NCBI GenBank assembly: GCA_016793095.1
Contig: JAEUJQ010000032.1
Coordinates: forward strand, 1-64,000
Reading direction: 5' to 3'
DNA from: Myxococcaceae bacterium
Lineage (GTDB): Bacteria; Myxococcota; Myxococcia; Myxococcales; Myxococcaceae
DNA length: 64,000 nucleotides
Shown: one piece after another, positions 1-64,000 of the stretch
Layout: each line of letters begins with the position of its first letter
Position numbering within the stretch: the stretch's first letter is position 1
Notes under the pieces: generated by a model
What the model was told of the DNA's origin: nothing
The model's input: the letters and a program-made list of their open reading frames with translations, nothing else
Databases searched by the model: none
Position numbers and translations under genes: made by a program

Positions 1-654
1 AGCGGAGGCGTCTGCAACGCCGGCACCTGCAACCCCTGCAGCCAGGGCTCCTCGTGCACCACCAACCCCAACTCGGCCTGCCGCAACGGGTACGTCGAGT
101 GCGGCTCCGGCAGCGGCGTGTGCACCGACGGCAGCAACAAGGTCAACGGAACGCCTTGCCTCGGAGGCGTCTGCAACTCGGGCACCTGCAACCCCTGCAA
201 CCAGAACGCGCCCTGCAACCCGACTGCGTGCACGATAGGTGAAATCGAGTGCACTTCAGGCTCGCCCGTCTGCGATCCGAGCGGCAATCAGCCCCCAGGC
301 TTTGCGTGCCCGGGAGGCGTCTGCAACGGCAGCGGGAGCTGCGTCGCCTGCAGCCCCGGCGCGGCGTGCACCACCAACCCCAACCCGTGCATGACGGGCG
401 CCATCTCGTGCGTCAGCGGCGGGCCCGTCTGCCAGGACGACGTCGCGAAGCCCAACCTGTCGGCCTGCCCCGGAGGCCGCTGCGCAGCCGGAGCCTGCTG
501 CACCGGCTGCATCTCCAGTGGTACGACGTGCCGCGCTGGAACGACCCGCGGGTTCTGCGGACAGAATGGTGATGACTGCGATAGTTGCCCGACGGACTGG
601 ACGTGCCAGGGCGGCTATTGCGAGCCGGGCTGCGGGCAGTTCGCCTGTCAATGA
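1..654 (+). CDS. Cys-rich repeat protein, C-terminal part (5' end outside window)
   Basis: The reading frame is open from base 1 and stops with TGA at 652-654, so only the C-terminal 217 residues are present. The protein is built of about three degenerate units of roughly 50 residues, each carrying GGVCN-x-GTCNPC-type clusters followed by a pattern of C, IxC and PVC. The even spacing of cysteines suggests a disulfide-rich extracytoplasmic protein. Such Cys-rich repeat proteins are common among predicted lipoproteins of myxobacteria; that is family knowledge, and the signal peptide is not visible here. Function unknown. The frame is clear because the Cys pattern persists to the stop. Confidence 0.75.
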   Translation, partial: SGGVCNAGTCNPCSQGSSCTTNPNSACRNGYVECGSGSGVCTDGSNKVNGTPCLGGVCNSGTCNPCNQNAPCNPTACTIGEIECTSGSPVCDPSGNQPPGFACPGGVCNGSGSCVACSPGAACTTNPNPCMTGAISCVSGGPVCQDDVAKPNLSACPGGRCAAGACCTGCISSGTTCRAGTTRGFCGQNGDDCDSCPTDWTCQGGYCEPGCGQFACQ

Positions 655-982
655 GCGCGGAAGCATCTCTCTCGTGAGCTGAGCTTCAGGGCCGGCGCTC
701 CATCGGGAGGCGGCGCCATCGCCCTCATCCGGGCTGATGACGAGGGTCTTGTCCTTGCCGAACACCGCCACCACACGGTTGCCGAGCGCCAGCTCGGGCT
801 CGCCTCGAGGATCGCGTAGCGCCTCGGACACGTTGAGCTGCTTCGCGCTGCCGTTGACAGCCTCGGAGTCCGCCCGTGCAGAAGAGGAACGTGCGGCTCT
901 ACGGCATCGATTCAGGCTCGGTGCGAGCCGGCACTTGACGGTCAGTCGGGCTGAAGAGGAGCGTCGACGTCCTCGCGGCGCC
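655..982. other. Intergenic stretch with a possible decayed minus-strand fragment
   Basis: No intact gene is seen. On the minus strand, about 879 down to 658, an open stretch reads like ordinary protein (it includes LNVSEALRDP, GNRVVAVFGKDKTLVIS and PDEGDG). It has no convincing start and runs on into the antisense of the Cys-rich gene. It may be a remnant of a lost gene, or chance coding potential in GC-rich DNA. Confidence 0.35.
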
Positions 983-2275
983 TCAGTCCGCGGACGGCAT
1001 CTCGTCGAGCGTCGGCGTGCGCGCACCCACAGCAATCTCGACCGGCAGGCGTCGAGGCTCACGCCCCGCAGCCAGCTCGAGGTGCTGCACCAGCCGCGGC
1101 GCGTGCTGCTTGTGCTCGTCGCGGAGGCGCTGAGCGCGTGCGCCATAGCCCTGCTTGAGCGAACGCCAACGAAGCGACGCAGACGTCACGCCCACCGCCT
1201 CGAGGACCAGCGACGTCATCGCGTCGGCGTCAGGCTCATAGAGGCCCAGGCGCTCGCGCTCGATGAAGTCGAGGTAGGGCGGCTCGGTGCCGGGGATGAC
1301 GCGGTGGACCAGCAAGGGACCGCAGCGCACCTCGAGCATCTCCTGCAACGTCGAGTGGGCGATGCTGCCCATCACCGGCACGTCGGTGAGCGCGTACAGC
1401 CGGGCGAGCTGCGGGTGCGGAAGGAAGCCCGCCACGAAGAAGCCAGGCTTGCCGCCGTGCAGGGTCAGCAGCTCGGTCTCGAGGCTCGCGTCGCGGCCGG
1501 CGAGCACCACCATCGAGAAACGGGTGCCCAGGTCCGGGTGGTGGACGAGCCGATCGATGACGGGGCGACAGCCGGCGGTGAAGCCTGAGCCACCGAAGAA
1601 CGTCACCACGGGCTTCGCGGGGTCGAGGCGGCGCAGGTCCGGCACCGCGTCGGCCAGCTCGCGGCGCCACTGGTCCTTGTGCGAGACCGCGCGCAGCTTC
1701 ACGCCCGGCGAGCTCCCGACCTCGTCGAAGGCCTCACTCACCAGCGTGCCGAGCCGGAACACCTCGTTCGGCTGCGCGATGCCGGTGAGGAACTCGTACG
1801 TGTCGGGCCCGTTGACGAGGGTCAGATCGGGCCGCAGCGCCCGAAGCCGGGGGAAGAAGCCCGGCGTGGGGACGCCGTAGTCGGGGATGACGTTGACGAT
1901 GCGCACCTTGCTCCCGAGGAGCAGCCGCGCGACGAGCAGCGTGCCCGTCAGCTGCACGTGCGTCGAGACCACGAGGTCGGGCCGCTGCAGCCTGAGCAGC
2001 GCCACCACCTCGAGGAACAACCTCGGGTTCCAGATGGTGCCCGCCCACGCCGCCAGCGAGAACGTCGTCATCCAGAAGATGAAGCCCTGCAGGTGCCACC
2101 GCACGCAGAACCGGTAGAAGGTGTCGAAGCCGCTCGCCGCCGTCCACGAGATGGGCACGATGCTCTGCTGGTGTGGGTCTTGACGGGTGACGCTGCGCAC
2201 CAGCGCGTCGCGCACCGTGTTGTGCCCGCCACCGGCGTGAACCGACGCGAAGACGACCCGCAGCGGAACAGTCAT
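983..2275 (-). CDS. MGDG synthase-like glycosyltransferase (GT28 type)
   Basis: A 430-residue protein that starts MTVPLRVVFASVHAGGGHNTVRDAL. The SxHAGGGH segment matches the N-terminal GGGH glycine loop of monogalactosyl/processive diacylglycerol glycosyltransferases, which move a sugar from a nucleotide donor to a lipid acceptor at the membrane. The middle contains DLVVSTHVQLTG and VNVIPDYG, and a C-terminal half with FFGGSGFTAGCRPVIDRL and MVVLAGRDASLE resembles the donor-binding domain. The final GT28 Glu/Gln motif is weaker (SIAHSTLQEMLEVRCGPLLVHRVIPGTEP). The next gene downstream is a PAP2-like lipid enzyme, which supports a membrane-lipid role. Donor and acceptor cannot be told from sequence. 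Confidence 0.75.
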   Translation of the reverse strand: MTVPLRVVFASVHAGGGHNTVRDALVRSVTRQDPHQQSIVPISWTAASGFDTFYRFCVRWHLQGFIFWMTTFSLAAWAGTIWNPRLFLEVVALLRLQRPDLVVSTHVQLTGTLLVARLLLGSKVRIVNVIPDYGVPTPGFFPRLRALRPDLTLVNGPDTYEFLTGIAQPNEVFRLGTLVSEAFDEVGSSPGVKLRAVSHKDQWRRELADAVPDLRRLDPAKPVVTFFGGSGFTAGCRPVIDRLVHHPDLGTRFSMVVLAGRDASLETELLTLHGGKPGFFVAGFLPHPQLARLYALTDVPVMGSIAHSTLQEMLEVRCGPLLVHRVIPGTEPPYLDFIERERLGLYEPDADAMTSLVLEAVGVTSASLRWRSLKQGYGARAQRLRDEHKQHAPRLVQHLELAAGREPRRLPVEIAVGARTPTLDEMPSAD

Positions 2276-2351
2276 CCGTGAACTCTCCTGCCCAGGCGGA
2301 GCGTCATGCGGCGGCTCCTGTAGCGTTCCTCTGCGCGGTTGGCCACCATTG

Positions 2352-3026
2352 TCAGGTGCCGGAGGGCGACGAGTTGATCGACCTCAGGCGCGAGGCGGCC
2401 CATCCCTCCCGCAGCACGAAGAGCGAGAAGGTGATGGCGTAGGCCCCGATGACGTCGATGGTGTAGTGCAGGTGCGCGAAGAAGAGGCTCAGCACGACGA
2501 GCACGTGCGAGGCCAGCATCGGCCAGCGCAGCTTCGGGTAGGGCCACACGTAGAGCAGCAGCAGGAACGTGGTGGCCGTGTGCCCCGAGAAGAAGAGGTC
2601 TTTCGTGAGGTAGATGCGCGCGCCCGAGTCGGGGGCGAAGAAGGCTGGCGTCATCAGGCCGGTGAACGCGCCCAGGCGGGTGTCGAAGTCCATGCCGGCG
2701 TGGGTGTCAGCGCCGGTGACGGGGCCCAGGCCGGTCGCGACGATGCAGACCCCGCGCACGAGCGCCACCAGGCCCGACGACACCATGTAGCGGACGAAGC
2801 GCGGCCCGTCGGTGAAGAAGAACGCGATGGCGATGGGCACGTACGCGACGATCCACAGAATGTAGTTCCAGCGATCGACCCACGGCAGGTACGGCACCCG
2901 CTCGAGCACGAGGTCGGGCACCGTCGGCGCCGGCCGCGCCTCGGCCCACAGCGCGAGCCACACCATCACGCCGTAGCAGGCGTAGCGGAAGACGAGGCTC
3001 GCGAGGGCTGCCGGCAGGTGTCGCAC
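2352..3026 (-). CDS. PAP2 / sphingomyelin synthase-like membrane phosphatase
   Basis: A 224-residue polytopic membrane protein. The paired motifs FFSGHTATTFLL and FFAHLHYTIDVIGAY carry the His and Asp residues of the sphingomyelin-synthase-like branch of the PAP2 superfamily, in which a phosphoryl head group is moved or hydrolysed at the membrane face. Several hydrophobic segments flank them. The GTG at 3024-3026 is the annotated start, but the frame stays open upstream through another GTG (3030-3032) and further, so the start is uncertain. The MGDG-synthase-like gene follows 76 bp downstream. Substrate unknown. Confidence 0.72.
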   Translation of the reverse strand: MRHLPAALASLVFRYACYGVMVWLALWAEARPAPTVPDLVLERVPYLPWVDRWNYILWIVAYVPIAIAFFFTDGPRFVRYMVSSGLVALVRGVCIVATGLGPVTGADTHAGMDFDTRLGAFTGLMTPAFFAPDSGARIYLTKDLFFSGHTATTFLLLLYVWPYPKLRWPMLASHVLVVLSLFFAHLHYTIDVIGAYAITFSLFVLREGWAASRLRSINSSPSGT

Positions 3027-3078
3027 GAAGACGCGCCACGTACGCGCCTCGGCGCGCTCCGTCCACAGGCCCGTGCGC

Positions 3079-3603
3079 TCAGACCGCCTCGAGCGCGACC
3101 GCGGCGGCGTTGACGGTCGCCGCGATGCGAATGGCGTCGTGCACGTGGTCTTCGGTGAGCCCGCCCTCGAGCACCACCGCCTCGTGCGACTTGAGGCACG
3201 CCTCGCAGAAGTTCACCGACGACACCGCCGCCGAGAAGAGCTCGAAGTCCACCTGGTTCGAGGCCGGCTGCTTGAGCCGCAGCATGCGCAGGCGCGCGGG
3301 CTTCTGCTCGTACGACTCCTTCCCGATGACGTGGCGGAACCGGTAGTAGACGTTGTTCATGCCCATCATGATGGCCGCGGCCTTCGCGTCTTCGAGCACC
3401 GCGTCGGGCACGCCCTTCGCCTTCGCGTCGGCGACCAGGGCGTCGGTCAGCTGACGGTTGCGCGCGGCCCAGGCGCACGAGATGGCCACGCCCCAGGTCT
3501 GCTCGAGCGACAGCGTGCCGGGCTGGAGCACGTTCTGCAGGTTGATCTTGATGTCCCGCGCCGCGTCCGGGAACGACTCCCGCAGCTTGTCGATGTTCTC
3601 CAT
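3079..3603 (-). CDS. ahpD: Alkyl hydroperoxide reductase AhpD family protein
   Basis: A 174-residue carboxymuconolactone-decarboxylase/AhpD-fold protein. The redox motif is in NFCEACLKSHE, giving CxxC followed by the family His three residues later. This all-alpha peroxidase usually recycles AhpC or acts as a thiol peroxidase. I chose the ATG at 3601-3603 (MENIDKL) because GAGGAG lies about five bases before it; the frame is open further upstream but without protein-like sequence. It lies 139 bp downstream of ahpC, in the same orientation, as in other ahpC-ahpD pairs. Confidence 0.92.
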   Translation of the reverse strand: MENIDKLRESFPDAARDIKINLQNVLQPGTLSLEQTWGVAISCAWAARNRQLTDALVADAKAKGVPDAVLEDAKAAAIMMGMNNVYYRFRHVIGKESYEQKPARLRMLRLKQPASNQVDFELFSAAVSSVNFCEACLKSHEAVVLEGGLTEDHVHDAIRIAATVNAAAVALEAV

Positions 3604-3742
3604 GGCTCTCCTCGATCCGAGGCCACTTCGCCGGGCCTCGCGCGGGCTGGGTGCTCGGTGCCGAGCAGTGGAAAGCAGACGGGCGCGGCGGGAGCGTGCT
3701 CCGCACCACGCCCGTCCTGTCACGTCGACTGAGGCTGGCGGC

Positions 3743-4294
3743 TCAGCTGGCCTTCTTCAGCTTGGCCGAGAGCGTCTCCTCGCCCTTCTTCCAGTTGCAG
3801 GCGCAGAGCTCTTCGGTCTGCAGGCCGTCGAGCACGCGCAGCACCTCGTCCACGTTGCGGCCGACGGCGAGGTCGTTCGCGGTCGCGTAGCGGATGACGC
3901 CGTTGGGGTCGATGATGAAGGTCGCCCGCAGCGCCACCTCGGCCGTCGCGTGGAGCAGCCCGAAGCCCTGCGCCATCGTCGCGTTGACGAAGAGCAGCGG
4001 GTGCTTGAGGTTCTTCAGGTCAGCGTGGTTGTTGCGCCACGCGAGGTGGGAGTGCTCGTTGTCCGTCGAGCCGCCCAGCACCACCGCGCCGCGGTCGGCG
4101 AAGTCCTTCAGCTTCTTGTCGAACTCGACGATCTCGGTCGGGCACACGAACGTGAAGTCCTTCGGGTACGTGTAGAGGACGATCCACTTCCCAGCGAACT
4201 CCTTCAGGGTGACGTTCTTGAACTCCTTGCCCTTCTCGATGCTCACGCACGCGGGGACGTTGAACTCGGGGGCCTTCGAACCGGGGACCAGCAT
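3743..4294 (-). CDS. ahpC: Alkyl hydroperoxide reductase subunit C (2-Cys peroxiredoxin)
   Basis: A 183-residue peroxiredoxin. The peroxidatic Cys is in DFTFVCPTEI and the resolving Cys is in LCACNWKKGEE near the C terminus, as in typical 2-Cys peroxiredoxins. It reduces H2O2 and organic peroxides in the cytoplasm, with AhpD as the likely reductant because no AhpF is nearby. It lies 43 bp downstream of the perR-like gene and is probably cotranscribed with it, so it should be derepressed by peroxide. Confidence 0.95.
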   Translation of the reverse strand: MLVPGSKAPEFNVPACVSIEKGKEFKNVTLKEFAGKWIVLYTYPKDFTFVCPTEIVEFDKKLKDFADRGAVVLGGSTDNEHSHLAWRNNHADLKNLKHPLLFVNATMAQGFGLLHATAEVALRATFIIDPNGVIRYATANDLAVGRNVDEVLRVLDGLQTEELCACNWKKGEETLSAKLKKAS

Positions 4295-4337
4295 GTGACG
4301 CTCTCTTTCGTTGTCGGTGCTGCGTGGAAGGTGGGGC

Positions 4338-4766
4338 TCAGCGCTTCTTTCCTGCGTGCTTGCGGGGCCCGCCGAGCCGACGGCCTCGCATGACGACCAT
4401 GTACTCCGTCACCTCGAGACCTTCGAGGCGCGAAACGTCTCCGACGCGCACCGCTTCCCAGGGGATGTCCTGGATCATGCCGGTGTCGTCGTCGATGAAG
4501 TGGTGGTGCCGCTCGAGCTTCGGGTCGAAGACGACCTTGCCCTCGGCGAGCACGAGCTGCCTGAGCAGGCCCTTCTCCACGAAGAGGTTGAGCGTGTTGT
4601 AGACGGTGGCGCGCGAGAGCATGGGCACACGCGACTGCACCTTCGCCAGGACCTGATCCGCCGACGGGTGCTCGTCGGTCGACAGCACGTACTCGGCCAC
4701 CGCGAGGCGCTGCGCCGAGGGCTGAATGCCCGCGTCCTTGAGCCGCCTGGGAAAGTCTGGACTCAT
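4338..4766 (-). CDS. perR: Fur-family peroxide-responsive repressor (PerR-like)
   Basis: A 142-residue Fur-family regulator. It has a winged helix ([29 protein letters not shown], then [18 protein letters not shown]) and the metal-sensing segment [14 protein letters not shown]. The C-terminal CxxC structural zinc motif of classical Fur/PerR proteins is absent, as in some proteobacterial PerR/Irr-like members. Neighbouring ahpC, ahpD and a divergent dps make peroxide sensing much more likely than iron uptake control. A Per/Fur-like box sits six bases upstream of its ATG, which suggests autoregulation. Confidence 0.88.
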
Positions 4767-4772
4767 TTCGGG

Positions 4773-4789
4773 TTTAGACTTAATCCAGA
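4773..4789. promoter_or_regulatory. Candidate PerR/Fur operator between perR and dps
   Basis: The 17-mer TTTAGACTTAATCCAGA matches the commonly cited PerR/Fur-type palindrome (TTTAGAATnATTCTAAA) at 13 of 16 defined positions by eye. It lies in the AT-richest part of the perR-dps divergent region. A dimer bound here could cover both promoters. No start sites are known. Confidence 0.5.
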
Positions 4790-4854
4790 GCTTGACGGCC
4801 GCAACCGGAAAATCGGCGCGGCATCAGCACGGCACCACGAAAGCGGAGGCAGAC

Positions 4855-5370
4855 ATGGCGAAGGCGAAGACGAACAAGGGGCTGGCGGTCGCGGCGAGCA
4901 AGCCGCCGGTGGACATCGGCATCTCGACGGCAGACCGGAAGGCCATCGCCGAGGGGCTCAACGCGCTGCTCGCCGACACCTACGCGCTGTACCAGAAGAC
5001 CCACGCCTTTCACTGGAACGTCGAGGGCCCGATGTTCCAGACGCTGCACCTGATGTTCGAGACCCACTACAACGAGCTGTGGCTCGCGACCGACCTCATC
5101 GCCGAGCGGATCCGCTCGCTGGGGTTCGCGGTGAGGGCGACGTACTCCGAGCTGGCGAAGCTCTCGTCGATCCCCGAGTCGCCGGGGGTCCCCGAAGCGA
5201 CGGACATGGTGCGGCTGCTCGTCGAGGGGCACTCGGCGGCGGCGCGCACGGCGCGCAAGGTCTTCCCCCTGGCCGAGAAGGCCGGCGACGAATCGACGGT
5301 GGACGTGCTGACGCAGCGGCTGCAGGTGCACGAGAAGACCGCGTGGATGCTGCGCAGCCTGCTGGCCTGA
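4855..5370 (+). CDS. dps: Dps-type ferritin-like DNA-protection protein
   Basis: A 171-residue Dps-like protein. The inter-subunit ferroxidase signature is visible as [40 protein letters not shown], with His, Asp and Glu ligands. A Lys-rich N-terminal tail (MAKAKTNKG) may bind DNA. It oxidises and stores iron using H2O2, protecting DNA from Fenton chemistry. The ATG at 4855 follows CGGAGG six bases upstream; the longer open frame upstream is the perR promoter region. It is divergent from perR, so coordinated peroxide control is likely. Confidence 0.93.
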
Positions 5371-5385
5371 GCGATACAGGCCCTG

Positions 5386-6531
5386 ATGCTGCGGCTCGAG
5401 AACGTCGTGCAGCCCTATGCGTGGGGGAGCGTGACCGCGATCCCCCGGTTGCTGGGTCTGCCCGGGACGGGGGCACCCCAGGCGGAGCTCTGGTTGGGCG
5501 CGCACCCCCTCGCGCCGTCGAAGGTGAACGGGCGCTCGCTCGAGGTGGTCATCGCTGACGACCCACGGGCGGCGCTGGGCGACCAGGTGGTGGCCCGGTT
5601 CGGCGAGCGGCTCCCCTTTCTGCTGAAGGTCCTCGCGGCGGCGCGGCCCCTGTCGCTGCAGGCGCACCCGAGCCTCGCGCAGGCGAGGGCTGGCTTCGAG
5701 CGCGAGGAGTCGGCCGGGGTGCCGCTGACTGCCCCGCAGCGCAACTACAAGGACCCGAACCACAAGCCCGAGCTCCTCTGTGCGCTGACGCCGTTCCGGG
5801 CGCTCTGCGGGTTCCGGCGCGCCGCCGACAGCCGGGCGCTGCTGTCCGGTCTTGGCGTGCCTGCGCTGGCGCCCCTGCTCGCGACGCTCGACGCGCGCGG
5901 CCTCGGCGCGGCCTTCGACCATTTGATGACGACCTCCGCTCAGGACCGCGGGCCGCTGGTGGCGTCCGTCGCGCAGGCGTGTGCGACGAGCCCGGTGCGT
6001 GGCTTCGAGCCGGAGTGCGCGAACGCGGTGGCGCTCGAGCGGGAGTACCCGGGCGACGTGGGCGTCATCGGCGCGCTGCTGCTCAACCTCGTGACGTTGA
6101 AGCCAGGCGAGGCGCTGGCGCTGGGCGCGGGCAACCTGCACGCCTACCTCGAGGGGACGGGAGTGGAGCTGATGGCGAACTCCGACAACGTGCTGCGCGG
6201 CGGGCTGACGCCCAAGCACGTCGACGTCGCCGAGTTGCTGGGCGTGCTCGACTTCCACGACGGCCCGGTGACGGTGGTGACGCCGGTCGGTACACCCGAG
6301 GCCGTGTACCCGACGGCCTTCCCAGACTTCCGGCTCTCCCGCGTCGACGTGCGCGGCGCGGTCACCCTGCCCCGCCTCGGCCCTGACGTGCTGCTCTGCA
6401 CCGCCGGGGTGGTGACGGCCAACCGCCTCGAGCTGTCGCGTGGCGGCTCGGTGTTCGCGCCCTTCTCGGACGGACCGCTCGAGCTCTCGGGTGAGGGCAC
6501 GCTCTACCGCGCGACGGTCAACGCCCCATGA
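5386..6531 (+). CDS. manA: Mannose-6-phosphate isomerase, class I
   Basis: A 381-residue type I phosphomannose isomerase that interconverts mannose-6-phosphate and fructose-6-phosphate with a bound zinc. The zinc-site motifs are present: LQAHPS near residue 90, KDPNHKPEL near 120, and a cupin-like region with LALGAGNLHAYLEGTGVELMANSDNVLRGGLTPKHVDV. It starts 15 bp after dps. The gene feeds mannose-containing glycans. Its stop overlaps the next start by 4 bp, so it is coupled to the phosphoesterase. Confidence 0.93.
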   Translation: MLRLENVVQPYAWGSVTAIPRLLGLPGTGAPQAELWLGAHPLAPSKVNGRSLEVVIADDPRAALGDQVVARFGERLPFLLKVLAAARPLSLQAHPSLAQARAGFEREESAGVPLTAPQRNYKDPNHKPELLCALTPFRALCGFRRAADSRALLSGLGVPALAPLLATLDARGLGAAFDHLMTTSAQDRGPLVASVAQACATSPVRGFEPECANAVALEREYPGDVGVIGALLLNLVTLKPGEALALGAGNLHAYLEGTGVELMANSDNVLRGGLTPKHVDVAELLGVLDFHDGPVTVVTPVGTPEAVYPTAFPDFRLSRVDVRGAVTLPRLGPDVLLCTAGVVTANRLELSRGGSVFAPFSDGPLELSGEGTLYRATVNAP

Positions 6532-7412
6532 GACTCGCGCACTTCTCCGACATCCACGTCACCCGGTTTCCGCTGGCGGGCGGCTTCGCGCTCAAGCGGC
6601 TGGCGGCGGTCGCGAGCTGGGGCCTGGCCGGACGTCGGAGGCACTTCGAGGGCAGCGACGAGCGCATCGCGTCGCTCCTGGCGCACGTCGAGGCCCAGCA
6701 GGTCGATCACGCGCTCTGCACGGGCGATCTCACCGGCGTCGCGACCGAGGCCGAGCTGGCACGCGCGGCGGAGCTGTTCGGCGAACGCCTGAAGCAGCCG
6801 GCGCGCTGGTCGGTCATCCCCGGCAACCACGACCGCTACGTTCCGGGCGCGCAGGGCCTCTTCGAGAAGCACTTCGGAGCGCTCTGCGAGGGCGCGTCGT
6901 TTCCCGCGGTGAAGCACCTGCCGTCGGGCGTGACCCTGGTGCTGCTCGACAGCGCGCGGCCGACCAGCGTCATCGACTCGTCGGGGCTGCTGGGTGAGGA
7001 GCAGCGCTCGAAGGCCCTCTCGGTGCTGAGCGACCCCTCGCTGAAGGACCGCTTCGTCATCGTCGCGCTGCACTATGGGCTGCTGCGAATGACCGGCCGC
7101 CGCGACTCCCGCTCGCACGGGTTGCGCGACGATCTCGAGCTGATGCGCCTCGTCGATCGCGACGACGTCACCGTCGATCTCATCGTGCACGGGCACCTGC
7201 ACCGGCCCTTCACCATCAAGACCGGCCGGCGGACCATCATCAACGCTGGCAGCGCGACGGACCTGCACATGCGCTGCGGCTACAACCTGTACGACATCGA
7301 CGTGGCCGCGAAGCAGGTGGCCGTCACCCGGTTCTGGTGGAACGCGCAGGGGGGCCGCTACGAGCCCGATGCGGGCCACGCGCTGAACCTGACGGTGAGG
7401 ACCCGGGCTTGA
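6528..7412 (+). CDS. Calcineurin-like metallophosphoesterase
   Basis: A 294-residue protein with the full dimetal phosphoesterase motif set: FSDIHVTR (DxH), CTGDLTG (GDxx), PGNHDRY (GNHD), ALHYGLL and HGHLHRPF (GHxH). It cleaves a phosphomono- or diester; cyclic nucleotides or lipid-linked phosphates are possible substrates in this family. ATG overlaps the manA stop as ATGA, which indicates a two-gene operon. No signal peptide is seen, so it is probably cytoplasmic. Confidence 0.88.
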   Translation: MRLAHFSDIHVTRFPLAGGFALKRLAAVASWGLAGRRRHFEGSDERIASLLAHVEAQQVDHALCTGDLTGVATEAELARAAELFGERLKQPARWSVIPGNHDRYVPGAQGLFEKHFGALCEGASFPAVKHLPSGVTLVLLDSARPTSVIDSSGLLGEEQRSKALSVLSDPSLKDRFVIVALHYGLLRMTGRRDSRSHGLRDDLELMRLVDRDDVTVDLIVHGHLHRPFTIKTGRRTIINAGSATDLHMRCGYNLYDIDVAAKQVAVTRFWWNAQGGRYEPDAGHALNLTVRTRA

Positions 7413-7444
7413 AGTGAGCGCCGCTCTCGGCGGATCCTCGCAGG

Positions 7445-7585
7445 GTGACGGTGCTGCTCGCCTCAGCGTTGCTCGCGTGCGATGGCTGCGCCCGGCTGGA
7501 TGCTCAATGCGGCCCACCGGCGTTCCGCTCGCGATGGGTCGTGCTGATTCCTGTCGTGTCGTGCCCGCCGGAGGACGCGCGGTGA
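7445..7585 (+). CDS. Tiny lipoprotein (46 residues), coupled to the next gene
   Basis: A GTG-started ORF reading VTVLLASALLACDGCARLDAQCG and ending CPPEDAR. Hydrophobic residues 3-11 followed by LLAC make a minimal lipobox, with the acylated Cys at residue 12 and three more Cys at 15, 22 and 40. It lacks the usual positively charged N-terminal residues. Its TGA overlaps the GTG of the following kinase-like gene (GTGA), which suggests translational coupling and argues that it is real. The ribosome binding site is poor. No function can be assigned. Confidence 0.42.
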   Translation: MTVLLASALLACDGCARLDAQCGPPAFRSRWVVLIPVVSCPPEDAR

Positions 7586-8691
7586 CCGCACACCAGCTGC
7601 TCACGACTTCGTACTCGGAGACCTGGGCCATCGAGCCGCGCCCTGAGCTGCCGTTCCCGTTGGTGCTCGAGCTCGTCTCGTCGCCCATGACGCAGCCGAC
7701 GCTCGAGCGCCTCAGCCGCTGGGTGAACGACTACGTGAAGCGTGGCCCGCCCTGGCAGGACGTCGTGGACGCCGATCTCGACCCGGCGCGCCTGTCGCTC
7801 GTCCTCGAGCGCTTCGTGGGCATCTCGCTGGCTGACGTGCTGCGCAACCTGAGTGAGGAGCGCTGGGTGTTGCCGGCCCCGACCTGGCTGTCCGCGGCGG
7901 AGGGGCTCTTCGACGCCTTCGAGCGCTGCGGCGACCAGCTGCTGCGCGAGCCACCCTGCCCCTACGGCATCGGCTGGTCGTTGCGTGGGGACCTCGTGCT
8001 CGCCCCGCTCGCGCTCAACGCGCTGCTCGCCAGCGGCGCTGACGTCGGCGATCACACCGTGCTGTTCTCGCCGGAGCACGTGCTGGGGCGCCCGCTCACC
8101 GAGCGCTCGCTCGTCTTCGAGCTGGCCGTCTGCCTGTCATGGCTGGTGACCGGCTGGCACCCGCTCGAGGCCGAGACCGGTGGCCACATCGGTGGCCTGT
8201 TGCGGGCTGAGCGGCCACTGGCGGCCGGGTGGAAGCTCGGCTCGCCGGCTGAGCTGACGGCCGTGCTCGAGCAGGCGATGGCGCATGACGCGGCTGCGCG
8301 ATTCACGTCGCTGTCCACGTTCCGCCGAGCCGTGCGCAGCGCGCTCCCCGTCCGCCCCAGCTCCAGGACCGAGACCTTCAGCACGCTGCAGGCCGTGACC
8401 CACCGGCTCGTCGATCGTCTGGTCGAGCACCTCTGGACGAAGGACACGCTCTTGCCGGCGACCTGGGACGGCTTGTGGCCCGAGGGCATTCACCCGCTCG
8501 AGGGCCTGTCAGTCGTGGAGGACCGGCTGCTGGAGCACCGGGTCGACAAGCGCACCTTCACGCGCCGGGCCGAGGTGGGGCCCTCGCTGCGCCCCTGGCG
8601 CACGCCGCCGGAGCGGGTCGAAGATGACGTCGCCTTCCGCCGCGCCGATGCGGACCGCTGGTGGGTCGGCGCACCCCTGCTTCCCCGCTGA
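7582..8691 (+). CDS. Protein kinase-fold protein without catalytic residues (pseudokinase-like)
   Basis: A 369-residue protein. SLVLERFVGISLADVL resembles the hinge of Ser/Thr kinases (LVMEYVxGxSLxxLL). The later FSPEHVLGRPLTERSLVFELAVCLSWLVTGWHPLE resembles the APE helix and the SDVYSLGVxLYELLTGxxPF region. No glycine loop, VAxK lysine, HRD or DFG motif is present, so phosphotransfer is unlikely. The C-terminal ~90 residues are Arg/Trp-rich and unrecognised. I chose GTG 7582 because GGAGG lies about eight bases upstream. Myxobacteria are rich in Ser/Thr kinases and degenerate relatives; a scaffold or regulatory role is an inference. Confidence 0.6.
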   Translation: MTAHQLLTTSYSETWAIEPRPELPFPLVLELVSSPMTQPTLERLSRWVNDYVKRGPPWQDVVDADLDPARLSLVLERFVGISLADVLRNLSEERWVLPAPTWLSAAEGLFDAFERCGDQLLREPPCPYGIGWSLRGDLVLAPLALNALLASGADVGDHTVLFSPEHVLGRPLTERSLVFELAVCLSWLVTGWHPLEAETGGHIGGLLRAERPLAAGWKLGSPAELTAVLEQAMAHDAAARFTSLSTFRRAVRSALPVRPSSRTETFSTLQAVTHRLVDRLVEHLWTKDTLLPATWDGLWPEGIHPLEGLSVVEDRLLEHRVDKRTFTRRAEVGPSLRPWRTPPERVEDDVAFRRADADRWWVGAPLLPR

Positions 8692-8740
8692 CGCAACGGT
8701 GCGGTGGTGAATCGGAGTCCGGCGCGCCCGTCGGTTCAGC

Positions 8741-9331
8741 GTGCGCTCCGCGTGGCTCTTGATGATGACCGTCGCCTCGACGTCGTTCGGCCAGTCAGCC
8801 TGGGACCGTCAGCCCACCTCGGTTGGCGTCGGCGTCACCGGCCGATGGACGAAGGACGTGGTGACCGGTGGCTCGGGGCGCACCATCGCCGTCTCAGGCG
8901 CGGGGCCGGCGATGAACCTGTCGGGCTCGTTCGGCTGGTCCAGGGGCGCGTTCCGGCTCGGGGGGCTCGGCAGCTACGAGCTCATGATCGATCCGAGCCA
9001 CGACCTCGACGTGCGCTCCAACGGGCCGCTGCTTCCGTTGACCGAGTCGGCGCTGCGCGTGCGTACGGCGCATTTCTTCAGCCTGGGTCCCTTCCTGGGT
9101 GCACAGCTCGGCAGCGGGGACTTCTTCGGGTTCGCCGACGTGGCGGTGCTGGTCGACCTGATGGCGGCCGAGCTTGACGAGGTCGGCACGCGCCTCGGCC
9201 TGCGCTTCGTGCCCACCGCGCGGGTCGGCTTCAGCGTCGACCTCGGCCTCTGCACCTTCGAGCTGTGGGCGGTGGGCAGCACGCTCGTCACTCCACGCAT
9301 CGGGGTGGTGATGGCGGTCGGCTTCCACTGA
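8741..9331 (+). CDS. Exported beta-rich hypothetical protein
   Basis: A 196-residue protein with a signal-peptide-like start (VRSAWLLMMTVASTSFGQSAW, cleavage likely near FGQ/SA) and alternating short hydrophobic strands with Gly turns (LSGSFGWSRGAFRLGGLGSYEL; FSLGPFLGAQLGSGDFFGFADVAVLVDL; RVGFSVDLGLCTFELWAVG; PRIGVVMAVGFH). The pattern and the final aromatic-His terminus suggest a small outer-membrane barrel. It lies 49 bp after the pseudokinase-like gene in the same orientation and may belong to that unit. No family recognised. Confidence 0.6.
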   Translation: MRSAWLLMMTVASTSFGQSAWDRQPTSVGVGVTGRWTKDVVTGGSGRTIAVSGAGPAMNLSGSFGWSRGAFRLGGLGSYELMIDPSHDLDVRSNGPLLPLTESALRVRTAHFFSLGPFLGAQLGSGDFFGFADVAVLVDLMAAELDEVGTRLGLRFVPTARVGFSVDLGLCTFELWAVGSTLVTPRIGVVMAVGFH

Positions 9332-9372
9332 CCCTCGCACGCTGAGACCTTGCGTTGGGCCCGTGTCGAGCG

Positions 9373-10683
9373 TCAGTACGCCGTCACCTCGGCCTGCCAG
9401 TCGTTGCTATCGGACGACTTGCCCTTCTGCAGACCCATCAAGTTGGCGGCCATGGCGTCGAGCTTCTCTGAGCTCGCTTTGTCGCCCTTCTTCTCGGTGA
9501 GGTAGGGCGGGTCGGCGAGCGGGTTGTAGATGTAGCGGGTGCCGTCAGCGTTCTTCCCGAACAGCACCGCGTGCTGAGCGTGCGCGTTCAGCAGCTTCAT
9601 CTCTCCGTTCTCGTAGATGTAGGGCTGGCCCTTGCCGCTGATGGTGATTGGCTTTCCATCGGGGCCGAGACCGGTCGCCTTGTGCTCGCCGTAGAGGTTG
9701 GTTGCGACGTGCGCCGATTTGCCGGGTTCGATCTTGTCCCAGACCTTGTCGGAGACCTCACGGTTGTCGTCGGTGAAGGGGGCGAACCACTTCTCCTTCA
9801 CGATGACGGGCGCAGAGCCGTCCGTCAGGCCCACGGTCTTCTCCATCTCGCGAATGGCGCTCGTGCTGATCCCCGTGATGCCCCCAACGGGATCGCCGTC
9901 TTTGTCGAAGTGCTGCCGGTCGTTCTCTCGGGCAGGCACCATCAACGTCCACATGGCGTCGGCCGCCTTGTCGAGCTGGCCCCGCGTCACTTTGCCTGCC
10001 GAGAGTCCATCGACCGCGCTCTGGAGGTTCGTCACCGCGCGGTCGAGCGCCTTCTTGCGGTTGGGGTCGGTCTCCGACGCCTGCTGCTCCCTGGCCGTGG
10101 CGAGCGCCGCCGAGAGTCCCTTCTTCACTTCCTCGGGCCCACCTTTCATCAACAACGCCGCGATGATGGTGTTGGACTGGCAGCGCGCCTCGTCCGAGCG
10201 GGTCGAGTCGAGCTGGTCCTTCTGCCCGTACGTCGACAGGAACTTCTCTTTGTCGTTGAGGTCGACCACCTCGTCCGGCTTGCCGCTGTTCTTCTGGCTC
10301 CAGTTGGTCCCGCCCTCGACCCGCCTGGAGCTGTCGCGCTCCTCGCCGAAGAGCCTCGAGCCGAGGTCCTTCACGCCCTGCGGCACCTTGAACGACGGGA
10401 GCTCCTTCGCGCCGTCCTTCATCGCCTGCACGGCGCCGTCGACCTTCTGCTCGATGCGCTGACCGGTCACCCTGGCGAAGTCCTTCGCCTGCTCGTACTC
10501 ACTCCTGGCAAATGACTCGACGCGCGCCTCGGCTCGCACCACCGCGATCTTCACATCCGACGCCGTCTCCCTGACGGAGTCCACCGTCGAGCTCACTTTC
10601 GCCTCGACCTTCTTCTCGACCGACTCGACCGCGCTGGAGAGCTTGCTGGTGACGGTGGAAGTGTCGAACGAACCGATCTTCAT
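9373..10683 (-). CDS. Coiled-coil protein with a putative papain/C39-like cysteine peptidase core
   Basis: A 436-residue protein. Residues 1-95 are a long charged amphipathic/coiled-coil stretch (VTSKLSSAVESVEKKVEAKV). A globular part follows, in which Cys168 starts a helix (ARCQSNTIIAALLMKGG), His371 sits in a strand (LNAHAQHAVLFGKNADG), and Asn387 follows in YIYNPLADPP. The C...H...N/D order and local patterns resemble bacterial papain/C39-like peptidases, but this is inference and no family is recognised with certainty. There is no signal peptide. The ATG at 10681-10683 follows GGGAGG, which fixes the start. Confidence 0.6.
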   Translation of the reverse strand: MKIGSFDTSTVTSKLSSAVESVEKKVEAKVSSTVDSVRETASDVKIAVVRAEARVESFARSEYEQAKDFARVTGQRIEQKVDGAVQAMKDGAKELPSFKVPQGVKDLGSRLFGEERDSSRRVEGGTNWSQKNSGKPDEVVDLNDKEKFLSTYGQKDQLDSTRSDEARCQSNTIIAALLMKGGPEEVKKGLSAALATAREQQASETDPNRKKALDRAVTNLQSAVDGLSAGKVTRGQLDKAADAMWTLMVPARENDRQHFDKDGDPVGGITGISTSAIREMEKTVGLTDGSAPVIVKEKWFAPFTDDNREVSDKVWDKIEPGKSAHVATNLYGEHKATGLGPDGKPITISGKGQPYIYENGEMKLLNAHAQHAVLFGKNADGTRYIYNPLADPPYLTEKKGDKASSEKLDAMAANLMGLQKGKSSDSNDWQAEVTAY

Positions 10684-10823
10684 GAGCTGCCTCCCGGGGC
10701 GTCTCGAGGGGACGACCGAGCCGGGTTTCGTGGGACACGCCCGGTCGCATGAAGCTGCGTAGAGATGGCGGGCGGTGTCGCATGAGGTGCGACACACCCG
10801 GGACTGGAGCGAAAGGACGAAGG

Positions 10824-11195
10824 CTAACGCTTCTTCTTCGCCACCTTCTCGTACTGCACCGTCACCGTCGTGCCGATGCCGCCGCGCACCCACCACTGTG
10901 CCTCCACCTGCATGCGCCGCGGGGAGCAGGCCTTCACGAGATCGTCGAGCACGCGGTTGGTGACGGCCTCATGAAAGGCGCCCTCGTCGCGGTAGCTCCA
11001 GAGGTACAGCTTGAGGCTCTTGAGCTCGACGCAGTGCTGGTCGGGCACGTAGCGGATCTTGAAGTGGGCGAAGTCGGGCTGGCCGGTGAGGGGGCAGAGG
11101 CAGGTGAACTCCGGGCAGTCGAAGGCGATCTCATAGTCGCGGTCCGACGCGGGGTTCTTGAAGGTCTCGAGGTTCTTGCTGGGCTTCGAAGGCAT
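10824..11195 (-). CDS. queF: NADPH-dependent 7-cyano-7-deazaguanine reductase (QueF)
   Basis: A 123-residue unimodular QueF. The nucleophilic Cys lies in [17 protein letters not shown], and the NADPH/substrate-binding segment is [27 protein letters not shown]. It reduces preQ0 to preQ1 for queuosine in tRNA. Length and motifs match the short QueF class. It is transcribed divergently from tsaC across a 39-bp gap. No preQ1 riboswitch could be recognised in that short leader. Confidence 0.95.
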
Positions 11196-11234
11196 GCCCG
11201 GCCCTTAGACGAAAATGCGGCTACCATCACGCCC

Positions 11235-12194
11235 GTGAGTGATGACGTTCAGGAGGCGGTCCGCGCGCTGCGCGCAGGAGGCCTCATCGGCCTGCCCACC
11301 GAGACCGTGTACGGGCTGGGCGCTGACGCCTCGAACGAGCTGGCCGTGCGGCGCATCTTCGCGGTGAAGGGCCGGCCGTCGAACCACCCCCTCATCGTGC
11401 ACCTGGCGAGCGTGGCGGTCGCGCGCCGGTGGGCCGCCGGGTGGCCGGACGAGGCTGACGCGCTCGCCGCGGCGTTCTGGCCCGGGCCGCTGACCCTCAT
11501 CCTCGAGCGGTCGCCGCTCGCGAGCGACGCGGTGACGGGCGGACAAGACACGGTCGGCCTGCGGGTGCCTGATCACCCGCTCGCGCTCGAGCTGCTGCGC
11601 ACGTTCGATGGAGGCGTCGCCGCGCCCTCGGCGAACCGCTTCGGGCGGGTGAGCCCCACGACGGCCCAGCACGTGCGTGACGAGCTGGGGGCAGACGTCG
11701 AGGTGGTGCTCGACGGCGGGCCGTGCCGTGTGGGCGTCGAGTCCACCATCGTCGATTTGAGCGGGCGCGCGCCGAGGCTGTTGCGCCCGGGAGGCGTCGC
11801 CAGGGAGGCGGTCGAGCGGGTGCTGGGGCGGCCTGTTCCGCTCGCCTCGCAGGCGACCGACGTGCGCGCGCCGGGCATGCTGGCCTCGCACTACGCGCCA
11901 CGCGCCGGTCTGTGGCTGGTGACCGCCGAGGCGCTCGCCGGCGAGGTGTCGTCACGGCTCGCGTCGGGGGCGAAGGTGGCGGTGCTCGCCGCGCGAGGGG
12001 TGCCGGTGCCAGCCGGCGTCACGCGCTTCGAGGTCGAGGACGAGGACGCAGCCTACGCGCGGGCGCTCTACGCGACGCTCCGCGAGGTCGACGCGCGCGG
12101 GCTCGACGTCGTCCTCGCGGTGCCACCTCCAGAGTCGGGCGTCGGCCTGGCCGTGGTGGACCGCCTGCGTCGCGCCAGCGCGCCACGAGCCTGA
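11235..12194 (+). CDS. tsaC: L-threonylcarbamoyladenylate synthase (TsaC/Sua5 type)
   Basis: A 319-residue Sua5-type enzyme. The YrdC domain occupies about residues 5-185 (GGLIGLPTETVYGLGADA, KGRPSNHPLIVH, FWPGPLTLIL, APSANRFGRVSPTTAQHV, ESTIVDL). A Sua5 C-terminal domain follows a linker (APGMLASHYAPRAGLWLV). It makes threonylcarbamoyl-AMP for the t6A37 tRNA modification. The GTG start at 11235 gives VSDDVQEAVRALRAGG and matches the usual N terminus of the family. Two tRNA-modification genes, queF and tsaC, therefore sit back to back. Confidence 0.94.
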   Translation: MSDDVQEAVRALRAGGLIGLPTETVYGLGADASNELAVRRIFAVKGRPSNHPLIVHLASVAVARRWAAGWPDEADALAAAFWPGPLTLILERSPLASDAVTGGQDTVGLRVPDHPLALELLRTFDGGVAAPSANRFGRVSPTTAQHVRDELGADVEVVLDGGPCRVGVESTIVDLSGRAPRLLRPGGVAREAVERVLGRPVPLASQATDVRAPGMLASHYAPRAGLWLVTAEALAGEVSSRLASGAKVAVLAARGVPVPAGVTRFEVEDEDAAYARALYATLREVDARGLDVVLAVPPPESGVGLAVVDRLRRASAPRA

Positions 12195-12240
12195 ACGCCT
12201 GGGGCACGCCTTTCGCTGCGCACGCCGGCTCGGCCGCGCG

Positions 12241-12517
12241 CACCACCATCGCCCGACGCCTCGCGATGCCCTTCGTACTTCCCTGTTGGTGCGCGCCGTG
12301 TCGGTAGCGCCCACCACCATTGCCGGACGCCTCGCGATGCCCTTCGCACTCCCCTGTTGGTGCACGCCGTGTCGGGAACGCCCACCACCATCGCCGGACG
12401 CCTCGCGATGTCCTTCGCACTTCCCTGTTGGTGCACGCCGTGTCGGGAGCACCCACCACCATCGCCGGACGCCTCGCGATGCCCTTCGCACTTCCCTGTT
12501 GGTGCACGCCGTCGGGC
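12241..12517. repeat. 71-bp tandem repeat, about 3.9 copies
   Basis: The string CACCACCAT recurs at 12241, 12312, 12383 and 12454, exactly 71 bp apart. Each unit continues with GCCGGACGCCTCGCGATG, then CCTGTTGGTGCACGCCGT, with only a few substitutions between copies. The array fills most of the 360-bp gap between tsaC and the lysR gene, which contains no gene. Nothing links it to a mobile element. Confidence 0.92.
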
Positions 12518-12554
12518 CGACAGGGTGCTGGAGGTGGCGAAGGACGCGTGGCCT

Positions 12555-13466
12555 TCACGCCTGCGCGCGCGCCACGTCGGCCACCAGCTTGCGGAACCAC
12601 GCGTGCCCGGCGTCGTGTCGGTTCCGCTCGTGCCACGCCTGGTGCAGGGAGAAGCCGGGAACGGGGAAGGGCAGCGGTCGTGCGACCAGACCCCAGGCGT
12701 GGGCGGACAACGCGATGAGCCGACGAGGCAGCACAGCTCCGAGATCACTCTGCGCGACCAGCGCCGGCACCAGGGAGAAGCTCGGCACGTGCGCCACCAG
12801 CCGGCGGCGATGGCCGAGGCGCTCGAGGGCCTCGTCGAGCCGGTTCCCGGGCTTGCCGTCTGGCGAGAGCGCGAGCTGTGCGATGCCGAGGTAGCGCTCG
12901 AGCGTGAGCGGCTGCCGCGCGGCGGGGTGCGCCTTCCGCACGACGAACGCGAAGCCCTCATCGAACAGCTTCGTCCACACGACGGCCTGACTCAGCGGGC
13001 GGGGCGGCGACCACATCACCTCGCAGGCCCCGGACGACAGCGCCTGCTCGGGCTCTGGCCCGATCTGCACGACCCGCACCGTCACCGAAGGCGCCTCCGC
13101 AGCCAACCGCTCGAGCAGGGGAGCCATCAGCACCGCGGTCCCGTAGTCCGCCGTCGCGACCACGAAGGTACGGCGCGAAGTGGCCGGATCGAACCCGGTG
13201 CCGGTCAGCAGCAGCTCATCGAGCCGCCCCATCAACGCCTCGAGCTCGGGCTGCAGCGAGAGCGCGCGGGGCGTCGCCAGCAGCCGGCCGCCGTCGCGCA
13301 CGAAGAGGGGGTCTCCCAGCGCCTGGCGGAGACGCCCGAGCGCTCTCGACACCGCTGGCTGCGACAGCCGCATGCGATCCGCCGTCGCCGTCACGCTGCC
13401 CGTCGCCAGGAGGTGACGGAACGTGGTCAGCAGGTTGAGGTCCTTCAGTTCATGCACCTGATGCAT
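12555..13466 (-). CDS. LysR-family transcriptional regulator
   Basis: A 303-residue LysR-type regulator. The N-terminal winged helix reads DLNLLTTFRHLLATGSVTATADRMRLSQPAVSRALGRLRQALGDPLFVRDGGRLLATPRA. A two-lobed effector-binding domain follows. I chose the ATG at 13464-13466 (MHQVHELKDLNLL), which has AGAAGAG just upstream; two Met codons 15-18 bases further upstream are alternatives. It is divergent from an NmrA-like gene, the usual arrangement when a LysR protein controls its neighbour. The effector is unknown. Confidence 0.9.
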   Translation of the reverse strand: MHQVHELKDLNLLTTFRHLLATGSVTATADRMRLSQPAVSRALGRLRQALGDPLFVRDGGRLLATPRALSLQPELEALMGRLDELLLTGTGFDPATSRRTFVVATADYGTAVLMAPLLERLAAEAPSVTVRVVQIGPEPEQALSSGACEVMWSPPRPLSQAVVWTKLFDEGFAFVVRKAHPAARQPLTLERYLGIAQLALSPDGKPGNRLDEALERLGHRRRLVAHVPSFSLVPALVAQSDLGAVLPRRLIALSAHAWGLVARPLPFPVPGFSLHQAWHERNRHDAGHAWFRKLVADVARAQA

Positions 13467-13489
13467 TCTCTTCTGGCGCATCATGCATT
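13461..13489. promoter_or_regulatory. Twin ATGCATT elements in the lysR-nmrA intergenic region
   Basis: ATGCATT occurs at 13461-13467 and again at 13483-13489, exactly 22 bp (two helical turns) apart, each containing the palindrome ATGCAT. A related ATGCA lies at 13452-13456. Regular spacing next to a divergent LysR gene makes this a candidate operator. The first copy overlaps the proposed lysR start codon. Confidence 0.35.
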
Positions 13490-13552
13490 GGACACATAGC
13501 ACGCCGGCGCGCATGGTGTGCTCGTCGTCAAACCCGATCACAGGAGTCACCC

Positions 13553-14410
13553 ATGTTCGTCGTTGCTGGAGTCACTGGTCACACGGGGGCCGTCGTCGCC
13601 GACACACTGCTCGCGAAGGGCCACAAGGTGCGCGTCATCGTGCGCAACGCCGAGAAGGGCGCCGCGTGGCAGAAGAAGGGCGCCGAGGTCGCGATCGCCG
13701 ACCTGGGCGACGCCGCCGCCATGACGAAGGCGCTCACGGGCGCGACCGCCGCGTACCTGCTCTCGCCACCCAACTTCGCCGCGAAGGACTTCATCGCCGA
13801 CCGCAGGCAACTGGTGGGCGGCCTCGCGAAGGCCGTCAAGGACTCGGGCACCAGGAGCTTCGTGTTCCTCTCGTCGGTGGGGGCTCAGCACCCGGCGGGC
13901 ACCGGCCCCATCGTCACCGTGCACAACGCCGAGCAGGCGCTCAAGACAGGCGCGCCCTCGGTCACCTTCCTCCGCGCGGCGTACTTCCTCGAGAACTGGG
14001 GCTCGGTCATTCCCGTCGCGAAGGCGCAGGGTGTGTTGCCGCACTTCGGCGCGGTGGACGTGAAGTTCTCGCAGGTCTGCACGAAGGACATCGGCCTCGC
14101 CGCGGTCGACGCGCTCCTCAAGCCCGCCGACGGCGTCCGGGTGATGGAGCTGGCCGGCCGGGAAGACTGGTCGGTGCAGGACGTGGCGGCGGCGCTGTCG
14201 TCGCTCCTCGGCAAGCCCGTTCAGGCGGTCGCCGCGCCTGTGGACGGCGCGAAGGCGGGCCTCATGCAGGCCGGCGTCCCCGAGACGATGGCGACCCTCT
14301 ACGCCGAGATGTACGCCGGCATCGGGAAGGGGCTGGTGGCCTGGGAGAAGCCGGGCAGCGTCACCCGCGGCACGACGGCGCTCCTCGACGCGCTGCGGCC
14401 GCTGGTCTGA
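13553..14410 (+). CDS. NmrA-like NAD(P)-binding oxidoreductase
   Basis: A 285-residue atypical short-chain dehydrogenase. The nucleotide-binding start is MFVVAGVTGHTGAVVADTLLAKGHKVRVIVRN, a GxxGxxG-type Rossmann loop followed by Arg, which favours NADP(H). The canonical catalytic YxxxK is not evident, as in NmrA/HSCARG and QorB-type redox sensors or quinone reductases. SFVFLSSVGAQ and VTFLRAAYFLENW are typical of the NmrA family. It is divergent from a LysR regulator and is probably its target. Substrate unknown. Confidence 0.85.
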   Translation: MFVVAGVTGHTGAVVADTLLAKGHKVRVIVRNAEKGAAWQKKGAEVAIADLGDAAAMTKALTGATAAYLLSPPNFAAKDFIADRRQLVGGLAKAVKDSGTRSFVFLSSVGAQHPAGTGPIVTVHNAEQALKTGAPSVTFLRAAYFLENWGSVIPVAKAQGVLPHFGAVDVKFSQVCTKDIGLAAVDALLKPADGVRVMELAGREDWSVQDVAAALSSLLGKPVQAVAAPVDGAKAGLMQAGVPETMATLYAEMYAGIGKGLVAWEKPGSVTRGTTALLDALRPLV

Positions 14411-14463
14411 GACGACTGCCGGGCCGATCCCGCCGGGAAGTCCTGACTCCCGAAGAGTGAGCC

Positions 14464-15560
14464 GGCGCGTTCAGCCCGCTCCGCGGCGAATACTGACGTC
14501 GCGACGGGCGAGCGCGCGTTCAGCCCGCTCCGCGGCGAGTCCTGACGTCGCGACGGGCGAGCGCGTGCTCTTCCCGCTCCGCGGCGAGTCTGACGTCGCG
14601 ACGGGCGAGCGCGTGTTCTTCCCGCGGCGGCGAGTCCTGACATCACAACGGGCGAGCGCGCGTCCAGCCCGCTCCGCGGCGAGTCCTGACGTCGCGACGG
14701 GCGAGCGCGTGTTCTTCCCGCTCCGCGACGAGTCCTCACGTCGCGACGGGCGAGCGCGCGTCCAGCCCGCTTCGCGGCGAGTCCTCACCACGCGACGGGC
14801 GAGCGCGTGCTTCCGCTCCGCGGCTGACGTCGCGACGGGCGAGCGCGCGTCCAGCCCGCTCCGCGGCGAGTCTGACGTCGCGACGGGCGAGCGCGTGTTC
14901 TTCCCGGGCGGCGGCGAGTCCTGACGTCGCGACGGGCGAGCGCGTGTTCTTCCCGCGGCGGCGAGTCCTGACATCACAACGTGCGAGCGCGCGTCCAGCC
15001 CGCTCCGCGGCGAGTCTGACGTCGCGACGGGCGAGCGCGTGTTCTTCCCGCTCCGCGGCGAGTCTGACGTCGCGACGGGCGAGCGCGTGTTCTTCCCGCT
15101 CCGCGGCGAGTCCTCACGTCGCGACGGGCGAGCGCGTGCTCTTCCCGCTCCGCAGCGAGTCCTCACGTCGCGACGGGCGAGCGCGCGTCCAGCCCGCTCC
15201 GCGCGAGTCCTGACGTCGCAACGGGCGAGCGCGTGCTCTTCCCGCTCCGCGGCGAGTCCTGACATCACAACGTGCGAGCGCGCGTCCAGCCCGCTCCGGG
15301 GCGAGTCTTACGTCGCGACGGGCGAGCGCGTGCTCTTCCCGCTCCGCGGCGAGTCCTGACATCACACCGTGCGAGCGCGCGTCCAGCCCGGGGCGAGTCT
15401 GACGTCGCGACGGGCGAGCGCGTGTTCTTCCCGGGCGGCGGCGAGTCCTGACGTCGCGACGGGCGAGCGCGCGTCCAGCCCGCTCCGCGCGAGTCCTCAC
15501 GTCGCGACGGGCGAGCGCGCGTTCTTCCCGCTCCGCGGCGAGTCCGCTGTCGCGACGGCC
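14464..15560. repeat. Large intergenic tandem array, about 22 units of 41-49 bp
   Basis: The core CGTCGCGACGGGCGAGCGCG or a close variant recurs about 22 times, 41-49 bp apart, plus a degenerate last unit near 15550. Each unit ends in a segment like CCCGCTCCGCGGCGAGTCC. Units come in two alternating versions (GTTCTTCCCG or GTCCAGCCCG after the core). Larger blocks are duplicated, for example the segment near 14618-14690 reappears near 14945-15020. The core contains the perfect 10-bp palindrome CGTCGCGACG. Frames stay open on both strands, but only through repeat translation, and I annotate no gene here. The surrounding gap 14411-15674 is otherwise empty. Confidence 0.92.
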
Positions 15561-15674
15561 GCGCCGAGTTCGCTGATGCCCTCGCCTGCGTCGCCCTCCT
15601 CGGCCATGGAGCACCTGCGCGCTGTGGACGGCCTCGAGGCCCCAGGCGTTTCGTGGCGTCAGCCGAGCGCGCCG

Positions 15675-16223
15675 TCAAACGAACGCGCGCAGGCCTGTGT
15701 GCAGCGCCAGCAGCGCCGCTCGGGTGCGCGTCTTCACCGTTCCCAGCGGCAACCCCGTCTTCGCGGCGATCTCGCTCTGCGACAGACCCTCGTCCCAGGC
15801 CAGCTCGAGCAGGGAGCGCTGCTCGACGGGCAGCTTCGCCACCTGCGCGCGCACCACCGTCCGGGCTCGCGCCCCATCGACGACCTCGTCCGGAGCCTTC
15901 GAGCCCTCAGCTGACGCCCGGCGCTCGAGGTCAAGGGTGCGCTCGACGGTGCCCCTGGCGCGCAGCCGATCGATCGCCCGGCTCTTCACGATCGTGACGA
16001 GCCACGCGGCGAGGTTGGCGCGCTCCGGCTGGTAGTGGGCGGCCCGGCGCCAGGCCTCGAGGAAGGTCTCCTGCACGACCTCCTCGGCCTCGGCGCGACT
16101 GCGCAGGAGCCGCTGCGCCACGGCCAGCACGACCGGGGCGTGCGTGGCATAGATGGCCGACAACGCCTCGCGATCGCCGCGCGCGAGCCTGTCGGAGAGG
16201 GCGCGCTCGTCCACCTGGCTCAC
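15675..16223 (-). CDS. ECF RNA polymerase sigma factor
   Basis: A 182-residue ECF sigma factor. Region 2 is seen in YATHAPVVLAVAQRLLRSRAEAEEVVQETFLEAWRRAAHYQPERANLAAWLVTIVKSRAIDRLR. Region 4 is seen in LPVEQRSLLELAWDEGLSQSEIAAKTGLPLGTVKTRTRAALLAL. The GTG at 16221-16223 is chosen because GGAGGACGC precedes it and because it overlaps the anti-sigma stop (GTGA). The gene is cotranscribed after its probable anti-sigma factor, an order opposite to the common sigma-first arrangement. Confidence 0.92.
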   Translation of the reverse strand: MSQVDERALSDRLARGDREALSAIYATHAPVVLAVAQRLLRSRAEAEEVVQETFLEAWRRAAHYQPERANLAAWLVTIVKSRAIDRLRARGTVERTLDLERRASAEGSKAPDEVVDGARARTVVRAQVAKLPVEQRSLLELAWDEGLSQSEIAAKTGLPLGTVKTRTRAALLALHTGLRAFV

Positions 16224-16834
16224 GCGTCCTCCGCCAACTTGACGACGGAGGCACAGATGCACGCCGGCCCCTCGACTGCCGTGAAGCTGTGCGAGGTGCC
16301 CTGCTCACGGACGTCCACCTCGCCGCGCCAGAACTCCCGCCCGCTCTGGTCGTCGCGGTAGCCGCCCTCGAGCACCAGCACCTGCTCGCGCGCGGCGTGG
16401 GTGTGCATCGGCAACTGCGCGCCCGGCTCGAGGCGCACCACGACGGTGAGGAAGCCTGCCCACCTCGGGCCCGCCTCGACGGGCATCAGGCTGAGCCCCG
16501 GCGCAGGGCCTTCGCCCCACCGCGCCGGCTCGTCGAACGCGTTCACCAGCTCGACCGCCCGCTCCTCCGGAATGTCGAAGTGGGACGCGAGGGCCGGCAC
16601 GAGGTGGGCGAAGCGCTTGCCGCCCTCGAGCGTCCCGCACACCTTCTTCCATGGCTCCTCTGGTGGGCGCAGGCTCATCGTCACCACCGTCATCGACGCC
16701 TCGAGGTCCTGGAGCTGGGCGGCGAGCGCGGGCGACTGCGAGAGGGCAGCCTCGACGCGGGCGCGCTCCTCATCGGAGAGCGTGCCGAGCGCGTACTCGG
16801 CCAGCAGCCCCGCCATCTCGTCGAGTTCACTCAT
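16220..16834 (-). CDS. Cupin-type anti-sigma factor (ChrR/RskA-like)
   Basis: A 204-residue protein. Residues 1-50 (MSELDEMAGLLAEYALGTLSDEERARVEAAL) look like the helical anti-sigma domain of RskA-type proteins and lack the HxxxCxxC zinc site. The C-terminal half is a cupin with MHTHAAREQVLVLEGGY and GTSHSF, giving the HxHxxxE...H metal ligands seen in ChrR. ChrR holds RpoE inactive until singlet oxygen appears, so the cupin may sense an oxidant or ligand. The adjacent ECF gene overlaps it by 4 bp. No membrane segment is present, so the pair is cytoplasmic. Confidence 0.85.
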   Translation of the reverse strand: MSELDEMAGLLAEYALGTLSDEERARVEAALSQSPALAAQLQDLEASMTVVTMSLRPPEEPWKKVCGTLEGGKRFAHLVPALASHFDIPEERAVELVNAFDEPARWGEGPAPGLSLMPVEAGPRWAGFLTVVVRLEPGAQLPMHTHAAREQVLVLEGGYRDDQSGREFWRGEVDVREQGTSHSFTAVEGPACICASVVKLAEDA

Positions 16835-16888
16835 GACTCACCGTCAGCACCTCTTCGGACGAGGCCGTCGAGCGGATTTCGGGCTGCG

Positions 16889-17272
16889 TCAGTTCACGGC
16901 GTGCGGCTGCGCGAGGGCGAACTCGGTGATGCGCGCGTCGAACATCGTGTGGTCGTCGCGCTCGAGCTGGTAGCTCCCACGCATGGTGCCGAACGGCGTG
17001 CGCAGCATCGCCCAGCTCGTGTACTCGAAGCGCTCTCCGGGCCCCAGCCGCGGCTGCTTCCCCACCACGCCTGGCCCTCGCACCTCCTCGACGTGGCCAG
17101 CGGCGTCGGTGATGAGCCAGTGCCTCGTCCGCAAGGTCGCCGCCGAGGCGCCCTCGTTCGAGATGGTGATGGTGTAGGCGAAGGCCCACTGGCCCGCCTC
17201 GGCGTCGGAGCGCTCGGGCCAGAAGTTGACCTTCACCTGCACGCGGATGCCTTCGGTCACGGTGTTCGACAT
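16889..17272 (-). CDS. apaG: ApaG-domain protein
   Basis: A 127-residue ApaG protein, essentially a single fibronectin-III-like domain. Family signatures are AYTITISNEGASAATLRTRHWLITDAAGHVEEVRGPGVVGKQPRLGPGERFEYTS and FGTMRGSY. ApaG is linked genetically to Co/Mg tolerance and to ApaH in enterobacteria; its biochemical role is unclear. Its ATG lies one base from the terC stop, so the two genes form one unit. Confidence 0.94.
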   Translation of the reverse strand: MSNTVTEGIRVQVKVNFWPERSDAEAGQWAFAYTITISNEGASAATLRTRHWLITDAAGHVEEVRGPGVVGKQPRLGPGERFEYTSWAMLRTPFGTMRGSYQLERDDHTMFDARITEFALAQPHAVN

Positions 17273-17273
17273 G

Positions 17274-18278
17274 TCAGTCGCGGGCGCTGGTGGCCGGCTC
17301 GGCCGGCTTCTCGGTGGACGGTGGCTGCGGGGACGCTGCGTCGGCGGGAGGCTTGATGAGGACCGACGACAAGATGGAGACGGCGAGGGTGCCAGCGATG
17401 AAGCCGAGCGAGGTGACGATGAGGGCCACCTCGTGCTGGGCGATGAAGTCGTGGAAGGCGACCTCGACGATCAGCTTGACGCCGACGAACGCGAGGATGA
17501 TGCCGAGCCCCGTCTTCAGGTAGCGGAACTTGTCCATCAACGAGTTGACGAGGAAGAACAGCGAACGCAGCCCGAGGATCGCGCAGGCGTTCGACGAGAA
17601 GACGATGAACGGGTCCTGGCTGATGCTGAGCACCGCGGGGATCGAGTCGAGGGCGAACAGCACGTCCGTGGACTCGACGACGAGCAGCACGAGGAACAGC
17701 GGCGTGAAGTGAAAGCGCCCGTCAGCGCGCGTCGTGAAGCGGTGGTCGTCGGTGTTCGAGGACGAGACCGGCAAGATGCGACGACCCCACCGCAGCACCG
17801 CCAGGTTCTCAGGGTCCACCTCGTCGTCTTCGCTCCCGCTGAACAGCAGCTTCCACGCCGTGAAGAGCAGGAACGCGCCGAAGAAGTACAGCACCCAGTT
17901 GAAGCGGGTGACCAGCGCGGCGCCCAGGAAGATGAGGACGCCACGGAGGACGAAGGCGCCGATGATGCCCCAGCGCAGCAGGCGGTGCTGGGCGACGTCG
18001 CTGACCCGGAAGTACGAGAAGACGACGATGAAGACGAAGAGGTTGTCGACCGAGAGCGCGTACTCGATGACGTAGGCCGTGAGGAACGGCGCCGCGGCCC
18101 GCGCCCCACCGAGCCAGAACAGCACCCCGGCGAACGCGAGCGAGAGGGACACCCACACGCCGGTCCAGATGGCGGCCTTGCGCGGCGAGATGGCCTTCCC
18201 GCCCGAGAGCCGCAGATCGATGACGATGACCGTCATCACGCCCAGCAGGAAGGCTGTCCACAACAGGGGTGTTCCCAA
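17274..18278 (-). CDS. terC: TerC-family membrane protein (Alx-like)
   Basis: A 334-residue polytopic membrane protein with the TerC pattern of acidic residues inside helices: VMTVIVIDLRLSGG, AYVIEYALSVDNLFVFIVVFSYF, LVVESTDVLFALDSIPAVLSISQDPFIVFSSNACAILGLRSLFF. Members are implicated in manganese export or metal loading and tellurite resistance. No yybP-ykoY manganese riboswitch was recognised in the 218-bp upstream gap. It is transcribed ahead of apaG. Confidence 0.93.
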   Translation of the reverse strand: MGTPLLWTAFLLGVMTVIVIDLRLSGGKAISPRKAAIWTGVWVSLSLAFAGVLFWLGGARAAAPFLTAYVIEYALSVDNLFVFIVVFSYFRVSDVAQHRLLRWGIIGAFVLRGVLIFLGAALVTRFNWVLYFFGAFLLFTAWKLLFSGSEDDEVDPENLAVLRWGRRILPVSSSNTDDHRFTTRADGRFHFTPLFLVLLVVESTDVLFALDSIPAVLSISQDPFIVFSSNACAILGLRSLFFLVNSLMDKFRYLKTGLGIILAFVGVKLIVEVAFHDFIAQHEVALIVTSLGFIAGTLAVSILSSVLIKPPADAASPQPPSTEKPAEPATSARD

Positions 18279-18496
18279 GTCGGCGTCCCTTTAGCGCCCC
18301 CGCCCCATCTCGACAAACCCGCCGCGGAACCACTCAAAAAGCACGCGCACCGCGGGGACCTTGCGCCCTGGCGACAGGGGACCCGGGAAGCGCCTCGCGC
18401 GAGCCGCGACGACGGCGGGCTCCTTCAGAGCGCCCTGCCCGTCCAGGCCCTGGCCGATGCTCGCGGCGCGGGGCGTTGGGGGGCAGACTGCCCGCC

Positions 18497-19108
18497 ATGC
18501 TGAGCCTCGTCATCGCCCTCGTCGTCCTCGCGCCGGATGCCGGCGTGTCGCTCAAGCCCACCCCGGCCGGTCCCGACGCCGGAATGAAGGCGCCCGCTGA
18601 CGCCGGCGCACCAGAGGCCGAGGTGGCGAAGGTGAAGGACCAGGTGTCGGACCTCACGCTCCGCACCAGCGAGAACCTCACGGCCCTCAAGAAGCGGCTG
18701 AGCGATGTCGAGGCGAAGGCCCTCGCGCTCGAGACCAGGACCGCGGCGCTCGAGGCGAAGCTCAGGGACGCGACGGAGCGCGCGGCGCAGCTCGACCAGA
18801 CGCGCGACGAGCTCGCGTCCTTGAAGCGTCAGGTGAACGAGCGTGAAGACGAGCGCCGTCGCGCCCTCGAGACGAGGCAGCGCTTCGACACCGCGACGCG
18901 CGGGCTGGTGACCGCGGACCAGCAGCTCTCCTCGGGCTCCCAGGCCTCGGTGAACGAGCAGCTGCGGCAGGCCGAGGCGACCTACACCGGGCTCGCGCAG
19001 CAGTACGTGCAGGCGGCCCGCACCGCCCTCGGCAACAACGACCTCGCCACCGCGCGGCGCATGCTGCTGCTCGCCGTGCTGGAGGCCCAGCTCTCCCGTC
19101 AGCAGTAG
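18497..19108 (+). CDS. Exported coiled-coil protein
   Basis: A 203-residue protein. A short hydrophobic start (MLSLVIALVVLAPDAGVSLKP) is probably a signal peptide, followed by an Ala/Pro/Asp-rich spacer (DAG repeats). A long heptad coiled coil covers about residues 45-130 (LTALKKRLSDVEAKALALETRTAALEAKLRDATERAAQLD). The C-terminal region resembles a helical tetratricopeptide-like hairpin (LRQAEATYTGLAQQYVQAARTALGNNDLATARRMLLLAVLEAQL). Probably periplasmic. The ATG at 18497 places the hydrophobic segment first. It converges with the amidotransferase gene, with only 4 bp between stops. Confidence 0.75.
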   Translation: MLSLVIALVVLAPDAGVSLKPTPAGPDAGMKAPADAGAPEAEVAKVKDQVSDLTLRTSENLTALKKRLSDVEAKALALETRTAALEAKLRDATERAAQLDQTRDELASLKRQVNEREDERRRALETRQRFDTATRGLVTADQQLSSGSQASVNEQLRQAEATYTGLAQQYVQAARTALGNNDLATARRMLLLAVLEAQLSRQQ

Positions 19109-19112
19109 CCCG

Positions 19113-19808
19113 TCAGAAGCGCGTCACGAAGTTGCGCAGCACGCGCGCGCCCCACGGCGAGTCCACGGCGCCCGCGTCGAGGCGGGCGCGGGCCGCTCCG
19201 TCGAGGCTCTTCTCGTTGGCGATGCAGAAGCGAATCGACGCAGCGTTCATCTCGGGGTGAAACTGAACGCCGCGCACCCGGGCGCCGAAAGCGAACGCCT
19301 GCACCGCGCTGGCCTCGTTGGTCGCGAGCAGGCAGACGGTTTCAGGCAAGCGCGCCGCCTCGTCGAAGTGCGTCGCCTGCACCTCGAGCTGCTCCGGAGC
19401 CCCGTCGAAGAGCGGGTCTCCTCGGCCTTCGGACGTGAGCGCCACCGTCACCGTGCCGAGCTCGAGGCCACGTGGGTTGCGCCGCACCGTCGCGCCCAGC
19501 CGCCACGCGAGCAGCTGGTGCCCGAAGCACACGCCCAGCACCGGCACGCCCTGCTCGGCGGCGTTCAGCATCGCGTCGGCAGCGGCCTCCATCCACGGGG
19601 CCGGCGCCGTCACGGAGAGGGGCGAGCCCGTCATGATGATGGCGTCGAAGCCGCGCAGCCCCGGCACGCGCTCGCCCGCGTGCAGCTCGACCGGGTGCAT
19701 CGTCGCGAGCGGGGCGACCGCTTCTTCGAACCACTGCTCGTAGTCGCCGAGCAGCGCGCGAGAGCTCGTCACTCCCGGCTTGAGCAACAGCACCCGCTTC
19801 AGCGGCAT
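19113..19808 (-). CDS. Class I glutamine amidotransferase-like protein
   Basis: A 231-residue protein of the GMP-synthase-type class I amidotransferase fold. The triad is visible: Cys in VPVLGVCFGHQLLA, and His-Glu in RGVQFHPEMNAASI. FDAIIMTGSPLSV provides the oxyanion-strand motif. Stand-alone members hydrolyse gamma-glutamyl substrates or serve uncharacterised partners. The ATG at 19806-19808 (MPLKRVLLL) is preferred to a GTG 12 bp upstream. No synthase partner is adjacent, so the substrate is open. Confidence 0.85.
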   Translation of the reverse strand: MPLKRVLLLKPGVTSSRALLGDYEQWFEEAVAPLATMHPVELHAGERVPGLRGFDAIIMTGSPLSVTAPAPWMEAAADAMLNAAEQGVPVLGVCFGHQLLAWRLGATVRRNPRGLELGTVTVALTSEGRGDPLFDGAPEQLEVQATHFDEAARLPETVCLLATNEASAVQAFAFGARVRGVQFHPEMNAASIRFCIANEKSLDGAARARLDAGAVDSPWGARVLRNFVTRF

Positions 19809-19843
19809 GTCACGGTCCACCAGGCAGACATGAACGGGCTCGA

Positions 19844-19881
19844 GAAAAGAAAAAGGCCCGCCAGTCGTCGGCGGGCCCTTT
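19844..19881 (-). terminator. Intrinsic terminator after the SWIB gene
   Basis: GGCCCGCC (19855-19862) pairs with GGCGGGCC (19870-19877) around a 7-nt loop. Read on the minus strand, the stem is followed by TTTTTCTTTTC, a good U-tract, 33 bp after the SWIB stop. It also separates the SWIB gene from the following amidotransferase. Confidence 0.85.
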
Positions 19882-19913
19882 CGAGAGGCTCCTTGCGGAG
19901 CTGGTCTCGTGAA

Positions 19914-20198
19914 TCAGTCCTGCTTGAGGTGCTTGTTCACCAGCTTGGTCATCTCGAACATGTTGACGACCTTCTTGCCGCCGAAGACCTTCTTCAGCGC
20001 GTCGTCCGCGTTGATGTTGCGGCGGTTCTTGTCGTCCTGCAGCTTGTTCTTCTTGATGTACTGCCAGAGCTTGCTGGTGACTTCCGTGCGCTTCATCTGC
20101 TTGGTGCTCCCCAGAACGACGGCGAGCTCGGCAGACGGAGTGACGGGCGGCATCTCGGGCGGCTTACGCTTCGACTTCGTGGCTTTCTTGGCGGCCAT
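19914..20198 (-). CDS. SWIB/MDM2-domain protein
   Basis: A 94-residue protein: a short basic tail (MAAKKATKSKRKPPE) and then a single SWIB domain (SAELAVVLGSTKQMKRTEVTSKLWQYIKKNKLQDDKNRRNINADDALKKVFGGKKVVNMFEMTKLVNKHL). SWIB domains are best known from eukaryotic chromatin remodellers, and small stand-alone copies occur in chlamydiae and some proteobacteria/Myxococcota. The basic tail suggests nucleic-acid binding. ATG 20198 follows GGGGAGGAG eight bases upstream. A strong terminator follows, so it is monocistronic. Confidence 0.92.
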   Translation of the reverse strand: MAAKKATKSKRKPPEMPPVTPSAELAVVLGSTKQMKRTEVTSKLWQYIKKNKLQDDKNRRNINADDALKKVFGGKKVVNMFEMTKLVNKHLKQD

Positions 20199-20328
20199 TT
20201 CGGTTTGTCTCCTCCCCTCAAGGGGACCAGTAACGGTTCCTTTCCTCAGAACCGGCGGCACGAGCTAACACGTCGCCCGAGAGAAAACAGCCCCTCGTTG
20301 CATTTCTTTCGAGGGAAAGTGCCGACCC

Positions 20329-21303
20329 ATGCGTGTCCTCATCACCGGCGCCAACGGCTTCGTCGGCTCCTGGCTGGCCTCGTTCCTCGCCGAGCGGAGG
20401 CACCAGGTGCGCTGCCTCGTGAGAGAGGGCAGCGACCGGAGCGCCCTGTCGCACCCCGACGTCACGGTGGTGCCGGGCGACGTCACCCAGCCAGAGAGCC
20501 TCGGCCCTGCGCTCGAGGGCGTCGAGGTCTGTTACCACCTGGCTGGAATCCGGAGGGGCAGCAGCCGGGACGACTTCTTCCGGGTGAACGCCGAGGGCAC
20601 CCGGCTGGTGGCCGAGGCCATGGTGCGGACGGGAGGTCGGCGGCTGGTGCTGTGCGGCTCGCTCGCCGCGTCAGGCCCGTCGCTCTCGGGGCGGCCGCGC
20701 CGGGAGGAGGACCCGTTCGCGCCCGAGGAGTGGTACGGCGAGTCGAAGGCCGAGGCCGAGCGCCTGCTCTTCTCCTTCAAGGACCGGCTCGAGGTGACGA
20801 GCTGCCGGCCGGCGCGGGTCTCCGGGCCCGGCGACCACGAGAACCTCACCTTCTTCAAGCTGGTGCAGCGCGGCGTCATCTTGAAGCTGCTGGGGCCCGA
20901 GCGCCGCATCTCGTTCGTCGACGTCGAGGACGTGGTGGAGCAGCTCGTGCTGCAGGGGGAGCGCCCCGAGGCGGTGGGCGAGGCCTTCTTCTGCGCGTCG
21001 GGCCAGACCGAGACGCTCGAGTCGCTGATGCGCTTCATCGCCGAGGTGCTGGGGCTCGACGCCCGCGTGGTGCCGGTGCCCGAGCGCCTGCTCGAAGGCA
21101 CGGGCGCGGTGGCGGACCTGGTGTCCACGCTCACGGGGAAGAAGCTGCCCATCAACCGCAAGCTGGCGCGCCAGCTGCTCGCCCCCGGGTGGACCTGCTC
21201 GACGGACAAGGCGACGCGGCTGCTCGGCTTCACCGCGAAGCGCAGCGTGCGGGACTCGGTGCGCCGGTCGGGCCTGTGGTACCGCGAGCACGGGTGGCTC
21301 TGA
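20329..21303 (+). CDS. Extended SDR NAD-dependent epimerase/dehydratase
   Basis: A 324-residue extended short-chain dehydrogenase. The NAD site is MRVLITGANGFVGSWLASFLAERRHQVRCLVR. The catalytic Tyr-Lys is in EEWYGESKAEAERLL, with an upstream Ser region (VLCGSLAASG). The layout resembles 3-beta-hydroxysteroid dehydrogenase/epimerase-like members. It begins a run of four plus-strand genes (SDR, HAD, E2-like, LarA-like) separated by 29-136 bp. Substrate unknown. Confidence 0.88.
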   Translation: MRVLITGANGFVGSWLASFLAERRHQVRCLVREGSDRSALSHPDVTVVPGDVTQPESLGPALEGVEVCYHLAGIRRGSSRDDFFRVNAEGTRLVAEAMVRTGGRRLVLCGSLAASGPSLSGRPRREEDPFAPEEWYGESKAEAERLLFSFKDRLEVTSCRPARVSGPGDHENLTFFKLVQRGVILKLLGPERRISFVDVEDVVEQLVLQGERPEAVGEAFFCASGQTETLESLMRFIAEVLGLDARVVPVPERLLEGTGAVADLVSTLTGKKLPINRKLARQLLAPGWTCSTDKATRLLGFTAKRSVRDSVRRSGLWYREHGWL

Positions 21304-21332
21304 GCGCCGCCTGTGCTAGGCGTCCCCCCCGC

Positions 21333-22043
21333 ATGAAGCACGAGCACGCGATGACGAGTCCCTCCGAGGCCCCGAAGAAGGCGGGCAAGGCGGCCTTCTT
21401 CGACGTCGACGGCACCCTCATCAGCACCAACGTCGTGCACGCCTACGGCTTCTACGCGATGAACACGGGGAACTACCTGGGCATCGCGAAGCGCTCCCTG
21501 TCCACCCTGGTGAACCTGCCCGTGTTCGGCGTGCTCAACCTCGTCGACCGGAAGATCTTCAACGAGTACTTCTACCGGCAGTACGAGGGCCTCTCGGAAG
21601 ACCGGCTCTTCACCCTGAGCCGCGACCTCTTCACCGACGTCATCAAGCCCGCCATCTTTCCCCGCGCGCAGGACCTCATCGACCAGGCGCGGCGGGCGGG
21701 CTGCAAGGTGGTGCTCATCACCGGCGCGCTCGACTTCACGATGCAGCCCCTGGCGCGACACCTCGGCGCTGACGACCTCATCGCCAACCGCATGCAGTTC
21801 GTCGGAGGCTTCGCCACCGGCAAGGTGATTCCGCCCATCATCGAGGGCGCCAACAAGGCCAACGTCATTCGCGAGTACTGCGAGGCGCACGACATCTCGC
21901 TGGTGAAGAGCTTCGCCTACTCCGACTCGGCCAGTGACTACGCGATGCTCACCGCCGTCGGGCGGCCCACCGCGGTGAACCCGGACCTGCGCCTGAGGGC
22001 GCTCGCGCGCAGCTACAACTGGCCCGTGCTCGACCTGCGGTAG
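21333..22043 (+). CDS. HAD-superfamily IB hydrolase
   Basis: A 236-residue haloacid dehalogenase-type phosphatase. Motif I is AAFFDVDGTLISTN, motif II is VVLITGALDF, and motif III/IV is KVIPPII...VKSFAYSDSASDYAMLTAVGRPTAVNPD, as in SerB/CicA-type subfamily IB enzymes. It is expected to remove phosphate from a small metabolite or lipid. It lies 29 bp after the SDR gene and is probably in the same operon. Confidence 0.88.
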   Translation: MKHEHAMTSPSEAPKKAGKAAFFDVDGTLISTNVVHAYGFYAMNTGNYLGIAKRSLSTLVNLPVFGVLNLVDRKIFNEYFYRQYEGLSEDRLFTLSRDLFTDVIKPAIFPRAQDLIDQARRAGCKVVLITGALDFTMQPLARHLGADDLIANRMQFVGGFATGKVIPPIIEGANKANVIREYCEAHDISLVKSFAYSDSASDYAMLTAVGRPTAVNPDLRLRALARSYNWPVLDLR

Positions 22044-22179
22044 TCACGCCCCCCGTTCGACGGTACCCGACCTGCACACTGCCTCGGCGCACGTGCAGCG
22101 GCTTGCACACCGTGGCGGGGTCCAACCCATTGAACTCAGAGGAGTCTCGACCGGCACACCGCCTGCTCTGGGGTGGTGC

Positions 22180-23022
22180 ATGCTCTTCACCCGACCCGAC
22201 GCGAAGCGCTGCACCGACGTGAACCCCAGCCGCGCCATCATGCCGTTCCTGATGCCGACGCGCACCGAGTCAACAGTGCAGTTCGAGCAGGAGCTCGACC
22301 TGACGAAGACGCAGGCCTTCGTCGACCGCTGGAACGAGGCGCACCCCGAGCAGCGCATCACCGTCTTCCACGTCTTCCTCTCGGCCCTGGCGTGGAGCTT
22401 CGAGGAGTGGCCCCGCCTCAACCGCTTCGTCTCGGGCGGGCGGCTCTGGCAGCGCGACGGCGTCTACGTCAGCTTCGCGGCGAAGAAGAAGAAGGCGAAC
22501 GGCTCGCCCCTCGTCGTCGTCAAGCGCCGCGTGGACACGGTGAAGTCCTTCACCGAGCTGGTGTCCCTCACGCACGCGGACGTGAAGGCGGGCCGCAGCG
22601 AGAAGAAGTCGAGCCAGGACAAGGAGCTCGACCTGCTCACGATGCTCCCGGCGTTCCTCCTCGGCCTGGTGGTGAAGCTCGTGAGGCTGGCCGACCGCTG
22701 GAACCTGCTGCCCCGGAAGTTCGTCGATCACGACCCGCTCTTCACCAGCATCTTCGTGGCGAACCTGGGCAGCGTGGGCCTCGAGAGCGCGTACCACCAC
22801 CTCTACGAGTACGGGAACTGCCCCTTCTTCGCCGCGCTCGGCCGCTCGAAGACGGTGCTGACGCCCGAGGGCCCGAAGCTGGTCTGCAGCGTGAAGTACA
22901 CCTTCGACGAGCGCATCGAGGACGGCCTGTACTGCGCCCACGCGCTCGAGTCGGTGAAGGCCCGCGTCGAGAACCCCGAGACGATGGCCGAGGTCGAGCC
23001 CCGGCTCGCCGAGGCCGCCTGA
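22180..23022 (+). CDS. 2-oxoacid dehydrogenase E2-like acyltransferase catalytic domain
   Basis: A 280-residue protein made of a catalytic-like CAT/E2 domain only, without lipoyl or subunit-binding domains. MPFLMPTRTESTVQFEQELDLTKTQAFVDRWNE and ITVFHVFLSALAWSF fit the domain start, and the C-terminal VKYTFDERIEDGLYCAHAL takes the place of the usual DHRxxDG active-site segment. The catalytic His of HxxxDG is not conserved at that spot, so acyl transfer from CoA is uncertain. ATG 22180 is the first plausible start. It sits in the SDR-HAD-LarA-like run. Confidence 0.72.
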   Translation: MLFTRPDAKRCTDVNPSRAIMPFLMPTRTESTVQFEQELDLTKTQAFVDRWNEAHPEQRITVFHVFLSALAWSFEEWPRLNRFVSGGRLWQRDGVYVSFAAKKKKANGSPLVVVKRRVDTVKSFTELVSLTHADVKAGRSEKKSSQDKELDLLTMLPAFLLGLVVKLVRLADRWNLLPRKFVDHDPLFTSIFVANLGSVGLESAYHHLYEYGNCPFFAALGRSKTVLTPEGPKLVCSVKYTFDERIEDGLYCAHALESVKARVENPETMAEVEPRLAEAA

Positions 23023-23079
23023 ACTTCCCCGAGTGTCTGCTTGACCTGCCCAGCCCGCGCGGCCAAAAGCCAGCGGGCG

Positions 23080-24693
23080 ATGCGCCCCCTGAAGACCCTC
23101 AAGAAGCTCTACGACGACGAGAGCCACATCATCACCACCGAGAAGGGCAGCCCGCCGCGGGTGATGTTCTACGGTGAGGACTTCTGGGTCGAGGATCTGC
23201 CGGTCGGCACCCGCGTCATCTGCGCCAGGCCGCCGCTCGAGGGCGTGCCCAACCTGAAGGCCGCCATCCGCTACGCCATCAACCACCCCGAGGGCATGGA
23301 CCCGCTCCACGCCCTCTTGAAGCCGGGCATGAAGGTGACGGTGGCGCTCGACGACATCTCGCTGCCGCTGCCGCCGATGAAGACGCCCGACGTGCGCCAG
23401 GCGGTGCTCGAGATCGTGCTCGAGCTGCTGGCCGACTCCGGCGTGGACGACGTGCACCTCGTCATCGCGAACGCGCTCCACCGGCGCATGACCGAGGCCG
23501 AGATGAAGCGCATGGTGGGCCAGACCATCTTCGACGCCTACTACCCCGACCGCTACTACAACCACGACGCCGAGGACCCCGACGGCATCGTCGAGCTCGA
23601 GCGCACCAGCCACAACGAGGTCGTCGCCATCAACCGGCGCGCCGCCGAGTCCGACCTCGTCATCTACGTCAACATCAACCTCGTCCCCATGGACGGCGGC
23701 CACAAGTCGGTCGGCACGGGGCTCACCAACTACGAGTCGCTGCGCGCGCACCACAACCCGCAGACGATCCGTGACTCCGACTCGTACATGGAGCCGGGCC
23801 GCAGCCAGCTGCACCGCTCCACCGAGCGCATCGGCCGCGTCATCGACCAGCACTGCAAGGTCTTCCACATCGAGACCACCATCAACAACCGCATGTTCGA
23901 GGAGCCGGTCGGCTTCCTGATGAAGAAGGAAGAGGACTTCACCGAGTTCGACCGCCTCAAGCTGCAGTCGTTCAAATACGCGCTGTCGAAGATGCCGCGC
24001 GCGCTGAAGCGGAAGATGTTCTTCAACATCTACGCGCCCTACGAGGTGACGGGCGTGTTCGCGGGCGCCACCGAGCCCACGCACCAGAAGACGCTCGAGA
24101 TGTCGTGGAAGCAGTACTCGGTGCCTGTGCAGGGGCAGAGCGACATCGTCATCTTCGGCATGCCCTACGTGTCGCCCTACAACGTGAACTCCATTCTGAA
24201 CCCGCTGCTGGTCCAGGTGATGGCGCTCGGGTACCTCTACAACCTGAACCGCGGCGTGCCGCTGGTGAAGAAGGGCGGCGTCATCATCTTCACGCACCCC
24301 TGCTACGACGAGTTCGACCCCGAGCACCACGCGCCGTACATCGAGTTCTTCAACCGCCTGCTGCCCGAGACGCGCGACGCGGTGAAGCTCGAGCACAAGT
24401 ACGAGCGGGAGTTCGCGAAGAACCCGTCGTACGTGCACCTCTACCGCAAGGGCCACGCGTACCACGGCGCCCACCCCTTCTACATGTGGTACTGGGGCGA
24501 GAACGGCCGCCAGCACGTCGGCAAGGTGATCGCGGCCGGGGCCGAGAACAACCACGTGCCCGCCATCATGGGCTGGGACCGCACCGACACGCTGAGCGAA
24601 GCCATCGAAGAGGCGCGCGGCTTCATGGGGCGCGGCGCGTCCATCAGCTTCGTGAAGATTCCCCCCATCCTCCAGACCGACGTCCGCCTCTGA
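23080..24693 (+). CDS. LarA-like (DUF2088) nickel-pincer family protein
   Basis: A 537-residue protein. The N-terminal ~300 residues match the lactate racemase LarA N-domain: [26 protein letters not shown] (His134, equivalent to a catalytic His), and [17 protein letters not shown], where Lys209 falls at the position used by LarA to attach the nickel pincer nucleotide. The C-terminal half is longer than in LarA. Likely reaction: hydride-transfer racemisation or epimerisation of a hydroxy acid, but the substrate is unknown. A LarB homologue at 62344 could supply the cofactor precursor. ATG 23080 gives [10 protein letters not shown]. Confidence 0.78.
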
Positions 24694-24701
24694 CAGCGAG
24701 C

Positions 24702-25145
24702 ATGGTTCCCCTCTTCGAGCGACGACCTGACCTCGAGCGTGCCGGCGTCATTCGCGTGTGGCTCTTCGACGACTCGGCGACGATGGTCGATCAGTGCCTC
24801 GGGCCGTCGATGAACGACGAGGTCGTCTCGTTCATCACGGGCGAGGTCGAGGCCGAGCTGCAACGGCGGTGGATCTCGAAGGGCCGAGCGGTTCGTTACC
24901 TCCACGACTGGCGCAGCATCACGACCTACGAGGCCCACGGCCGCGAGCGCCTCATCGAGTGGGGCAAGGTGTCGAAGGCCCATACGGCCGAGGCCGCCAT
25001 CTGCCTGTCTCGCAGCGCCTCGGCGTTCATCCGCATCGCGGCCGTGACCGGCGTTGCCGTGCTGCGCATGCTGCGGATCCCCATCTCGGTCGTGGACGAC
25101 CTCGAGCCGTTGCTCGCCCCGCTCCGCAGCCGCCGCGCCGGCTGA
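24702..25145 (+). CDS. Hypothetical protein, STAS/SpoIIAA-like pattern
   Basis: A 147-residue soluble protein beginning MVPLFERRPDLERAGVIRVWLFDDSATMVDQ. It alternates strands and helices, with the distinctive segment FITGEVEAELQRRWISKGRAVRYLHDWRSITTYEAHGRERLIEWGKV and a hydrophobic helix (FIRIAAVTGVAVLRMLRIPISVVDDLEPLLAPL). The pattern recalls SpoIIAA/STAS-like proteins, but I do not recognise the family. It begins 8 bp after the LarA-like stop and is likely cotranscribed. Confidence 0.65.
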   Translation: MVPLFERRPDLERAGVIRVWLFDDSATMVDQCLGPSMNDEVVSFITGEVEAELQRRWISKGRAVRYLHDWRSITTYEAHGRERLIEWGKVSKAHTAEAAICLSRSASAFIRIAAVTGVAVLRMLRIPISVVDDLEPLLAPLRSRRAG

Positions 25146-25236
25146 CTCGCAACCTCGCGACGCCGGAGCCCGAAACACGACGACCCCACCCGACGTCGGT
25201 GAGGTCGCAAGGCCCTGCAGGTGACCCCCACACGCC

Positions 25237-25545
25237 TCAGCGGCGGGTGAGCACCATCTTGCCCTTCGGCGCCACCGCCACCGACGAGATCCGCGCCGTC
25301 GCGGCCGGCACCAGCGCGCGCAGCTCGAAGACGCGCATGTCGGGGTACGGCATGTACCGCAGCATCGGCACGTTCACCGGCGTGTCGGGCAGCACCTTGC
25401 CGGTGACGATGGGCTTCATCGGCGACTTCGCCGCGACCAGCAGGCCCATCGAGATGGCGAGGATGAGCGCCGACAGGGCGATGCCCACCACGCGAACCCG
25501 CTTGTCGTCCATCATCGCCTCGAACCGGTGTGCGAACGTGTCCAT
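25237..25545 (-). CDS. Single-pass membrane hypothetical protein
   Basis: A 102-residue protein with one transmembrane segment (VVGIALSALILAISMGLLVAA, about residues 19-39) and a Pro-rich C-terminal tail (PMKPIVTGKVLPDTPVNVPMLRYMPYPD). It starts MDTFAHRFEAMMDDK. It is on the minus strand between a plus-strand gene and the shikimate-linked FAD oxidoreductase, with 240 bp of apparently empty sequence upstream. No family recognised. Confidence 0.55.
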   Translation of the reverse strand: MDTFAHRFEAMMDDKRVRVVGIALSALILAISMGLLVAAKSPMKPIVTGKVLPDTPVNVPMLRYMPYPDMRVFELRALVPAATARISSVAVAPKGKMVLTRR

Positions 25546-25785
25546 GACGAGGCGACCATGCGAGCGGCTTGCCAGCTCGAAGGGCGCTGCCGAGCGCTCA
25601 GCACCGCTCCTGTGCCTCAGCCCAAGTGACTGATCACTGGAGCGGCGTCGGCCACCTTCTCACGACTCGAGACGAGCCGAACCGCAGGCTGCAAAAGTGA
25701 CTGGTTCACCCGGAAGACACCTGGAACATGTGCGCGTCGGGGTGGTGGAGCGCAGGCGCGCACCGTAGAGGTTGTTTACACCCGA

Positions 25786-27213
25786 TCAGGCCCGCAGGCG
25801 GGCGAGCGCGACCTGCGCCGCCCAGGACCCGCACATGCCGTGCACCCCCGCCCCCGGGGGCGCTGAGGAGGAGCACAGCAACACCCCGGGGTTCGGCGTC
25901 ACATAGGGCACCCCGACCGTGGGCCGGAAGAAGAGCTGAAGGCCCTCCACCGCCCCTCCCGAGATGTCCCCACCGACGTGGCTCTGGTTGGTGGCCTCGA
26001 ACTGCGCCGAGTGCTTCGTCGCCCGAGCCAGCACGTGCTTCGAGAAGCCGGGGGCGAAGCGCTCGAGCTGGGCCTCGATGGCCGCCGTCATGTCGGCGGT
26101 GGAGCCGTTGGGCACATGACAGTAGGCCCACAGCGTGTGCTGACCGGGCGGCGCGCGCGTCGCGTCGAAGGGCGTGTGCTGGGCGACGAGCACGTAGGGA
26201 CGCTCGGGCAGGCGACCGGCGGCGGGCGCGGCCTCTGACTCGACGAGCTCCTCGAGCGTTCCACAGACGTGCAGGCAGGAGGTGCGGCGGGCCTCGGGAG
26301 CGCTCCACGGCATCGGCGCGTCGAGCGCATAGTCGAGCTTGAAGACGCCCGGGGCCAGGCGGAAGCCGTCGAGAATGCGCCGCCGGTAGCTCGCGGGCAG
26401 CGCGTCTGCGCACACCCTGGCCATCACGTGCGCGTGCGTGTCGAACAGCACGAGCCGGTGCGGCGGCAGCTCATCGAGGCTCGTCACCGGGTGCGAGAGC
26501 TCGAGCTCGACCCCGGCCTCGCGCAGCATCGCCACCAGCGCGTCCACCAGGCGTTGAGAGCCGCCCTCGATGAACGGCCACCCCACCGCGTGCGCAGTGA
26601 CGGCGAGGATGAGCGCGAAGGCGTTGGTGAGCGGAGTCGTGAGCGGCGAGAACGAGTGCGCCGCGCAGCCGCCGAGGAGCGCCTTCGTGCGCGCGTCCTG
26701 AAACGTGTCCGCCGCGAACCCTGCCGCGCTCTCGAGCGCCGAGAGCCCGAAGCGGGCGGCGAGCACGGGCGCTGACACGGGCGGCTTCGTGATGGGGTTG
26801 TAGATGAGGCCCTTCAGCTCGTCGAAGCCGTCCACCAGGGGCTTCATGAGCCTCAGGTAGGCGCGCTCGTCCGCGCCCAGCCGGGCCGCGGTGGCCTCGA
26901 CGCTGCGCTCCAGCACCGCCGCCTCGCCGCCGTCGAGCGGGTTCACCACCGGGAAGTCGGAGTGCAGGAACTTCACGCCGTACTTCTCGAGGGGCAGCGA
27001 GGCGAAGAACGGCGAGCCGGCGGCGAGGGGGTGAATCGACGAGCAGAGGTCGTGCACGAACCCGGGCTTCGTCAGCGCCATCGACCGCGCCGCACCGCCG
27101 AACGTCGACTGCCCTTCGATGAGCTTCACCGAGTGGCCCGCCTTCGCGAGCACGAGCGCCGCCGCGAGCCCGTTCGGCCCCGAGCCCACCACCACGGCGT
27201 CCCAGATCTTCAC
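25786..27213 (-). CDS. CrtI/PYROXD2-like FAD-dependent oxidoreductase
   Basis: A 475-residue flavoprotein. The FAD-binding Rossmann motif is AVVVGSGPNGLAAALVLAKAGHSVKLIEGQSTFGGAARS, and a family C-terminal segment is NPGVLLCSSSAPPGAGVHGMCGSWAAQVALARL. It resembles phytoene-desaturase-like NAD(P)/FAD oxidoreductases (PYROXD2 group) but not the crt genes of this window, and no carotenoid role is implied. The GTG at 27211-27213 follows GGAGGCGAC and overlaps the aroA stop (GTGA), so it is the last gene of the shikimate operon. Why an amine-oxidase-like enzyme is coupled there is unclear. Confidence 0.85.
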   Translation of the reverse strand: MKIWDAVVVGSGPNGLAAALVLAKAGHSVKLIEGQSTFGGAARSMALTKPGFVHDLCSSIHPLAAGSPFFASLPLEKYGVKFLHSDFPVVNPLDGGEAAVLERSVEATAARLGADERAYLRLMKPLVDGFDELKGLIYNPITKPPVSAPVLAARFGLSALESAAGFAADTFQDARTKALLGGCAAHSFSPLTTPLTNAFALILAVTAHAVGWPFIEGGSQRLVDALVAMLREAGVELELSHPVTSLDELPPHRLVLFDTHAHVMARVCADALPASYRRRILDGFRLAPGVFKLDYALDAPMPWSAPEARRTSCLHVCGTLEELVESEAAPAAGRLPERPYVLVAQHTPFDATRAPPGQHTLWAYCHVPNGSTADMTAAIEAQLERFAPGFSKHVLARATKHSAQFEATNQSHVGGDISGGAVEGLQLFFRPTVGVPYVTPNPGVLLCSSSAPPGAGVHGMCGSWAAQVALARLRA

Positions 27214-28418
27214 GTCGCCTCCGCTGGGGTGATGCCGACCTTCGCCACTTCCCGCCAGAACCCGGGGAAGCTCTTGGCGACGGCGTCCGCTCCCCGCACG
27301 GGAATCGTCACCCCGAGGAGGGAGGCGGCGACGGTCGCGGCCATGACGAGCCGGTGGTCGTCGCGCCCATCGTAGACTCCGCCTCGCGCGGTCGCCGGAG
27401 GGGTGACCGTCAGGCGCTCGCCCTCGACCTCCGCCCGGCCACCGGCGAGGCGAACGAGCGTCACCAGGCCGTCGAGCCGATCGCTCTCTTTCAGCCGCAG
27501 CACGCCGCAGCGCACGAACGTCGATGGAGCAGGCGCCACCAGGGCCATCGCGACCAGCGCGGGCACGGCGTCGGGACAGACCGAGGCGTCGACCTCGAGC
27601 CCGCAGCGCAGGGCGCCCCGCACCCACGTCAGCCCCTCCCGGGTCTCGAGCCTCAACCCCGCGGCCTCGACCAGGGTCGCGAAGGCGCGATCGGGATGAG
27701 CCGCGGTGAGGTCGACCTGGCGAACCCCGACGCCGGACCTCCACGAGAGCGGCAACAGGTACGTCAGCGACGACCAGTCTCCCGGGAGCTCGACCGGCGC
27801 CGGCGCCGCGCGCCACCCAGTCACCACGAGCCTGTTCTCTCCTCCGCCCACGACGAAGCCGAAGCGGCTCATCCACGCCACCGTGAGGGCGACGTACCCG
27901 GCGCTGGTGGCCGCTCCGTCGATCTCCACCGTCACTGGCGAGCGGCCTTCGCGAACCACCCGCGCCGCGCCGAGCAGCAGGCTCGAGGTGAACTGGCTCG
28001 ACTCGACCCCGGAGACGCGGAACGTGGTGACGACCGGCCGGGCGCCCGTCTCCACGGTGAGCGGCCAGAACGCCTCGCCATGACGAACCGCGACGCCGAG
28101 GGACTGGCGAAGGGCCTGCAGCAGCGCCTCGTGAGGACGCTCCCCGAGCCTCTGGCTGCCGACGAAGCGCCACGAGGTGTGCGGCTTCAGCGCGGCCTGG
28201 GTGACGAGGAAACGGAAGGGCGCTCCCGCGTCCAGGCAGTCGAGGTCGCCACCACCGCCCCGCAATGTCCGCAGGCCCCGGGACAGCACCTCGACGTCAC
28301 GCGGCAGCTCCGTCAGCCCCGAGAGCAACGGCTCGTGCTGGCCCTCGCAGAGCTCCGCCAGCACCAGGGCGCGGTGGGCGTCTGACTTCGACACCGGCGG
28401 GACGAGCACCTCAGGCAC
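27210..28418 (-). CDS. aroA: 3-phosphoshikimate 1-carboxyvinyltransferase (EPSP synthase)
   Basis: A 402-residue EPSP synthase joining shikimate-3-phosphate and PEP. Motifs: VPPVSKSDAHRALVLAEL (substrate Lys and Arg), LDAGAPFRFLV in place of GNAGTAMRPL, SSQFTSSLLL, and the C-terminal RLKESDRLDGLVTL and DGRDDHRLVMAA. The divergent GAP loop resembles class II or myxobacterial enzymes, so glyphosate sensitivity cannot be predicted. It overlaps aroB by 8 bp upstream and the FAD gene downstream. Confidence 0.93.
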   Translation of the reverse strand: MPEVLVPPVSKSDAHRALVLAELCEGQHEPLLSGLTELPRDVEVLSRGLRTLRGGGGDLDCLDAGAPFRFLVTQAALKPHTSWRFVGSQRLGERPHEALLQALRQSLGVAVRHGEAFWPLTVETGARPVVTTFRVSGVESSQFTSSLLLGAARVVREGRSPVTVEIDGAATSAGYVALTVAWMSRFGFVVGGGENRLVVTGWRAAPAPVELPGDWSSLTYLLPLSWRSGVGVRQVDLTAAHPDRAFATLVEAAGLRLETREGLTWVRGALRCGLEVDASVCPDAVPALVAMALVAPAPSTFVRCGVLRLKESDRLDGLVTLVRLAGGRAEVEGERLTVTPPATARGGVYDGRDDHRLVMAATVAASLLGVTIPVRGADAVAKSFPGFWREVAKVGITPAEAT

Positions 28419-29445
28419 GCCGCCAGGGTCCTTTCACGCACGCCTGCCACTCACGCGCCGGCACGTCGACGAGGCGCCACCGGCCCAGCTCCTCGAGCAA
28501 CACCATGCGCACCTGACCGGGCGCGCCCTTCTTGTCGGCCGCCAGCAGCCCGCCCACCGTCGAGGTGGAAGCGCCCCTCAGCAGCGTGGCGATCGTCACG
28601 CGCGCGCCCCGCGGCATCGGCAGGCCCGCCTCGATGCTCGCCGCCACGCTCGGCGCGGTGACGCCCAACCGCACGCCCAGGTCGAGCGCGCACAGCATGC
28701 CCAGCCCGACCGCCTCGCCGTGGCGCAGGCGGTAGCCGCTCAGGCTCTCGAAGACGTGCCCGAAGGTGTGGCCGAAGTTCAGCACCACCCGCACGCCCTT
28801 CTGCTCGTACGGGTCCGTGCGGACCACGGCCTCCTTGAGATCCCTCGCCTCTCGCAGCAGCACCTCGTCAGCTGGCGGGCGCCGCAGCCACCGGCGCGCT
28901 GTCGCGGCGTCGAGCGTCACCACCATCTTCCAGGCCTCGAGGCGGCCTTCGCGCCGCTGCGCCTCGGTCAAGGTGCCGAAGAGCTCGTCGCACAGCCAGG
29001 TCTCCGCGGCGCCGTGGAACACGCCCAGCGCGTTCTTCACGGGCCCCACGTTCACCGCGCCCTTGCCGCCGATGGAGCTGTCCACCGCGGCGAGCAGCGT
29101 CGAGGGCACCTGCACGAGCCGCACGCCGCGCCGATGCAGGTGCGCCAGCACCGCCACCACGTCACCCACCGTGCCGCCGCCGAGCGCTACGAAGGTGGCG
29201 CCGCGAGAGACGTGGACGAGCTTCGTGGCGAACCGCTCCACCGCCTCGAGCGTCTTGCTCTCCTCCCCTGCTGGCACGCGATGCACCACGCGTCCGCGCA
29301 GCGCCTTCGCCACACGCGGGTGGCTCCGCAGCACCTTCGGGTCAGCGAAGACGACGGCCTCGTCGGGCAGCGTGCGGGCGAGCTCGGGGAAGCGACCGAC
29401 GACGTCGACGGACGGCAGCACGGCGCCAGGCGGCAGGTGGGTCAT
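28411..29445 (-). CDS. aroB: 3-dehydroquinate synthase
   Basis: A 344-residue NAD- and zinc-dependent DHQ synthase. It shows FVALGGGTVGDVVAVLAHLHRRGVRLVQVPSTLLAAVDSSIGGKGAVNVG, the NAD-binding and active-site segment with Lys-Gly, and FGHTFGHVFESLSGYRLRHGEAVGLGM, carrying the zinc-ligand His residues. It converts DAHP to 3-dehydroquinate. ATG overlaps the aroC stop as ATGA. Confidence 0.95.
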   Translation of the reverse strand: MTHLPPGAVLPSVDVVGRFPELARTLPDEAVVFADPKVLRSHPRVAKALRGRVVHRVPAGEESKTLEAVERFATKLVHVSRGATFVALGGGTVGDVVAVLAHLHRRGVRLVQVPSTLLAAVDSSIGGKGAVNVGPVKNALGVFHGAAETWLCDELFGTLTEAQRREGRLEAWKMVVTLDAATARRWLRRPPADEVLLREARDLKEAVVRTDPYEQKGVRVVLNFGHTFGHVFESLSGYRLRHGEAVGLGMLCALDLGVRLGVTAPSVAASIEAGLPMPRGARVTIATLLRGASTSTVGGLLAADKKGAPGQVRMVLLEELGRWRLVDVPAREWQACVKGPWRRA

Positions 29446-30479
29446 GAGCGGTGAGGCCTCGCGAGGAAGGACAACCAGAGATCGGCGAACACCAGCGCGG
29501 CCATCGCTTCGACGACGGGCACCGCGCGGGGAAGGATGCAGGGGTCGTGACGGCCCGCCCGGGCGTGATCGGCCAGCGTGGCGGGCGGCTTGAAGAGCAC
29601 CCGCACCTGCACGGGCTCGCCGTTCGACAGCCCACCCTGAATCCCGCCGTAGACGTCGCGCGGCCGGCCGTCAGCGGGGAGCGCGTGGAAGCGGGAGCCG
29701 GGCCAGGTGAGCTGCTCCTCGAGGTCGGCGCCGCCCCAGACGACGCCCGTCACCGCGCCGATGCCAGCGAGCGCGTCAGCGAGCCGCGCCTTGAGCTTGC
29801 CGAACACCGGCTCGCCCAGTCCTGCGGGAACGCCTTCGACCCGCAGGGTGATGGCGCCGCCATAGCTGTCCCCGGCCGCCTTCGCCTCGAGCAGCCTCGC
29901 TTCGATCCGTTCGGCGAGGGCCGCGTCGGGGCAGCGCGTAGGGTGCGCGTCCACCTGCGCGCGCGTGAGGCCCGGCGGCGGCGGCGGCGCGATGAGCGGC
30001 CCGACCTGCGAGACCCACGCGACCAGGTTGAGCGCGGGCACGTCGCGGCGCAGGAGCGCCTCGGCCACCGCCCCACCGATGACGCGGCAGAGCGTCTCGC
30101 GCCCGCTCGTGCGCCCGCCGCCGCGTGGGTCGCGGTGCTTGAAGCGCTCGCGCCAGACCCGATCTGCGTGGCCGGGTCGATCCTCCGTCGCCAGCTTCGC
30201 GTAGTCGCCGCTGCGCGCGTCCTGGTTGCGCACCACCGCGGCGAGGGGCGTGCCCAGCGTCTTTCCCTCGTACACCCCCGAGAGCAGCTCGACGCGGTCG
30301 GCCTCGTTGCGACCCGTCGTCACCGCCGACTGGCCCGGCCGGCGGCGATCGAGCGCGCGCTGCACGTCGTCGGCCGACAGCGCGACGCCCGAGGGACAGC
30401 CGTCGATGACGGCGCCCATCGCCGCGCCGTGGCTCTCGCCGAAGGTGGTGACGCGGAACAGCTCTCCGAAGGTGTTCAT
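29442..30479 (-). CDS. aroC: Chorismate synthase
   Basis: A 345-residue FMN-dependent chorismate synthase. Signatures: MNTFGELFRVTTFGESHGAAMGAVIDGCP, RRRPGQSAVTTGRNEADRVELLSGVYEGKTLGTPLA, and RPGHADRVWRERFKHRDPRGGGRTSGRETLCRVIGGAVA. It makes chorismate from EPSP. Length and motifs are normal. Its ATG overlaps the aroKDE stop (ATGA) and its stop overlaps aroB, so translation is coupled along the operon. Confidence 0.95.
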   Translation of the reverse strand: MNTFGELFRVTTFGESHGAAMGAVIDGCPSGVALSADDVQRALDRRRPGQSAVTTGRNEADRVELLSGVYEGKTLGTPLAAVVRNQDARSGDYAKLATEDRPGHADRVWRERFKHRDPRGGGRTSGRETLCRVIGGAVAEALLRRDVPALNLVAWVSQVGPLIAPPPPPGLTRAQVDAHPTRCPDAALAERIEARLLEAKAAGDSYGGAITLRVEGVPAGLGEPVFGKLKARLADALAGIGAVTGVVWGGADLEEQLTWPGSRFHALPADGRPRDVYGGIQGGLSNGEPVQVRVLFKPPATLADHARAGRHDPCILPRAVPVVEAMAALVFADLWLSFLARPHRS

Positions 30480-32248
30480 GTCGCCGACTCCCACGCCGTG
30501 CGCTGCTGCCTCGCCTGCGCGATGAACCACCGAGGCCCGAGCCGCACGACGATGCCACCGAGCGCGCGCACCTTCGAGGCAATCGTCCGCGCCGGGGCAC
30601 CGTAGGCGATGACGCCCACGTGCGCTGCCTCGAAGCGCAGGGCCGGTGGTGGCTCGACGTGGGCAGGCCAGGTCCACACCACGGCCCCCCGCTCGACGCC
30701 GTCGAGGGTGTCTCGGCGCTTGAAGACCAGCGCCAGCCCCAGCTCGTCCGCAGCGACCGTCAGCGCCTGGCTCACGCCGCCGTCGCCCAGCACCGTTACC
30801 GCGCGCGCACCAGCGAGCCCGGCGAGGTGCTCGAGGGCGGCCTTCGCGCCCGCGACGTCGGAGTTGAGGCTCTGCCACCCCTGCGGCGCGCGCACGAGCG
30901 TGTTGACGGCGGCCGCGCTGGCATCGACGGCGCGAGCGACCGCCTTCTTGAAGGGGTTGGTGACGGCGAAGCCCCGGTAGTGCGGCCTGAGCGCGGCCAG
31001 CAGCGCAGCGAGGTCGGTGTCGGGAGGGACGTCGAGGCGGTCGAACGGCTGCGCGTGAAGCCGTGGGCTGCGTGAGTGGGCCAGCGGGTGTCCGAGGATG
31101 GCCAGCCGCGCGGTGAGCGGGTGGTGCGTCGGCCGTCGGGTGGCGCGCACCGCGTCGGCGAGCAGGCGCTGGCCCACCGCCGCGCTCCAGGCCGGGCTCA
31201 GCGCGAGGTAGTCGAGGGCGTTCCGCTCGGCGAGCAGCGCGCGGAAGGGCAGCGCGAGCGGCCCGGTCGTCAGCACCGTGACGCGGCCGGGGCCGAGCCG
31301 CGCCTCGAGCTGCCGCTGGGTCTCGAAGAGGCGCGGGGCATCGCCCAGGGGACCCAGCGGCTCGACGTGCTTCACCTGGACTCCGGCGGGAACGCCGTCC
31401 CAGAGCCGCAGCGCTTCCGTGGTCGAGAGCGGGCGTTCGGCGTGGTGCGAACGAACGGAGCCCTCGGCGGCGTCGAGCAGCGCCGCGTGCCTGCGCCAGT
31501 CCGCCGGGGCGGAGAGACCAGCCCGCTCGGCCACGAGCAGCGGCAACGCGCGCGCCAGCAGGCCCAGGTCCAGCTCGAGGGGCGTGAGGTCGGTGCGCAC
31601 CTCGAGCAGGTCGGCGCCCTGGTGGCGCGCAGCCCAGGCGAACTCCACCGGGTGCGCGTCGGGCGGCAACGTCACCACGCGGCGCGCGCGCGGCGCCCGC
31701 TGCAGCGCGAGCAGGAAGTCCACGAAGGACATCGTCTTCACGCGCCGGTGCTTGTCCTCGCGCTCGGCCCAGACGGTCTCGAGCTCCTCGTGCCGGGACA
31801 CGCCGGGCATCAGCCGGGGCCGCGACGCGTCGGCGGTGAGGCGCTCGACGAACGTCTCGAAGGTGACGGGCACCAGCACGGTGACGCACCCCGCGAGCGC
31901 CTGTGGGTGGCTCGAGAGAAAACCGCCGCCCACGGCGATCACCCCACCAGCGGGCAGGCTCGCGAACACCTCGCGCTCGGCGGCGCGAAACGACGATGGA
32001 TCTTCTGCGAACCACTCGCGGATCGGCCGGCCTGCGCGGGCCTCGAGCTCGGCGTCGAGGTCGGTCGCGCTGCGCCCAAGCACCGCCGCCACGTGCGGCA
32101 GGAGGGTGGACTTGCCCGCAGCCCGGTGACCCGCCAGCACCACCGACACGCCACGCGGCAGGCCATCGGCGGCCTCGCCCTCGCGGCGACGCAGCTCAGC
32201 CTCGAGCGTGCCGTGCAGCCGAGGGTCCAGGTGGCGGATCAGGTCCAC
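30476..32248 (-). CDS. Trifunctional shikimate kinase / dehydroquinate dehydratase / shikimate dehydrogenase
   Basis: A 590-residue fusion. Residues ~33-180 are shikimate kinase: Walker A AGHRAAGKST (40-48), VGGGF, SRPRL. Residues ~190-375 are type I dehydroquinate dehydratase: LLEVRTDL with Glu216, SHHAERPLSTTEAL with His268 or 269, and QVKH with Lys293 for the Schiff base. Residues ~380-590 are shikimate dehydrogenase: ILGHPLAHSRSPRLHA, VTNPFKK with Lys434, LNSDVAG with Asp464, and LGDGGVSQAL as the nucleotide loop. Start is GTG 32248 without a clear ribosome site, so the first residues are uncertain. It heads the operon; together these genes cover every step from DAHP to chorismate. Confidence 0.9.
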   Translation of the reverse strand: MDLIRHLDPRLHGTLEAELRRREGEAADGLPRGVSVVLAGHRAAGKSTLLPHVAAVLGRSATDLDAELEARAGRPIREWFAEDPSSFRAAEREVFASLPAGGVIAVGGGFLSSHPQALAGCVTVLVPVTFETFVERLTADASRPRLMPGVSRHEELETVWAEREDKHRRVKTMSFVDFLLALQRAPRARRVVTLPPDAHPVEFAWAARHQGADLLEVRTDLTPLELDLGLLARALPLLVAERAGLSAPADWRRHAALLDAAEGSVRSHHAERPLSTTEALRLWDGVPAGVQVKHVEPLGPLGDAPRLFETQRQLEARLGPGRVTVLTTGPLALPFRALLAERNALDYLALSPAWSAAVGQRLLADAVRATRRPTHHPLTARLAILGHPLAHSRSPRLHAQPFDRLDVPPDTDLAALLAALRPHYRGFAVTNPFKKAVARAVDASAAAVNTLVRAPQGWQSLNSDVAGAKAALEHLAGLAGARAVTVLGDGGVSQALTVAADELGLALVFKRRDTLDGVERGAVVWTWPAHVEPPPALRFEAAHVGVIAYGAPARTIASKVRALGGIVVRLGPRWFIAQARQQRTAWESAT

Positions 32249-32379
32249 GCGCGCTGTCTAACCCACGGGTCTGCGCAGGTGATCTCCGTCGCCATCGTCT
32301 CCCCGACCGGGCTGGCCTTCCCCAGCGCGCCTGCGTGTCGTTGTCCCCTTCGCCCGGGGACGCGTGTACGCTCGCGGCG

Positions 32380-32793
32380 ATGGCACGCTGCCTCACCGCC
32401 CTCCTCGCCCTGGCTACCCTCACCGCCCTCGCCTGCGGTCAGACGATGACTGGCCCTCCAAAGGCCGGAGACCCGTGCCGGGAGGAGAACGTCGGCGTGT
32501 GCGAGTCGGCCACCCGACTCCTCACCTGCCGCGGGATGACGTGGCAGGCCTTCAGCGACTGCAAGGGTCCGGAGGGCTGCCGCCGGGTTGGCGATACCGT
32601 CGACTGCGATACGCGCGGCAACGGCGTGGGCGACCGGTGCAGCACTCCGGGGCGCGTCCGGTGCGACCCCGACGGGGGCCTGCAGATCCTGAGGTGCAGC
32701 CCCGACGGTGTGCTCGCGGTCGAGTTCTCGTGCCCGGCGAACCCGACCCAGACGGTGTGTGCGCTGAGCGACGCCGGCCTCACCTGTCTCTGA
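32380..32793 (+). CDS. Cys-rich lipoprotein
   Basis: A 137-residue protein. The signal peptide MARCLTALLALATLTALAC ends in a lipobox, with Cys19 the lipid-modified residue. The mature part has regularly spaced Cys pairs (PKAGDPCREENVGVCESATRLLTCRGMTWQAFSDCKGPEGC and GDRCSTPGRVRCDPDGGLQILRC). It resembles other small Cys-rich surface lipoproteins of myxobacteria, as does the protein at the window start. It sits between the divergent shikimate operon and the tail of the carotenoid operon. Function unknown. Confidence 0.8.
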   Translation: MARCLTALLALATLTALACGQTMTGPPKAGDPCREENVGVCESATRLLTCRGMTWQAFSDCKGPEGCRRVGDTVDCDTRGNGVGDRCSTPGRVRCDPDGGLQILRCSPDGVLAVEFSCPANPTQTVCALSDAGLTCL

Positions 32794-32835
32794 GCGCACG
32801 CCTCGTCCCGGCCCGTCGGGCGCCAACGCGGGGGC

Positions 32836-33738
32836 TCACTGCAGCATCGCTGCCCAGCCGGCCTCGTCCTCCACCGACTGTGCACCGAGCGCCTCGATCA
32901 CCTGGCGGTGCAGCGCGGCCGCGCGACCACCGACGACGAAGCGCGCGCCAGCCCCGCGCTCTCGCATCGCCTCGGTGAGCACCTCACGGAAGGCGGCTTC
33001 GCCCTCGTCGTTCACGCAGCTCAACGCCACCACCTGCGGGTGCGAGACGCGCACCACGCGCGCGAGGTGCTCGGTCGGCGTTCTGGCGCCGAGGAAGGTG
33101 ACGCGCCAGCCGGCGTGACGGAACTTGAGCGCTACGCCCATCAGCCCCAGCTCGTGGTCTTCGCGGGGGAAGCACGCACACACGACGTGACGCTTCGCGC
33201 GCCGGGGCGCCTGGTGCAGCAGCGTGATGACGCGCTGGCGCGCCGCCTGCGTGACGAGGTGCTCCTCGGCGACCGTGAGGGTGCCCGCGTGCCACCGCTC
33301 GCCCACCTCGCGCTGCAGCGGAGCCAGCAGCTCGTCCCAGAACATCACCGGCGGCATCGACACCATCGCCTCGTCCAGCACCGCCTCGATGGCCTGCTGA
33401 TCGAGCCGCTCGGCGGCCACCAGGATCTCCTGGCGCCACTTCTCCGTCTGGCCGGGACGCGGCGCCCGTGGCGTCGCCCGCTCGGCCTGCTCGAGCTGCT
33501 CGCGCACCTCGCGCTTGATGCTCGGGAGCAGCTTCACCGCCTCCGCGATGGAGACCCCTTCTTCGGTGAGCTGCTTGAGGCGCTTGAGCGCCGAGATGTC
33601 TGCCTCGGTGTAGGCGCGGTAGCCAGAGGGAGTGCGCCTGGGCTTGAGCACGCCGTAGCGCCGCTCCCACGCGCGAATGAGCCCCTCGGAGACCCCGCTC
33701 ATCTCGGAGGCGACGTTGATGCGATAGGTCCGTTCCAT
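32836..33738 (-). CDS. carH: B12-dependent MerR-family light regulator (CarH/CarA-like)
   Basis: A 300-residue regulator. An N-terminal MerR winged helix (YRINVASEMSGVSEGLIRAWERRYGVLKPRRTPSGYRAYTEADI) precedes a B12-binding module. Trp149-x9-Glu159-His160 (GERWHAGTLTVAEEH) is the adenosylcobalamin-cradling motif of CarH, and His195 in REDHELG is the expected lower cobalt ligand. CarH represses carotenoid genes in the dark and lets go when light breaks the Co-C bond. Start ATG 33736-33738 abuts the acyltransferase stop. It is the last gene of the carotenoid operon, so it probably represses its own operon. CarA, which has the same motifs, is the alternative name. Confidence 0.92.
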   Translation of the reverse strand: MERTYRINVASEMSGVSEGLIRAWERRYGVLKPRRTPSGYRAYTEADISALKRLKQLTEEGVSIAEAVKLLPSIKREVREQLEQAERATPRAPRPGQTEKWRQEILVAAERLDQQAIEAVLDEAMVSMPPVMFWDELLAPLQREVGERWHAGTLTVAEEHLVTQAARQRVITLLHQAPRRAKRHVVCACFPREDHELGLMGVALKFRHAGWRVTFLGARTPTEHLARVVRVSHPQVVALSCVNDEGEAAFREVLTEAMRERGAGARFVVGGRAAALHRQVIEALGAQSVEDEAGWAAMLQ

Positions 33739-34442
33739 CAGCCCCGCGCAGCCGGTGCGCCCTCCTGAGTCGTGGGGGGCAGGCTCCGCACGGTGTCCCA
33801 CCGCTCCTGCACGCTGCGCCTGCCGGCGATCTTCAGCGTGAAGCCCTCGGTCGAGCGCGCCGCGTGAACCCGCTGCGTGACGGACTCGAGCTGTTCGGTG
33901 AAGGTCGTCATCGGGCCTGGCGCGTGGGGAGCACCGACCTCTACCAGCACGTCCGGGTGTTCGTGCTCGAAGAACGCATAGCGCAGGGCGATGGGCACCG
34001 CTTGCCGCCGGGACGAACGGGCGAGCACCTCGATGCCCCGGGAGAGCGGCCCCAGGGGGCCCTGTCTCAGCTCACCCTGCGGGAAGATGGTGACGCAGGC
34101 GTTCGGTCGCTCGAGGACGGTCTTCGCGTAGCGCAACGTCTCGACGGCCGAGCGGGGATCGCCTCGGCGAACGCTGAAGGCCCCGATGCGGGTGTGGAAG
34201 CGGTAGCGGGCGAGGTTCTGCTCCTCCATGAGTGCGTAGGTGTCCCACCCCGCGAGCTTCCCGAGCTGGTGCACGAGGAAGCCGTCCCAGAAGCTCGAGT
34301 GGTTCAGGTAGGCGATGAGGCCGCTGGCGGCAACGGGCAGCTCTCCCCGCACCCAGACCCCACGGAACGCGCTGCGCACCTTCCGGCCGATGTACCAGTC
34401 GATGACGGACGAGAAGAGGCCGCCCTTGGCGTCGCGGATCAT
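33738..34442 (-). CDS. PlsC-like acyltransferase, probably for carotenoid glycoside
   Basis: A 234-residue lysophospholipid-acyltransferase-family protein. The catalytic HxxxxD motif is IAYLNHSSFWDGF and the acceptor motif is VTIFPQGELRQG, replacing FPEGTR. It could acylate a glycerolipid, but its place between carotenoid glycosyltransferase and carH, with overlapping ends on both sides, suggests it esterifies the carotenoid sugar. Carotenoid glycoside esters are known from myxobacteria. Confidence 0.8.
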   Translation of the reverse strand: MIRDAKGGLFSSVIDWYIGRKVRSAFRGVWVRGELPVAASGLIAYLNHSSFWDGFLVHQLGKLAGWDTYALMEEQNLARYRFHTRIGAFSVRRGDPRSAVETLRYAKTVLERPNACVTIFPQGELRQGPLGPLSRGIEVLARSSRRQAVPIALRYAFFEHEHPDVLVEVGAPHAPGPMTTFTEQLESVTQRVHAARSTEGFTLKIAGRRSVQERWDTVRSLPPTTQEGAPAARG

Positions 34443-35587
34443 CCGGCCTCCCCGTGGACGGGCGCCGGCTCCATGCGGCCGCCCGACTTCAGCTCGAAGC
34501 GGCGCCCACGCCAGTGCACGGTGCCTCCCTGGAGGAGCGCGTTGAGCCAGCAGACCCACAACAGGCCCTCGGCCAGCAGCCACTCGAAGCGCAGCCCGCC
34601 CCGCTGGTCCTGCCGGTTCGCGAGCGCGATGCGCAACCCGACGAGCGTCGAGAGCGCGACCGCCACCGCCGGCGTCGCCACCACCGACGCGAGCACCATC
34701 AGCACGGGCGTCGGGGCGAACAGGAGCGGCACCGACGGGAAGAGGCCCGGCCGGTGCGCGCGCAGCACCTGCATCCACCGCGTGAAGCGCTCGACGACCG
34801 CGCGGCCCGACACCTGCTCGGGCTGGGGGACGTTCGCGGTCGCGCGGGCCAGGGTGACCGGCAGCCCCTTCTCGTGCAGCACCTGCGAGAGCTCGAGGTC
34901 TTCTCCGATGCAGCCCGACAGCTTCACCAGCTCGGCGGCAGCGGCGGGCGAGAGGGCGATGGCCTTGCCGCAGACGGCTCTCGCGCCAGCGCTCATCACG
35001 TCGATGACCTCGAAGGCGTGGTGTGACTGGACGAGCAGCCCGCGCACCGCTCGCCCGGCGATGGAGTTCGACGGCGAGGGACGTGGCGCCGCCGACGAGA
35101 GCGCCGCGCCGCCCTTCAGCTCATCCACCAGCGCGCCGATGAGGGCCGAGTCCACCCGCACGTCGGCGTCGACGCACAGCACCACCTGGTCCCCGGTCGC
35201 CTGCAGCCGCTCCGGCCGCTCGTCGATGGAGGGCTCGGGGGCAGCCGCGCCCTCGGCGTCCAGCGTCGTCAGGGCATAGGCGAGGTGCCCCACCTTGCGG
35301 TTGCGTGACAGCGGGTCGGACGCGAGCCAGCGCACGTTGGCCGAACCCAGCCGGGGCCGGAAGGGCGACACCACGACGTGCGTGAGCTCGCCCGGGTAGT
35401 CGATGGGCGTGGCCAGGTTCTCGAGCTCGAGGGGCGTGGGCGCGTCCACCGGGCGGATGAGGAGCACCCGCGGTCGTCGTCGCAGCCGCGCTGACTCGAA
35501 CCGCTTCGCGCGTGAGAGGCGGAAGAGCGCCACTGCCGTGAAGCCCGCGGCCAGCACCGCCCAGGCCGTGACCATCGTCGCCATCAT
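34439..35587 (-). CDS. Membrane glycosyltransferase (GT2/GT21-like) of the carotenoid operon
   Basis: A 382-residue protein with an N-terminal transmembrane helix (TMVTAWAVLAAGFTAVALFRL), a GT-A domain with VLCVDADVRVDS (the DxD metal site), CIGEDLELSQVLHEKG, and RFTRWMQVLRAHRPG (a Q/RxxRW-like motif), then C-terminal membrane helices. The domain order resembles ceramide glucosyltransferase and CruC-like enzymes. In this operon it most likely adds a sugar to the tertiary hydroxyl made by CrtC. ATG overlaps the crtC stop. Confidence 0.82.
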   Translation of the reverse strand: MMATMVTAWAVLAAGFTAVALFRLSRAKRFESARLRRRPRVLLIRPVDAPTPLELENLATPIDYPGELTHVVVSPFRPRLGSANVRWLASDPLSRNRKVGHLAYALTTLDAEGAAAPEPSIDERPERLQATGDQVVLCVDADVRVDSALIGALVDELKGGAALSSAAPRPSPSNSIAGRAVRGLLVQSHHAFEVIDVMSAGARAVCGKAIALSPAAAAELVKLSGCIGEDLELSQVLHEKGLPVTLARATANVPQPEQVSGRAVVERFTRWMQVLRAHRPGLFPSVPLLFAPTPVLMVLASVVATPAVAVALSTLVGLRIALANRQDQRGGLRFEWLLAEGLLWVCWLNALLQGGTVHWRGRRFELKSGGRMEPAPVHGEAG

Positions 35588-36483
35588 CGGGCTGCCTCCT
35601 TCGCATAGCGCGTGCGCAGGTTCGCCATCCACCGCACCGCGGGGCTGTGGAACCGCACGAAGTCGGCGACCTCACCGAGGGCCTGCAACCCCTCGCCCTG
35701 TGCCTCGAGGCGCGCATAGAACGGCGACGACTCGAGCAGCACCGGCGCCAGCTTCGGGCCGAGCTCCGCGGGCACCCGCAGGCCCCAGCCCGTACGCGTC
35801 GTCGGCTGCGGGGGGAGCGCCGGCCGCTCGACGTCGACCGAGGTCGGCGTCGCCGTCACCTCGATGGCCGGGGCGCCCCACGGTCGATAGCTGATGCGGG
35901 TCTCGTCGGGGTGGTGGGTGCGCGCCCAGCTCCAGCCCGGCAGATCGCTGCCGAGCGCGACCTCGCCGTGGTTGCCGTCGTGGTAGCCCCGGCCGACGAC
36001 GTCGAGGTCGTGCGTCGGCACCGTGACGCGCGCCTCGCCGCGGACACAGATGGGCCGCCAGTGGTGACTGAGCCCGTCGACGAGGCGCAGCTCCGGGCCG
36101 ACCGGCACCTGCGGGGTGAAGCGGAGCACGGCCTGCGTGGGCTCGCCCCACGGCGTCGTCTTGTCCTTCACCGTCATGGTGAAGCCCTCGTCGTCGTAGC
36201 TGAGCGACGACGCGCCGATGCGCAGCGTGCGCCCGTCATTGGCGATCGAGACGTCCTGGTACTCGGTCAGCACCCACGCGGTGCGAACGCCCTTCTCGTA
36301 GAGCGCGAAGTTCACCGCCGCGTGCTCGCGGGGCAGCCCGCCCTTCTTGAGCGACGCGGAGTAGCGCGCCGAGAAGAGGCTCCCGACCATGAAGATGAAG
36401 ACGGCGCTCGTGTCACCGGCGGTGACGTCGGCGTAGTACCAGCGGTACGCGCCGCTCTTCGTTGGCAGCTCGACGCGGTTCAT
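35584..36483 (-). CDS. crtC: Carotenoid 1,2-hydratase (CrtC-like)
   Basis: A 299-residue protein of the CrtC/lipocalin-like hydratase family. Recognisable features are the VELPTKSGAYRWYYADVTAGDTSAVFIFMVGSLFSARYS start and THDLDVVGRGYHDGNHGEVALGSDLPGWSWARTHHPD, which contains the conserved Tyr-His-Asp-x-Asn-x-Gly. It adds water to the psi end of an acyclic carotene to give a 1-hydroxyl. It follows crtD with a 4-bp overlap, as in spheroidene-type clusters and in Myxococcus. Confidence 0.88.
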   Translation of the reverse strand: MNRVELPTKSGAYRWYYADVTAGDTSAVFIFMVGSLFSARYSASLKKGGLPREHAAVNFALYEKGVRTAWVLTEYQDVSIANDGRTLRIGASSLSYDDEGFTMTVKDKTTPWGEPTQAVLRFTPQVPVGPELRLVDGLSHHWRPICVRGEARVTVPTHDLDVVGRGYHDGNHGEVALGSDLPGWSWARTHHPDETRISYRPWGAPAIEVTATPTSVDVERPALPPQPTTRTGWGLRVPAELGPKLAPVLLESSPFYARLEAQGEGLQALGEVADFVRFHSPAVRWMANLRTRYAKEAAR

Positions 36484-37907
36484 GCCTGACCTCCGAGGTG
36501 GGCGTGAGTGAGCTCGGCGGCGAAGCGGCCCGACAACATCACGAGCGGCACGCCGCCACCCGGGTGCGTTCCGCCACCGGCGAAGAAGACGCCGCGCTGC
36601 CGGCCCCGAATCGCCGGCCGCCTGAAGGGCCCGAAGCGGCCGTGCGGCAGAAAGCCGTAGATGGAGCCGCGAGGCGCGCCCTTCTTCGCCAGGTCCACCG
36701 GCGTTCGCTCGGCCACCAGCCGCAGCGGCACGCCGCTCAGCCCGGGCAGCGTCGCCAGCTTCGCGCGGAGCCGGGTCTCGAGTGCGCGCGCGTGGCCGGC
36801 CCACGCGCCCTCGTCGCCCACCCGCATCGGCGGCACGTTCACCATCACGTACAGGCCGCTCCGACCCGGCGGCGCCATCGTCGGATCCGTCGCGGCCGGG
36901 TGGCAGACGTGCACCGTGAGGTCCTCGCTCAGGCGCCCCGCGGAGAGCTCGTCGAACTCCTTCCGGTAGTCCTGGGAGAAGAGGATCGTGTGGTGGGGCA
37001 GCGCGAGCCTCGCGGGGACGTCGAACATCGCCACGTACCCGGACATGGTGAGGGGCTCGTCCTCGCGAGCCTGCGACGCGAGCGGGTCGGCGTTCACGAC
37101 GACGGCGTCGAACTCACGCTCGCCCACGACGAAGCCGTCACCGCGCGCCTCGTGCCTGGCCCGCTGCCCGAGGACGACGTCGACGCCGTTGCGCCGCGCC
37201 GCCGCCTCGAGGCCGTCCACCAGGCTCCCGAGCCCGCCGATGACGTGGTGCACGCCGAACGCGCGCTCGATGTGCGCGATCATCGCGAAGGCCGCGCTGC
37301 TCTCGTACGGCGACGCCCCGGCGTAGGTGGCGAAGCGGCCGACGAACTGGCGCAGGTGCGCGCTCTCGAAGTGACGCCTGGCGAGCCCGTCGAGCGTCGA
37401 GAGCTTGAGCCCCGTGAGGAGCGTGCCCAGGCCGCTCTTCGCGGCGCGGGCCATGAAGCCCATCATCGTCTCGTAGGGCGCCTCGAGGTAGGGCCGGCCC
37501 GCGGCGCGATAGATGGTGTCTGCCTCGGCGAAGAACGCCGCCAGGCGCTGGCCGTCGGCCGCATGCACCGCCGCCGCGCTCGCGGACGCCCGCTCGACGT
37601 CCTCCCAGCAGAGGAACTCGCGACCGTCGGCCCAGCGGTAGTGGGTCTGCAGGGCGAGCCGCTCGAGCCGCGGCATCGACGCCTCGGCGCCCACGGCGGC
37701 GAAGGTCGCGCGCACCGTGTCGGGCATCGTCATCACCGTCGGGCCCGTGTCGAACACCAGCCCGTCCGCGCGCACGGTCTGCGCCTTGCCGCCGAGCGAG
37801 TCGGTCGCCTCGAAGAGCGTGACTGCGTGGCCCTTGCGCGCGAGCACGCCCGCGGCCGTGAGCCCGCCGATGCCACCGCCGATGACCGCGACCCGGTTCG
37901 GCTTCAC
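36480..37907 (-). CDS. crtD: Carotenoid 3,4-desaturase (CrtD-like)
   Basis: A 475-residue CrtI-family flavoprotein. The N-terminal FAD site is VAVIGGGIGGLTAAGVLARKGHAVTLFEATDSLGGKAQT and the C-terminal site is GVFFAGGGTHPGGGVPLVMLSG. It is more CrtD-like than the next desaturase and lies directly before crtC, fitting the crtD-crtC pairing in which a 1-hydroxylated carotene is desaturated at C-3,4. Start GTG 37905-37907 overlaps the crtB stop. Assignment to CrtD rather than a second phytoene desaturase rests on neighbourhood. Confidence 0.82.
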   Translation of the reverse strand: MKPNRVAVIGGGIGGLTAAGVLARKGHAVTLFEATDSLGGKAQTVRADGLVFDTGPTVMTMPDTVRATFAAVGAEASMPRLERLALQTHYRWADGREFLCWEDVERASASAAAVHAADGQRLAAFFAEADTIYRAAGRPYLEAPYETMMGFMARAAKSGLGTLLTGLKLSTLDGLARRHFESAHLRQFVGRFATYAGASPYESSAAFAMIAHIERAFGVHHVIGGLGSLVDGLEAAARRNGVDVVLGQRARHEARGDGFVVGEREFDAVVVNADPLASQAREDEPLTMSGYVAMFDVPARLALPHHTILFSQDYRKEFDELSAGRLSEDLTVHVCHPAATDPTMAPPGRSGLYVMVNVPPMRVGDEGAWAGHARALETRLRAKLATLPGLSGVPLRLVAERTPVDLAKKGAPRGSIYGFLPHGRFGPFRRPAIRGRQRGVFFAGGGTHPGGGVPLVMLSGRFAAELTHAHLGGQA

Positions 37908-38893
37908 GAGGTGGTCCCTCCGGTGAACGCTGGCAGCGCGGCGACGGGCCGGGGCGTCGGCGTGAAGAAGACGCGCATCGCCCGCGCCACCTTGCCGCTC
38001 GTCGGCAGGCTCGCGCGGCCCGAGAAGACGTCGAAGTCGCGCGCCTCGATGACGTCGAGGATGCCCGAGTAGACCGCGCCCATCAGCCGCACCAGGCGCT
38101 GGCTGCCGAAGCCGCGCAGGTCGGGCACGCCGAGCAGCGCCCGCTCGAAGAGCGCCCGCGCGCGTGCCACCTGCACCTGCATGAAGGGACGCCACTGCGC
38201 TGGCAGCGGTCCGCCCTGGGCCGCCCGGAGCAGCGCGTACTCGCTCAGCCCGAAGGCGCTCAGCTCGTCGGCCGGCAGGTAGACGCGGCCGCGCTCGAGG
38301 TCCTCCTTCACGTCCCGGAGGATGTTGGTGAGCTGCATGGCGACGCCGAGGTCCACCGCGTAGGGCAGGCAGCGCTCGTCGACGTAGCCGAGCACCGGCG
38401 TCATCAGCTCACCCACCACGCCGGCCACCCGGTAGCAGTAGAGGCGCAGCTCCTCGAAGGTCGCGTAGCGCTGCTTCGTGAGGTCCATCTCCATGCCGGC
38501 GATGAGCTCCTGCAGCGGCCGCTCGGGGATGTGGAAGCGGGCCACGGTGTCCCGGAACGCGGCCAGCTCGGCCTCGTGCCAGGGGAGCGCCAGCGCCGGG
38601 CCCTGCACGTCGGGGCGATAGAGAGACGACACCAGGCTGCGCGCGTCGCCGAGCCGCTGGGCGAGCGCGCTCACCGGCTCGTCGGGCGCGACGACAGACC
38701 CGTCTCCGGCGTTGTCACCGTCGACGAGATCGTCGAGCCGCCGGCAGAAGGCATAGAGGGCGAACGCGCCGCGCCGCCGGGCGCCGAAGAGGGCGATGCT
38801 CGAGAAGAAGAACGACTTCGAGTGCCGCCGCGTCAGCGCCTTCGCGCGCGCGTAGCCCTCGGCCACCAGCTGCGCGTCGCCGGGCGTGGTCAC
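37904..38893 (-). CDS. crtB: Phytoene synthase
   Basis: A 329-residue squalene/phytoene synthase that joins two GGPP to phytoene. The first Asp-rich site is ALYAFCRRLDDLVDGD and the second is AMQLTNILRDVKEDLERGRVYLP. It also has SFFFSSIALFGARRRGAFALYAFCR and MEMDLTKQRYATFEEL. Start GTG 38891-38893 overlaps the crtI stop as GTGA. It acts at the membrane between crtE and crtI steps. Confidence 0.95.
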   Translation of the reverse strand: MTTPGDAQLVAEGYARAKALTRRHSKSFFFSSIALFGARRRGAFALYAFCRRLDDLVDGDNAGDGSVVAPDEPVSALAQRLGDARSLVSSLYRPDVQGPALALPWHEAELAAFRDTVARFHIPERPLQELIAGMEMDLTKQRYATFEELRLYCYRVAGVVGELMTPVLGYVDERCLPYAVDLGVAMQLTNILRDVKEDLERGRVYLPADELSAFGLSEYALLRAAQGGPLPAQWRPFMQVQVARARALFERALLGVPDLRGFGSQRLVRLMGAVYSGILDVIEARDFDVFSGRASLPTSGKVARAMRVFFTPTPRPVAALPAFTGGTTS

Positions 38894-40446
38894 GAGAGGG
38901 CCTCCCGCGCGGCCGCGAGCGTGGGGCCGTCGTCCGGGGCAGCCGCCACCGGGGCGTTGCTCCGGGAGGGCTTCGCGGAGGCGCGCTCGTCGATGGCCTG
39001 TACGCAGAGATCGGCGGAGATCATCACCGTCGGCACGCCCGTCCCCGGCTGGACGGAGGCGCCGCAGTAGAAGAGGTCGTTCACGCGGTCGTCCCACACC
39101 TTCGGCCGGAAGGGACCGATCTGGAACATGTTCTGAGCCAGGCCGAAGTTGGCGCCGCGCTCGAGGTTGAGCTCCCGCTCCCAGTCGTCGGGGGTCACCA
39201 CGCGCTCGACCTCGAGGTCCTCTTCGATGGAGCCCATCCCCAGCTCGCGCAGCCTCGCGAACACCTTCGCGCGCACCTTCGGGCCCTCGATGGACCAGTC
39301 GAGGTGCGGCGCCTTGTGGGGGACGGGGACCAGCACGTACAGCGCGTCCTTGCCAGCGGGCGCCATCGATGGGTCGGTGTGCGCCGGCGCGTTGACGTAG
39401 AAGCTCGGGTCCTCGGGCACCTCGAGCTTCTCGAAGATGCTGGTGAAGCTGCCCTTGAAGTCGCGGCCGAAGAAGACGTTGTGGTGCAGCAGCTCGTCGT
39501 GGCGGCGCTTGAGGCCGAGGTACAGCATGTAGCCGGACGAGGTGTAGCGCTTCTTCTCGAGGGCCTTCGTGCGAGAGACCTCTGCGGGGAGCAGGTGCTT
39601 CTGGGCGAAGGGGTAGTCCGCGTTCACCACCACGACGTCGGCCTTCACCAGCCGCCCGTCTTCGAGCTCCACGCCGCGCGCCGCGCCGTCATGCACGAGC
39701 ACCCGGCGAACGGACGTGCCGTAGTGGGTCGTCACGCCCAGCTCCCGGCCCACCCGCTCGAGCGCGCGGGGGATCTCTCCCATGCCGCCCATCGGGTACC
39801 ACACGCCGACCGCGAGCTCGGTGTACGGCAGCAGTCCGAAGACCGCGGGGGCCTCGTACGGGGACACGCCCAGGTACATCGTCTGGAAAGACATCACCTG
39901 GCGCAGCCGCTCGTCTGAGAAGGACTTCGCGACCTGCGAGGCCAGCGTCTGGTGGGCGCCGATGCGGAAGATGTGCGGCAGGTTGGCCGGGGTGAGGAAC
40001 TGGCTCAGCGAGTCGAAGTGCCGAGAGACGAAGCGCTCCATCGAGGTGTCGTGACGGTCGCGACCCTTCGCGAGGAAGCGCAGGTAGCGCTCGAAGCTGC
40101 CCGGCTCGATGCGCTCGAGCTCTTCGCGCATGCGGGTCAGCTCGCTGGTGAGGGTCAGCGTGGTGTCGTCACGGAAGGTGACGCGGTAGTTCGGGTCGCA
40201 CCGCACCAGCGTGAGGTAGTCGGACAGCCGCCGATCCACCGACGCGAAGATGCGCTCGAAGACGAACGGCATGAGCATGATGGTGGGCCCCAGGTCCCAC
40301 CGGAAGCCGCCGGCCTCGATGCGGCCACACCGGCCTCCCGGCGTCGCCTGCTTCTCGTACACGTCGACCCGCCAGCCGCGGTGCGCGAGCTTCATCGCCG
40401 CGGTGAGGCCGCCGACGCCGGCGCCGATGACGATGGCGCGGCTCAT
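38890..40446 (-). CDS. crtI: Phytoene desaturase
   Basis: A 518-residue CrtI with FAD motif AIVIGAGVGGLTAAMKLAHRGWRVDVYEKQATPGGRCGRI and C-terminal NDLFYCGASVQPGTGVPTVMISADLCVQAI. The segment FQTMYLGVSPYEAPAVFGLLPYTELAVGVWYPMGGMGEIP is characteristic of bacterial CrtI. It introduces double bonds into phytoene to give lycopene or neurosporene. M. xanthus uses two CrtI proteins (CrtIa, CrtIb); only this one and CrtD are seen here. ATG overlaps the crtE stop. Confidence 0.93.
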   Translation of the reverse strand: MSRAIVIGAGVGGLTAAMKLAHRGWRVDVYEKQATPGGRCGRIEAGGFRWDLGPTIMLMPFVFERIFASVDRRLSDYLTLVRCDPNYRVTFRDDTTLTLTSELTRMREELERIEPGSFERYLRFLAKGRDRHDTSMERFVSRHFDSLSQFLTPANLPHIFRIGAHQTLASQVAKSFSDERLRQVMSFQTMYLGVSPYEAPAVFGLLPYTELAVGVWYPMGGMGEIPRALERVGRELGVTTHYGTSVRRVLVHDGAARGVELEDGRLVKADVVVVNADYPFAQKHLLPAEVSRTKALEKKRYTSSGYMLYLGLKRRHDELLHHNVFFGRDFKGSFTSIFEKLEVPEDPSFYVNAPAHTDPSMAPAGKDALYVLVPVPHKAPHLDWSIEGPKVRAKVFARLRELGMGSIEEDLEVERVVTPDDWERELNLERGANFGLAQNMFQIGPFRPKVWDDRVNDLFYCGASVQPGTGVPTVMISADLCVQAIDERASAKPSRSNAPVAAAPDDGPTLAAAREALS

Positions 40447-41516
40447 GTCGTCCTCCGCTCCATGCGGGCGACGAGGCCGTCGAGCACCTGCCGCACGCCG
40501 CCGCCCGCCGGGAGCTGCGCCAGCACCCGCCGTGCGCTGCGTGTCATGCGCTCGATGGCGCGCTCGGTGGCCTCAGCGCCGCCCCACGCGTTCACCAGGG
40601 CTCGGGCCCGCGCCAGCGCTGCGTCGTCCCGCGGCTGGGCGTCCCAGAGCTGCTCGAGGGCCTCCCGCCCCGCGGCGTCCGCCCGCGTCCACGCGGCGAT
40701 GACCGGGAAGGTGCGCTTGCCCTCCACGAAGTCGCCACCGCCAGCCTTGCCGGCCACGGTGTCGTCGCCGAAGAGGCCGATGAGGTCGTCGCGGAGCTGG
40801 AAGGCGAGGCCTACCTGACGCCCCACCCGCTCGAGCTGCTCCAGCAGCGCGCCGTCGGCGCCGCCCAGCATCGCGCCCGCCACCAGCGGCGCCACGAAGC
40901 CGTAGCGGGCCGTCTTCAGGTTCGCGACCTTCAGCGTCTGAAACACCGTGACCTCGGCGAGGGGCGTGCGTGAGAGGTCGAGGTCCAGGTACTGGCCCGC
41001 CGCGGTGTGCCGGCAGATCGCCATCATGTACTGCGTGGCCTTCGCGCACGCCGGCAGCCCTGAGCCGAGCATCACCTCGACGGCGCGGGCGTACACGTGG
41101 TCGCCGACGACGATGGCGAGGTCGTCACCGCCCTGTCCCGACGCGAGCACCCGGTGGAGCGTCGGCCCACCCCGCCGGGTCGCCGCGCGATCGGCCACGT
41201 CGTCGTGAACGAGCATGAAGGTGTGCAGCAGCTCGAGGCCGGCCGCGAACTCGAGCACCTCGCGGGGCACGCCACGGGAGAGGCCTCTCGTCGCCAACGC
41301 CCAGCCAGCCACCAGCAGCGTCGGCCTCACCCGCTTCGCTGGGCGCAGCGCGTAGGCGCGCAGCTCGACCATCGCCCTCGACCAGCGGGGATCGACGCCG
41401 GCCTCGTCGGGCAGCACGAGCAGGTCAGCCAGCACCCGCTCGAAGTCCTGATGGAACGCCGCCAGCGCAGCTTCAGCTCCCAACGGTCCAGTCGTCGACG
41501 TCGCGATGCTCGTCAT
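40443..41516 (-). CDS. crtE: Geranylgeranyl diphosphate synthase
   Basis: A 357-residue trans-prenyltransferase. The first Asp-rich motif is MLVHDDVADRAATRRGGPTLH and the second is FQLRDDLIGLFGDDTVAGK. LRPAKRVRPTLLVAGW is the family Arg/Lys region. It extends FPP to GGPP for crtB. ATG 41514-41516 follows GAGAGG. It opens the carotenoid operon, so the operon promoter must lie in the 86 bp before the divergent thioredoxin-fold gene. Confidence 0.94.
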   Translation of the reverse strand: MTSIATSTTGPLGAEAALAAFHQDFERVLADLLVLPDEAGVDPRWSRAMVELRAYALRPAKRVRPTLLVAGWALATRGLSRGVPREVLEFAAGLELLHTFMLVHDDVADRAATRRGGPTLHRVLASGQGGDDLAIVVGDHVYARAVEVMLGSGLPACAKATQYMMAICRHTAAGQYLDLDLSRTPLAEVTVFQTLKVANLKTARYGFVAPLVAGAMLGGADGALLEQLERVGRQVGLAFQLRDDLIGLFGDDTVAGKAGGGDFVEGKRTFPVIAAWTRADAAGREALEQLWDAQPRDDAALARARALVNAWGGAEATERAIERMTRSARRVLAQLPAGGGVRQVLDGLVARMERRTT

Positions 41517-41602
41517 GGCTCGGTCCTCTCCGGTTTGCGCTCAGATGCCGGGCCGCAGAATTGGTTGCAGGGTTTGTTCAGGCTTCGTAGAGATATCGTC
41601 CA
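41517..41602 (-). promoter_or_regulatory. Promoter region of the carotenoid operon
   Basis: This 86-bp gap between crtE and a divergent gene must hold the crtE promoter. On the minus strand, TTGGAC at about 41598-41593 with AT-rich sequence downstream is a weak -35 candidate. It is also where a CarH operator would be expected. I cannot identify a convincing palindrome here. Confidence 0.35.
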
Positions 41603-42142
41603 ATGTTGGCCCGGACAAGTCCCTGGATCGCGGCGGTGGTGGCGCTCCTCGCGCCGGTGACGGGCCATACGAACGCCGCCGATGGAGGTGTCGCGTTGGA
41701 CGCAACAGTAGAGAGATCAAATGGTTCGACGACGCGCCTGGGCGGGTTGTGGGCGAAGCCGACGGTGCTCTTCTACGAGGACCGGGATTCCACGGCGCTC
41801 AACGAGCACGTCAAGGCAGCGCTCGCCGACCGGGCACGCGACGGGAAGGCGCAGCAGCAGGTGATGGTGGTGGCGGTGGCGAACGTCGCGGCGTGGGACT
41901 GGTTTCCCGCGCGGAACTTCGTGCTCGCCGCCGTGAAGGACATCGAGAAGAAGGTGAACCAGCCGGTGTACCTGGACTTCAAGGGCAGCCTGTCGGCGGC
42001 GCCGTGGAGCCTGCCGTCGAAGACCTCGTCCGTGTTGGTGCTCGATCGATCTGGTCATCCGACGTGGCGAGCCGAGGGCCGGCTGCCGAAGGAGAAGGTC
42101 GACGAGCTGTTCAAGGAGCTGGAGCGGCTCGTCGCGCAGTGA
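41603..42142 (+). CDS. Exported thioredoxin-fold protein (YtfJ-like) without CxxC
   Basis: A 179-residue protein. The signal peptide MLARTSPWIAAVVALLAPVTGHTNA is followed by a thioredoxin-like core with LGGLWAKPTVLFYEDRDSTALNEHVKAAL, VMVVAVANVAAWDW and SSVLVLDRSGHPTWRAEG. The position of the redox CxxC is YEDRDS, so it is not a thiol oxidoreductase in the usual sense; YtfJ-like proteins share this. It diverges from crtE, but no link with carotenoids is evident. Confidence 0.75.
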   Translation: MLARTSPWIAAVVALLAPVTGHTNAADGGVALDATVERSNGSTTRLGGLWAKPTVLFYEDRDSTALNEHVKAALADRARDGKAQQQVMVVAVANVAAWDWFPARNFVLAAVKDIEKKVNQPVYLDFKGSLSAAPWSLPSKTSSVLVLDRSGHPTWRAEGRLPKEKVDELFKELERLVAQ

Positions 42143-42575
42143 TCCGCCAGCTCGTGCGGTGATGACGCTCGTGGCTTCCGACGCGACACGGAGCACCGCG
42201 ATCGCACGCTGCCTGACTCATGAGGTCCGCGGTCCAACGAGCCAGCTTCTCTCCTGGGGCTCCGAAGCCTGTTGGCGTGCCGAGTCGTTCTTGCCGCGCT
42301 GACCCCGACGGGAGCTCCGGTTCCGACGCAGGCGGTGGCGGCCTCGACGCGGGACCAGGTCATGGCAACGGCATGAAGACGGCCGCGCCAACCGCCTCGG
42401 CGACGCCGGGGGCTCGCAGGTGCGGACTGGGACTCGCCGGTCTGTCACTGGCCGTTGGTCCCGGCTCAGGAGCCTGCAGTCGGAACTGGCCGGTCGCCAC
42501 TGGTCGTTCTTGCCGCGCTGACCCCGACGGGAGCTCCGCCAGCTGTTGGTCGGATGGAAGTGCAGCCTGCGAGCG
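42143..42575. repeat. Gene-free stretch with a 36-bp direct repeat
   Basis: A string starting GTCGTTCTTGCCGCGCTGAC and continuing CCCGACGGGAGCTCCG is present at about 42285-42320 and again at about 42503-42538, 218 bp apart. Both copies in one frame read VLAALTPTGAP, and short degraded reading frames follow each copy. This suggests a decayed duplicated segment or pseudogene. No intact gene is seen. Confidence 0.6.
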
Positions 42576-42773
42576 CTACTTCGTGCGACGGTCCTTCACG
42601 TAGCCGAACGCGCGCAGCCAGCCCTCGCTCGCGGCCGGCACGACGTCGGAGGGACGCCAGCTGCTCTCGACGAGGAGCTCACCGAAGAGCGGAGCCGCCG
42701 GCGTACGGCCGGAGCGGCGATCGGCGCCGTCCCACGCGGGCTTCGAGTCGGTGGCGGTGGTGGTCGTGGACAT
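42576..42773 (-). CDS. Small hypothetical protein (65 residues)
   Basis: A 65-residue ORF reading MSTTTTATDSKPAWDGADRR and ending FGYVKDRRTK. GAGGAG lies seven bases before ATG 42773, a strong ribosome site in this genome. The centre contains LFGELLVESSWRPSDVVPAASEGWLRAF. No signal peptide or domain is recognised. It is transcribed divergently from the next plus-strand gene, with 65 bp between them. Confidence 0.55.
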   Translation of the reverse strand: MSTTTTATDSKPAWDGADRRSGRTPAAPLFGELLVESSWRPSDVVPAASEGWLRAFGYVKDRRTK

Positions 42774-42838
42774 GGTGTGCTCCTCGGGTGCTTCAGGGTG
42801 AAACAGCGGTGTGGCGCGATCAGACGCGAGGTGGGCCG

Positions 42839-43246
42839 GTGATCAAGAAAACGGCCGTCATCCCGCTGCTGCTGGTGGCCCTCGCCTCGCCGGCCAACGC
42901 ACAGGAGCACCCGTTCTCGGAGCACGGCGACCGCAAGCGGGTCTCGCTCAACGTCATCGGCGTGGGTGGAGCGGTCACCGTCACGGGAGCGGTGTTCTTC
43001 TTCGTCGGCCGGTCCGGCGCCTCGCTTCACGTGAACCCGGACGGCTCCCTGAAGCCACGCGGGCTGCTCGAGGAGGCGTACGCAGCCACCTCGCTGCAGC
43101 GCGTGTCGATGGCCATCTTCGCGGTGGGCGTCGCGACGACGATCACAGGCACGGTGCTGCTACTCCTCACGCGCAAACCGGTCGTCTCCGTCGCGCCCTG
43201 GCTGGGCGTCGGTCAGGGCGGCGTCGCCGTCGGCGGGGTCTTCTGA
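42839..43246 (+). CDS. Exported/membrane hypothetical protein
   Basis: A 135-residue protein. VIKKTAVIPLLLVALASPANAQEHPF is a signal peptide with likely cleavage after ANA. Two further hydrophobic helices are present (VSLNVIGVGGAVTVTGAVFFFVG and VSMAIFAVGVATTITGTVLLLLT). Start is GTG 42839-42841. The C terminus is a Gly/Val-rich strand (VSVAPWLGVGQGGVAVGGVF). No family recognised. Confidence 0.65.
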   Translation: MIKKTAVIPLLLVALASPANAQEHPFSEHGDRKRVSLNVIGVGGAVTVTGAVFFFVGRSGASLHVNPDGSLKPRGLLEEAYAATSLQRVSMAIFAVGVATTITGTVLLLLTRKPVVSVAPWLGVGQGGVAVGGVF

Positions 43247-43781
43247 AGGGCCAACCTGCCCTCTTCCTGCCCTGCTGATCGACGGCTCTCGCTGTCCCCC
43301 CGTGGAGTGTCGAGACCCCGACTGCTTGCTGCGCTCTCGACGGAGCGTGAGCGACGTTCCTCGCTCGCCGCCTCAGCTCAGCCACGAGTCCCCGCGCCCC
43401 GATCCGGGCCGAGCGGCGTTCCTCTCACCGACTCAGCTCAACCTCGAATCTGCGCTCGTCGACCCGAGCTGGGCGACGGTTGTGCCGTGCCGCCCCGTCC
43501 AACACCGAAGCTCCGCTCGTCGACCCTGGCGGTGGGTTCCAGCATTCTGACGGCTCTCCCGTTCCGGAGGTCTCGCTGAGCGTGCGCGGCGTGGCATCGG
43601 GCGACCTTCGAAACGAGTCGCGAGAGGGTGACCGAGCTGCTCGAGGCGATCAATGCAGGGTTTCCAGGTGCTGCGCCTCACTCGCCTGGATGGTTTCTCC
43701 CTCACCGCACGTTTCGGTCCCCTCGCCGTCCTTCCAGGAGCACTCCGTGCAAGCTCGAGCTCAGATCCGGGCGCGACCGCC
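43247..43781. other. Gene-free stretch downstream of pyk
   Basis: 535 bp between two convergent genes. Short echoes such as GCTCGTCGACC (near 43454 and 43514) and CTCAGCTCA (near 43373 and 43431) recur, but no gene, hairpin with a T-tract or promoter could be supported. Confidence 0.4.
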
Positions 43782-45212
43782 TCACATGGAGATGGTGTGG
43801 AGGCGCAGCGAGTTGATCTTCCCCGCCTGGCCGACGGGAGCGCCGAAGACGATGACGACGCGCTCGCCGCGCTTGGCGAGCCCACGCGCCAGCAGCTCCT
43901 CCTCGACCCGGCGCACCATCTCTTCGGACTCCTGCACGGGCTCGAGCACCCGCGGCATCACGCCCCACAACAGCGAGAGGCGCCGCCGCACCTCCTGGTT
44001 CGGGCTGAACGCGATGATGGGCACCGAGGGGCGGTAACGCGACACCAGCCGCGCGGTGTTCCCCGTCAACGTGAAGGCCACGATGAGCGAGCACCCGGCC
44101 TCCCGCGCCGCCCGACAGGCCACGCCACAGGTGACGTCGGGGAAGTCCGCGGGGATCTTGATGGGCTCACCGGAGCCGATGCGGGGAAACGACTGACGCA
44201 TCGCCGACTCCGCCGCTTCGACGATGCGGCTCATCATCTGCACCGACTCCACCGGGTACTCGCCGGAGGCTGTCTCGCCCGAGAGCATCACCGCGTCGGT
44301 GTTGTCCATCACCGCGTTCGCGACGTCGCTCGCCTCCGCCCGCGTCGGTCGCGGGTGCTCGATCATCGAGTTCAGCATCTGGGTCGCCACGATGACGGGC
44401 AGGCCCCGCTGGTTCGCGCGACGGATGATGTCCTTCTGGATCGCCGGCACCTCTTCGGGAGGAATCTCGACGCCGAGATCGCCGCGCGCCACCATCACGC
44501 CGTCGGTCTTCTCGAGGATCGCGTCGAGCCGCGCGATCGCCTCGGGCTTCTCGAGCTTGGCGATGATGGGCACCACCCGCCCCGCCTCCTGCATCGCCTG
44601 CCGGCACATGTCGATGTCCTGCGGCGTTCGCACGAACGAGAGCGCCACCATGTCCACTCCGGCCTTCAGCCCGAAGAGCAGATCTTCCTTGTCCTTCGCC
44701 GTGAGCGCGTCGGCGCGCAGCGCCACCCCGGGCAGGTTGATGCCCTTGTTGTTCTTCAGCGTTCCGCCGTGGATGATCTCGGTGCGCAGGAGCGACTTCT
44801 TGTCGGTCTGCAGCACCTTCAGCTCGAGCAGGCCGTCGTCGAGCAGAATGCGATCGCCCACGTTCACGTCCGCCGCGAGGTGCGGGTACGTCGTCGACAC
44901 GAGCTCCTGCGTGCCCAGCACCGATTCGTCGGTGGTGATCGACAGCTCCTTCCCCTCGACGAGCTCGATCGCGCCCTTCTCGAGCTTGCCGGTCCGAATC
45001 TTCGGCCCCTGCAGATCCGCCAGCACGCCGACCGCCTTGCGCACCTTGAGCGAGGCCGCGCGCAGCCGATCGAGGACCACCTGGTGATCGGCGTGGGTGC
45101 CATGCGAGAAGTTCAGCCGGGCGACGTCCATGCCGGCGTCCAGGAGCTTCTCGAGCATCTCCTGGCTGGTGCTGGCTGGACCGAGGGTGCAGACGATCTT
45201 GGCGCGACGCAT
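43782..45212 (-). CDS. pyk: Pyruvate kinase
   Basis: A 476-residue pyruvate kinase, transferring phosphate from PEP to ADP. Signatures: IVCTLGPASTS, MDVARLNFSHGTH, LADLQGPKIRTG, LSFVRTPQDI, IAKLEKPEAIARLDAILEKTDGVMVARGDLGVEIPPEEVPAIQKDII, and ATQMLNSMIEHPRPTRAEASDVANAVMDNTDAVMLSGETASGEYPVE. The C-terminal regulatory domain is present (FTLTGNTARLVSRYRP). Length is normal. Confidence 0.97.
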   Translation of the reverse strand: MRRAKIVCTLGPASTSQEMLEKLLDAGMDVARLNFSHGTHADHQVVLDRLRAASLKVRKAVGVLADLQGPKIRTGKLEKGAIELVEGKELSITTDESVLGTQELVSTTYPHLAADVNVGDRILLDDGLLELKVLQTDKKSLLRTEIIHGGTLKNNKGINLPGVALRADALTAKDKEDLLFGLKAGVDMVALSFVRTPQDIDMCRQAMQEAGRVVPIIAKLEKPEAIARLDAILEKTDGVMVARGDLGVEIPPEEVPAIQKDIIRRANQRGLPVIVATQMLNSMIEHPRPTRAEASDVANAVMDNTDAVMLSGETASGEYPVESVQMMSRIVEAAESAMRQSFPRIGSGEPIKIPADFPDVTCGVACRAAREAGCSLIVAFTLTGNTARLVSRYRPSVPIIAFSPNQEVRRRLSLLWGVMPRVLEPVQESEEMVRRVEEELLARGLAKRGERVVIVFGAPVGQAGKINSLRLHTISM

Positions 45213-45296
45213 GGGCGCGGCTTAACGGACCGGTGATGAACAGTCATCAGCGACGCATCACATGGTGCGTCACGACGGGCTCGGGCGGCCGGCCTG

Positions 45297-46208
45297 TCAG
45301 CGACGCAACAGCGCCTGCAGGTGGGCCTTCTCCCATGCGATGGCCGCGGCGTAGCGCGGGAACGCCCGCTCGCGGTCGCGGAAGGCGCGCGGGTGGTGCA
45401 CATGCCGCCCCGAGTCTCGTGCGCTCGGGAAGACCTGGTGCAGCATCTCGTGAAAGACGATGTACTCGACGAAGAAGAGCGGCACGTCGGGGCGGTCGAG
45501 CGCCGGGTGCACCCGGATCTCCCGCGCGCGGTGATCGTAGACGCCGAGGCGAATGGACCTGCGTCGCCGCCTGGCCGCATTCCGGCCCCAGCCGATGCGG
45601 GCGCGGATCGTGTCCTGGAAGTAGAGGCGGTTGAGCCGCTCGAAGATCTCGGCGAGGTCGAAGCACTTCCCGCGCGTCGACATCGTCGCCTTGCGGCGCG
45701 GCTCGGCGCGAATGTGAGCCTGGCGATCGGCGATGTAGTCATCGAGCACCTGACCGGCGGCCCGGCGGCCTCGCCCCGCGTAGTCGGCCAGCGCGCGGAT
45801 GATGGCCGGCGGCGCCTCGAGGAAGAGGTGGTGGACGCGGAGCTTGAGCAGCGGAGGCTCGCGGCGGAAGCTGATCATGGTGCTGCGGTTGTCGTGCACC
45901 GACAGCAGCACCTTCACCTCGGGTCCCAGCAGCGTCGCGAGCTGGCGGGCGAGCTCTCTCGCGGCTGACAGGGCCTGCTGCCGGCTCGGCACGGCGCGGT
46001 GAGTCCCGGCACCTTCTTCGGCGCTCGTGGCGGCAGCGGTCCCGCTCGGGTGCTCCGCCGCGGGGGCGGAGGGCGCGGGGCTTCGGGCATGCGTGGACGA
46101 CGCGGCTTCCGTCGACGTCACCTCCAGGGCGGGCTTCCCCTCATGGACGGCGAGGGGCTGGGGAACGGGCGCCCTGAACAGGTCGAGCTGTCGCGGCGGC
46201 AGGCGCAC
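45297..46208 (-). CDS. SprT-like zinc metalloprotease domain protein
   Basis: A 303-residue protein. The N-terminal ~100 residues are Ala/Ser/Glu-rich and low complexity. A SprT-like domain occupies the C-terminal part: FDLAEIFERLNRLYFQDTIRARIGWGRN, REIRVHPALDRPDVPLFFVEYIVFHEMLHQVF (HExxH), and HVHHPRAFRDRERAFPRY, whose His is the third zinc ligand. SprT/Spartan-like domains act on DNA-linked or other proteins, but the bacterial role is poorly known. Start is GTG 46208. Confidence 0.82.
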   Translation of the reverse strand: MRLPPRQLDLFRAPVPQPLAVHEGKPALEVTSTEAASSTHARSPAPSAPAAEHPSGTAAATSAEEGAGTHRAVPSRQQALSAARELARQLATLLGPEVKVLLSVHDNRSTMISFRREPPLLKLRVHHLFLEAPPAIIRALADYAGRGRRAAGQVLDDYIADRQAHIRAEPRRKATMSTRGKCFDLAEIFERLNRLYFQDTIRARIGWGRNAARRRRRSIRLGVYDHRAREIRVHPALDRPDVPLFFVEYIVFHEMLHQVFPSARDSGRHVHHPRAFRDRERAFPRYAAAIAWEKAHLQALLRR

Positions 46209-46336
46209 CCGACAGTTCTACCGGCGCACGCTGCCTGGGAAAAGGCCGCCAGCCGCGGTGCCCCGCGAGCTCCGATGCCAGCCAGACCGCGCTGAGGAGG
46301 TGTCGTTTCGGCCTCGGGTCCTCGGGGAGGAAGCAA

Positions 46337-46360
46337 GCTCCGTCCGCTGCTTGACGGAGC
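46337..46360 (-). terminator. Possible terminator/hairpin downstream of the protease operon
   Basis: GCTCCGTC (46337-46344) pairs with GACGGAGC (46353-46360) around an 8-nt loop. On the minus strand TTGCTTCC follows, a weak U-tract. A second strong stem nearby pairs GCGCCCGG (46373-46380) with CCGGGCGC (46397-46404). Either could end the protease transcript. Confidence 0.4.
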
Positions 46361-46457
46361 CCACGAACGTCAGCGCCCGGACACCTCTCGAGAGGGCCGG
46401 GCGCTCGACTTCTTCATCTCCTGCTCCCCGAGTCGCGAGGAGCAGGTCTGGTCGCGC

Positions 46458-49400
46458 TCAGAGGGCGCGGCCGAAGATGTTGTAGAGGCCGCGCATGATC
46501 TCCATGTTGCGCACGGTCTCGCGCACCCTGGCCTCCCACTCCGACGCGGTGAAGCAGTTGCTGCCGGTCGTGCAGGTGTTGCCCTGCGGGTCGATGCGCT
46601 GGTTCAGGTTCTTCGCCTTGTCCCAGTTCACCTTCTGCGCGATCGCCCGCGTCACGATGGCCGCGCCGGTGGTGGGCGCCGGGTCGCCGATCTTCCGCAG
46701 CGCCGCGTAGATGTAGCCACCCGAGAACGGGTCGGGGAACTGCACCGTCTCGTACCCAGCCGCGGGCTCGAGGGCCTCGTCACTGCCAAGGCGGTAGACC
46801 TTGGAGAACTCCGCGTACTCGAGGTTGAAGTTCTGGGTGAAGAAGGCCATCGAGAACAGCTGCGAGTAGAAGCGCGCGCTCCAGGTCGAGATCGGGTTCA
46901 CCTTCGACATCGGCATCGGGTTGCCGTTGCCGTCGACCGGCGTGACCGGGGCCACGGGGTAGTTGAAGCCGAAGATGTAGTCGTTCGCCTTGATGTACGT
47001 CGGCACCTGGATGGTGGCGGTGCCGTCGGCGTTCTTCGCGAGCATCGGCGAGTAGTAGTCCACCGTCTCGGTGAAGTAGTTGCCGAACAGCGGCGCGAGC
47101 TCCTTGTTGAACGTGAGGTAGTACGGCAGCGAGTAGCGGAGCGCGTCGGAGCCACGGTCCACGCCGAGGAAGTTCGTCTCGCTCGTGATGAGGGCGAGCA
47201 TGGCGGCGTAGACGTCCCAGAAGTGGCCGGCCTCGTTCACGCGGCTGTAGTTGTCGTAGCCGAACGAGTCGAACACGGTGAACATCGAGCGGCCCGGGCC
47301 ACGCGGCACGTACGCGAGGTCGGTGAAGCCGCCCCGGTCCGCGCGCGCGATGTCGGCCTTGAGCGCCGCCTCGGCGGTGTCGGAGAGCCGGCGGTTGAGG
47401 GCGTCGCCCGTGGGCAGGTACTCCCACGTGCCGTCCGGCCGCTTGCCGTGGTAGCCGGCCGACGGAATCGACAGCTGCTGCATCAGCAGGTTCGTCGAGT
47501 CCACCACCGCCATCGTCCAGTAGTTCTGCCACATCGGGTCGCCAAGGCCGTAGAGCTCGTCGATCTCCTCAGGCGAGAGCTGGTAGTACTTGGTGATGTA
47601 ATAGATGTTGAAGAGCCACTGCTGGTACACGTTCGGCACGTTGCCGAGGAACCGGCCGAACTTGCCCGAGGCGATGGCCGACGGCGAGTAGATGAGCCGG
47701 TCGCGGCGGAAGTTCGAGAACACGTACGACTGGTTGAAGCGCTCGATCCACTTCGAGGTCATCTCGTAGACGTCAGCGCCCTGATCGTTCCGGTTGCACA
47801 TCAGGTTCGCGCCGACCTCGTAGTCCGAGCAGAACATGTAGGGCACCTCGACCGGCACGTCCTTGCCACCGGCCGCGTTCACCACCGTGCGGCTGCGCTC
47901 GAGGTCGCGCTCGCCCAGGCCCTTGGCGTCGAGCACGTAGCTCTTCACCTCGCGGTTGAGGCGGTCGTACACCTTCTGCATGTCGCTCCACTTCTTGTAG
48001 GAGCGGTTCTGCATGCGCGAGATGCCCTGGTTCAGCCGGTCCTCGAACGAGCCGTTGGCCTCGGCGAAATGGAAGGGCAGCGTCGAGTAGTGGTACTTGT
48101 CGGTGTAGAGGTTCGACGCCGGCGTGTAGTGCTCGACCATCGCCAGCGGCATCTCGACATGCGCGCCGCGGGCCGTGAAGACCTTGGCCAGGTTGTCGAC
48201 CTCGAGGGTGACCGCGGTGTTCTGGTAGTCGCCGCGCGTCTGGTTGAAGACCTCGACCCAGCCGGGCTCGAAGCCGCCCGAGTACGCGAACAGGATCGCC
48301 GCGTCGTCGTACTTGCCGGTGCCCCGGTTCTGCGAGTTGACGCGGGCGCCGTAGTCCATGATCGACGAGTACTGGTACTCGTACATGCCCTCGTTCTGCT
48401 GCCGCTCGTTCATCTTCGCAGCGTCAGCCATGTTCTGCGGCGTGATGGGCAGCACGCGGCGGCCGCCGGCGATGACGCCGATGGTCTCCTTGCGAAGATC
48501 CCAGTACCCGTCCTGGAAGTTGAGCGCGTCAGCCGAGGCGATGAAGTTGTGCATCAGGCCCAGGGTGTGGCCGATCTCGTGCTCCATGACCGACCGGTAG
48601 GCCTCGCGGCGCAGGTCGTTGTAGACCTCGGCCTTGGCGAGCTTCCTGGCCTCGGCGTCGGTGCAGGCGGCCGGGTTGCCGCAGCTCGCGTTGCCCTGGC
48701 CCTTGAACCGGGTGATCAGGTCGTTCTGGAGCTTGAGCTTGCGCTTCGCGACGCCGAAGTAGTCCTCATCGGAGTAGGAGTACTCGTAGAAGCAGCCGAT
48801 GGTCGGGTCGACCCGCTGCTTCAGCTGCTTGCGCGCGTCCTCGATGGGGTCGATGCCCAGGAGGATGTTGCGGGCCACCTGGCGGTAGAAGGCCGAGTCG
48901 CTCTCGAGCCGCTGGCCGAAGGCGCGGTTGGGCACGTGGCCGAGCACCGCGACGCGGACCTCGGGCAGGTTGATGAGGGTGTCTTCGAGCGACGGGTTGT
49001 CCTTGAGGAGCTGCGCGACGGTGGCCTTCCGGTCACCCTTCAGCAGCGGCAGGCCGGTCGCCTTGAACGTCCCGAGCAGGTCGGCCAGCCGGCCCGTGGG
49101 CTTCGCGAACGAGCCCGCCGGACGCGAGGGGTCCGAGATGAGGGGCTGCTGCGAGGTGAAGGGGCCCGTGCGCGGACGCCGCGGATCGGTCGGGTTCAGG
49201 TTGCCCGAGATGTAGTCGCGAATGTCCTTGCCGGTGACGAGCTCTGCCAGGCTGACCTCGCCGTTCACCACGTCGATGATCTGCGACGAGCTGCCGGACC
49301 AGGTGTCGAGACCGGGACCGTAGACGTTGGCGACCGCGTTGACGACCTCACCCGTCTCCGGGTCCATCGCTGACGGGCCGAGGCCGAGCAGGCCGCCGGC

Positions 49401-50828
49401 GTTCTGGTCGACGTACGGAGCCATGTGGAAGCGCAGGTCGCCGAGGCGCGCGTAGGTGCCCGGCTTGCCGCAGGCCTTCTCGCGCTCAGGAGAACCACCA
49501 GCCTGCACCGGCGACTCGCAGACGAAGAACATCTGCGGCATGGGGTCACGCTCGCCCGGCACGCCCGGGTCGTACGGCTCGAGCCCGCGGGGCACGGCGA
49601 CCGCCTTGCGGAACGCGCGGTCCCACGAGGCCTCGATGGTGTTCTTCGGGTTGAAGCCGTCCTTCTCCGCCCACCGCTGCGCCGCCGAGCCCCACAGCTC
49701 GCGGGGGGTGTTGTCGGTCATGTAGTAGACGACCGGGCGGACCTGTCGCTTGCTCACCGGAAGGGTCTTGTACAGCTTGCGACCGGTGACGCCGTCGATG
49801 AGCTCCTTGCCCTTCTCGTCCTTCTGGACCTCCTTCGACTTGAGCCAGATGTTGTGGCGCATCGCGAAGAACTGCTGACCCGAGTACGTGAAGTAGCGGT
49901 CCTTCGAGTAGGTGTAGAGCTCGTTCCGGAAGTAGCCGAACTTCACCATCATCTTGTCGGTGTAGGTCAGCGGCTCGTAGTCATCGACGCGGGCCTCATC
50001 GACCTTCATCACCGAGGTGCGGATCTTCACGTTCGACGACTCGCAGTCGAAGGTGGGGTTGAAGAGGCAGTACGGCAGGCGGCCATAGCCCGGGTAGTCG
50101 ATCGACGGAGGATCGACGATGGCCTGCGTGGTGAAGTCGAGGTAGCTGAGCTTCGCCCCCGTCCCGCACTTCAGCGTCGAGTTCTTCTGCTCACTGCCGT
50201 CGGAGCACGCATAGACCATCGACTCGTTGTGCGCGGCCTGGTCCTGGTCCGTGACGACGCGGGTCTTCAGCACGCCGTTGAGGAAGTCGAACGGGCCGGT
50301 GAGGTTGCTGTAGCTGAGGATCTGGTTGTTCGCCCAGTCCACCCGCATGTACTCACGCTGGTACCAGGGGCGGTCGAGGGTGTCCTCGACGAGCACGTTC
50401 GTCACCTCGCCCGTCGCTGCGTTGTACTGGCGCTGGCGGTCGAAGTGGCTGGTGATGCGGTACGCGTACACCGGGTTGCCCTTGAAGGGCTTCCCATCAC
50501 GCATCCGCACGTCGCCGATCTTCGACTTCACCGGATCGACGCGCGGGTCGGCGCCGGGCACCACCTCATAGGAGCGGTAGCCGACGAGCATGTTCTCCTG
50601 GACTTCCCAGCGAATCTTCTCGAGCTTGCCGCCCGAGCCGATGATGCCGGCCGCGCCAGGCGTCTTGGCCGTGTCGACGATGGTCTCCTTGATGTACCAC
50701 TGCCCGTCGAGCAGGTCGGCCTTCTTGACGTAGTTGGGCTGCGTGCGGTCGATGATGTCGGGCTGACCGCAGCCCACCGCGACGACGGCAGCGGCGGCAG
50801 CGAAGAGGATGCGGAACGAGGGCTTCAT
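46458..50828 (-). CDS. Large metzincin-type zinc lipoprotein protease, copy 1
   Basis: A 1,456-residue lipoprotein. Its signal ends in VVAVGC (lipobox). The motif HEIGHTLGLMH at residues 750-760 is the metzincin HExxHxxGxxH site with three His ligands, and Met824 in YSSIMDYGA fits a Met-turn. N-terminal and C-terminal regions are unlike known domains but align by eye with the next gene. It is probably anchored in the outer membrane. ATG 50828 follows GGAGACACC. The paralogue's stop lies 41 bp upstream, so the two are cotranscribed. DUF5117/DUF4953-like zinc proteins are the nearest idea. Substrate unknown. Confidence 0.85.
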   Translation of the reverse strand: MKPSFRILFAAAAAVVAVGCGQPDIIDRTQPNYVKKADLLDGQWYIKETIVDTAKTPGAAGIIGSGGKLEKIRWEVQENMLVGYRSYEVVPGADPRVDPVKSKIGDVRMRDGKPFKGNPVYAYRITSHFDRQRQYNAATGEVTNVLVEDTLDRPWYQREYMRVDWANNQILSYSNLTGPFDFLNGVLKTRVVTDQDQAAHNESMVYACSDGSEQKNSTLKCGTGAKLSYLDFTTQAIVDPPSIDYPGYGRLPYCLFNPTFDCESSNVKIRTSVMKVDEARVDDYEPLTYTDKMMVKFGYFRNELYTYSKDRYFTYSGQQFFAMRHNIWLKSKEVQKDEKGKELIDGVTGRKLYKTLPVSKRQVRPVVYYMTDNTPRELWGSAAQRWAEKDGFNPKNTIEASWDRAFRKAVAVPRGLEPYDPGVPGERDPMPQMFFVCESPVQAGGSPEREKACGKPGTYARLGDLRFHMAPYVDQNAGGLLGLGPSAMDPETGEVVNAVANVYGPGLDTWSGSSSQIIDVVNGEVSLAELVTGKDIRDYISGNLNPTDPRRPRTGPFTSQQPLISDPSRPAGSFAKPTGRLADLLGTFKATGLPLLKGDRKATVAQLLKDNPSLEDTLINLPEVRVAVLGHVPNRAFGQRLESDSAFYRQVARNILLGIDPIEDARKQLKQRVDPTIGCFYEYSYSDEDYFGVAKRKLKLQNDLITRFKGQGNASCGNPAACTDAEARKLAKAEVYNDLRREAYRSVMEHEIGHTLGLMHNFIASADALNFQDGYWDLRKETIGVIAGGRRVLPITPQNMADAAKMNERQQNEGMYEYQYSSIMDYGARVNSQNRGTGKYDDAAILFAYSGGFEPGWVEVFNQTRGDYQNTAVTLEVDNLAKVFTARGAHVEMPLAMVEHYTPASNLYTDKYHYSTLPFHFAEANGSFEDRLNQGISRMQNRSYKKWSDMQKVYDRLNREVKSYVLDAKGLGERDLERSRTVVNAAGGKDVPVEVPYMFCSDYEVGANLMCNRNDQGADVYEMTSKWIERFNQSYVFSNFRRDRLIYSPSAIASGKFGRFLGNVPNVYQQWLFNIYYITKYYQLSPEEIDELYGLGDPMWQNYWTMAVVDSTNLLMQQLSIPSAGYHGKRPDGTWEYLPTGDALNRRLSDTAEAALKADIARADRGGFTDLAYVPRGPGRSMFTVFDSFGYDNYSRVNEAGHFWDVYAAMLALITSETNFLGVDRGSDALRYSLPYYLTFNKELAPLFGNYFTETVDYYSPMLAKNADGTATIQVPTYIKANDYIFGFNYPVAPVTPVDGNGNPMPMSKVNPISTWSARFYSQLFSMAFFTQNFNLEYAEFSKVYRLGSDEALEPAAGYETVQFPDPFSGGYIYAALRKIGDPAPTTGAAIVTRAIAQKVNWDKAKNLNQRIDPQGNTCTTGSNCFTASEWEARVRETVRNMEIMRGLYNIFGRAL

Positions 50829-50869
50829 GGTGTCTCCGTAGAAGTTCCGTGAGGTCCGTGAGGTCATGG

Positions 50870-53800
50870 TCAGAACGCCCTTCCGAACGCGCCGTACATC
50901 GAGCGGGCGAGGTCGAGGTCGCGAACCTCATCGCGGAACACCTCGGTCCAGAACCGACGGCGGTCTTCGATGATGCGCGGGTTGTTCGCCTGCTCGGAGG
51001 CGAGGCAGCCGTAGCCCTGAATCGTCAGGTAGTCCGGCAGGGGGCAGCGGGCAGGGTCCTGGACCATCAGCAGCACGTCCTGGGCGTGGCGCACGAGGGA
51101 GGTCGCCGCCGTGTCGGGGCACGTCTGGCCAGGCGGGCACGCGGGTCGAACGGCCGCGTAGCGCGAGCCGGTCGTCACGTCAGGCACCTCGACCAGCTCG
51201 TAGCCAGGCGCCACGGTGAAGTCCTCGCTGCCACCGATGCGGTAGACCTGGTTGGTCTTCGCGTAGTCGAGGTCGTAGTTGACGCGGAAGAGCGCGAGGC
51301 CGAGCCAGAGCGCGTAGATGCGGCTGGTCCACGTCATCTGAATGTTGGCAGGCGCCGGGTTCTGCCCAGCGATGAAGCAGGTGGGCGGCCGGGCGTTGCC
51401 GGTGCAGCGGCCCGGGAGCTGCGGCGGGTAGTCGAAGTTCGCGAAGATGTCCGAGCCCTTCACGTACACGCGCCAGAAGAGGCTCAGGTCGTCCGTCACC
51501 TCGCCGCGGTCGTTGGTCCGCTTGAAGGCCGTCGGCCGCACCTTGAGCTCATCGTTGCCCCAGAGCGCCCCGAAGGTGTCGGTCATCTCGTCCTTGAAGA
51601 GCAGGTAGTAAGGCACGTTGTACCGGTTCTGGTCGGAGTCGGTGTCGAGCCCCTGCACGTCGATCTGCGGGAGCACCGCCGCGAACATCGCGCCGAGCTG
51701 GTCGTTGTAGTGGCCCGCCTCGCTCATGCGCTGGAAGAAGCCGAAGCCGGACTTGAAGTCGTACCGGCTGTACATGCGGCGCCCGAGCCCACGGGGCATG
51801 GTGCCGAAGTCATTGGCGCCGAGGCGCGAGCTGTAGAGCTCCTGGTACTTCGCGCGGCCCGCGGGCGTGAGGGCGTCGAAGTCATCACCCTCGCTGATCA
51901 CGTCCCACCGCGCGCCGGTGGTGCGCAGCGTGCGGTACATGAAGAGGCCGAACGGCGGCACGCTCATGACGTTGAGGTGCTGGTTGATGCCGTCGATGAC
52001 GCCGATGGTCCAGGTGTCCTGCAGCACCGGGTCGATGCGGTAGGTGATGCGCTGCTCCTGGTTCCGGTCAGGGGCGCGGTACAGCTCGAGCATGTAGTGC
52101 TTGTACGAGTTGGCGACGTTGTAGAACGTGCCGAACGCGCTGTTCACCGCACCGTTGCCGCTGAAGAACGTGCGGTCGCGACGGAAGTGCGTGTCGACGT
52201 AGTAGTTCCAGTAGTCCTCGAGGTTCGTGCGCGTCTGCTCGTAGTAGTCGGCGCCGCGGTCGAAGCGGTAGCACGAGAGCACCGGGCCGTCGGCCGACTC
52301 GTCCGAGCAGAACATGTAGGGCACGCGCAGCAGCGAGGTGCCGATGACGCCCTTGGCGCGCTCGGGATCGTTCGCGAGCGACGGGTCGCCGTTGAGGATC
52401 GCCCGCACCCGCTCCTCGTCCTTGCGAACCTCGGAGTACTTCACCAGCCGGCGATCCTTCAGCTTGGCGATGCCGTCGTCGATGACCGCGTTGATGTCGC
52501 CCGCCGACGGCGACTCGCCGAAGTGCAGCGGCACCAGGCTGTAGTGGAAGCGCTCGGTGTAGTTGCGCACGTTCGGGTTCGTGTGCGTGACGTTCACCAG
52601 CGGCAGATCCACGTCCGCGCCGCTGATGGTCATCATGTTGCCGTCTGAGCCACGGAACGCGACGCTGTCACGCCGCGCCTTGTTGAACACCTCGACGAAC
52701 GAGCTGTCGGTCGTCGCGGCGCCGGTGCCGCCCGGCTGCGAGACGGCGGTGTAGGCGAAGATGATGGCCGACTCGTCGTACTTCCCGAGGCCCTTCCAGT
52801 CGGTGAAGATCTTGCCGGCGTAGTCCATGATCGACGAGTACTCGTTCGAGTGCATGCTCGACAGGCGCTGGGTCTCGGTGCCCTCGGCTGCCGCCTTCAG
52901 GTCCGCCGGCCGACGCGGGATCACCGGCTGGCCGTTCTGCGTGACGGTGATGCTCGCCTTCCGCAGCGGCCAGTAGTCATCGAAGAAGTTGATGGCGTCG
53001 AACGAGCCCTGGAAGTTGTGCCGGAGGTTCAGGGTGTGGCCCATCTCGTGGAGCGAGGTGGACAGCCACACCTGCTGGCGCACGAACTTCGCGATCTCGT
53101 CGTTGGCCAGGCGCAGGGCCTCCTCGTCGGAGCAGGGAGGCAGGGCCGTCGGCGTCGGCGGAGTGCCCGAGCACTTCTTGTTGCCGCCAGCCTTGAACTC
53201 GTCGCGCTTCTGGTCGCGCTTGGCGAGCAGCTCGTTCGCGACCCCGACCAGGGTGCGGTCGAAGAACTCGGCCATGTAGATGTTGTTCTTCGAGAGGAAC
53301 TCGATGCGGCGCTTCTTCCAGTCGTGGACGTTCTGGTAGTTGGTCAGCGCGATGCGGGCCATGTCGCGGCGGAACGCGGCGTCGGTCTTGGCGCGCTCCT
53401 GCGCGAACGGCGGCAGCAGGTTGACGACGTCGTCGCCGATCTCGGGGTTGTCGATGACGGCGGCCTCGAGGTCAGGGTGCTGCTTGAGCACCTCGGCGGC
53501 GACGCGCATCTCGTTGCGGGTCGCGCGCGGCATGCCGCCGGCGCCCTTCAGGTTGCCGAGCAGCCGGTCCAGGCGGGCTGACGGCCGCGCGAACGCGCCC
53601 TGGGTCTCGACGTTGCGCTGGGGAATGCCCTGCAGCTCGGCCGAGATGGTGGCGTTCTGCTTGCGAACCTGCGCGATGTTGTAGACGGGGTTGTCCTTGA
53701 TGAACTGCGCCACGTCGCGGCCCGAGATGTACTCGGTGATGTTCTTCTCGCCGGACTGCAGCAGGATCCAGTCGGTGACCGAGCGGCCGTAGAGGTCGAC

Positions 53801-55252
53801 ACCCCACGTGTAGGTGTTCGAGTTGCCCGAGATGACCTCGCCCGTCTCAGGGTCGGCCGAGCTGGGGCCGTAGCCGAGGAGGCCGTTGGCGACCGGCTCG
53901 GCGATGGTGTTCATGAAGCTGTAGCGCAGGTCGCCGAACTTCGGCGAGAAGCCCTCGGCGCCACACTCCTTCGGGTTGCCCTTCTTCACCGGGTTGTCGC
54001 AGAGGAAGTAGACCTGCTCGGTGACGTCGGCCGGCTTGACGTTGCGGACGGCCGCGACGGCGCGCTTGAAGGCGCGGTCGTAGTCGCGGGCGATGACCTG
54101 GCCGGGCTCGATGAACTCGTCGTAGCGCTCCTGGCCGCCCATGCGGTCGGCGCGCGAGAAGTAATAGACGATGGGCCGCACCTTGCGCAGCGCCGGGTCG
54201 ATCGGGCGGGCGGCGTCGGGCATGCCGTTGCCATCCTTCTCGAAGTACTCCTGCCACAGGCGGTGCCGCTGGCCGATCAGGATGCGCGCCGACTCCGTGG
54301 TGCCGAACATGCGGTCATAGTTGAGGCGCTCGGTGCGGAAGACGCCGAACAGCGACATCATGTCGTTCGGGTAGAGCAGCGGCTCGTAGTCACGCACGCG
54401 CTTCGTGTCGACCTTCGCCACCGAGATGCGCATCTTGATCTCCGACGAGCTGCAGTCGTAGATGCCCTCGGCGAACCAGCACAGCGGCACCGAGCCGTAG
54501 CCCTCGAAGTACATGGTGTCGGGCATGGCGAGGTAGCGGCCGGTGACGTCGAAGTACTTCAGCTTGCGGCTCTCGCCCTCACCCTCGTACTCGAAGGTCG
54601 GCCAGTCCTGCGGGTCCTCGGTCTTCTCGTTCGGCTGGATCCAGTTCGCGCTCGTCGAGCTGCCGGCCGGGTTCTGCACCGTGCCCCAGCTCATGCCCTG
54701 GAACATGTTGAGCACGTTCGAGGCCCAGTTCACGCGAATGTACTCGCGCTGGTTCCAGTACCGGTCCGAGGTGTTCTCGGAGATGACGTTGGTCTGCTCA
54801 CCCGTCGCGGCGTTGTAGCCGCGCTGAATGTCGAAGTGGCTGGTGATGGGGAAGGCCACCACCGGAGCGCCGTAGTACTTCTGGCCGCCGGTGCACTTGC
54901 CCTCGCGATCGCAGTACTTCGCGGTCGTGCCCGAGATCTGCGACGTCCGGTCGATGTTCGGCTCGATGCCGAGCATGTACGGGTACGAGCGGTAGCCGAC
55001 CAGGTGCCCTTCCTGGATCTCCCACACCAGCTTCTCCATGTTCCCCGTCTGGCCGGGGTAGGTGAACTGGGTGTTGTGCGGCGTGTAGGTGACGGAGTTG
55101 CGGAAGTACCACTCGCCGTCGAGCAGATCGCTCTTGCGCACGACGTTCGGCTGCACGCGGTTCACGTCGCCGTTGCTCTGGGCGCAGGCGGCGGCGAACA
55201 GCGCGATGGCGGCCGAGGCCAACCAGCGGGCGTAGGGTGACTGCTGATTCAT
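50870..55252 (-). CDS. Large metzincin-type zinc lipoprotein protease, copy 2
   Basis: A 1,460-residue paralogue of the preceding entry. Signal sequence IALFAAAC ends in a lipobox. HEMGHTLNLRH at 735-745 keeps all three His and the catalytic Glu but has Asn where metzincins have Gly. YSSIMDYAGK supplies the Met-turn. The N terminus (RVQPNVVRKSDLLDGEWYFRN) and the C terminus (SMYGAFGRAF) mirror copy 1 (RTQPNYVKKADLLDGQWYIKE; GLYNIFGRAL), consistent with tandem duplication. ATG 55252 follows GGAGG. It lies 65 bp after an outer-membrane barrel gene. Confidence 0.85.
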   Translation of the reverse strand: MNQQSPYARWLASAAIALFAAACAQSNGDVNRVQPNVVRKSDLLDGEWYFRNSVTYTPHNTQFTYPGQTGNMEKLVWEIQEGHLVGYRSYPYMLGIEPNIDRTSQISGTTAKYCDREGKCTGGQKYYGAPVVAFPITSHFDIQRGYNAATGEQTNVISENTSDRYWNQREYIRVNWASNVLNMFQGMSWGTVQNPAGSSTSANWIQPNEKTEDPQDWPTFEYEGEGESRKLKYFDVTGRYLAMPDTMYFEGYGSVPLCWFAEGIYDCSSSEIKMRISVAKVDTKRVRDYEPLLYPNDMMSLFGVFRTERLNYDRMFGTTESARILIGQRHRLWQEYFEKDGNGMPDAARPIDPALRKVRPIVYYFSRADRMGGQERYDEFIEPGQVIARDYDRAFKRAVAAVRNVKPADVTEQVYFLCDNPVKKGNPKECGAEGFSPKFGDLRYSFMNTIAEPVANGLLGYGPSSADPETGEVISGNSNTYTWGVDLYGRSVTDWILLQSGEKNITEYISGRDVAQFIKDNPVYNIAQVRKQNATISAELQGIPQRNVETQGAFARPSARLDRLLGNLKGAGGMPRATRNEMRVAAEVLKQHPDLEAAVIDNPEIGDDVVNLLPPFAQERAKTDAAFRRDMARIALTNYQNVHDWKKRRIEFLSKNNIYMAEFFDRTLVGVANELLAKRDQKRDEFKAGGNKKCSGTPPTPTALPPCSDEEALRLANDEIAKFVRQQVWLSTSLHEMGHTLNLRHNFQGSFDAINFFDDYWPLRKASITVTQNGQPVIPRRPADLKAAAEGTETQRLSSMHSNEYSSIMDYAGKIFTDWKGLGKYDESAIIFAYTAVSQPGGTGAATTDSSFVEVFNKARRDSVAFRGSDGNMMTISGADVDLPLVNVTHTNPNVRNYTERFHYSLVPLHFGESPSAGDINAVIDDGIAKLKDRRLVKYSEVRKDEERVRAILNGDPSLANDPERAKGVIGTSLLRVPYMFCSDESADGPVLSCYRFDRGADYYEQTRTNLEDYWNYYVDTHFRRDRTFFSGNGAVNSAFGTFYNVANSYKHYMLELYRAPDRNQEQRITYRIDPVLQDTWTIGVIDGINQHLNVMSVPPFGLFMYRTLRTTGARWDVISEGDDFDALTPAGRAKYQELYSSRLGANDFGTMPRGLGRRMYSRYDFKSGFGFFQRMSEAGHYNDQLGAMFAAVLPQIDVQGLDTDSDQNRYNVPYYLLFKDEMTDTFGALWGNDELKVRPTAFKRTNDRGEVTDDLSLFWRVYVKGSDIFANFDYPPQLPGRCTGNARPPTCFIAGQNPAPANIQMTWTSRIYALWLGLALFRVNYDLDYAKTNQVYRIGGSEDFTVAPGYELVEVPDVTTGSRYAAVRPACPPGQTCPDTAATSLVRHAQDVLLMVQDPARCPLPDYLTIQGYGCLASEQANNPRIIEDRRRFWTEVFRDEVRDLDLARSMYGAFGRAF

Positions 55253-55317
55253 GGTGCCTCCGTGACGGTTCGACTTCAGGTTCGACAGGGTTGAAGAGTT
55301 CGACATGGAAAGGGCTC

Positions 55318-56532
55318 TCAGTAAGCGGCGCCGAGCGAGACGATGAAGCTGGTGTTGTTGGACGCGGCGTCGATGAACGAGCCGATGGGGGGACGCGGCA
55401 CCCACTTGTCGCCGACGCGCACCATCGGGGACTGGATGGTGAAGACGTAGAAGTCGAGGTTGTAGTGCTCGTTGAGCTGGTAGGAGGCTCCGATGAAGGC
55501 GCGGGTGACGTCGTTCCCGCCCATGCCCGCCCGGCCCACCTGGTTGCCGTTCGAGTCGAGCGCCTGCGGCAAGGTCGGGTCGTTCGGGTCGGTGGTCGCC
55601 GCCTGGTTGAAGCTGCGGGCGTACGAGTAGCCGGCGAACAGCAGCAGGTTGCCGCCGGTGCGCCAGTTGACCCCGCCTCCGATCGAGCCCGAGAACGCGG
55701 GGTTCATGCCGTTCACCGCCGCGAACGTCTCGTCGGGCCTCCCGATGACGATCTGGTTGCCCAACGCGTCGCGGTTGCCGGGCGCCGTCACGGGCCTGTT
55801 GCGAATGCCGTTCACGGCGCTGGTGTAGATGCCGTAGCTGCCGGCGAGCGTGAGGCGGAAGTCGAAGCCGCCGTTGCCGACCTTCACCGAACGGGTGACG
55901 GCTGCTCCCACACCCAGCGTCGAGATGAGCCCAGCCGTGAAGGACTCGGGCGACGTGGGCACGATGGCGGTGATGGACGGAGTGATGGCGATGCCGGTCA
56001 CCGCCTTGTCCCGGAAGAGCGCCGGGGCCACGAGGGTGAGCCGGGTGTCCTGCGGGAAGAAGCGCCGGCCATTCGGCGCGTCGGGCAGGGTGTACTCATA
56101 GAAGGCCCACACGCGCGCGGAGGCAGCCAGGCGAATGCCCTTGATGCCGAAGAGGAAGGTGGCAGACAAGCTGGGCGAGGCGACCAGGGACGCGTACTTC
56201 TCGGAGTCCACGAAGGTGCCGGTGCCCAACCAGTGGTCGAGACCGAACGCGAACTGGAAGCCCGTCTGGTTGGCCTGCTCCTCAGGCGTACGCGCCTGCA
56301 CGGCGTTGGCGAGCGCGTTCTGCTGCTGCTGGGGCTGCGCGGCGGCTGCGGCCTTCGGATCCTTCGCCTTGTCGTCCTTCTTCTCGTCCTTCTTCTCGCC
56401 GCCTGAGCTCGCCGGCGCGGGAGCCGTCTGGGCAACCTCGGAATTCGCGGCGGGTTGGGAGGTTGGAGTCGCATCGGCCACCGCGATCGCGGGCACGAGC
56501 GCCAGGGCCAGGGCTGAGGACAAGAGCTTCAC
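55318..56532 (-). CDS. Putative outer-membrane beta-barrel protein
   Basis: A 404-residue protein. A signal peptide (VKLLSSALALALVPAIAVADA) is followed by a Pro/Ala/Lys linker (residues ~20-75). The rest alternates amphipathic strands, Gly turns and aromatic residues (FQFAFGLDHWLGTGTF; LSATFLFGIKGIRLAASARVWAFYEY; FDFRLTLAGSYGIYTS; NNTSFIVSLGAAY) and ends in Tyr, as outer-membrane barrels do. GTG 56530-56532 follows GGAGG. It is the first gene of a three-gene operon with the two large zinc lipoproteins, so it may help place or export them. Confidence 0.75.
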   Translation of the reverse strand: MKLLSSALALALVPAIAVADATPTSQPAANSEVAQTAPAPASSGGEKKDEKKDDKAKDPKAAAAAQPQQQQNALANAVQARTPEEQANQTGFQFAFGLDHWLGTGTFVDSEKYASLVASPSLSATFLFGIKGIRLAASARVWAFYEYTLPDAPNGRRFFPQDTRLTLVAPALFRDKAVTGIAITPSITAIVPTSPESFTAGLISTLGVGAAVTRSVKVGNGGFDFRLTLAGSYGIYTSAVNGIRNRPVTAPGNRDALGNQIVIGRPDETFAAVNGMNPAFSGSIGGGVNWRTGGNLLLFAGYSYARSFNQAATTDPNDPTLPQALDSNGNQVGRAGMGGNDVTRAFIGASYQLNEHYNLDFYVFTIQSPMVRVGDKWVPRPPIGSFIDAASNNTSFIVSLGAAY

Positions 56533-56840
56533 GCGGACCTCCGAGTTGCGGACGGGGCGGGGGCAAGTTCCATACCCGCCCGCGAACAACCGTTTTTCTT
56601 CAAGAGTTCAAGACCTTCGGTGCTGTCTGCGCATCGCTGGCCTGCGCCGGGTCTGGCAGGCACCTGGCCAGGTGTTAGCGATCGGGTCAGCTGAAAACGG
56701 CGAATCGACAGCAAATCGTCACCTCAGGGGTGGCCGGCGCAGATGTACGGAAAGCCGCGGCGGCCTAGCACACGTGCCAAATCGGGATCAATGCGGGCGC
56801 ATTGGCGGGCTGTGTCATGGGGGGTGGTAGCCTGCCCGGC
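56533..56840. promoter_or_regulatory. Leader region of the OMP/protease operon, with a 14-bp palindrome
   Basis: This 308-bp gap carries a perfect palindrome, CACCTGGCCAGGTG, at 56661-56674. On the minus strand TGGCCAGGTGCCTGC (56670-56656) has GG-N10-GC spacing, which resembles a weak sigma-54 -24/-12 promoter. The two readings overlap. No conventional -35/-10 pair stands out. Confidence 0.35.
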
Positions 56841-57116
56841 ATGTCGGAGCCGATGAGCGGAACGCTGATGCTGGAGAACGTGGTGGAGGTCGAGCGCGCT
56901 GAGCTGACGACCTTCGATGGAGAGTCGCTCGAGGTTCAAGGGGGCGCGTGGTTGTCGCCGGAGGCGGTGCTCCGCACGACCAGCGAGCTCGATCGTCTGC
57001 GCCGACGCGCGGCGGAGCAGGACGCGATCCCGAAGGTGCTGCCGGCGGTGCTCCTCGGAGCGGGCCTGGTGGGCCTGGCGGTCGGCTTCTGGCTTGGCCG
57101 CCGCACGGACGATTAA
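56841..57116 (+). CDS. Small tail-anchored hypothetical protein
   Basis: A 91-residue protein. Residues 1-60 are acidic and contain MSGTLMLENVVEVERAELTTFDGESLEVQGGAWLSPEAVLRTTSELDRLRRRA. A single C-terminal transmembrane helix follows (VLPAVLLGAGLVGLAVGFWLGRR). ATG 56841 is the likely start. It converges with the NFACT gene at a 5-bp gap. No family recognised. Confidence 0.6.
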   Translation: MSEPMSGTLMLENVVEVERAELTTFDGESLEVQGGAWLSPEAVLRTTSELDRLRRRAAEQDAIPKVLPAVLLGAGLVGLAVGFWLGRRTDD

Positions 57117-57121
57117 CCTGG

Positions 57122-58516
57122 TCAGCGAGGCTCGAGGCGCTCGGTGGCGAGCAGGCTGGCGAGGCGCTCGGGCTCGACGCGCAGCATGACGGTCTTCTCT
57201 CCGGTGAAGGTGACGGCGCCGGGCGGAGCGTCCCTGCCCTTGCGCACGCGCTTCACGGGCACCCAGCTCACCTCGCCACGGGGCTCGCCCTTCAAATCGG
57301 AGTGATGCAGCGCGAGGTGCGCCGCGTCGATGAGCACCTCGGAGGAGATGGTCGCGTTCTTCTCCACCGGCACCACCACATGGGCGCCGGGCACGCCGCG
57401 CGCGTGCAGCCACATGTGCCAGGGCCGGGCGACCTTGAAGGTGAGCTCGTCGTTGTGGGCGGAGCCGCGGCCCACCCAGATGACGTGGCCGTGCCCGCGG
57501 TACTCCTTGTACGGCGCGAGCGGCGCGTCCTGGCTCGAGGCGGCGCGGCGGGGGGCGGGCGGCGCGTCCACCGACGTCTGCTGCAGTCGCGCGAGCTCGG
57601 CTTCGAGGCGGCGCTGCTCGTCGTCGAGCTGGCCGAGGCGCTTCTTCGCGAACTCGACGCCGCGCAGGAGCCGCCGGTACTGGTGAAAGCGCCAGTCGAC
57701 CTCCTGCTTCGGCGTGCGCGAGGGGTCCAGCGTCACGGTGCGTTCGGCGATGGAGCCGTCGGCGCGGTACTCGGGCAGCGTCACCTGCTTCTGGCCGCGT
57801 GTGAGCCGGTAGAGGTTCTGCGCGAGCAGCTCGCCTTCCTGACGGTGCGCCTCGGCCTGGGGGCCGCGCTCGGCCTCGGCGCGCACCTTCTCGCGGGTGC
57901 GGGCGAGCTTCTTGAGCTTCGCCTCCACGGGCGCGAGGCGGGCCTTGAGCCAGCGCTCCTGCTCCTGCGCACCGAACAACGCCTCGGCGCCGTGCGCGAG
58001 CCGCAGCTGCACGTGGTCGCTCGCGAGCCGGCTGGGCTGGTCCTTCACCGGCGCCTCGTCGGGCGGCGTCCACGTCGCGCCGGGGCGGAAGCCACCGCGG
58101 AAGGCTGTCGAGAGCGCGAGCACCCTGCCCTCCTTCGTGGTGAGCGCGACGCCGGGCGGCTCGCCGTACTCGAGCACCAGCGCCCGCACCTGCTCGGCCG
58201 TCGCGAAGTGCAGCACCAGCACCCGCCTCGCCTCGACGCTCTCGACATCGAGCAGCCGCGCGCCGATCAGCTCCCGTCGCAGGACGCTCTGCCAGCCGGG
58301 CGGCTCCGGCGGATTGGGCGGACGCTTCTCGACCGCCGACAGCCGCGCGCTCTTCGGGTCAGCGCAGACGAGCAGCGTCACGGTGCGGCCGGGCACGCGC
58401 AGCTCGAGGTAAACGCGGGTCGGTGTCGGGCTCGCCACCTGCTGCACGACGGCGCCGGGCTGCTCGCGCTCGAGCTCCTTCGCCAGCAGGCTGGCCTCGA
58501 CGGGACGCAGCGACAC
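57122..58516 (-). CDS. NFACT-domain protein (RqcH/NEMF-like)
   Basis: A 464-residue protein with an NFACT-N start (VEASLLAKELEREQPGAVVQQV), a long basic coiled coil at ~200-350 (KARLAPVEAKLKKLARTREKVRAEAERG), and an NFACT-R domain near the C terminus (GHVIWVGRGSAHNDELTFKVARPWHMWLHARGVPGAHVVVPV). RqcH-type proteins bind stalled 50S-peptidyl-tRNA and add Ala tails. The Asp-Arg pair used for tailing seems to be Arg-Arg here (EARRVLVLHF), an alignment made by eye, so tailing activity may be absent. Start is GTG 58516; the ligase stop lies 3 bp upstream. Confidence 0.82.
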   Translation of the reverse strand: MSLRPVEASLLAKELEREQPGAVVQQVASPTPTRVYLELRVPGRTVTLLVCADPKSARLSAVEKRPPNPPEPPGWQSVLRRELIGARLLDVESVEARRVLVLHFATAEQVRALVLEYGEPPGVALTTKEGRVLALSTAFRGGFRPGATWTPPDEAPVKDQPSRLASDHVQLRLAHGAEALFGAQEQERWLKARLAPVEAKLKKLARTREKVRAEAERGPQAEAHRQEGELLAQNLYRLTRGQKQVTLPEYRADGSIAERTVTLDPSRTPKQEVDWRFHQYRRLLRGVEFAKKRLGQLDDEQRRLEAELARLQQTSVDAPPAPRRAASSQDAPLAPYKEYRGHGHVIWVGRGSAHNDELTFKVARPWHMWLHARGVPGAHVVVPVEKNATISSEVLIDAAHLALHHSDLKGEPRGEVSWVPVKRVRKGRDAPPGAVTFTGEKTVMLRVEPERLASLLATERLEPR

Positions 58517-58519
58517 GGC

Positions 58520-59566
58520 TCAGTCCGGCTTCTTCGGCGCGAGGCCCACGATGGCGCCGAGCGAGAACGGCTTGGGCGGCTCGAGCTGCGCGTAGGTGCA
58601 CGAGGCGGGCGTGCGGTCTTCTCTCCAGCGCAGGAACGTCGTGGCGTGGCGGAAGCGCGGGCCCTGCGTGTAGTCGTAGCGCACCTCGCAGACGAGCTTC
58701 GGCTCGAGGCTGACCCAGGGCTTCTCTTCTCCTGAGCTCCACCGGCTGGGCGCGTCGGGCGTACGGCCTTCCCCGAAGCCCTGGTCGGGCTTCTTGAGCG
58801 GCGCCAGCTTCTCGAGCAGCGCCTTCTTCTCCTTCGCGGTGAAGCTCGCGGTGTGGCCGACGTGGTGGAGCACGCCCTGCGCGTCGTAGAGGCCGAGCAG
58901 CAGCGAGCCCACGGTGCCGGGCGTCTTGCCCTCGCGGTAGCCGCCCACCACGCACTCGGCGGTGCGGCCGTGCTTCACCTTCACCATGACGCGCTCTCCG
59001 GGGCGGTACGGCAGCTCCTCGCGGCGGGCGATGACGCCGTCGCAGCCTGCGCCCTCGAAGTCGACGAACCATTGCTTCGCCTGACGGGGGTCCTTCGTCT
59101 GGGGCGTGACGAAGACGCGGGTGGTGGAGGGCACACGCTTCTCGAGCTCGGCGCGGCGCTCGGCGTAGGGCTTCTCGCGCCAGTCGTCGGAGCCCAGGCC
59201 GAGCAGGTCGAACGCCACGAAGCTGGTGGGGATCTCGGCGGCCAGCTTGTTCACGCGCGACGCGGCCGGGTGCAGTCGCGACTGGAGCGCGTCGAAGTCG
59301 AGGCCCTTCGGCCCGGGGAGGATGATCTCTCCGTCGACGATGCACTGCGCCGGGAGCGCGGCCTTGAGCGAGGTGATCAGCTCGGGGAAGTAGCGGCCCA
59401 GCGGCCGGCCGCCGCGGCTCGAGAGCGCGACCTGGTCGCCGTCGCGGAAGACGATGCAGCGAAAGCCGTCCCACTTGGGCTCGTAGCGCCAGCCCGGCCC
59501 CTCGGGGATGTCGTCGTGCGCCTTCGCCAGCATGGGCTCCAGCGGGGGCGCGAACGCGAGCGTCAT
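58520..59566 (-). CDS. ATP-dependent DNA ligase (LigC/LigD-ligase-domain type)
   Basis: A 348-residue ligase. Motif I is YEPKWDGFR with the adenylated Lys; other motifs are VALSSRGGR, IVDGEIILP, DGVIARREELPYRPGERVMVKVKHGRTAECVVGGYREG. It seals nicks using ATP and has no NucS or polymerase domain and no adjacent Ku gene in the window. Length suggests stand-alone LigC-like activity. ATG overlaps the collagen-like gene's stop (ATGA), coupling it to a surface lipoprotein gene, an unusual neighbour. Confidence 0.88.
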   Translation of the reverse strand: MTLAFAPPLEPMLAKAHDDIPEGPGWRYEPKWDGFRCIVFRDGDQVALSSRGGRPLGRYFPELITSLKAALPAQCIVDGEIILPGPKGLDFDALQSRLHPAASRVNKLAAEIPTSFVAFDLLGLGSDDWREKPYAERRAELEKRVPSTTRVFVTPQTKDPRQAKQWFVDFEGAGCDGVIARREELPYRPGERVMVKVKHGRTAECVVGGYREGKTPGTVGSLLLGLYDAQGVLHHVGHTASFTAKEKKALLEKLAPLKKPDQGFGEGRTPDAPSRWSSGEEKPWVSLEPKLVCEVRYDYTQGPRFRHATTFLRWREDRTPASCTYAQLEPPKPFSLGAIVGLAPKKPD

Positions 59567-61104
59567 GGGCAGGTGACCGCCGCTCCGGTGGGCGTGGTGA
59601 CTCCGATGCAGGTCGAGGTGTTGAGGGTCGCGAACACCTGCGAGACCAGCCCGTGGGTGATGAAGTTCCGCCGCAGGCTGGACTGCAGCGAGGCCGAGCC
59701 CGTCGCGCCGAGGAAGAACGGCTGCCGCAGCTCGAGGGTGCCGAGCGGTCCGGTGGCCTGGAGGGCGCGCCGGGTGCTGGTCTCTGGAAGCGCGCCGGAC
59801 AGATCGACCCGCAGATCGTCGAAGAGGAAGCGCGGGTCTTCCCCCGCCAGCGAGGCGAGTCGGACTCCGGTCAGCGTTCCAGCGCCCGCGGTGCCGCTCG
59901 CGATGACGGACACGCGCGACGCGGTGATCGGCCCCGTCGCTTCGATTCCAACGGGCGCGGTGTGTGACGCCTGAACGGCGAGCGTGACGGCGACCCGATC
60001 GAGCACGGAGAAGGTGTTGGTGCCGCCACGCAGCACCAGGCCTGCCACGTCGGCGCCGGTCGCCACGCTGCCGGTGATGAACACGTCGACGTCACGAAGG
60101 CTGGTGCTGCCGAGGCCGGGACGGAAGACCCCGGTTACGAGGCCCGGCCCGCGCTGCTGGCCTCCGATGAACGTGTCCTTGATGGTCAGGCTGCCGTCGA
60201 TCTGCTCGACGTAGCTCGTGACGACGCCCAGCGTGTTGGTGCCCGCCGCAGCGGTGAGGGTCGCCTCGCGAATCGTCACGACGTTGCTGCCCACGACGTT
60301 GGCGCGCACCACGACGCCCCGCGCGGCCGAGGACTGGCGCGTCACCGTCACGCCAGACAGCGAACCATCGCCGGTGAACTCGATGACGGCGCCCGCCGGA
60401 GCGCCCGAGATGAACGTGCTGCCTTCCCCGGCTCCCGAGAGGGCGATGTTGGCGAGCGACAGCGTGGTGGCGCCGAGGTCGTACTGCCCGGGCTCGAGCA
60501 GCACCTGCCAGCCCGCGCGGACCGCTGGCGCAGGCGCGAGCCCGCTGATCGCGTTGCGCAGCGCAGTGCCGTTGTCCGCAGGAGTGCCCACTGCGCGAAC
60601 GACCCGCGTCCTCGCGAAGACCGTGGACGAGTCGCCGTTGCAGACGAACGACGAGCCGCTCGCCGTGACCAGCTTCGTGCCGCCCGCCGCGCAGTTCGTC
60701 CCGGGCGCCTCGGACGAGGCTTCGACCGAGACGCCCGCGTCGCCGGGCGCGCCATTGCACGCAAAGGTCGATGTGCCGCCAGCGGTGATGCGGGCTCCGC
60801 CTGACGAGCAGTTCGCGCCTGGAGCCTCGACCGCGACCATCACCTGCCCGGCCATACCCGGCTGGCCGTTGCACACATAGCTGGTACCCGCGGACGAGGT
60901 GAGCCGGACGCCGCCGTTGGCGCAGTTCGCTCCGGCGGCCTCGACGTCGGCGCTGACGGACGAGCCCATCGGGCCGGTCGGTCCGGAGCTGCCGGACATG
61001 CCTGTCGGACCAACAGGCCCCGCAGGACCGGCTGGACCCTCCGGTCCGGGAGGCGGAGAGGTACAGGCTGCGACGAGGAGGAGTATGAGCGGGGGCAATC
61101 GCAT
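59563..61104 (-). CDS. Collagen-like lipoprotein with repeated Cys modules and beta-helix-like tail
   Basis: A 513-residue protein. The signal MRLPPLILLLVAAC is a lipobox, followed by a collagen-like GPxGPxG stretch (GPEGPAGPAGPVGPTG). Three Cys repeats then follow (ANCANGGVRLTSSAGTSYVCNG; NCSSGGARITAGGTSTFACNG; NCAAGGTKLVTASGSSFVCNG). From about residue 170 Gly/Ser-rich short strands suggest a right-handed beta-helix. It is probably surface-exposed. ATG 61104 gives the signal. It heads the run with ligase and NFACT genes. Confidence 0.82.
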   Translation of the reverse strand: MRLPPLILLLVAACTSPPPGPEGPAGPAGPVGPTGMSGSSGPTGPMGSSVSADVEAAGANCANGGVRLTSSAGTSYVCNGQPGMAGQVMVAVEAPGANCSSGGARITAGGTSTFACNGAPGDAGVSVEASSEAPGTNCAAGGTKLVTASGSSFVCNGDSSTVFARTRVVRAVGTPADNGTALRNAISGLAPAPAVRAGWQVLLEPGQYDLGATTLSLANIALSGAGEGSTFISGAPAGAVIEFTGDGSLSGVTVTRQSSAARGVVVRANVVGSNVVTIREATLTAAAGTNTLGVVTSYVEQIDGSLTIKDTFIGGQQRGPGLVTGVFRPGLGSTSLRDVDVFITGSVATGADVAGLVLRGGTNTFSVLDRVAVTLAVQASHTAPVGIEATGPITASRVSVIASGTAGAGTLTGVRLASLAGEDPRFLFDDLRVDLSGALPETSTRRALQATGPLGTLELRQPFFLGATGSASLQSSLRRNFITHGLVSQVFATLNTSTCIGVTTPTGAAVTCP

Positions 61105-61191
61105 CGCTCGCGGACAGTAACTGAGCCGCACGGCGCGGTCACACCCACGGACGCAGATGCACCCGGGCCCGACTCGCGCATAGAAAGAGGC

Positions 61192-62313
61192 ATGCAGCGC
61201 ACGGCGACGTCACGACGGGGGCTGGGGGCCATCGGCCTCTCGCTCGGCGTGCACGCCCTCGCCGGCGTCGTCCTCTGGCTGATGCCGGAGCCGCCCCCTC
61301 GCGCGGAAGCGACCGCGGCGCTCACGTGGATCGACGTGCCTGCGCTGGTCGTCCAGCCGCCACCCGCTCCACCCGTGCGCGTGGAGCCGCCCGCGCCCTC
61401 GCGAACCAGGCCGACGAAGCGGAGCAGCACGACCGTGGCCTCGCCCGCCGCTCCAGCGCCTGCTCCAACTGCCGGCGGCACCGGCATCGACACACCTCTT
61501 GCCGAGAGCGGTTCGGGGCCCATCGCGGCGCCGTCGAAGCGCCCGTCGCTCGTGCCCCGCGCCGGCTTCGTCATGTCGATGCCCGAGGCGTACGACGCCG
61601 AAGACTCCCGCGGCACCACGCTGCACAACGAGCCGATGGATCAGCCCGACGAGGTCGCCGTGCGCGAGTACGAGGCCGAGAAGGCTGGCCGCAAGCTGTC
61701 ACTCGATCTCGCCACCGACGTCGCGCGCGCACAGCAGGGCGCCGGCCGGCTCCCGGGCTTCTTCGGCAGCGTCTCGCGCTCGCTCGAAGAGGCCGCCGCG
61801 AACGAGAAGGTCGCCGTCTCGAAGGACTCCGAGCGCGCCCAGGCGCTCAACGCCCTCGGCAGCGTGCTCGACCCCACCCGCACGAAGCCGACCGACACCG
61901 CCGTGCAGCGCGTCGCCGAGACCGCCTTCGTGCAGAACGCCCGCATCGGGAACCCGGCGCTCCCCGGAGACCAGCAGCAGTTCAACCAGGCCGTCGCCCA
62001 GAGCTTCACCCGCCTCGAGAGCATCAAGGACCAGCTCTCGGCGCCGCGCCTGCGCACCGTGGTGACACTCACCACCGATCCACGCGGCGTGCTCGCCGAC
62101 GCGTCCATCTCGGAGCGCTCGGGTGACCGCACCTTCGACGAGTCGGCGCTGCACCTGTCGCGAAAGGTGATGCGCAAGCTGCCCGAGTCGGACGAGAAGG
62201 CGCTCGGCACGAGCTGGTGGCGCTCGCGCTGGGTCTTCACCTGGGAGCCCCCGCGCATGAAGGTGCGCCTCCTCGAGGCCACTCCGCTGCCGCCGCCGAT
62301 TCCGTTGGAATAG
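61192..62313 (+). CDS. TonB-like energy transducer
   Basis: A 373-residue protein. A single N-terminal transmembrane segment (GAIGLSLGVHALAGVVLWLMPEP) with an H in the helix, as in TonB, precedes a Pro/Ala-rich periplasmic spacer. The C-terminal ~100 residues (LRTVVTLTTDPRGVLADASISERSGDRTFDESALHLSRKVMRKLPE) resemble the TonB C-terminal beta-alpha-beta domain with the VxV...G...S.D..A pattern. No ExbB or ExbD gene is nearby. It may serve another energy-dependent outer-membrane process. Confidence 0.78.
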   Translation: MQRTATSRRGLGAIGLSLGVHALAGVVLWLMPEPPPRAEATAALTWIDVPALVVQPPPAPPVRVEPPAPSRTRPTKRSSTTVASPAAPAPAPTAGGTGIDTPLAESGSGPIAAPSKRPSLVPRAGFVMSMPEAYDAEDSRGTTLHNEPMDQPDEVAVREYEAEKAGRKLSLDLATDVARAQQGAGRLPGFFGSVSRSLEEAAANEKVAVSKDSERAQALNALGSVLDPTRTKPTDTAVQRVAETAFVQNARIGNPALPGDQQQFNQAVAQSFTRLESIKDQLSAPRLRTVVTLTTDPRGVLADASISERSGDRTFDESALHLSRKVMRKLPESDEKALGTSWWRSRWVFTWEPPRMKVRLLEATPLPPPIPLE

Positions 62314-62343
62314 CGCGCCAGCGTCGCTAGGAGGCGCGCCGCC

Positions 62344-63006
62344 ATGTCCGACTCCGAGATCACCCTCGACTTCCAGCGCACCGGCCGCATCGGCTTCGAA
62401 GAGGCCATCTTCAGCCAGGGCAAGACGGTCGAGCAGCTCAACGGCATTCTCGATCGCGCGAAGGAGCGCGGCGCCTCGCTGCTGCTCACCCGCCTCTCGC
62501 AGCTGCAGCTCGAGGGCCTCACCGCCGAGCACCGCGCCGCCATCGACTACGAGCCGGTGTCGCGCACCGCCTATTTCGGCGCCATCCGTCCCGCGAAGCC
62601 GTCGCGCATCGCCATCGTCGCCGCCGGCACCAGCGACGCGCACGTGTTCCGCGAGGTGGCGCGCACGGCCCGCTACTACGGCCACGAGACGACCGGCTTC
62701 TACGACGTGGGCGTGGCGGGGCTGTGGCGGCTGCTCGAGCGCGCCGAGGCCATCAAGCAGCACCCGGTCGTGGTGGTGGTGGCGGGCATGGACGCGGCGC
62801 TCCCGACCGTCGTCGGCGGCCTCGTCGGCAGCGTCGTCATCGCGGTGCCCACGTCGAACGGCTACGGCGTCGCCGAGGGCGGCTCGAGCGCCCTCAACGC
62901 CATGCTCGCCTCGTGTGCGCCCGGCGTCGCGGTGCTGAACATCGACAACGGCTACGGGGCCGCCTGCGCGGCCTTGCGGGTGCTCAACGCCCTCGATCGC
63001 CGTTGA
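62344..63006 (+). CDS. larB: Nickel pincer cofactor biosynthesis protein LarB
   Basis: A 220-residue LarB-like protein. The start LDFQRTGRIGFEEAIFSQGKTVEQLNGIL and the AIR-carboxylase-like core IVAAGTSDAHVFREVARTARYYGHETTGFYDVGVAGLWRLL and VVVAGMDAALPTVVGGLVGSVVIAVPTSNGYG are typical. LarB carboxylates and cleaves nicotinic-acid adenine dinucleotide, the first step of the nickel pincer nucleotide pathway. LarC and LarE are not seen in the window. The LarA-like protein at 23080 is a possible user of the cofactor. Confidence 0.9.
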   Translation: MSDSEITLDFQRTGRIGFEEAIFSQGKTVEQLNGILDRAKERGASLLLTRLSQLQLEGLTAEHRAAIDYEPVSRTAYFGAIRPAKPSRIAIVAAGTSDAHVFREVARTARYYGHETTGFYDVGVAGLWRLLERAEAIKQHPVVVVVAGMDAALPTVVGGLVGSVVIAVPTSNGYGVAEGGSSALNAMLASCAPGVAVLNIDNGYGAACAALRVLNALDRR

Positions 63007-63062
63007 CGCGCTCCGCCGGGTGGCCCTACCGCGCGACCGCCCGGTCCGGGTATGGAGCGCCC

Positions 63063-63641
63063 ATGCTGACCGCCGCCCTGCTGACCCTGCTGACGCAGAT
63101 CGACCTCGCCCCGCAGCTCGAGAAGGGGCCGCTCGTGCTCGTCGAAGAAGGCAAGGCCGGCAAGTTCGGCCAGGCGACCGGCTTCATCCTCGTGAACGCG
63201 ACGCCCGAGCAGACGTGGGCGCAGATCATCAAGTTCGAGGACTACAAGAACTTCCTCCCCAAGGTGACCGAGAGCGAAGTGAAGCGCCGCACCGAGAAGG
63301 ACATCGACCTGCACGTCACCATCGAGGTGCCCGGGCCCGACACCGACTACGTCGTGCGCTACACGCCGGATCACGCGACGAAGGAGATCGTCGGCACCTG
63401 GGTGAGCGGCGATCTGAAGGCGAGCCGCTGGTACTGGAAGGTCGAGAGCGCGCCTGGCAACAAGTCGCTGCTCATGCACACGCTCGCGGTGAAGAACTTC
63501 TCGGGCATCGTGCAGTCGGTGGAAGACGACTCTCAGACGGTGACGGTCGGCGTGAACGTGGGCAGCGTGCTCGCGGCGCTCAAGGCCGTGAAGAAGAAGC
63601 TCGAGGCCGCGGAGCCGGTCGCGCCCGCCGCCGCGAAGTGA
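63063..63641 (+). CDS. Exported SRPBCC (START-like) protein
   Basis: A 192-residue protein. A short hydrophobic start (MLTAALLTLLTQ) is followed by an SRPBCC/cyclase-like fold: GFILVNATPEQTWAQIIKFEDYKNFLPKVTESEVKRRTEKDIDLHVTIEVPGPDTDYVVRYTPD. Such domains bind hydrophobic ligands. The C-terminal helix (VGSVLAALKAVKKKLEAA) matches the long closing helix of the fold. Partner and ligand unknown. Confidence 0.8.
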   Translation: MLTAALLTLLTQIDLAPQLEKGPLVLVEEGKAGKFGQATGFILVNATPEQTWAQIIKFEDYKNFLPKVTESEVKRRTEKDIDLHVTIEVPGPDTDYVVRYTPDHATKEIVGTWVSGDLKASRWYWKVESAPGNKSLLMHTLAVKNFSGIVQSVEDDSQTVTVGVNVGSVLAALKAVKKKLEAAEPVAPAAAK

Positions 63642-63744
63642 CGCGCTCCGACCGCTCTGCCATCCGCGACGGGTAGCCGCCGGCGCCCCCCGGAGGCCAG
63701 GGTTGTTCACCACTGACCAGCGGCCGCGCGAGTAGAGTGGCGCC

Positions 63745-64000
63745 GTGCTGATCGCGCTCGTCCTCTCACAGACCCTCATCAATCACCCGCCGGCCGCCGA
63801 CCAGTTGATGGGAGACCACGTCTTCAACCTCCAGTGGATCGACTCTCCGCCGGGAGTCGCGCGGGTGAGCGAGCCCGAGAAGGGGCAGCTCCAGCTCGAC
63901 GCCGAGCAGCGCAACAAGAAGGGCGACCTCGCGTCGATCAAGGGCCGCATCACGAGGGTCGATGCCTGGTCCTTCGAGCTCAAGGGGACCATCACGACCC
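63745..64000 (+). CDS. Exported hypothetical protein, 3' end outside window
   Basis: GTG 63745 begins VLIALVLSQTLINHPPAADQ, a short hydrophobic signal-like start. The frame stays open to the last base (85 codons) and continues DHVFNLQWIDSPPGVARVSEPEKGQLQLDAEQRNKKGDLASIKGRITRVDAWSFELKGTI. The text reads as ordinary protein and has no stop. Function unknown because it is truncated. Confidence 0.65.
   Translation, partial: MLIALVLSQTLINHPPAADQLMGDHVFNLQWIDSPPGVARVSEPEKGQLQLDAEQRNKKGDLASIKGRITRVDAWSFELKGTITT

Follow-up and report, generated by a model that had tools for sequence, protein, structure and literature searches.

A broken-up elb ether-lipid operon in a member of the Myxococcaceae, with ElbC as a candidate nickel-cofactor enzyme

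Gene content of the locus

The window, i.e., the whole stretch of DNA analyzed, comprises 64,000 nucleotides from a member of the Myxococcaceae (assembly GCA_016793095.1, contig JAEUJQ010000032.1, positions 1 to 64,000). The window genome is labeled G000; other G numbers denote compared genomes, and L numbers denote loci. The window contains a run of four open reading frames, all on the plus strand (Table 1), separated by gaps of 29, 136, and 57 bp. Their single orientation and their assignment to the SDR, HAD, CAT/E2-like, and LarA-like families, both proposed in the first-pass annotation, agree with the reading frames and with the Pfam and NCBIfam matches. As read from the sequence, the SDR protein retains the TGANGFVG and YGESK motifs and the HAD protein retains the DVDGT and DSASD motifs. 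A promoter scan found none with a consensus that leaves out other promoter types.

Two further genes in the window were missed in the first-pass annotation: larB, which stands 38 kb downstream of elbC, and the co-directional ORF5, which starts 8 bp past elbC. ORF5 has no match in Pfam or NCBIfam and no relatives in any of 80 related loci, and it was rejected as a part of the operon on these grounds.

Table 1. Genes of the run at positions 20329 to 25145 and the larB gene of the same window
Feature	Coordinates	Strand	Length (aa)	Family matches and remarks
elbA-like extended SDR (NAD-dependent epimerase/dehydratase family)	20329..21303	+	324	PF01370 Epimerase, 104.9 bits
elbB-like HAD-IB phosphatase	21333..22043	+	236	PF12710 HAD, 111.7 bits; TIGR01490, 122.6 bits (cut-off, 98.3)
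CAT/E2-like gene	22180..23022	+	280	PF00198 2-oxoacid_dh, 39.9 bits (cut-off, 23)
elbC, LarA superfamily	23080..24693	+	537	Lar_N, 123.6 bits; NF052592 LarAH_14_15_16, 841.4 bits (cut-off, 740)
ORF5	24702..25145	+	147	Membership doubtful
larB, NPN cofactor biosynthesis	62344..63006	+	220	NF033503, 251.9 bits (cut-off, 175)

Relation to the elb operon and conservation in other genomes

Judged by gene order and domain content against the description in PMC9131029, the basis for the names used here, the SDR, HAD, and LarA-like genes are elbA, elbB, and elbC of the known ether-lipid (elb) operon. According to the available part of that review, the operon of Myxococcus xanthus consists of elbA to elbE (Lorenzen et al. 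2014, cited therein); the loci of Myxococcus and Corallococcus display the equivalent order SDR-HAD-LarA-ElbD-SDR. In Myxococcaceae loci, elbA orthologues are found upstream of elbB, and the window shows all three kinds of genes in operon order. The window genome also encodes ElbD, with NAD_binding_4/Sterile, AMP-binding, PP-binding, and Acyltransferase domains (reductase, acyl-CoA synthetase, carrier protein, and acyltransferase, respectively), and elbE adjoins its gene. This pair is not adjacent to elbC in the window genome, being located on the same contig at a distance of 107 kb; the same part of the review notes that some myxobacteria may carry elbD-elbE separately from elbB-elbC. The run is a rearranged myxobacterial elb operon that has been broken up, with the architecture elbA-elbB-(E2-like insert)-elbC, and the previous statement that no known route uses this gene set does not hold for elbA, elbB, and elbC. 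In the review text available, elbC is labeled as having an "unknown function," and most steps and enzymes of the ether-lipid pathway are described as uncharacterized.

The SDR-HAD-LarA grouping is more than chance: 75 of the 80 related loci either contain a HAD match or extend at least 1 kb upstream of the LarA-like gene, and in 70 of these 75 a HAD gene precedes the LarA-like gene on the same strand by no more than 5 kb (no more than 400 bp in 51). The first-pass annotation had asked whether the genes are scattered in relatives, and the result is mixed: the HAD-LarA pair is conserved in two phyla, and the full SDR-HAD-LarA set is kept in the loci of Myxococcus, Corallococcus, and Anaeromyxobacter whose upstream sequence is long enough to show it. 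The E2-like gene, in contrast, occupies other positions in relatives.

ElbC is encoded in 99 of the 146 Myxococcota genomes (96 over the cut-off and 3 partial). ElbD is found at E ≤ 1e-200 in 97 Myxococcota genomes, every one of which also encodes ElbC, and the two remaining ElbC genomes (G119 and G057) have ElbD in split pieces. None of the other 47 genomes has ElbD at this threshold, with the top three candidates scored, a setting that leaves room for weaker ElbD-like proteins. The two genes are at most 300 bp apart in 73 of the 97 genomes having both and on different contigs in 17. Among 199 genomes of Acidobacteriota, 18 encode ElbC over the cut-off, and 15 encode a full-length ElbD (at least 41% identity), in each case together with ElbC, whose gene is no more than 2.6 kb away in 14 of them. 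Two observations count against a strict association: ElbC is present without a full ElbD in three genomes (G275, G368, and G311), and ElbD-like proteins with 33% identity are present without ElbC in seven Acidobacteriota. Further, these genomes are related, so the counts are not independent.

The E2-like gene

The E2-like protein matches the catalytic domain PF00198 and nothing else; no lipoyl domain is found in its 280 residues. The His of the E2 motif HxxxDG, reported as lacking in the first-pass annotation, is indeed replaced by Glu in the sequence FDERIEDG. The same replacement, FDER[IV][ED]DG, is seen in all 16 aligned sequences (from 21 hits over 100 bits), whereas a paralogue encoded in the window genome retains the catalytic His.

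The possibility that the SDR, HAD, E2-like, and LarA-like genes make up one dedicated four-gene hydroxy-acid pathway is suggested by their common orientation and close spacing, as well as by locus L090 from G127, a member of the same genus, which has the order elbA-elbB-E2-like-elbC, although an opposite-strand ORF splits the E2-like gene from elbC there. However, none of the 80 related elb loci contains the E2-like gene (all matches are at E 0.79 or worse), and both elbB and elbC are seen in 70 of these loci. This set includes L004, whose contig is of the same length (4373 bases) as the elbC contig of G127; as G127 has its E2-like gene on another contig, splits of this kind are represented in the set. 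In close relatives, the elbB-elbC gap is occupied by unrelated genes, namely, those for ATPase and HNH-like, peptidase-like, histidine kinase, and protein-kinase-like products, as read from their translations. Since the other three genes belong to the known elb operon, such a pathway is extremely improbable and has already been largely refuted, and the E2-like gene was rejected as a core member on the basis of its absence from the 80 loci. From the earlier suggestion of a hydroxy-acid or lipid modification pathway, the lipid direction holds up and the self-contained four-gene hydroxy-acid route does not.

The unrelated genes in the gap could also make the E2-like gene appear to be a random insert, an option that was dropped because its orthologues adjoin CarF-like genes. 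The gene is found at over 100 bits in 17 of 96 Myxococcaceae genomes (21 hits, with a fragment in G151). It lies within 0.4 kb of a CarF-like (Lipid_desat) domain in 7 of the 17 genomes and within 1.2 kb in 2; it is located within elb in G000 and, as a second copy, in G127 and only elsewhere in seven (G172, G140, G119, G153, G138, G154, and G151). As two of its places, elb and the carF-like locus, are ether-lipid loci, the gene may belong to the same theme. The two elb copies group together in the tree (92/94), so that the elb and carF placements may each represent a single event, and this link is only suggestive. At that strength, the E2-like protein might be an optional ether-lipid-linked accessory in this lineage and a candidate accessory tied to plasmalogen loci.

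ElbC as a predicted nickel-pincer-nucleotide enzyme

ElbC belongs to the LarA superfamily, matching NF052592 over its full length and over the curated cut-off. Its structural model (pLDDT, 85.9) has the LarA fold, with the best match to 9q3k, a holo-type LarA relative; matches outside the LarA family (Z scores of 6.3 and less) were treated as background. Among the LarA-family structures, 4nar, which we take to be the Thermotoga maritima gluconate epimerase, is the least similar, and a gluconate epimerase function of ElbC is not favored.

By alignment, K209, noted as the cofactor lysine in the first-pass annotation, pairs with LarA Lys184 and corresponds to the lysine for the nickel-pincer nucleotide (NPN). 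H225 corresponds to a nickel ligand, D92 to the ribose Asp, and H134 to a retained catalytic His, and none of the four residues varies among the 24 aligned relatives. A two-base racemase has two catalytic histidines (H108 and H174 in LarA), and ElbC has N200 where the second one would stand, a pairing that depends on the alignment in that it is seen with LarA, whereas the register against 9q2u shifts by a residue or two. No His is present in residues 192 to 207 of ElbC in any of the 24 aligned rows. The position of LarA R75 is taken by Leu, Val, or Met.

No Lar_N protein other than ElbC was found in the window genome, where larB, larC, and larE, the genes for NPN synthesis, all score over their cut-offs. 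Among the 99 ElbC genomes, LarC and LarB are over the cut-off in 98 and LarE is in 99, and LarC is present in 78 of the 79 that have no second Lar_N protein. LarC alone proves little, because 15 genomes hold it without any Lar_N protein. One genome, G115, encodes ElbC and ElbD with neither LarC nor LarB over the cut-off. This genome, the loss of the second catalytic His, the substitution at the R75 position, and the LarA relative LarABw, which could not be loaded with NPN (PMC12611868), would all fit an ElbC that has the LarA fold without NPN catalysis and assists the other Elb proteins in a structural or regulatory role. We regard this as distinctly unlikely: the invariance of the lysine, nickel His, catalytic His, and Asp would not be expected in a dead enzyme, LarB and LarC accompany ElbC nearly everywhere, and its structural neighbor LarASp carries NPN (PMC12611868).

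Alternatively, ElbC could be an NPN isomerase of an ordinary hydroxy or sugar acid that shares the operon for reasons of regulation or carbon supply and takes no part in lipid or backbone chemistry. The LarA-family activities described in the available parts of PMC7583248 and PMC11770544 are C2 isomerizations of hydroxy acids. A protein named LarAH15, by its name a putative member of NF052592, is a gluconate 2-epimerase (PMC11770544, available part), which counts against a lipid-related role. Conversely, NPN-containing LarAH14 from Frankia showed no activity on any of seven hydroxy acids (PMC7583248, available part), which fits another substrate. The genetic data, as given in the available part of PMC9131029, also favor the isomerase: an elbA insertion had no effect on lipids, the effect of an elbB insertion was attributed to polarity, and elbD alone, supplied in trans, partly restored the elbB mutant. 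As that mutant should also have lowered elbC expression, ElbC may not be essential; this part of the text makes no mention of an elbC mutant. Nevertheless, the near-perfect co-occurrence of ElbC and ElbD in two phyla, the missing second catalytic His, and a structure nearest to single-histidine enzymes and least like 4nar make an ordinary-acid isomerase unlikely.

Instead, the run is probably a broken-up elb operon for alkyl-ether glycerolipids, with ElbC as a single-histidine NPN enzyme that would carry out hydride transfer as one step of the ElbD route. Gene identity, neighborhood, co-occurrence with ElbD, the LarA fold, the cofactor residues, the loss of the second His, and larB, larC, and larE are the computed parts of this explanation. 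For the chemistry, we infer that ElbC would carry NPN and that His134 would remove the proton from a hydroxyl group on a glycerol-derived intermediate, with NPN accepting the hydride from the carbon that bears this hydroxyl, a one-base hydride transfer as opposed to the two-base racemization of a simple hydroxy acid. ElbD would act in the same route with its reductase, acyl-CoA synthetase, carrier protein, and acyltransferase parts, ElbA and ElbE might be reductases, ElbB might be a phosphatase, and the E2-like protein might be an optional addition. ElbC looks like a nickel-cofactor enzyme of the lactate racemase family and is a concrete candidate for a missing ether-lipid step. This reading offers a specific and testable cofactor chemistry for the ether-bond pathway of ElbD, predicts that ElbD-type alkyl ether lipids depend on nickel and on larB, larC, and larE, and suggests a pathway for the LarA group of the inactive LarAH14. 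Among the matches listed, no paper that connects LarA enzymes with ether lipids was found.

A bolder version, which we consider a long shot, is that ElbC itself forms the ether bond, as the enzyme missing from the ElbD route, by hydrogen borrowing. NPN would take a hydride from C2 of glycerol 3-phosphate, with His134 as the base; the dihydroxyacetone phosphate so formed would add through its C1 hydroxyl to a fatty aldehyde made by ElbD, with the loss of water; and the hydride would return from NPN to the oxocarbenium carbon, giving 1-O-alkyl-dihydroxyacetone phosphate. Ketone reduction by ElbE or ElbA, acylation by ElbD, and dephosphorylation by ElbB would follow. A single base would suffice here because the hydride ends on a carbon different from its source. 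If so, a nickel enzyme would make ether lipids by a path that needs neither AGPS nor ester reduction, and deuterium placed on C2 of glycerol would end up on C1 of the alkyl chain.

In comparison with known systems, the window genome shares with M. xanthus the kinds and order of elbA, elbB, and elbC and the domains of elbD-elbE but differs in the remote location of the latter pair and in the E2-like gene between elbB and elbC. The loci of the plasmalogen desaturase CarF/PEDS1 come into the comparison through the E2-like orthologues, which adjoin a Lipid_desat gene in nine of the 17 genomes that encode them. In the window genome, by contrast, the carF-like gene is on another contig and has no E2-like neighbor; its score with the NCBIfam CarF model, 350.4 bits, falls short of the cut-off of 500. 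ElbC has the fold, NPN lysine, nickel His, and one catalytic His of the NF052592 family and the LarA superfamily, but, unlike LarA enzymes of described activity, which act on small hydroxy acids (in the available parts of the sources), it is tied to a lipid operon. Its best structural matches, LarASp (9q3k; Z score, 38.9) and LarABw (9q3j; Z score, 35.9), also have no second catalytic His (PMC12611868); they are, however, only 23 to 25% identical to ElbC over aligned residues and adjoin carbohydrate genes rather than elb.

The elb gene run and the ElbC-ElbD pair

The four genes described in the first-pass annotation, coding for an SDR, a HAD phosphatase, an E2-like protein (CAT/E2 fold), and a LarA-like protein, are all present and are followed by a short fifth ORF (see the table). 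A contig scan for relatives of the LarA-like protein yielded at least 578 encoding stretches, of which the best 80, from Myxococcota and Acidobacteriota, were kept as loci. In Myxococcus and Corallococcus loci, the gene order is SDR, HAD, LarA-like, a multidomain protein of ~1,474 residues, and another SDR. This order and domain makeup are those of the myxobacterial ether lipid biosynthesis operon elbA-elbE as described in PMC9131029, which lists elbC as encoding a protein of unknown function. Because of this match, the SDR, HAD, and LarA-like genes of the window are assigned as elbA, elbB, and elbC, by order and domain content rather than by comparison with the M. xanthus DK1622 genes. The suggestion that no known route uses this gene set does not hold for these three.

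Features of the window and of related loci
Feature	Position	Strand	Description
Tandem array	14475-15558		~22.7 copies of a G+C-rich 49-base repeat; long open frames on both strands
SWIB/MDM2-domain gene	19914-20216	minus	small; 102.7 bits; divergent from elbA
SDR (assigned elbA)	20329-21303	plus	PF01370
HAD (assigned elbB)	21333-22043	plus	HAD-IB family, TIGR01490
E2-like	22180-23022	plus	catalytic domain of 2-oxoacid_dh
LarA-like (assigned elbC)	23080-24693	plus	NF052592 over full length, 841.4 bits (cutoff, 740)
ORF5	24702-25145	plus	147 aa; 8 bp past elbC; no family match; no relatives in the best 80 of at least 578 loci
Shikimate/chorismate-like cluster	27210-32248	minus	compact; overlapping genes, named from translations alone
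larB	62344-63006		stands alone
elbD of the window genome	G000:C76:131973-136340	minus	107 kb from elbC
elbA-E cluster	L024:6252-15048		in a record named Comamonas sp. KCTC 72670

Among these best 80 of at least 578 loci, 75 have an elbB match or at least 1 kb of upstream sequence; 70 of them carry elbB no more than 5 kb upstream of elbC and in the same orientation, 51 within 400 bp. An elbD match or at least 1.5 kb of downstream sequence is available in 73 loci, and 56 of these carry elbD no more than 5 kb downstream; 13 of the 17 loci lacking elbD are close relatives of the window (at least 82% identity). In the window genome, elbD has the expected domains and adjoins elbE. The Comamonas record, with elbD and elbE 94% identical to those of Myxococcus, is probably a misnamed or mixed assembly.

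ElbC scores above the cutoff in 96 of the 146 Myxococcota genomes and is split or cut in 3 more (G026, G130, and G143). ElbD is found at E ≤ 1e-200 in 97 genomes, all of which have ElbC. Since the two remaining ElbC genomes hold ElbD pieces (one at a contig end in G119; two, one of them beside elbC, in G057), ElbD, pieces counted, is present in 99 of 99 ElbC genomes and, at E ≤ 1e-200, in none of the other 47. The uncorrected Fisher's P for this table, 2.4e-36, is not a real probability, as the genomes are related. Within the 97, elbC and elbD are at most 300 bp apart in 73, at most 8.2 kb apart in 6, on different contigs in 17, and far apart on one contig in the window genome.

In Acidobacteriota, ElbC is rare (above the cutoff in 18 of 199 genomes), and all 15 genomes encoding full-length ElbD (at least 41% identity, in some as two matches) also encode ElbC, within 2.6 kb by coordinates in 14 and on different contigs in G321. 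The exceptions are G275, G368, and G311, with ElbC and no full ElbD (in G311, the reductase part alone is encoded, next to elbC), and 7 genomes with a ~33%-identical ElbD-like protein and no ElbC (G336, G320, G230, G204, G344, G352, and G284). G328 encodes a divergent ElbC-like protein (519 bits, under the cutoff) 2 kb from an ElbD-like gene of the ~33% type, and G188 has ElbC-like and ElbD-like proteins on different contigs.

The SWIB/MDM2 domain, encoded next to elbA, is eukaryote associated and odd in a bacterium. In the shikimate/chorismate-like cluster, a 590-residue ORF may represent a fusion, judging from its translation.

ElbC as a predicted nickel-pincer nucleotide enzyme

Residues D92, H134, N200, K209, and H225 are invariant in all 24 aligned ElbC proteins and in a HMMER alignment pair with D72, H108, H174, K184, and H200 of Lactiplantibacillus plantarum LarA; the retention of the cofactor lysine K209, noticed earlier, is thereby borne out. 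The roles of these residues follow the active-site description in PMC12611868. The second catalytic His is absent, with no His at residues 192 to 207 in any of the 24 ElbC sequences; which ElbC residue pairs with LarA H174 is less certain, as aligning ElbC with 9q2u instead gives a slightly shifted register. LarA groups 14 and 15 lack the second His (PMC12611868). The AlphaFold model of ElbC (pLDDT 85.9, pTM 0.87) is best matched by the single-histidine enzymes 9q3k (Z = 38.9) and 9q3j (Z = 35.9), followed by the rest of the LarA-family entries, the lowest at Z = 22.0, and then by unrelated ones at Z = 6.3 and below.

ElbC is the sole Lar_N protein of the window genome, which has larB (inside the window), larC, and larE, the genes for nickel-pincer nucleotide (NPN) synthesis; larC and larE lie on another contig, and many relatives have larB next to larC. 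A second Lar_N protein is absent from 79 of the 99 ElbC genomes of Myxococcota, and 78 of these 79 keep LarC. Against an NPN-dependent ElbC stand G115, which has LarE and neither LarC nor LarB above the cutoff, and 15 Myxococcota genomes that have LarC without any Lar_N protein.

The E2-like gene and carF-like loci

Conservation of the neighborhood, the check proposed in the first-pass annotation, was found for the HAD gene upstream of the LarA-like gene and not for the E2-like gene, which occurs in none of the best 80 of at least 578 loci and is thus ruled out as a core elb gene. It occupies the same place in G127, a genome of the same genus (L090), with an extra opposite-strand ORF before elbC. 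As first noted, the E2-like protein lacks the catalytic His, with Glu in all 16 aligned sequences (of 21 hits); its paralog in the same genome retains the His. In the 96 Myxococcaceae genomes, the E2-like protein scores above 100 bits in 17, and its gene is within 0.4 kb of a PF10520 (Lipid_desat, CarF/PEDS1 family) gene in 7 and within 1.2 kb in 2. Genes flanking carF-like genes are kept in loci that lack the E2-like gene (L136 and L138 to L140), on one side only in the window genome (L133). Four carF-like neighbors were confirmed by Pfam (200 to 213 bits); against the NCBIfam CarF model, the carF-like copy of the window genome reaches 350.4, short of the cutoff of 500. Two of the places in which the E2-like gene occurs are ether lipid loci. 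A conserved ~225-residue family (cluster c4, 9 members; no Pfam match for the L091 copy) found beside the E2-like and carF-like genes in L091, L092, L094, L095, L130, and L135 may belong to the plasmalogen locus.

Possible role of ElbC in ether lipid synthesis

ElbD combines a ligase and a carrier domain with domains resembling reductases and acyltransferases, and disruption of the AGPS-like gene lowers ether lipids only slightly. As a predicted hydride-transfer enzyme encoded in the elb operon, ElbC would be an obvious candidate for a pathway step that lacks an assigned enzyme. Ordinary two-base racemization is unlikely, because ElbC has one base. The single-His LarA enzymes of PMC12611868 are argued there to be possibly unidirectional or to process other chemicals; LarASp was modeled with a linear phosphorylated aldose, graded highly speculative, and triose phosphate isomerase genes were noted nearby. 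On these grounds, the ElbC substrate would be glycerol derived. Hydrogen-borrowing etherification by ElbC would be a purely hypothetical proposal of our own. Against an essential ElbC, PMC9131029 reports partial rescue of an elbB insertion by elbD alone.

Among the papers listed in literature searches, none was found to tie LarA, lactate racemase, or nickel-pincer enzymes to ether lipids or plasmalogens, DUF2088 to ether lipids, or LarA enzymes to elb genes. Clusters of elb genes are published for sponge, Black Sea, and acidobacterial genomes in PMC9426513, PMC11868695, and PMC10087280, whose main texts contain neither “LarA” nor “racemase”; an earlier mention of the LarA-elb link may exist. 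The gene run of the window is the known elb operon, rearranged, and ElbC, an enzyme of a kind that we did not find described for elb, provides a new chemical lead in a known pathway.

Follow-up and report, generated by a model that had tools for sequence, protein, structure and literature searches.

A putative outer-membrane barrel co-inherited with giant metzincin-type lipoproteins in the Myxococcota

Several described outer-membrane barrels anchor or expose surface proteins. In the PorU-PorV attachment complex of type IX secretion, a surface protease is docked on an outer-membrane barrel. A PorP-like barrel of type IX secretion in the Bacteroidetes binds and anchors large surface proteins with a type B CTD (PMC9143113). 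Surface exposure of lipoproteins is handled by a dedicated barrel in the Slam/DUF560 (type XI) secretion system (PMC8406197, PMC9090332). The amyloid exporter FapF is a 12-stranded barrel with an N-terminal periplasmic linker and helix, and its system includes a protease (PMC5557850). The PorP-like, Slam/DUF560 and FapF barrels appear to be the nearest functional analogues of a three-gene locus identified in a member of the Myxococcaceae, and none of them was homologous to it by the tests run. A literature search for such a system in myxobacteria found no description.

The window analysed is a stretch of 64,000 nucleotides. Three genes at positions 46458-56532, all on the minus strand, encode a small outer-membrane beta-barrel and then two lipoproteins of ~1,460 residues (giants B and A). 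The features are as follows:

55318..56532, minus strand: barrel gene (GTG start), predicted outer-membrane beta-barrel
50870..55252, minus strand: giant B, putative lipoprotein metzincin of 1,460 aa, the giant nearer the barrel
55184..55195, minus strand: lipobox of B, AAA-C, with Ala as the +2 residue
53018..53050, minus strand: zinc-binding motif of B, HEMGHTLNLRH, where the window's subclade has Asn in place of the metzincin Gly
52820..52834, minus strand: Met-turn of B, SIMDY, from sequence comparison
46458..50828, minus strand: giant A, putative lipoprotein metzincin of 1,456 aa, the giant farther from the barrel
50769..50780, minus strand: lipobox of A, AVG-C, with Gly as the +2 residue
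49323..49745, minus strand: putative N-terminal subdomain of A's metzincin fold, spanning residues 362-502 with RPVVYY ... GDLRF ... DPETGE and shown by profile comparison to be homologous to canonical DUF5117/DUF4953 proteases (probability 94.6, E 7e-8)
48549..48581, minus strand: zinc-binding motif of A, HEIGHTLGLMH, from invariant columns in the alignment
48351..48365, minus strand: Met-turn of A, SIMDY, from the alignment of giants

With these starts the intergenic gaps are 65 bp (barrel/B) and 41 bp (B/A); an alternative extended start at 50867 is also possible for A. The Met-turn sits 73 residues past the zinc site in both giants, which are 33-37% identical across essentially their whole length. 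The original prediction of tandem giants with HExxHx5H sites and lipoboxes 41-65 bp behind a barrel-like gene, similar from the N to the C terminus, is confirmed by these coordinates, motifs and identities. The gene order of the trio is conserved in 14 genomes, and both giants pass the cut-off (24.2 bits) of the Pfam family DUF4953 (PF16313, 'Met-zincin'), A with 34.8 bits and B, just, with 24.3; on these two grounds the similarity and arrangement are far beyond chance.

Extension of the operon to its neighbours was considered and rejected, as the SprT-like, pyruvate kinase, NFACT and DNA ligase genes represent conserved synteny of housekeeping genes. The SprT-like protein (45297-46217, minus strand), conserved next to pyruvate kinase, has an HExxH-like motif of its own (FHEMLH) and no Pfam match. 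A 522-residue protein with a DUF7151 match is encoded at 59563-61131 (minus strand), upstream of NFACT and ligase. Elsewhere in the window (38890-41516, minus strand), a polyprenyl synthetase gene adjoins an FAD amine-oxidase/desaturase-like gene, possibly for carotenoid synthesis.

The barrel protein starts with the signal peptide VKLLSSALALALVPAIAVADA, followed by a low-complexity linker of ~75 residues that is rich in Ala, Gln and Lys and includes a short predicted helix. The C-terminal part is a barrel of ~315 residues ending in SLGAAY, an aromatic C-terminal beta-signal with a final Y. The predicted structure, a low-confidence model (pLDDT 47), has ~12 long strands, and the barrel is probably 12-stranded. 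The top Foldseek matches of this low-confidence model were all outer-membrane barrels (autotransporter translocators, FapF, NanC and OMPLA). Signal peptide, C-terminal aromatic residue, strand number and fold matches agree with the earlier designation of the gene as barrel-like and point to an outer-membrane barrel. Searches of Pfam and NCBIfam assigned the protein to no named family, with no match passing a cut-off, transporters included. FapF was the sole match of the barrel profile in the PDB, and it was not significant (E 0.7).

The Pfam DUF4953 match itself spans only ~30 residues of each giant; PF16313 matches 33 of 33 aligned giants with E values up to 0.01. A comparison profile, built from one canonical DUF5117-DUF4953 protein together with six shorter proteins from relatives that carry DUF4953, was aligned with the giants, profile versus profile, by hhalign. 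Two blocks of collinear homology were found, the first comprising residues 362-502 listed above and the second residues 747-1029 (zinc motif, Met-turn, GKYD..A and FCSD; probability 98.7). From these two collinear blocks, the giants appear to carry a true DUF4953-type metzincin catalytic domain with an insert of ~240 residues and large additional N- and C-terminal regions. Profile homology thus extends beyond the motif over the catalytic domain, in line with the earlier label of metzincin-like. The canonical proteases contain the same blocks in the same order (RPIxYY...DPxTGE and HExxHTLGLxHN...S[IV]MDY), whereas they are only ~750-860 residues long, against 1,270-1,830 for the giants. The giants also differ from them in the insert between the blocks, in unique N-terminal (~350 residues) and C-terminal (~430 residues) regions and, in the Myxococcota sampled, in the accompanying barrel gene. 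Because only one of the 33 giants gives a DUF5117 match, a marginal one (E 0.007), the giants are best described as sharing the DUF4953 catalytic domain and not as canonical DUF5117-DUF4953 proteins.

The consensus HExxHxxGxxH is matched exactly in A, whereas in B the three His and the Glu are present and the Gly is replaced by Asn. Orthologues of B outside the window's subclade keep the metzincin Gly (the subclade has HExxHTLNLRH), and the replacement may alter activity there. In the 33-row alignment the motif Glu and the S, M, D and Y of the Met-turn (SSIMDY in both A and B) are invariant. Since the zinc ligands (HExxHx5H) are kept in all 87 giants examined, the module probably needs protease activity to function. 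An AlphaFold2 model of residues 34-1233 of A, computed from a shallow alignment of eight rows, had a pLDDT of 29. A sequence search of the PDB with the giants gave no match beyond the zinc motif; ferritin, the top match of the giant profile (E 0.07), was taken as a chance match. Weak matches of the giant profile in large-genome relatives were ruled out as giants, being ordinary DUF4953 proteins of ~750-860 residues or metalloproteases of ~330-380 residues that lack the barrel. The DUF4953 metzincins of large-genome relatives without the module (L112, L114-L117 and L120) include some with lipobox-like N-termini.

A signal peptide with lipobox and Cys occurs in both A and B and, by pattern search, in 49 of the 52 nearer giants and in 28 of the 35 that are distant. 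At +2, most giants have Ala or Gly. A Lys at this position has been linked to inner-membrane retention of lipoproteins in M. xanthus (PMC3222651), and most giants do not have it. The proposal of a surface proteolytic system is supported in its components (lipidation signals, metzincin domains and an outer-membrane barrel); its surface exposure and its proteolysis are deduced from them.

Comparison with the described systems gives likenesses of working and differences of sequence. The PorP-like system resembles the trio in that a barrel holds large surface proteins, whereas Pfam and NCBIfam searches detected no PorP_SprF domain in the trio barrel and no CTD in the giants, which are predicted lipoproteins from a different phylum. 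A search of the giants for a C-terminal export signal found neither a beta-signal nor a CTD, and their ends are mostly helical-looking and weakly shared. Slam resembles the proposed role of the barrel, being devoted to surface exposure of lipoproteins; in contrast, the same searches found no DUF560 in the trio barrel, which is probably 12-stranded with a low-complexity linker and has giant proteases as partners. FapF shares the probable strand number, linker and helix, fold matches and the presence of a protease, but the trio has no amyloid subunits in its operon and a metzincin instead of the C39 protease of Fap. PorU-PorV likewise places a protease at the surface on a barrel; it consists of a cysteine sortase-like protease and a FadL-like barrel, and homology to the trio was not detected.

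Linkage of barrel and giant was examined with a barrel HMM seeded with the window's barrel alone and iterated over 1,464 open reading frames from loci around giants, a pool biased towards giants. It recovered 36 proteins. Automatic pairing placed a giant immediately downstream of 33 of them, and the remaining three lay in loci picked for their giants. Because of this bias, whole genomes (60 relatives and the genome of the window) were also searched. Among the 64 barrel matches, sorted by reading of coordinates, 54 lie beside a giant (with the order reversed in one case), contig ends truncate four, three belong to a single family in which the genes are unlinked, and three are weak orphans. The reversed arrangement, with the giant or giants first and the barrel last, was seen at L091 (2348-11529) and L075 (411-4308). 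The unlinked barrels belong to a family of three genomes (f9) that retains both partners; its giants (1,675-1,830 aa; L046, L051 and L052) are on loci separate from the barrels (L068, L069 and L070). At D-type loci the barrel-giant pair is the sole common content and no other neighbour is shared. The barrel stop overlaps the giant start by four bases in C-type and several D-type pairs, which suggests translational coupling.

The genome of the window contains exactly three barrels, each upstream of its own giant or giants (contigs C76, C2 and C34). Two of these modules have single giants, of ~1,275 residues on C2 (L028, 5583-10765) and at least 1,420 residues on C34 (L029, 2-5391), again with a four-base overlap of barrel stop and giant start. 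Across 156 Myxococcota genomes, the 55 that have the barrel are exactly those that have strong giants (E < 1e-50), and the other 101 lack both; as these genomes are related by descent and not independent, tight linkage and shared ancestry account for much of this co-occurrence. Of the 55 carriers, 29 are outside the order that supplied training sequences for the models. Barrel and giant distances are correlated over 54 loci (Mantel r 0.90; permutation maximum 0.17). Linkage, co-occurrence and co-divergence provide strong genetic evidence that the barrel is the genetic partner of the giants and not an accidental neighbour. The partnership foreseen between barrel and lipoproteins is thus strongly supported by genetics, and physical contact may be inferred from it.

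The trio appears to be an ancient, so far unnamed module in which a pore-like barrel is co-inherited with one or two giants across many lineages of Myxococcota. The pair is kept together in some 25 family-level groups of this one phylum, and trios of one barrel and two giants occur in many distant families as well, including genomes as small as 1.8 Mb. In the tree, the A and B giants of the window's family group as sister clades, and the two giants of distant trios form another pair of clades. A single ancient duplication behind both pairs was rejected by the AU test (p 1.9e-5 with A constrained to the distant second giants; p 1e-46 with B constrained to the distant first giants). Because both constrained groupings are rejected, two-protease modules have at least two separate origins by tandem duplication, barring gene conversion that obscured an older event; the identity of 33% between A and B argues against recent gene conversion. 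Eight genomes of the same family without the trio have an empty site of ~1.0-2.5 kb between pyruvate kinase and NFACT, against 11.9 kb in the window, and this clean site reflects either loss or insertion of the module. All close relatives among named contigs, in a scan that detects close relatives only, were MAGs, and a search for a plasmid match found none; the sensitive module search covered the Myxococcota.

Co-inheritance of the pore-like barrel with the giants suggests that the proteases act on the outer membrane, with the pore as their partner. The reading favoured here, held with moderate confidence, is an outer-membrane protease complex in which a dedicated barrel anchors, displays or exports giant metzincins that cut polypeptides at the cell surface; its physical complex, surface side, proteolytic activity and substrates are what we infer. 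After export by Sec and lipidation, the giants would be directed to the outer membrane and there associate with their cognate barrel, which would anchor, display or export them. Foreign or extracellular protein is the most likely target of their metzincin domains, which would cleave polypeptides at the cell surface, and two giants in tandem probably have different substrates or share one barrel in a mixed complex. A role in predation, offered as an example in the original prediction, did not gain support. Many large genomes of the same family, several of them complete, lack the module, and predation is therefore unlikely as the conserved reason for it; judged by their size, these may be the genomes of the well-known cultured predator genera. 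Genomes as small as 1.8 Mb carry the trio, and predation is possible in carriers.

The giants might instead face the periplasm as quality-control or processing proteases of the outer membrane, acting on the barrel or on a polypeptide exported through it by a logic like that of FapD with FapF or of BepA. Periplasmic orientation is the default for lipoproteins, FapF is the one sequence-profile match of the barrel in the PDB, though not a significant one, and recurs among its fold matches, and the Fap system needs a protease for export through its 12-stranded barrel (PMC5557850). This arrangement is nevertheless unlikely: a conserved third gene, the candidate exported polypeptide, was sought at trio, C and D loci and none was found, and absence from 101 of 156 genomes together with repeated duplication is unlike core quality control. 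Operons that join an enzyme and a porin are common, and an accessory, multi-copy module would suit nutrient acquisition, with giants digesting protein outside the cell and the barrel taking up the peptides as in SusCD-like systems. However, the barrel is small (~12 strands), no transporter family of Pfam or NCBIfam matched it above the cut-off, and no conserved transporter genes were found beside it, so that uptake seems quite improbable. It is very improbable that the giants are inactive, with the metzincin domain serving as a structural or binding scaffold. The Gly to Asn replacement in B of the window's subclade and the bulk of each giant outside the catalytic domain would suit a scaffold, but the intact zinc ligands, the invariant Glu and Met-turn and the homology of the domain to canonical DUF4953 metalloproteases argue for an enzyme.

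More tentatively, the barrel may be the first representative of a Myxococcota system devoted to displaying or exporting lipoproteins, with no relation to Slam or type IX secretion. Giant metzincins would be its sole clients, each barrel would serve its own one or two proteases, and the two-protease version would have evolved repeatedly.

The barrel family has no Pfam or NCBIfam entry and a literature search found no paper mentioning DUF4953 or DUF5117; even so, barrel and giant have stayed together in about 25 family-level groups. The three paralogous pairs in one genome represent a built-in test of specificity. The repeated, independent step from one to two proteases per barrel raises the question of whether the complex has two client sites. 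The trio offers a specific and testable candidate for the way in which large lipoprotein enzymes are retained at the outer membrane or pass across it.
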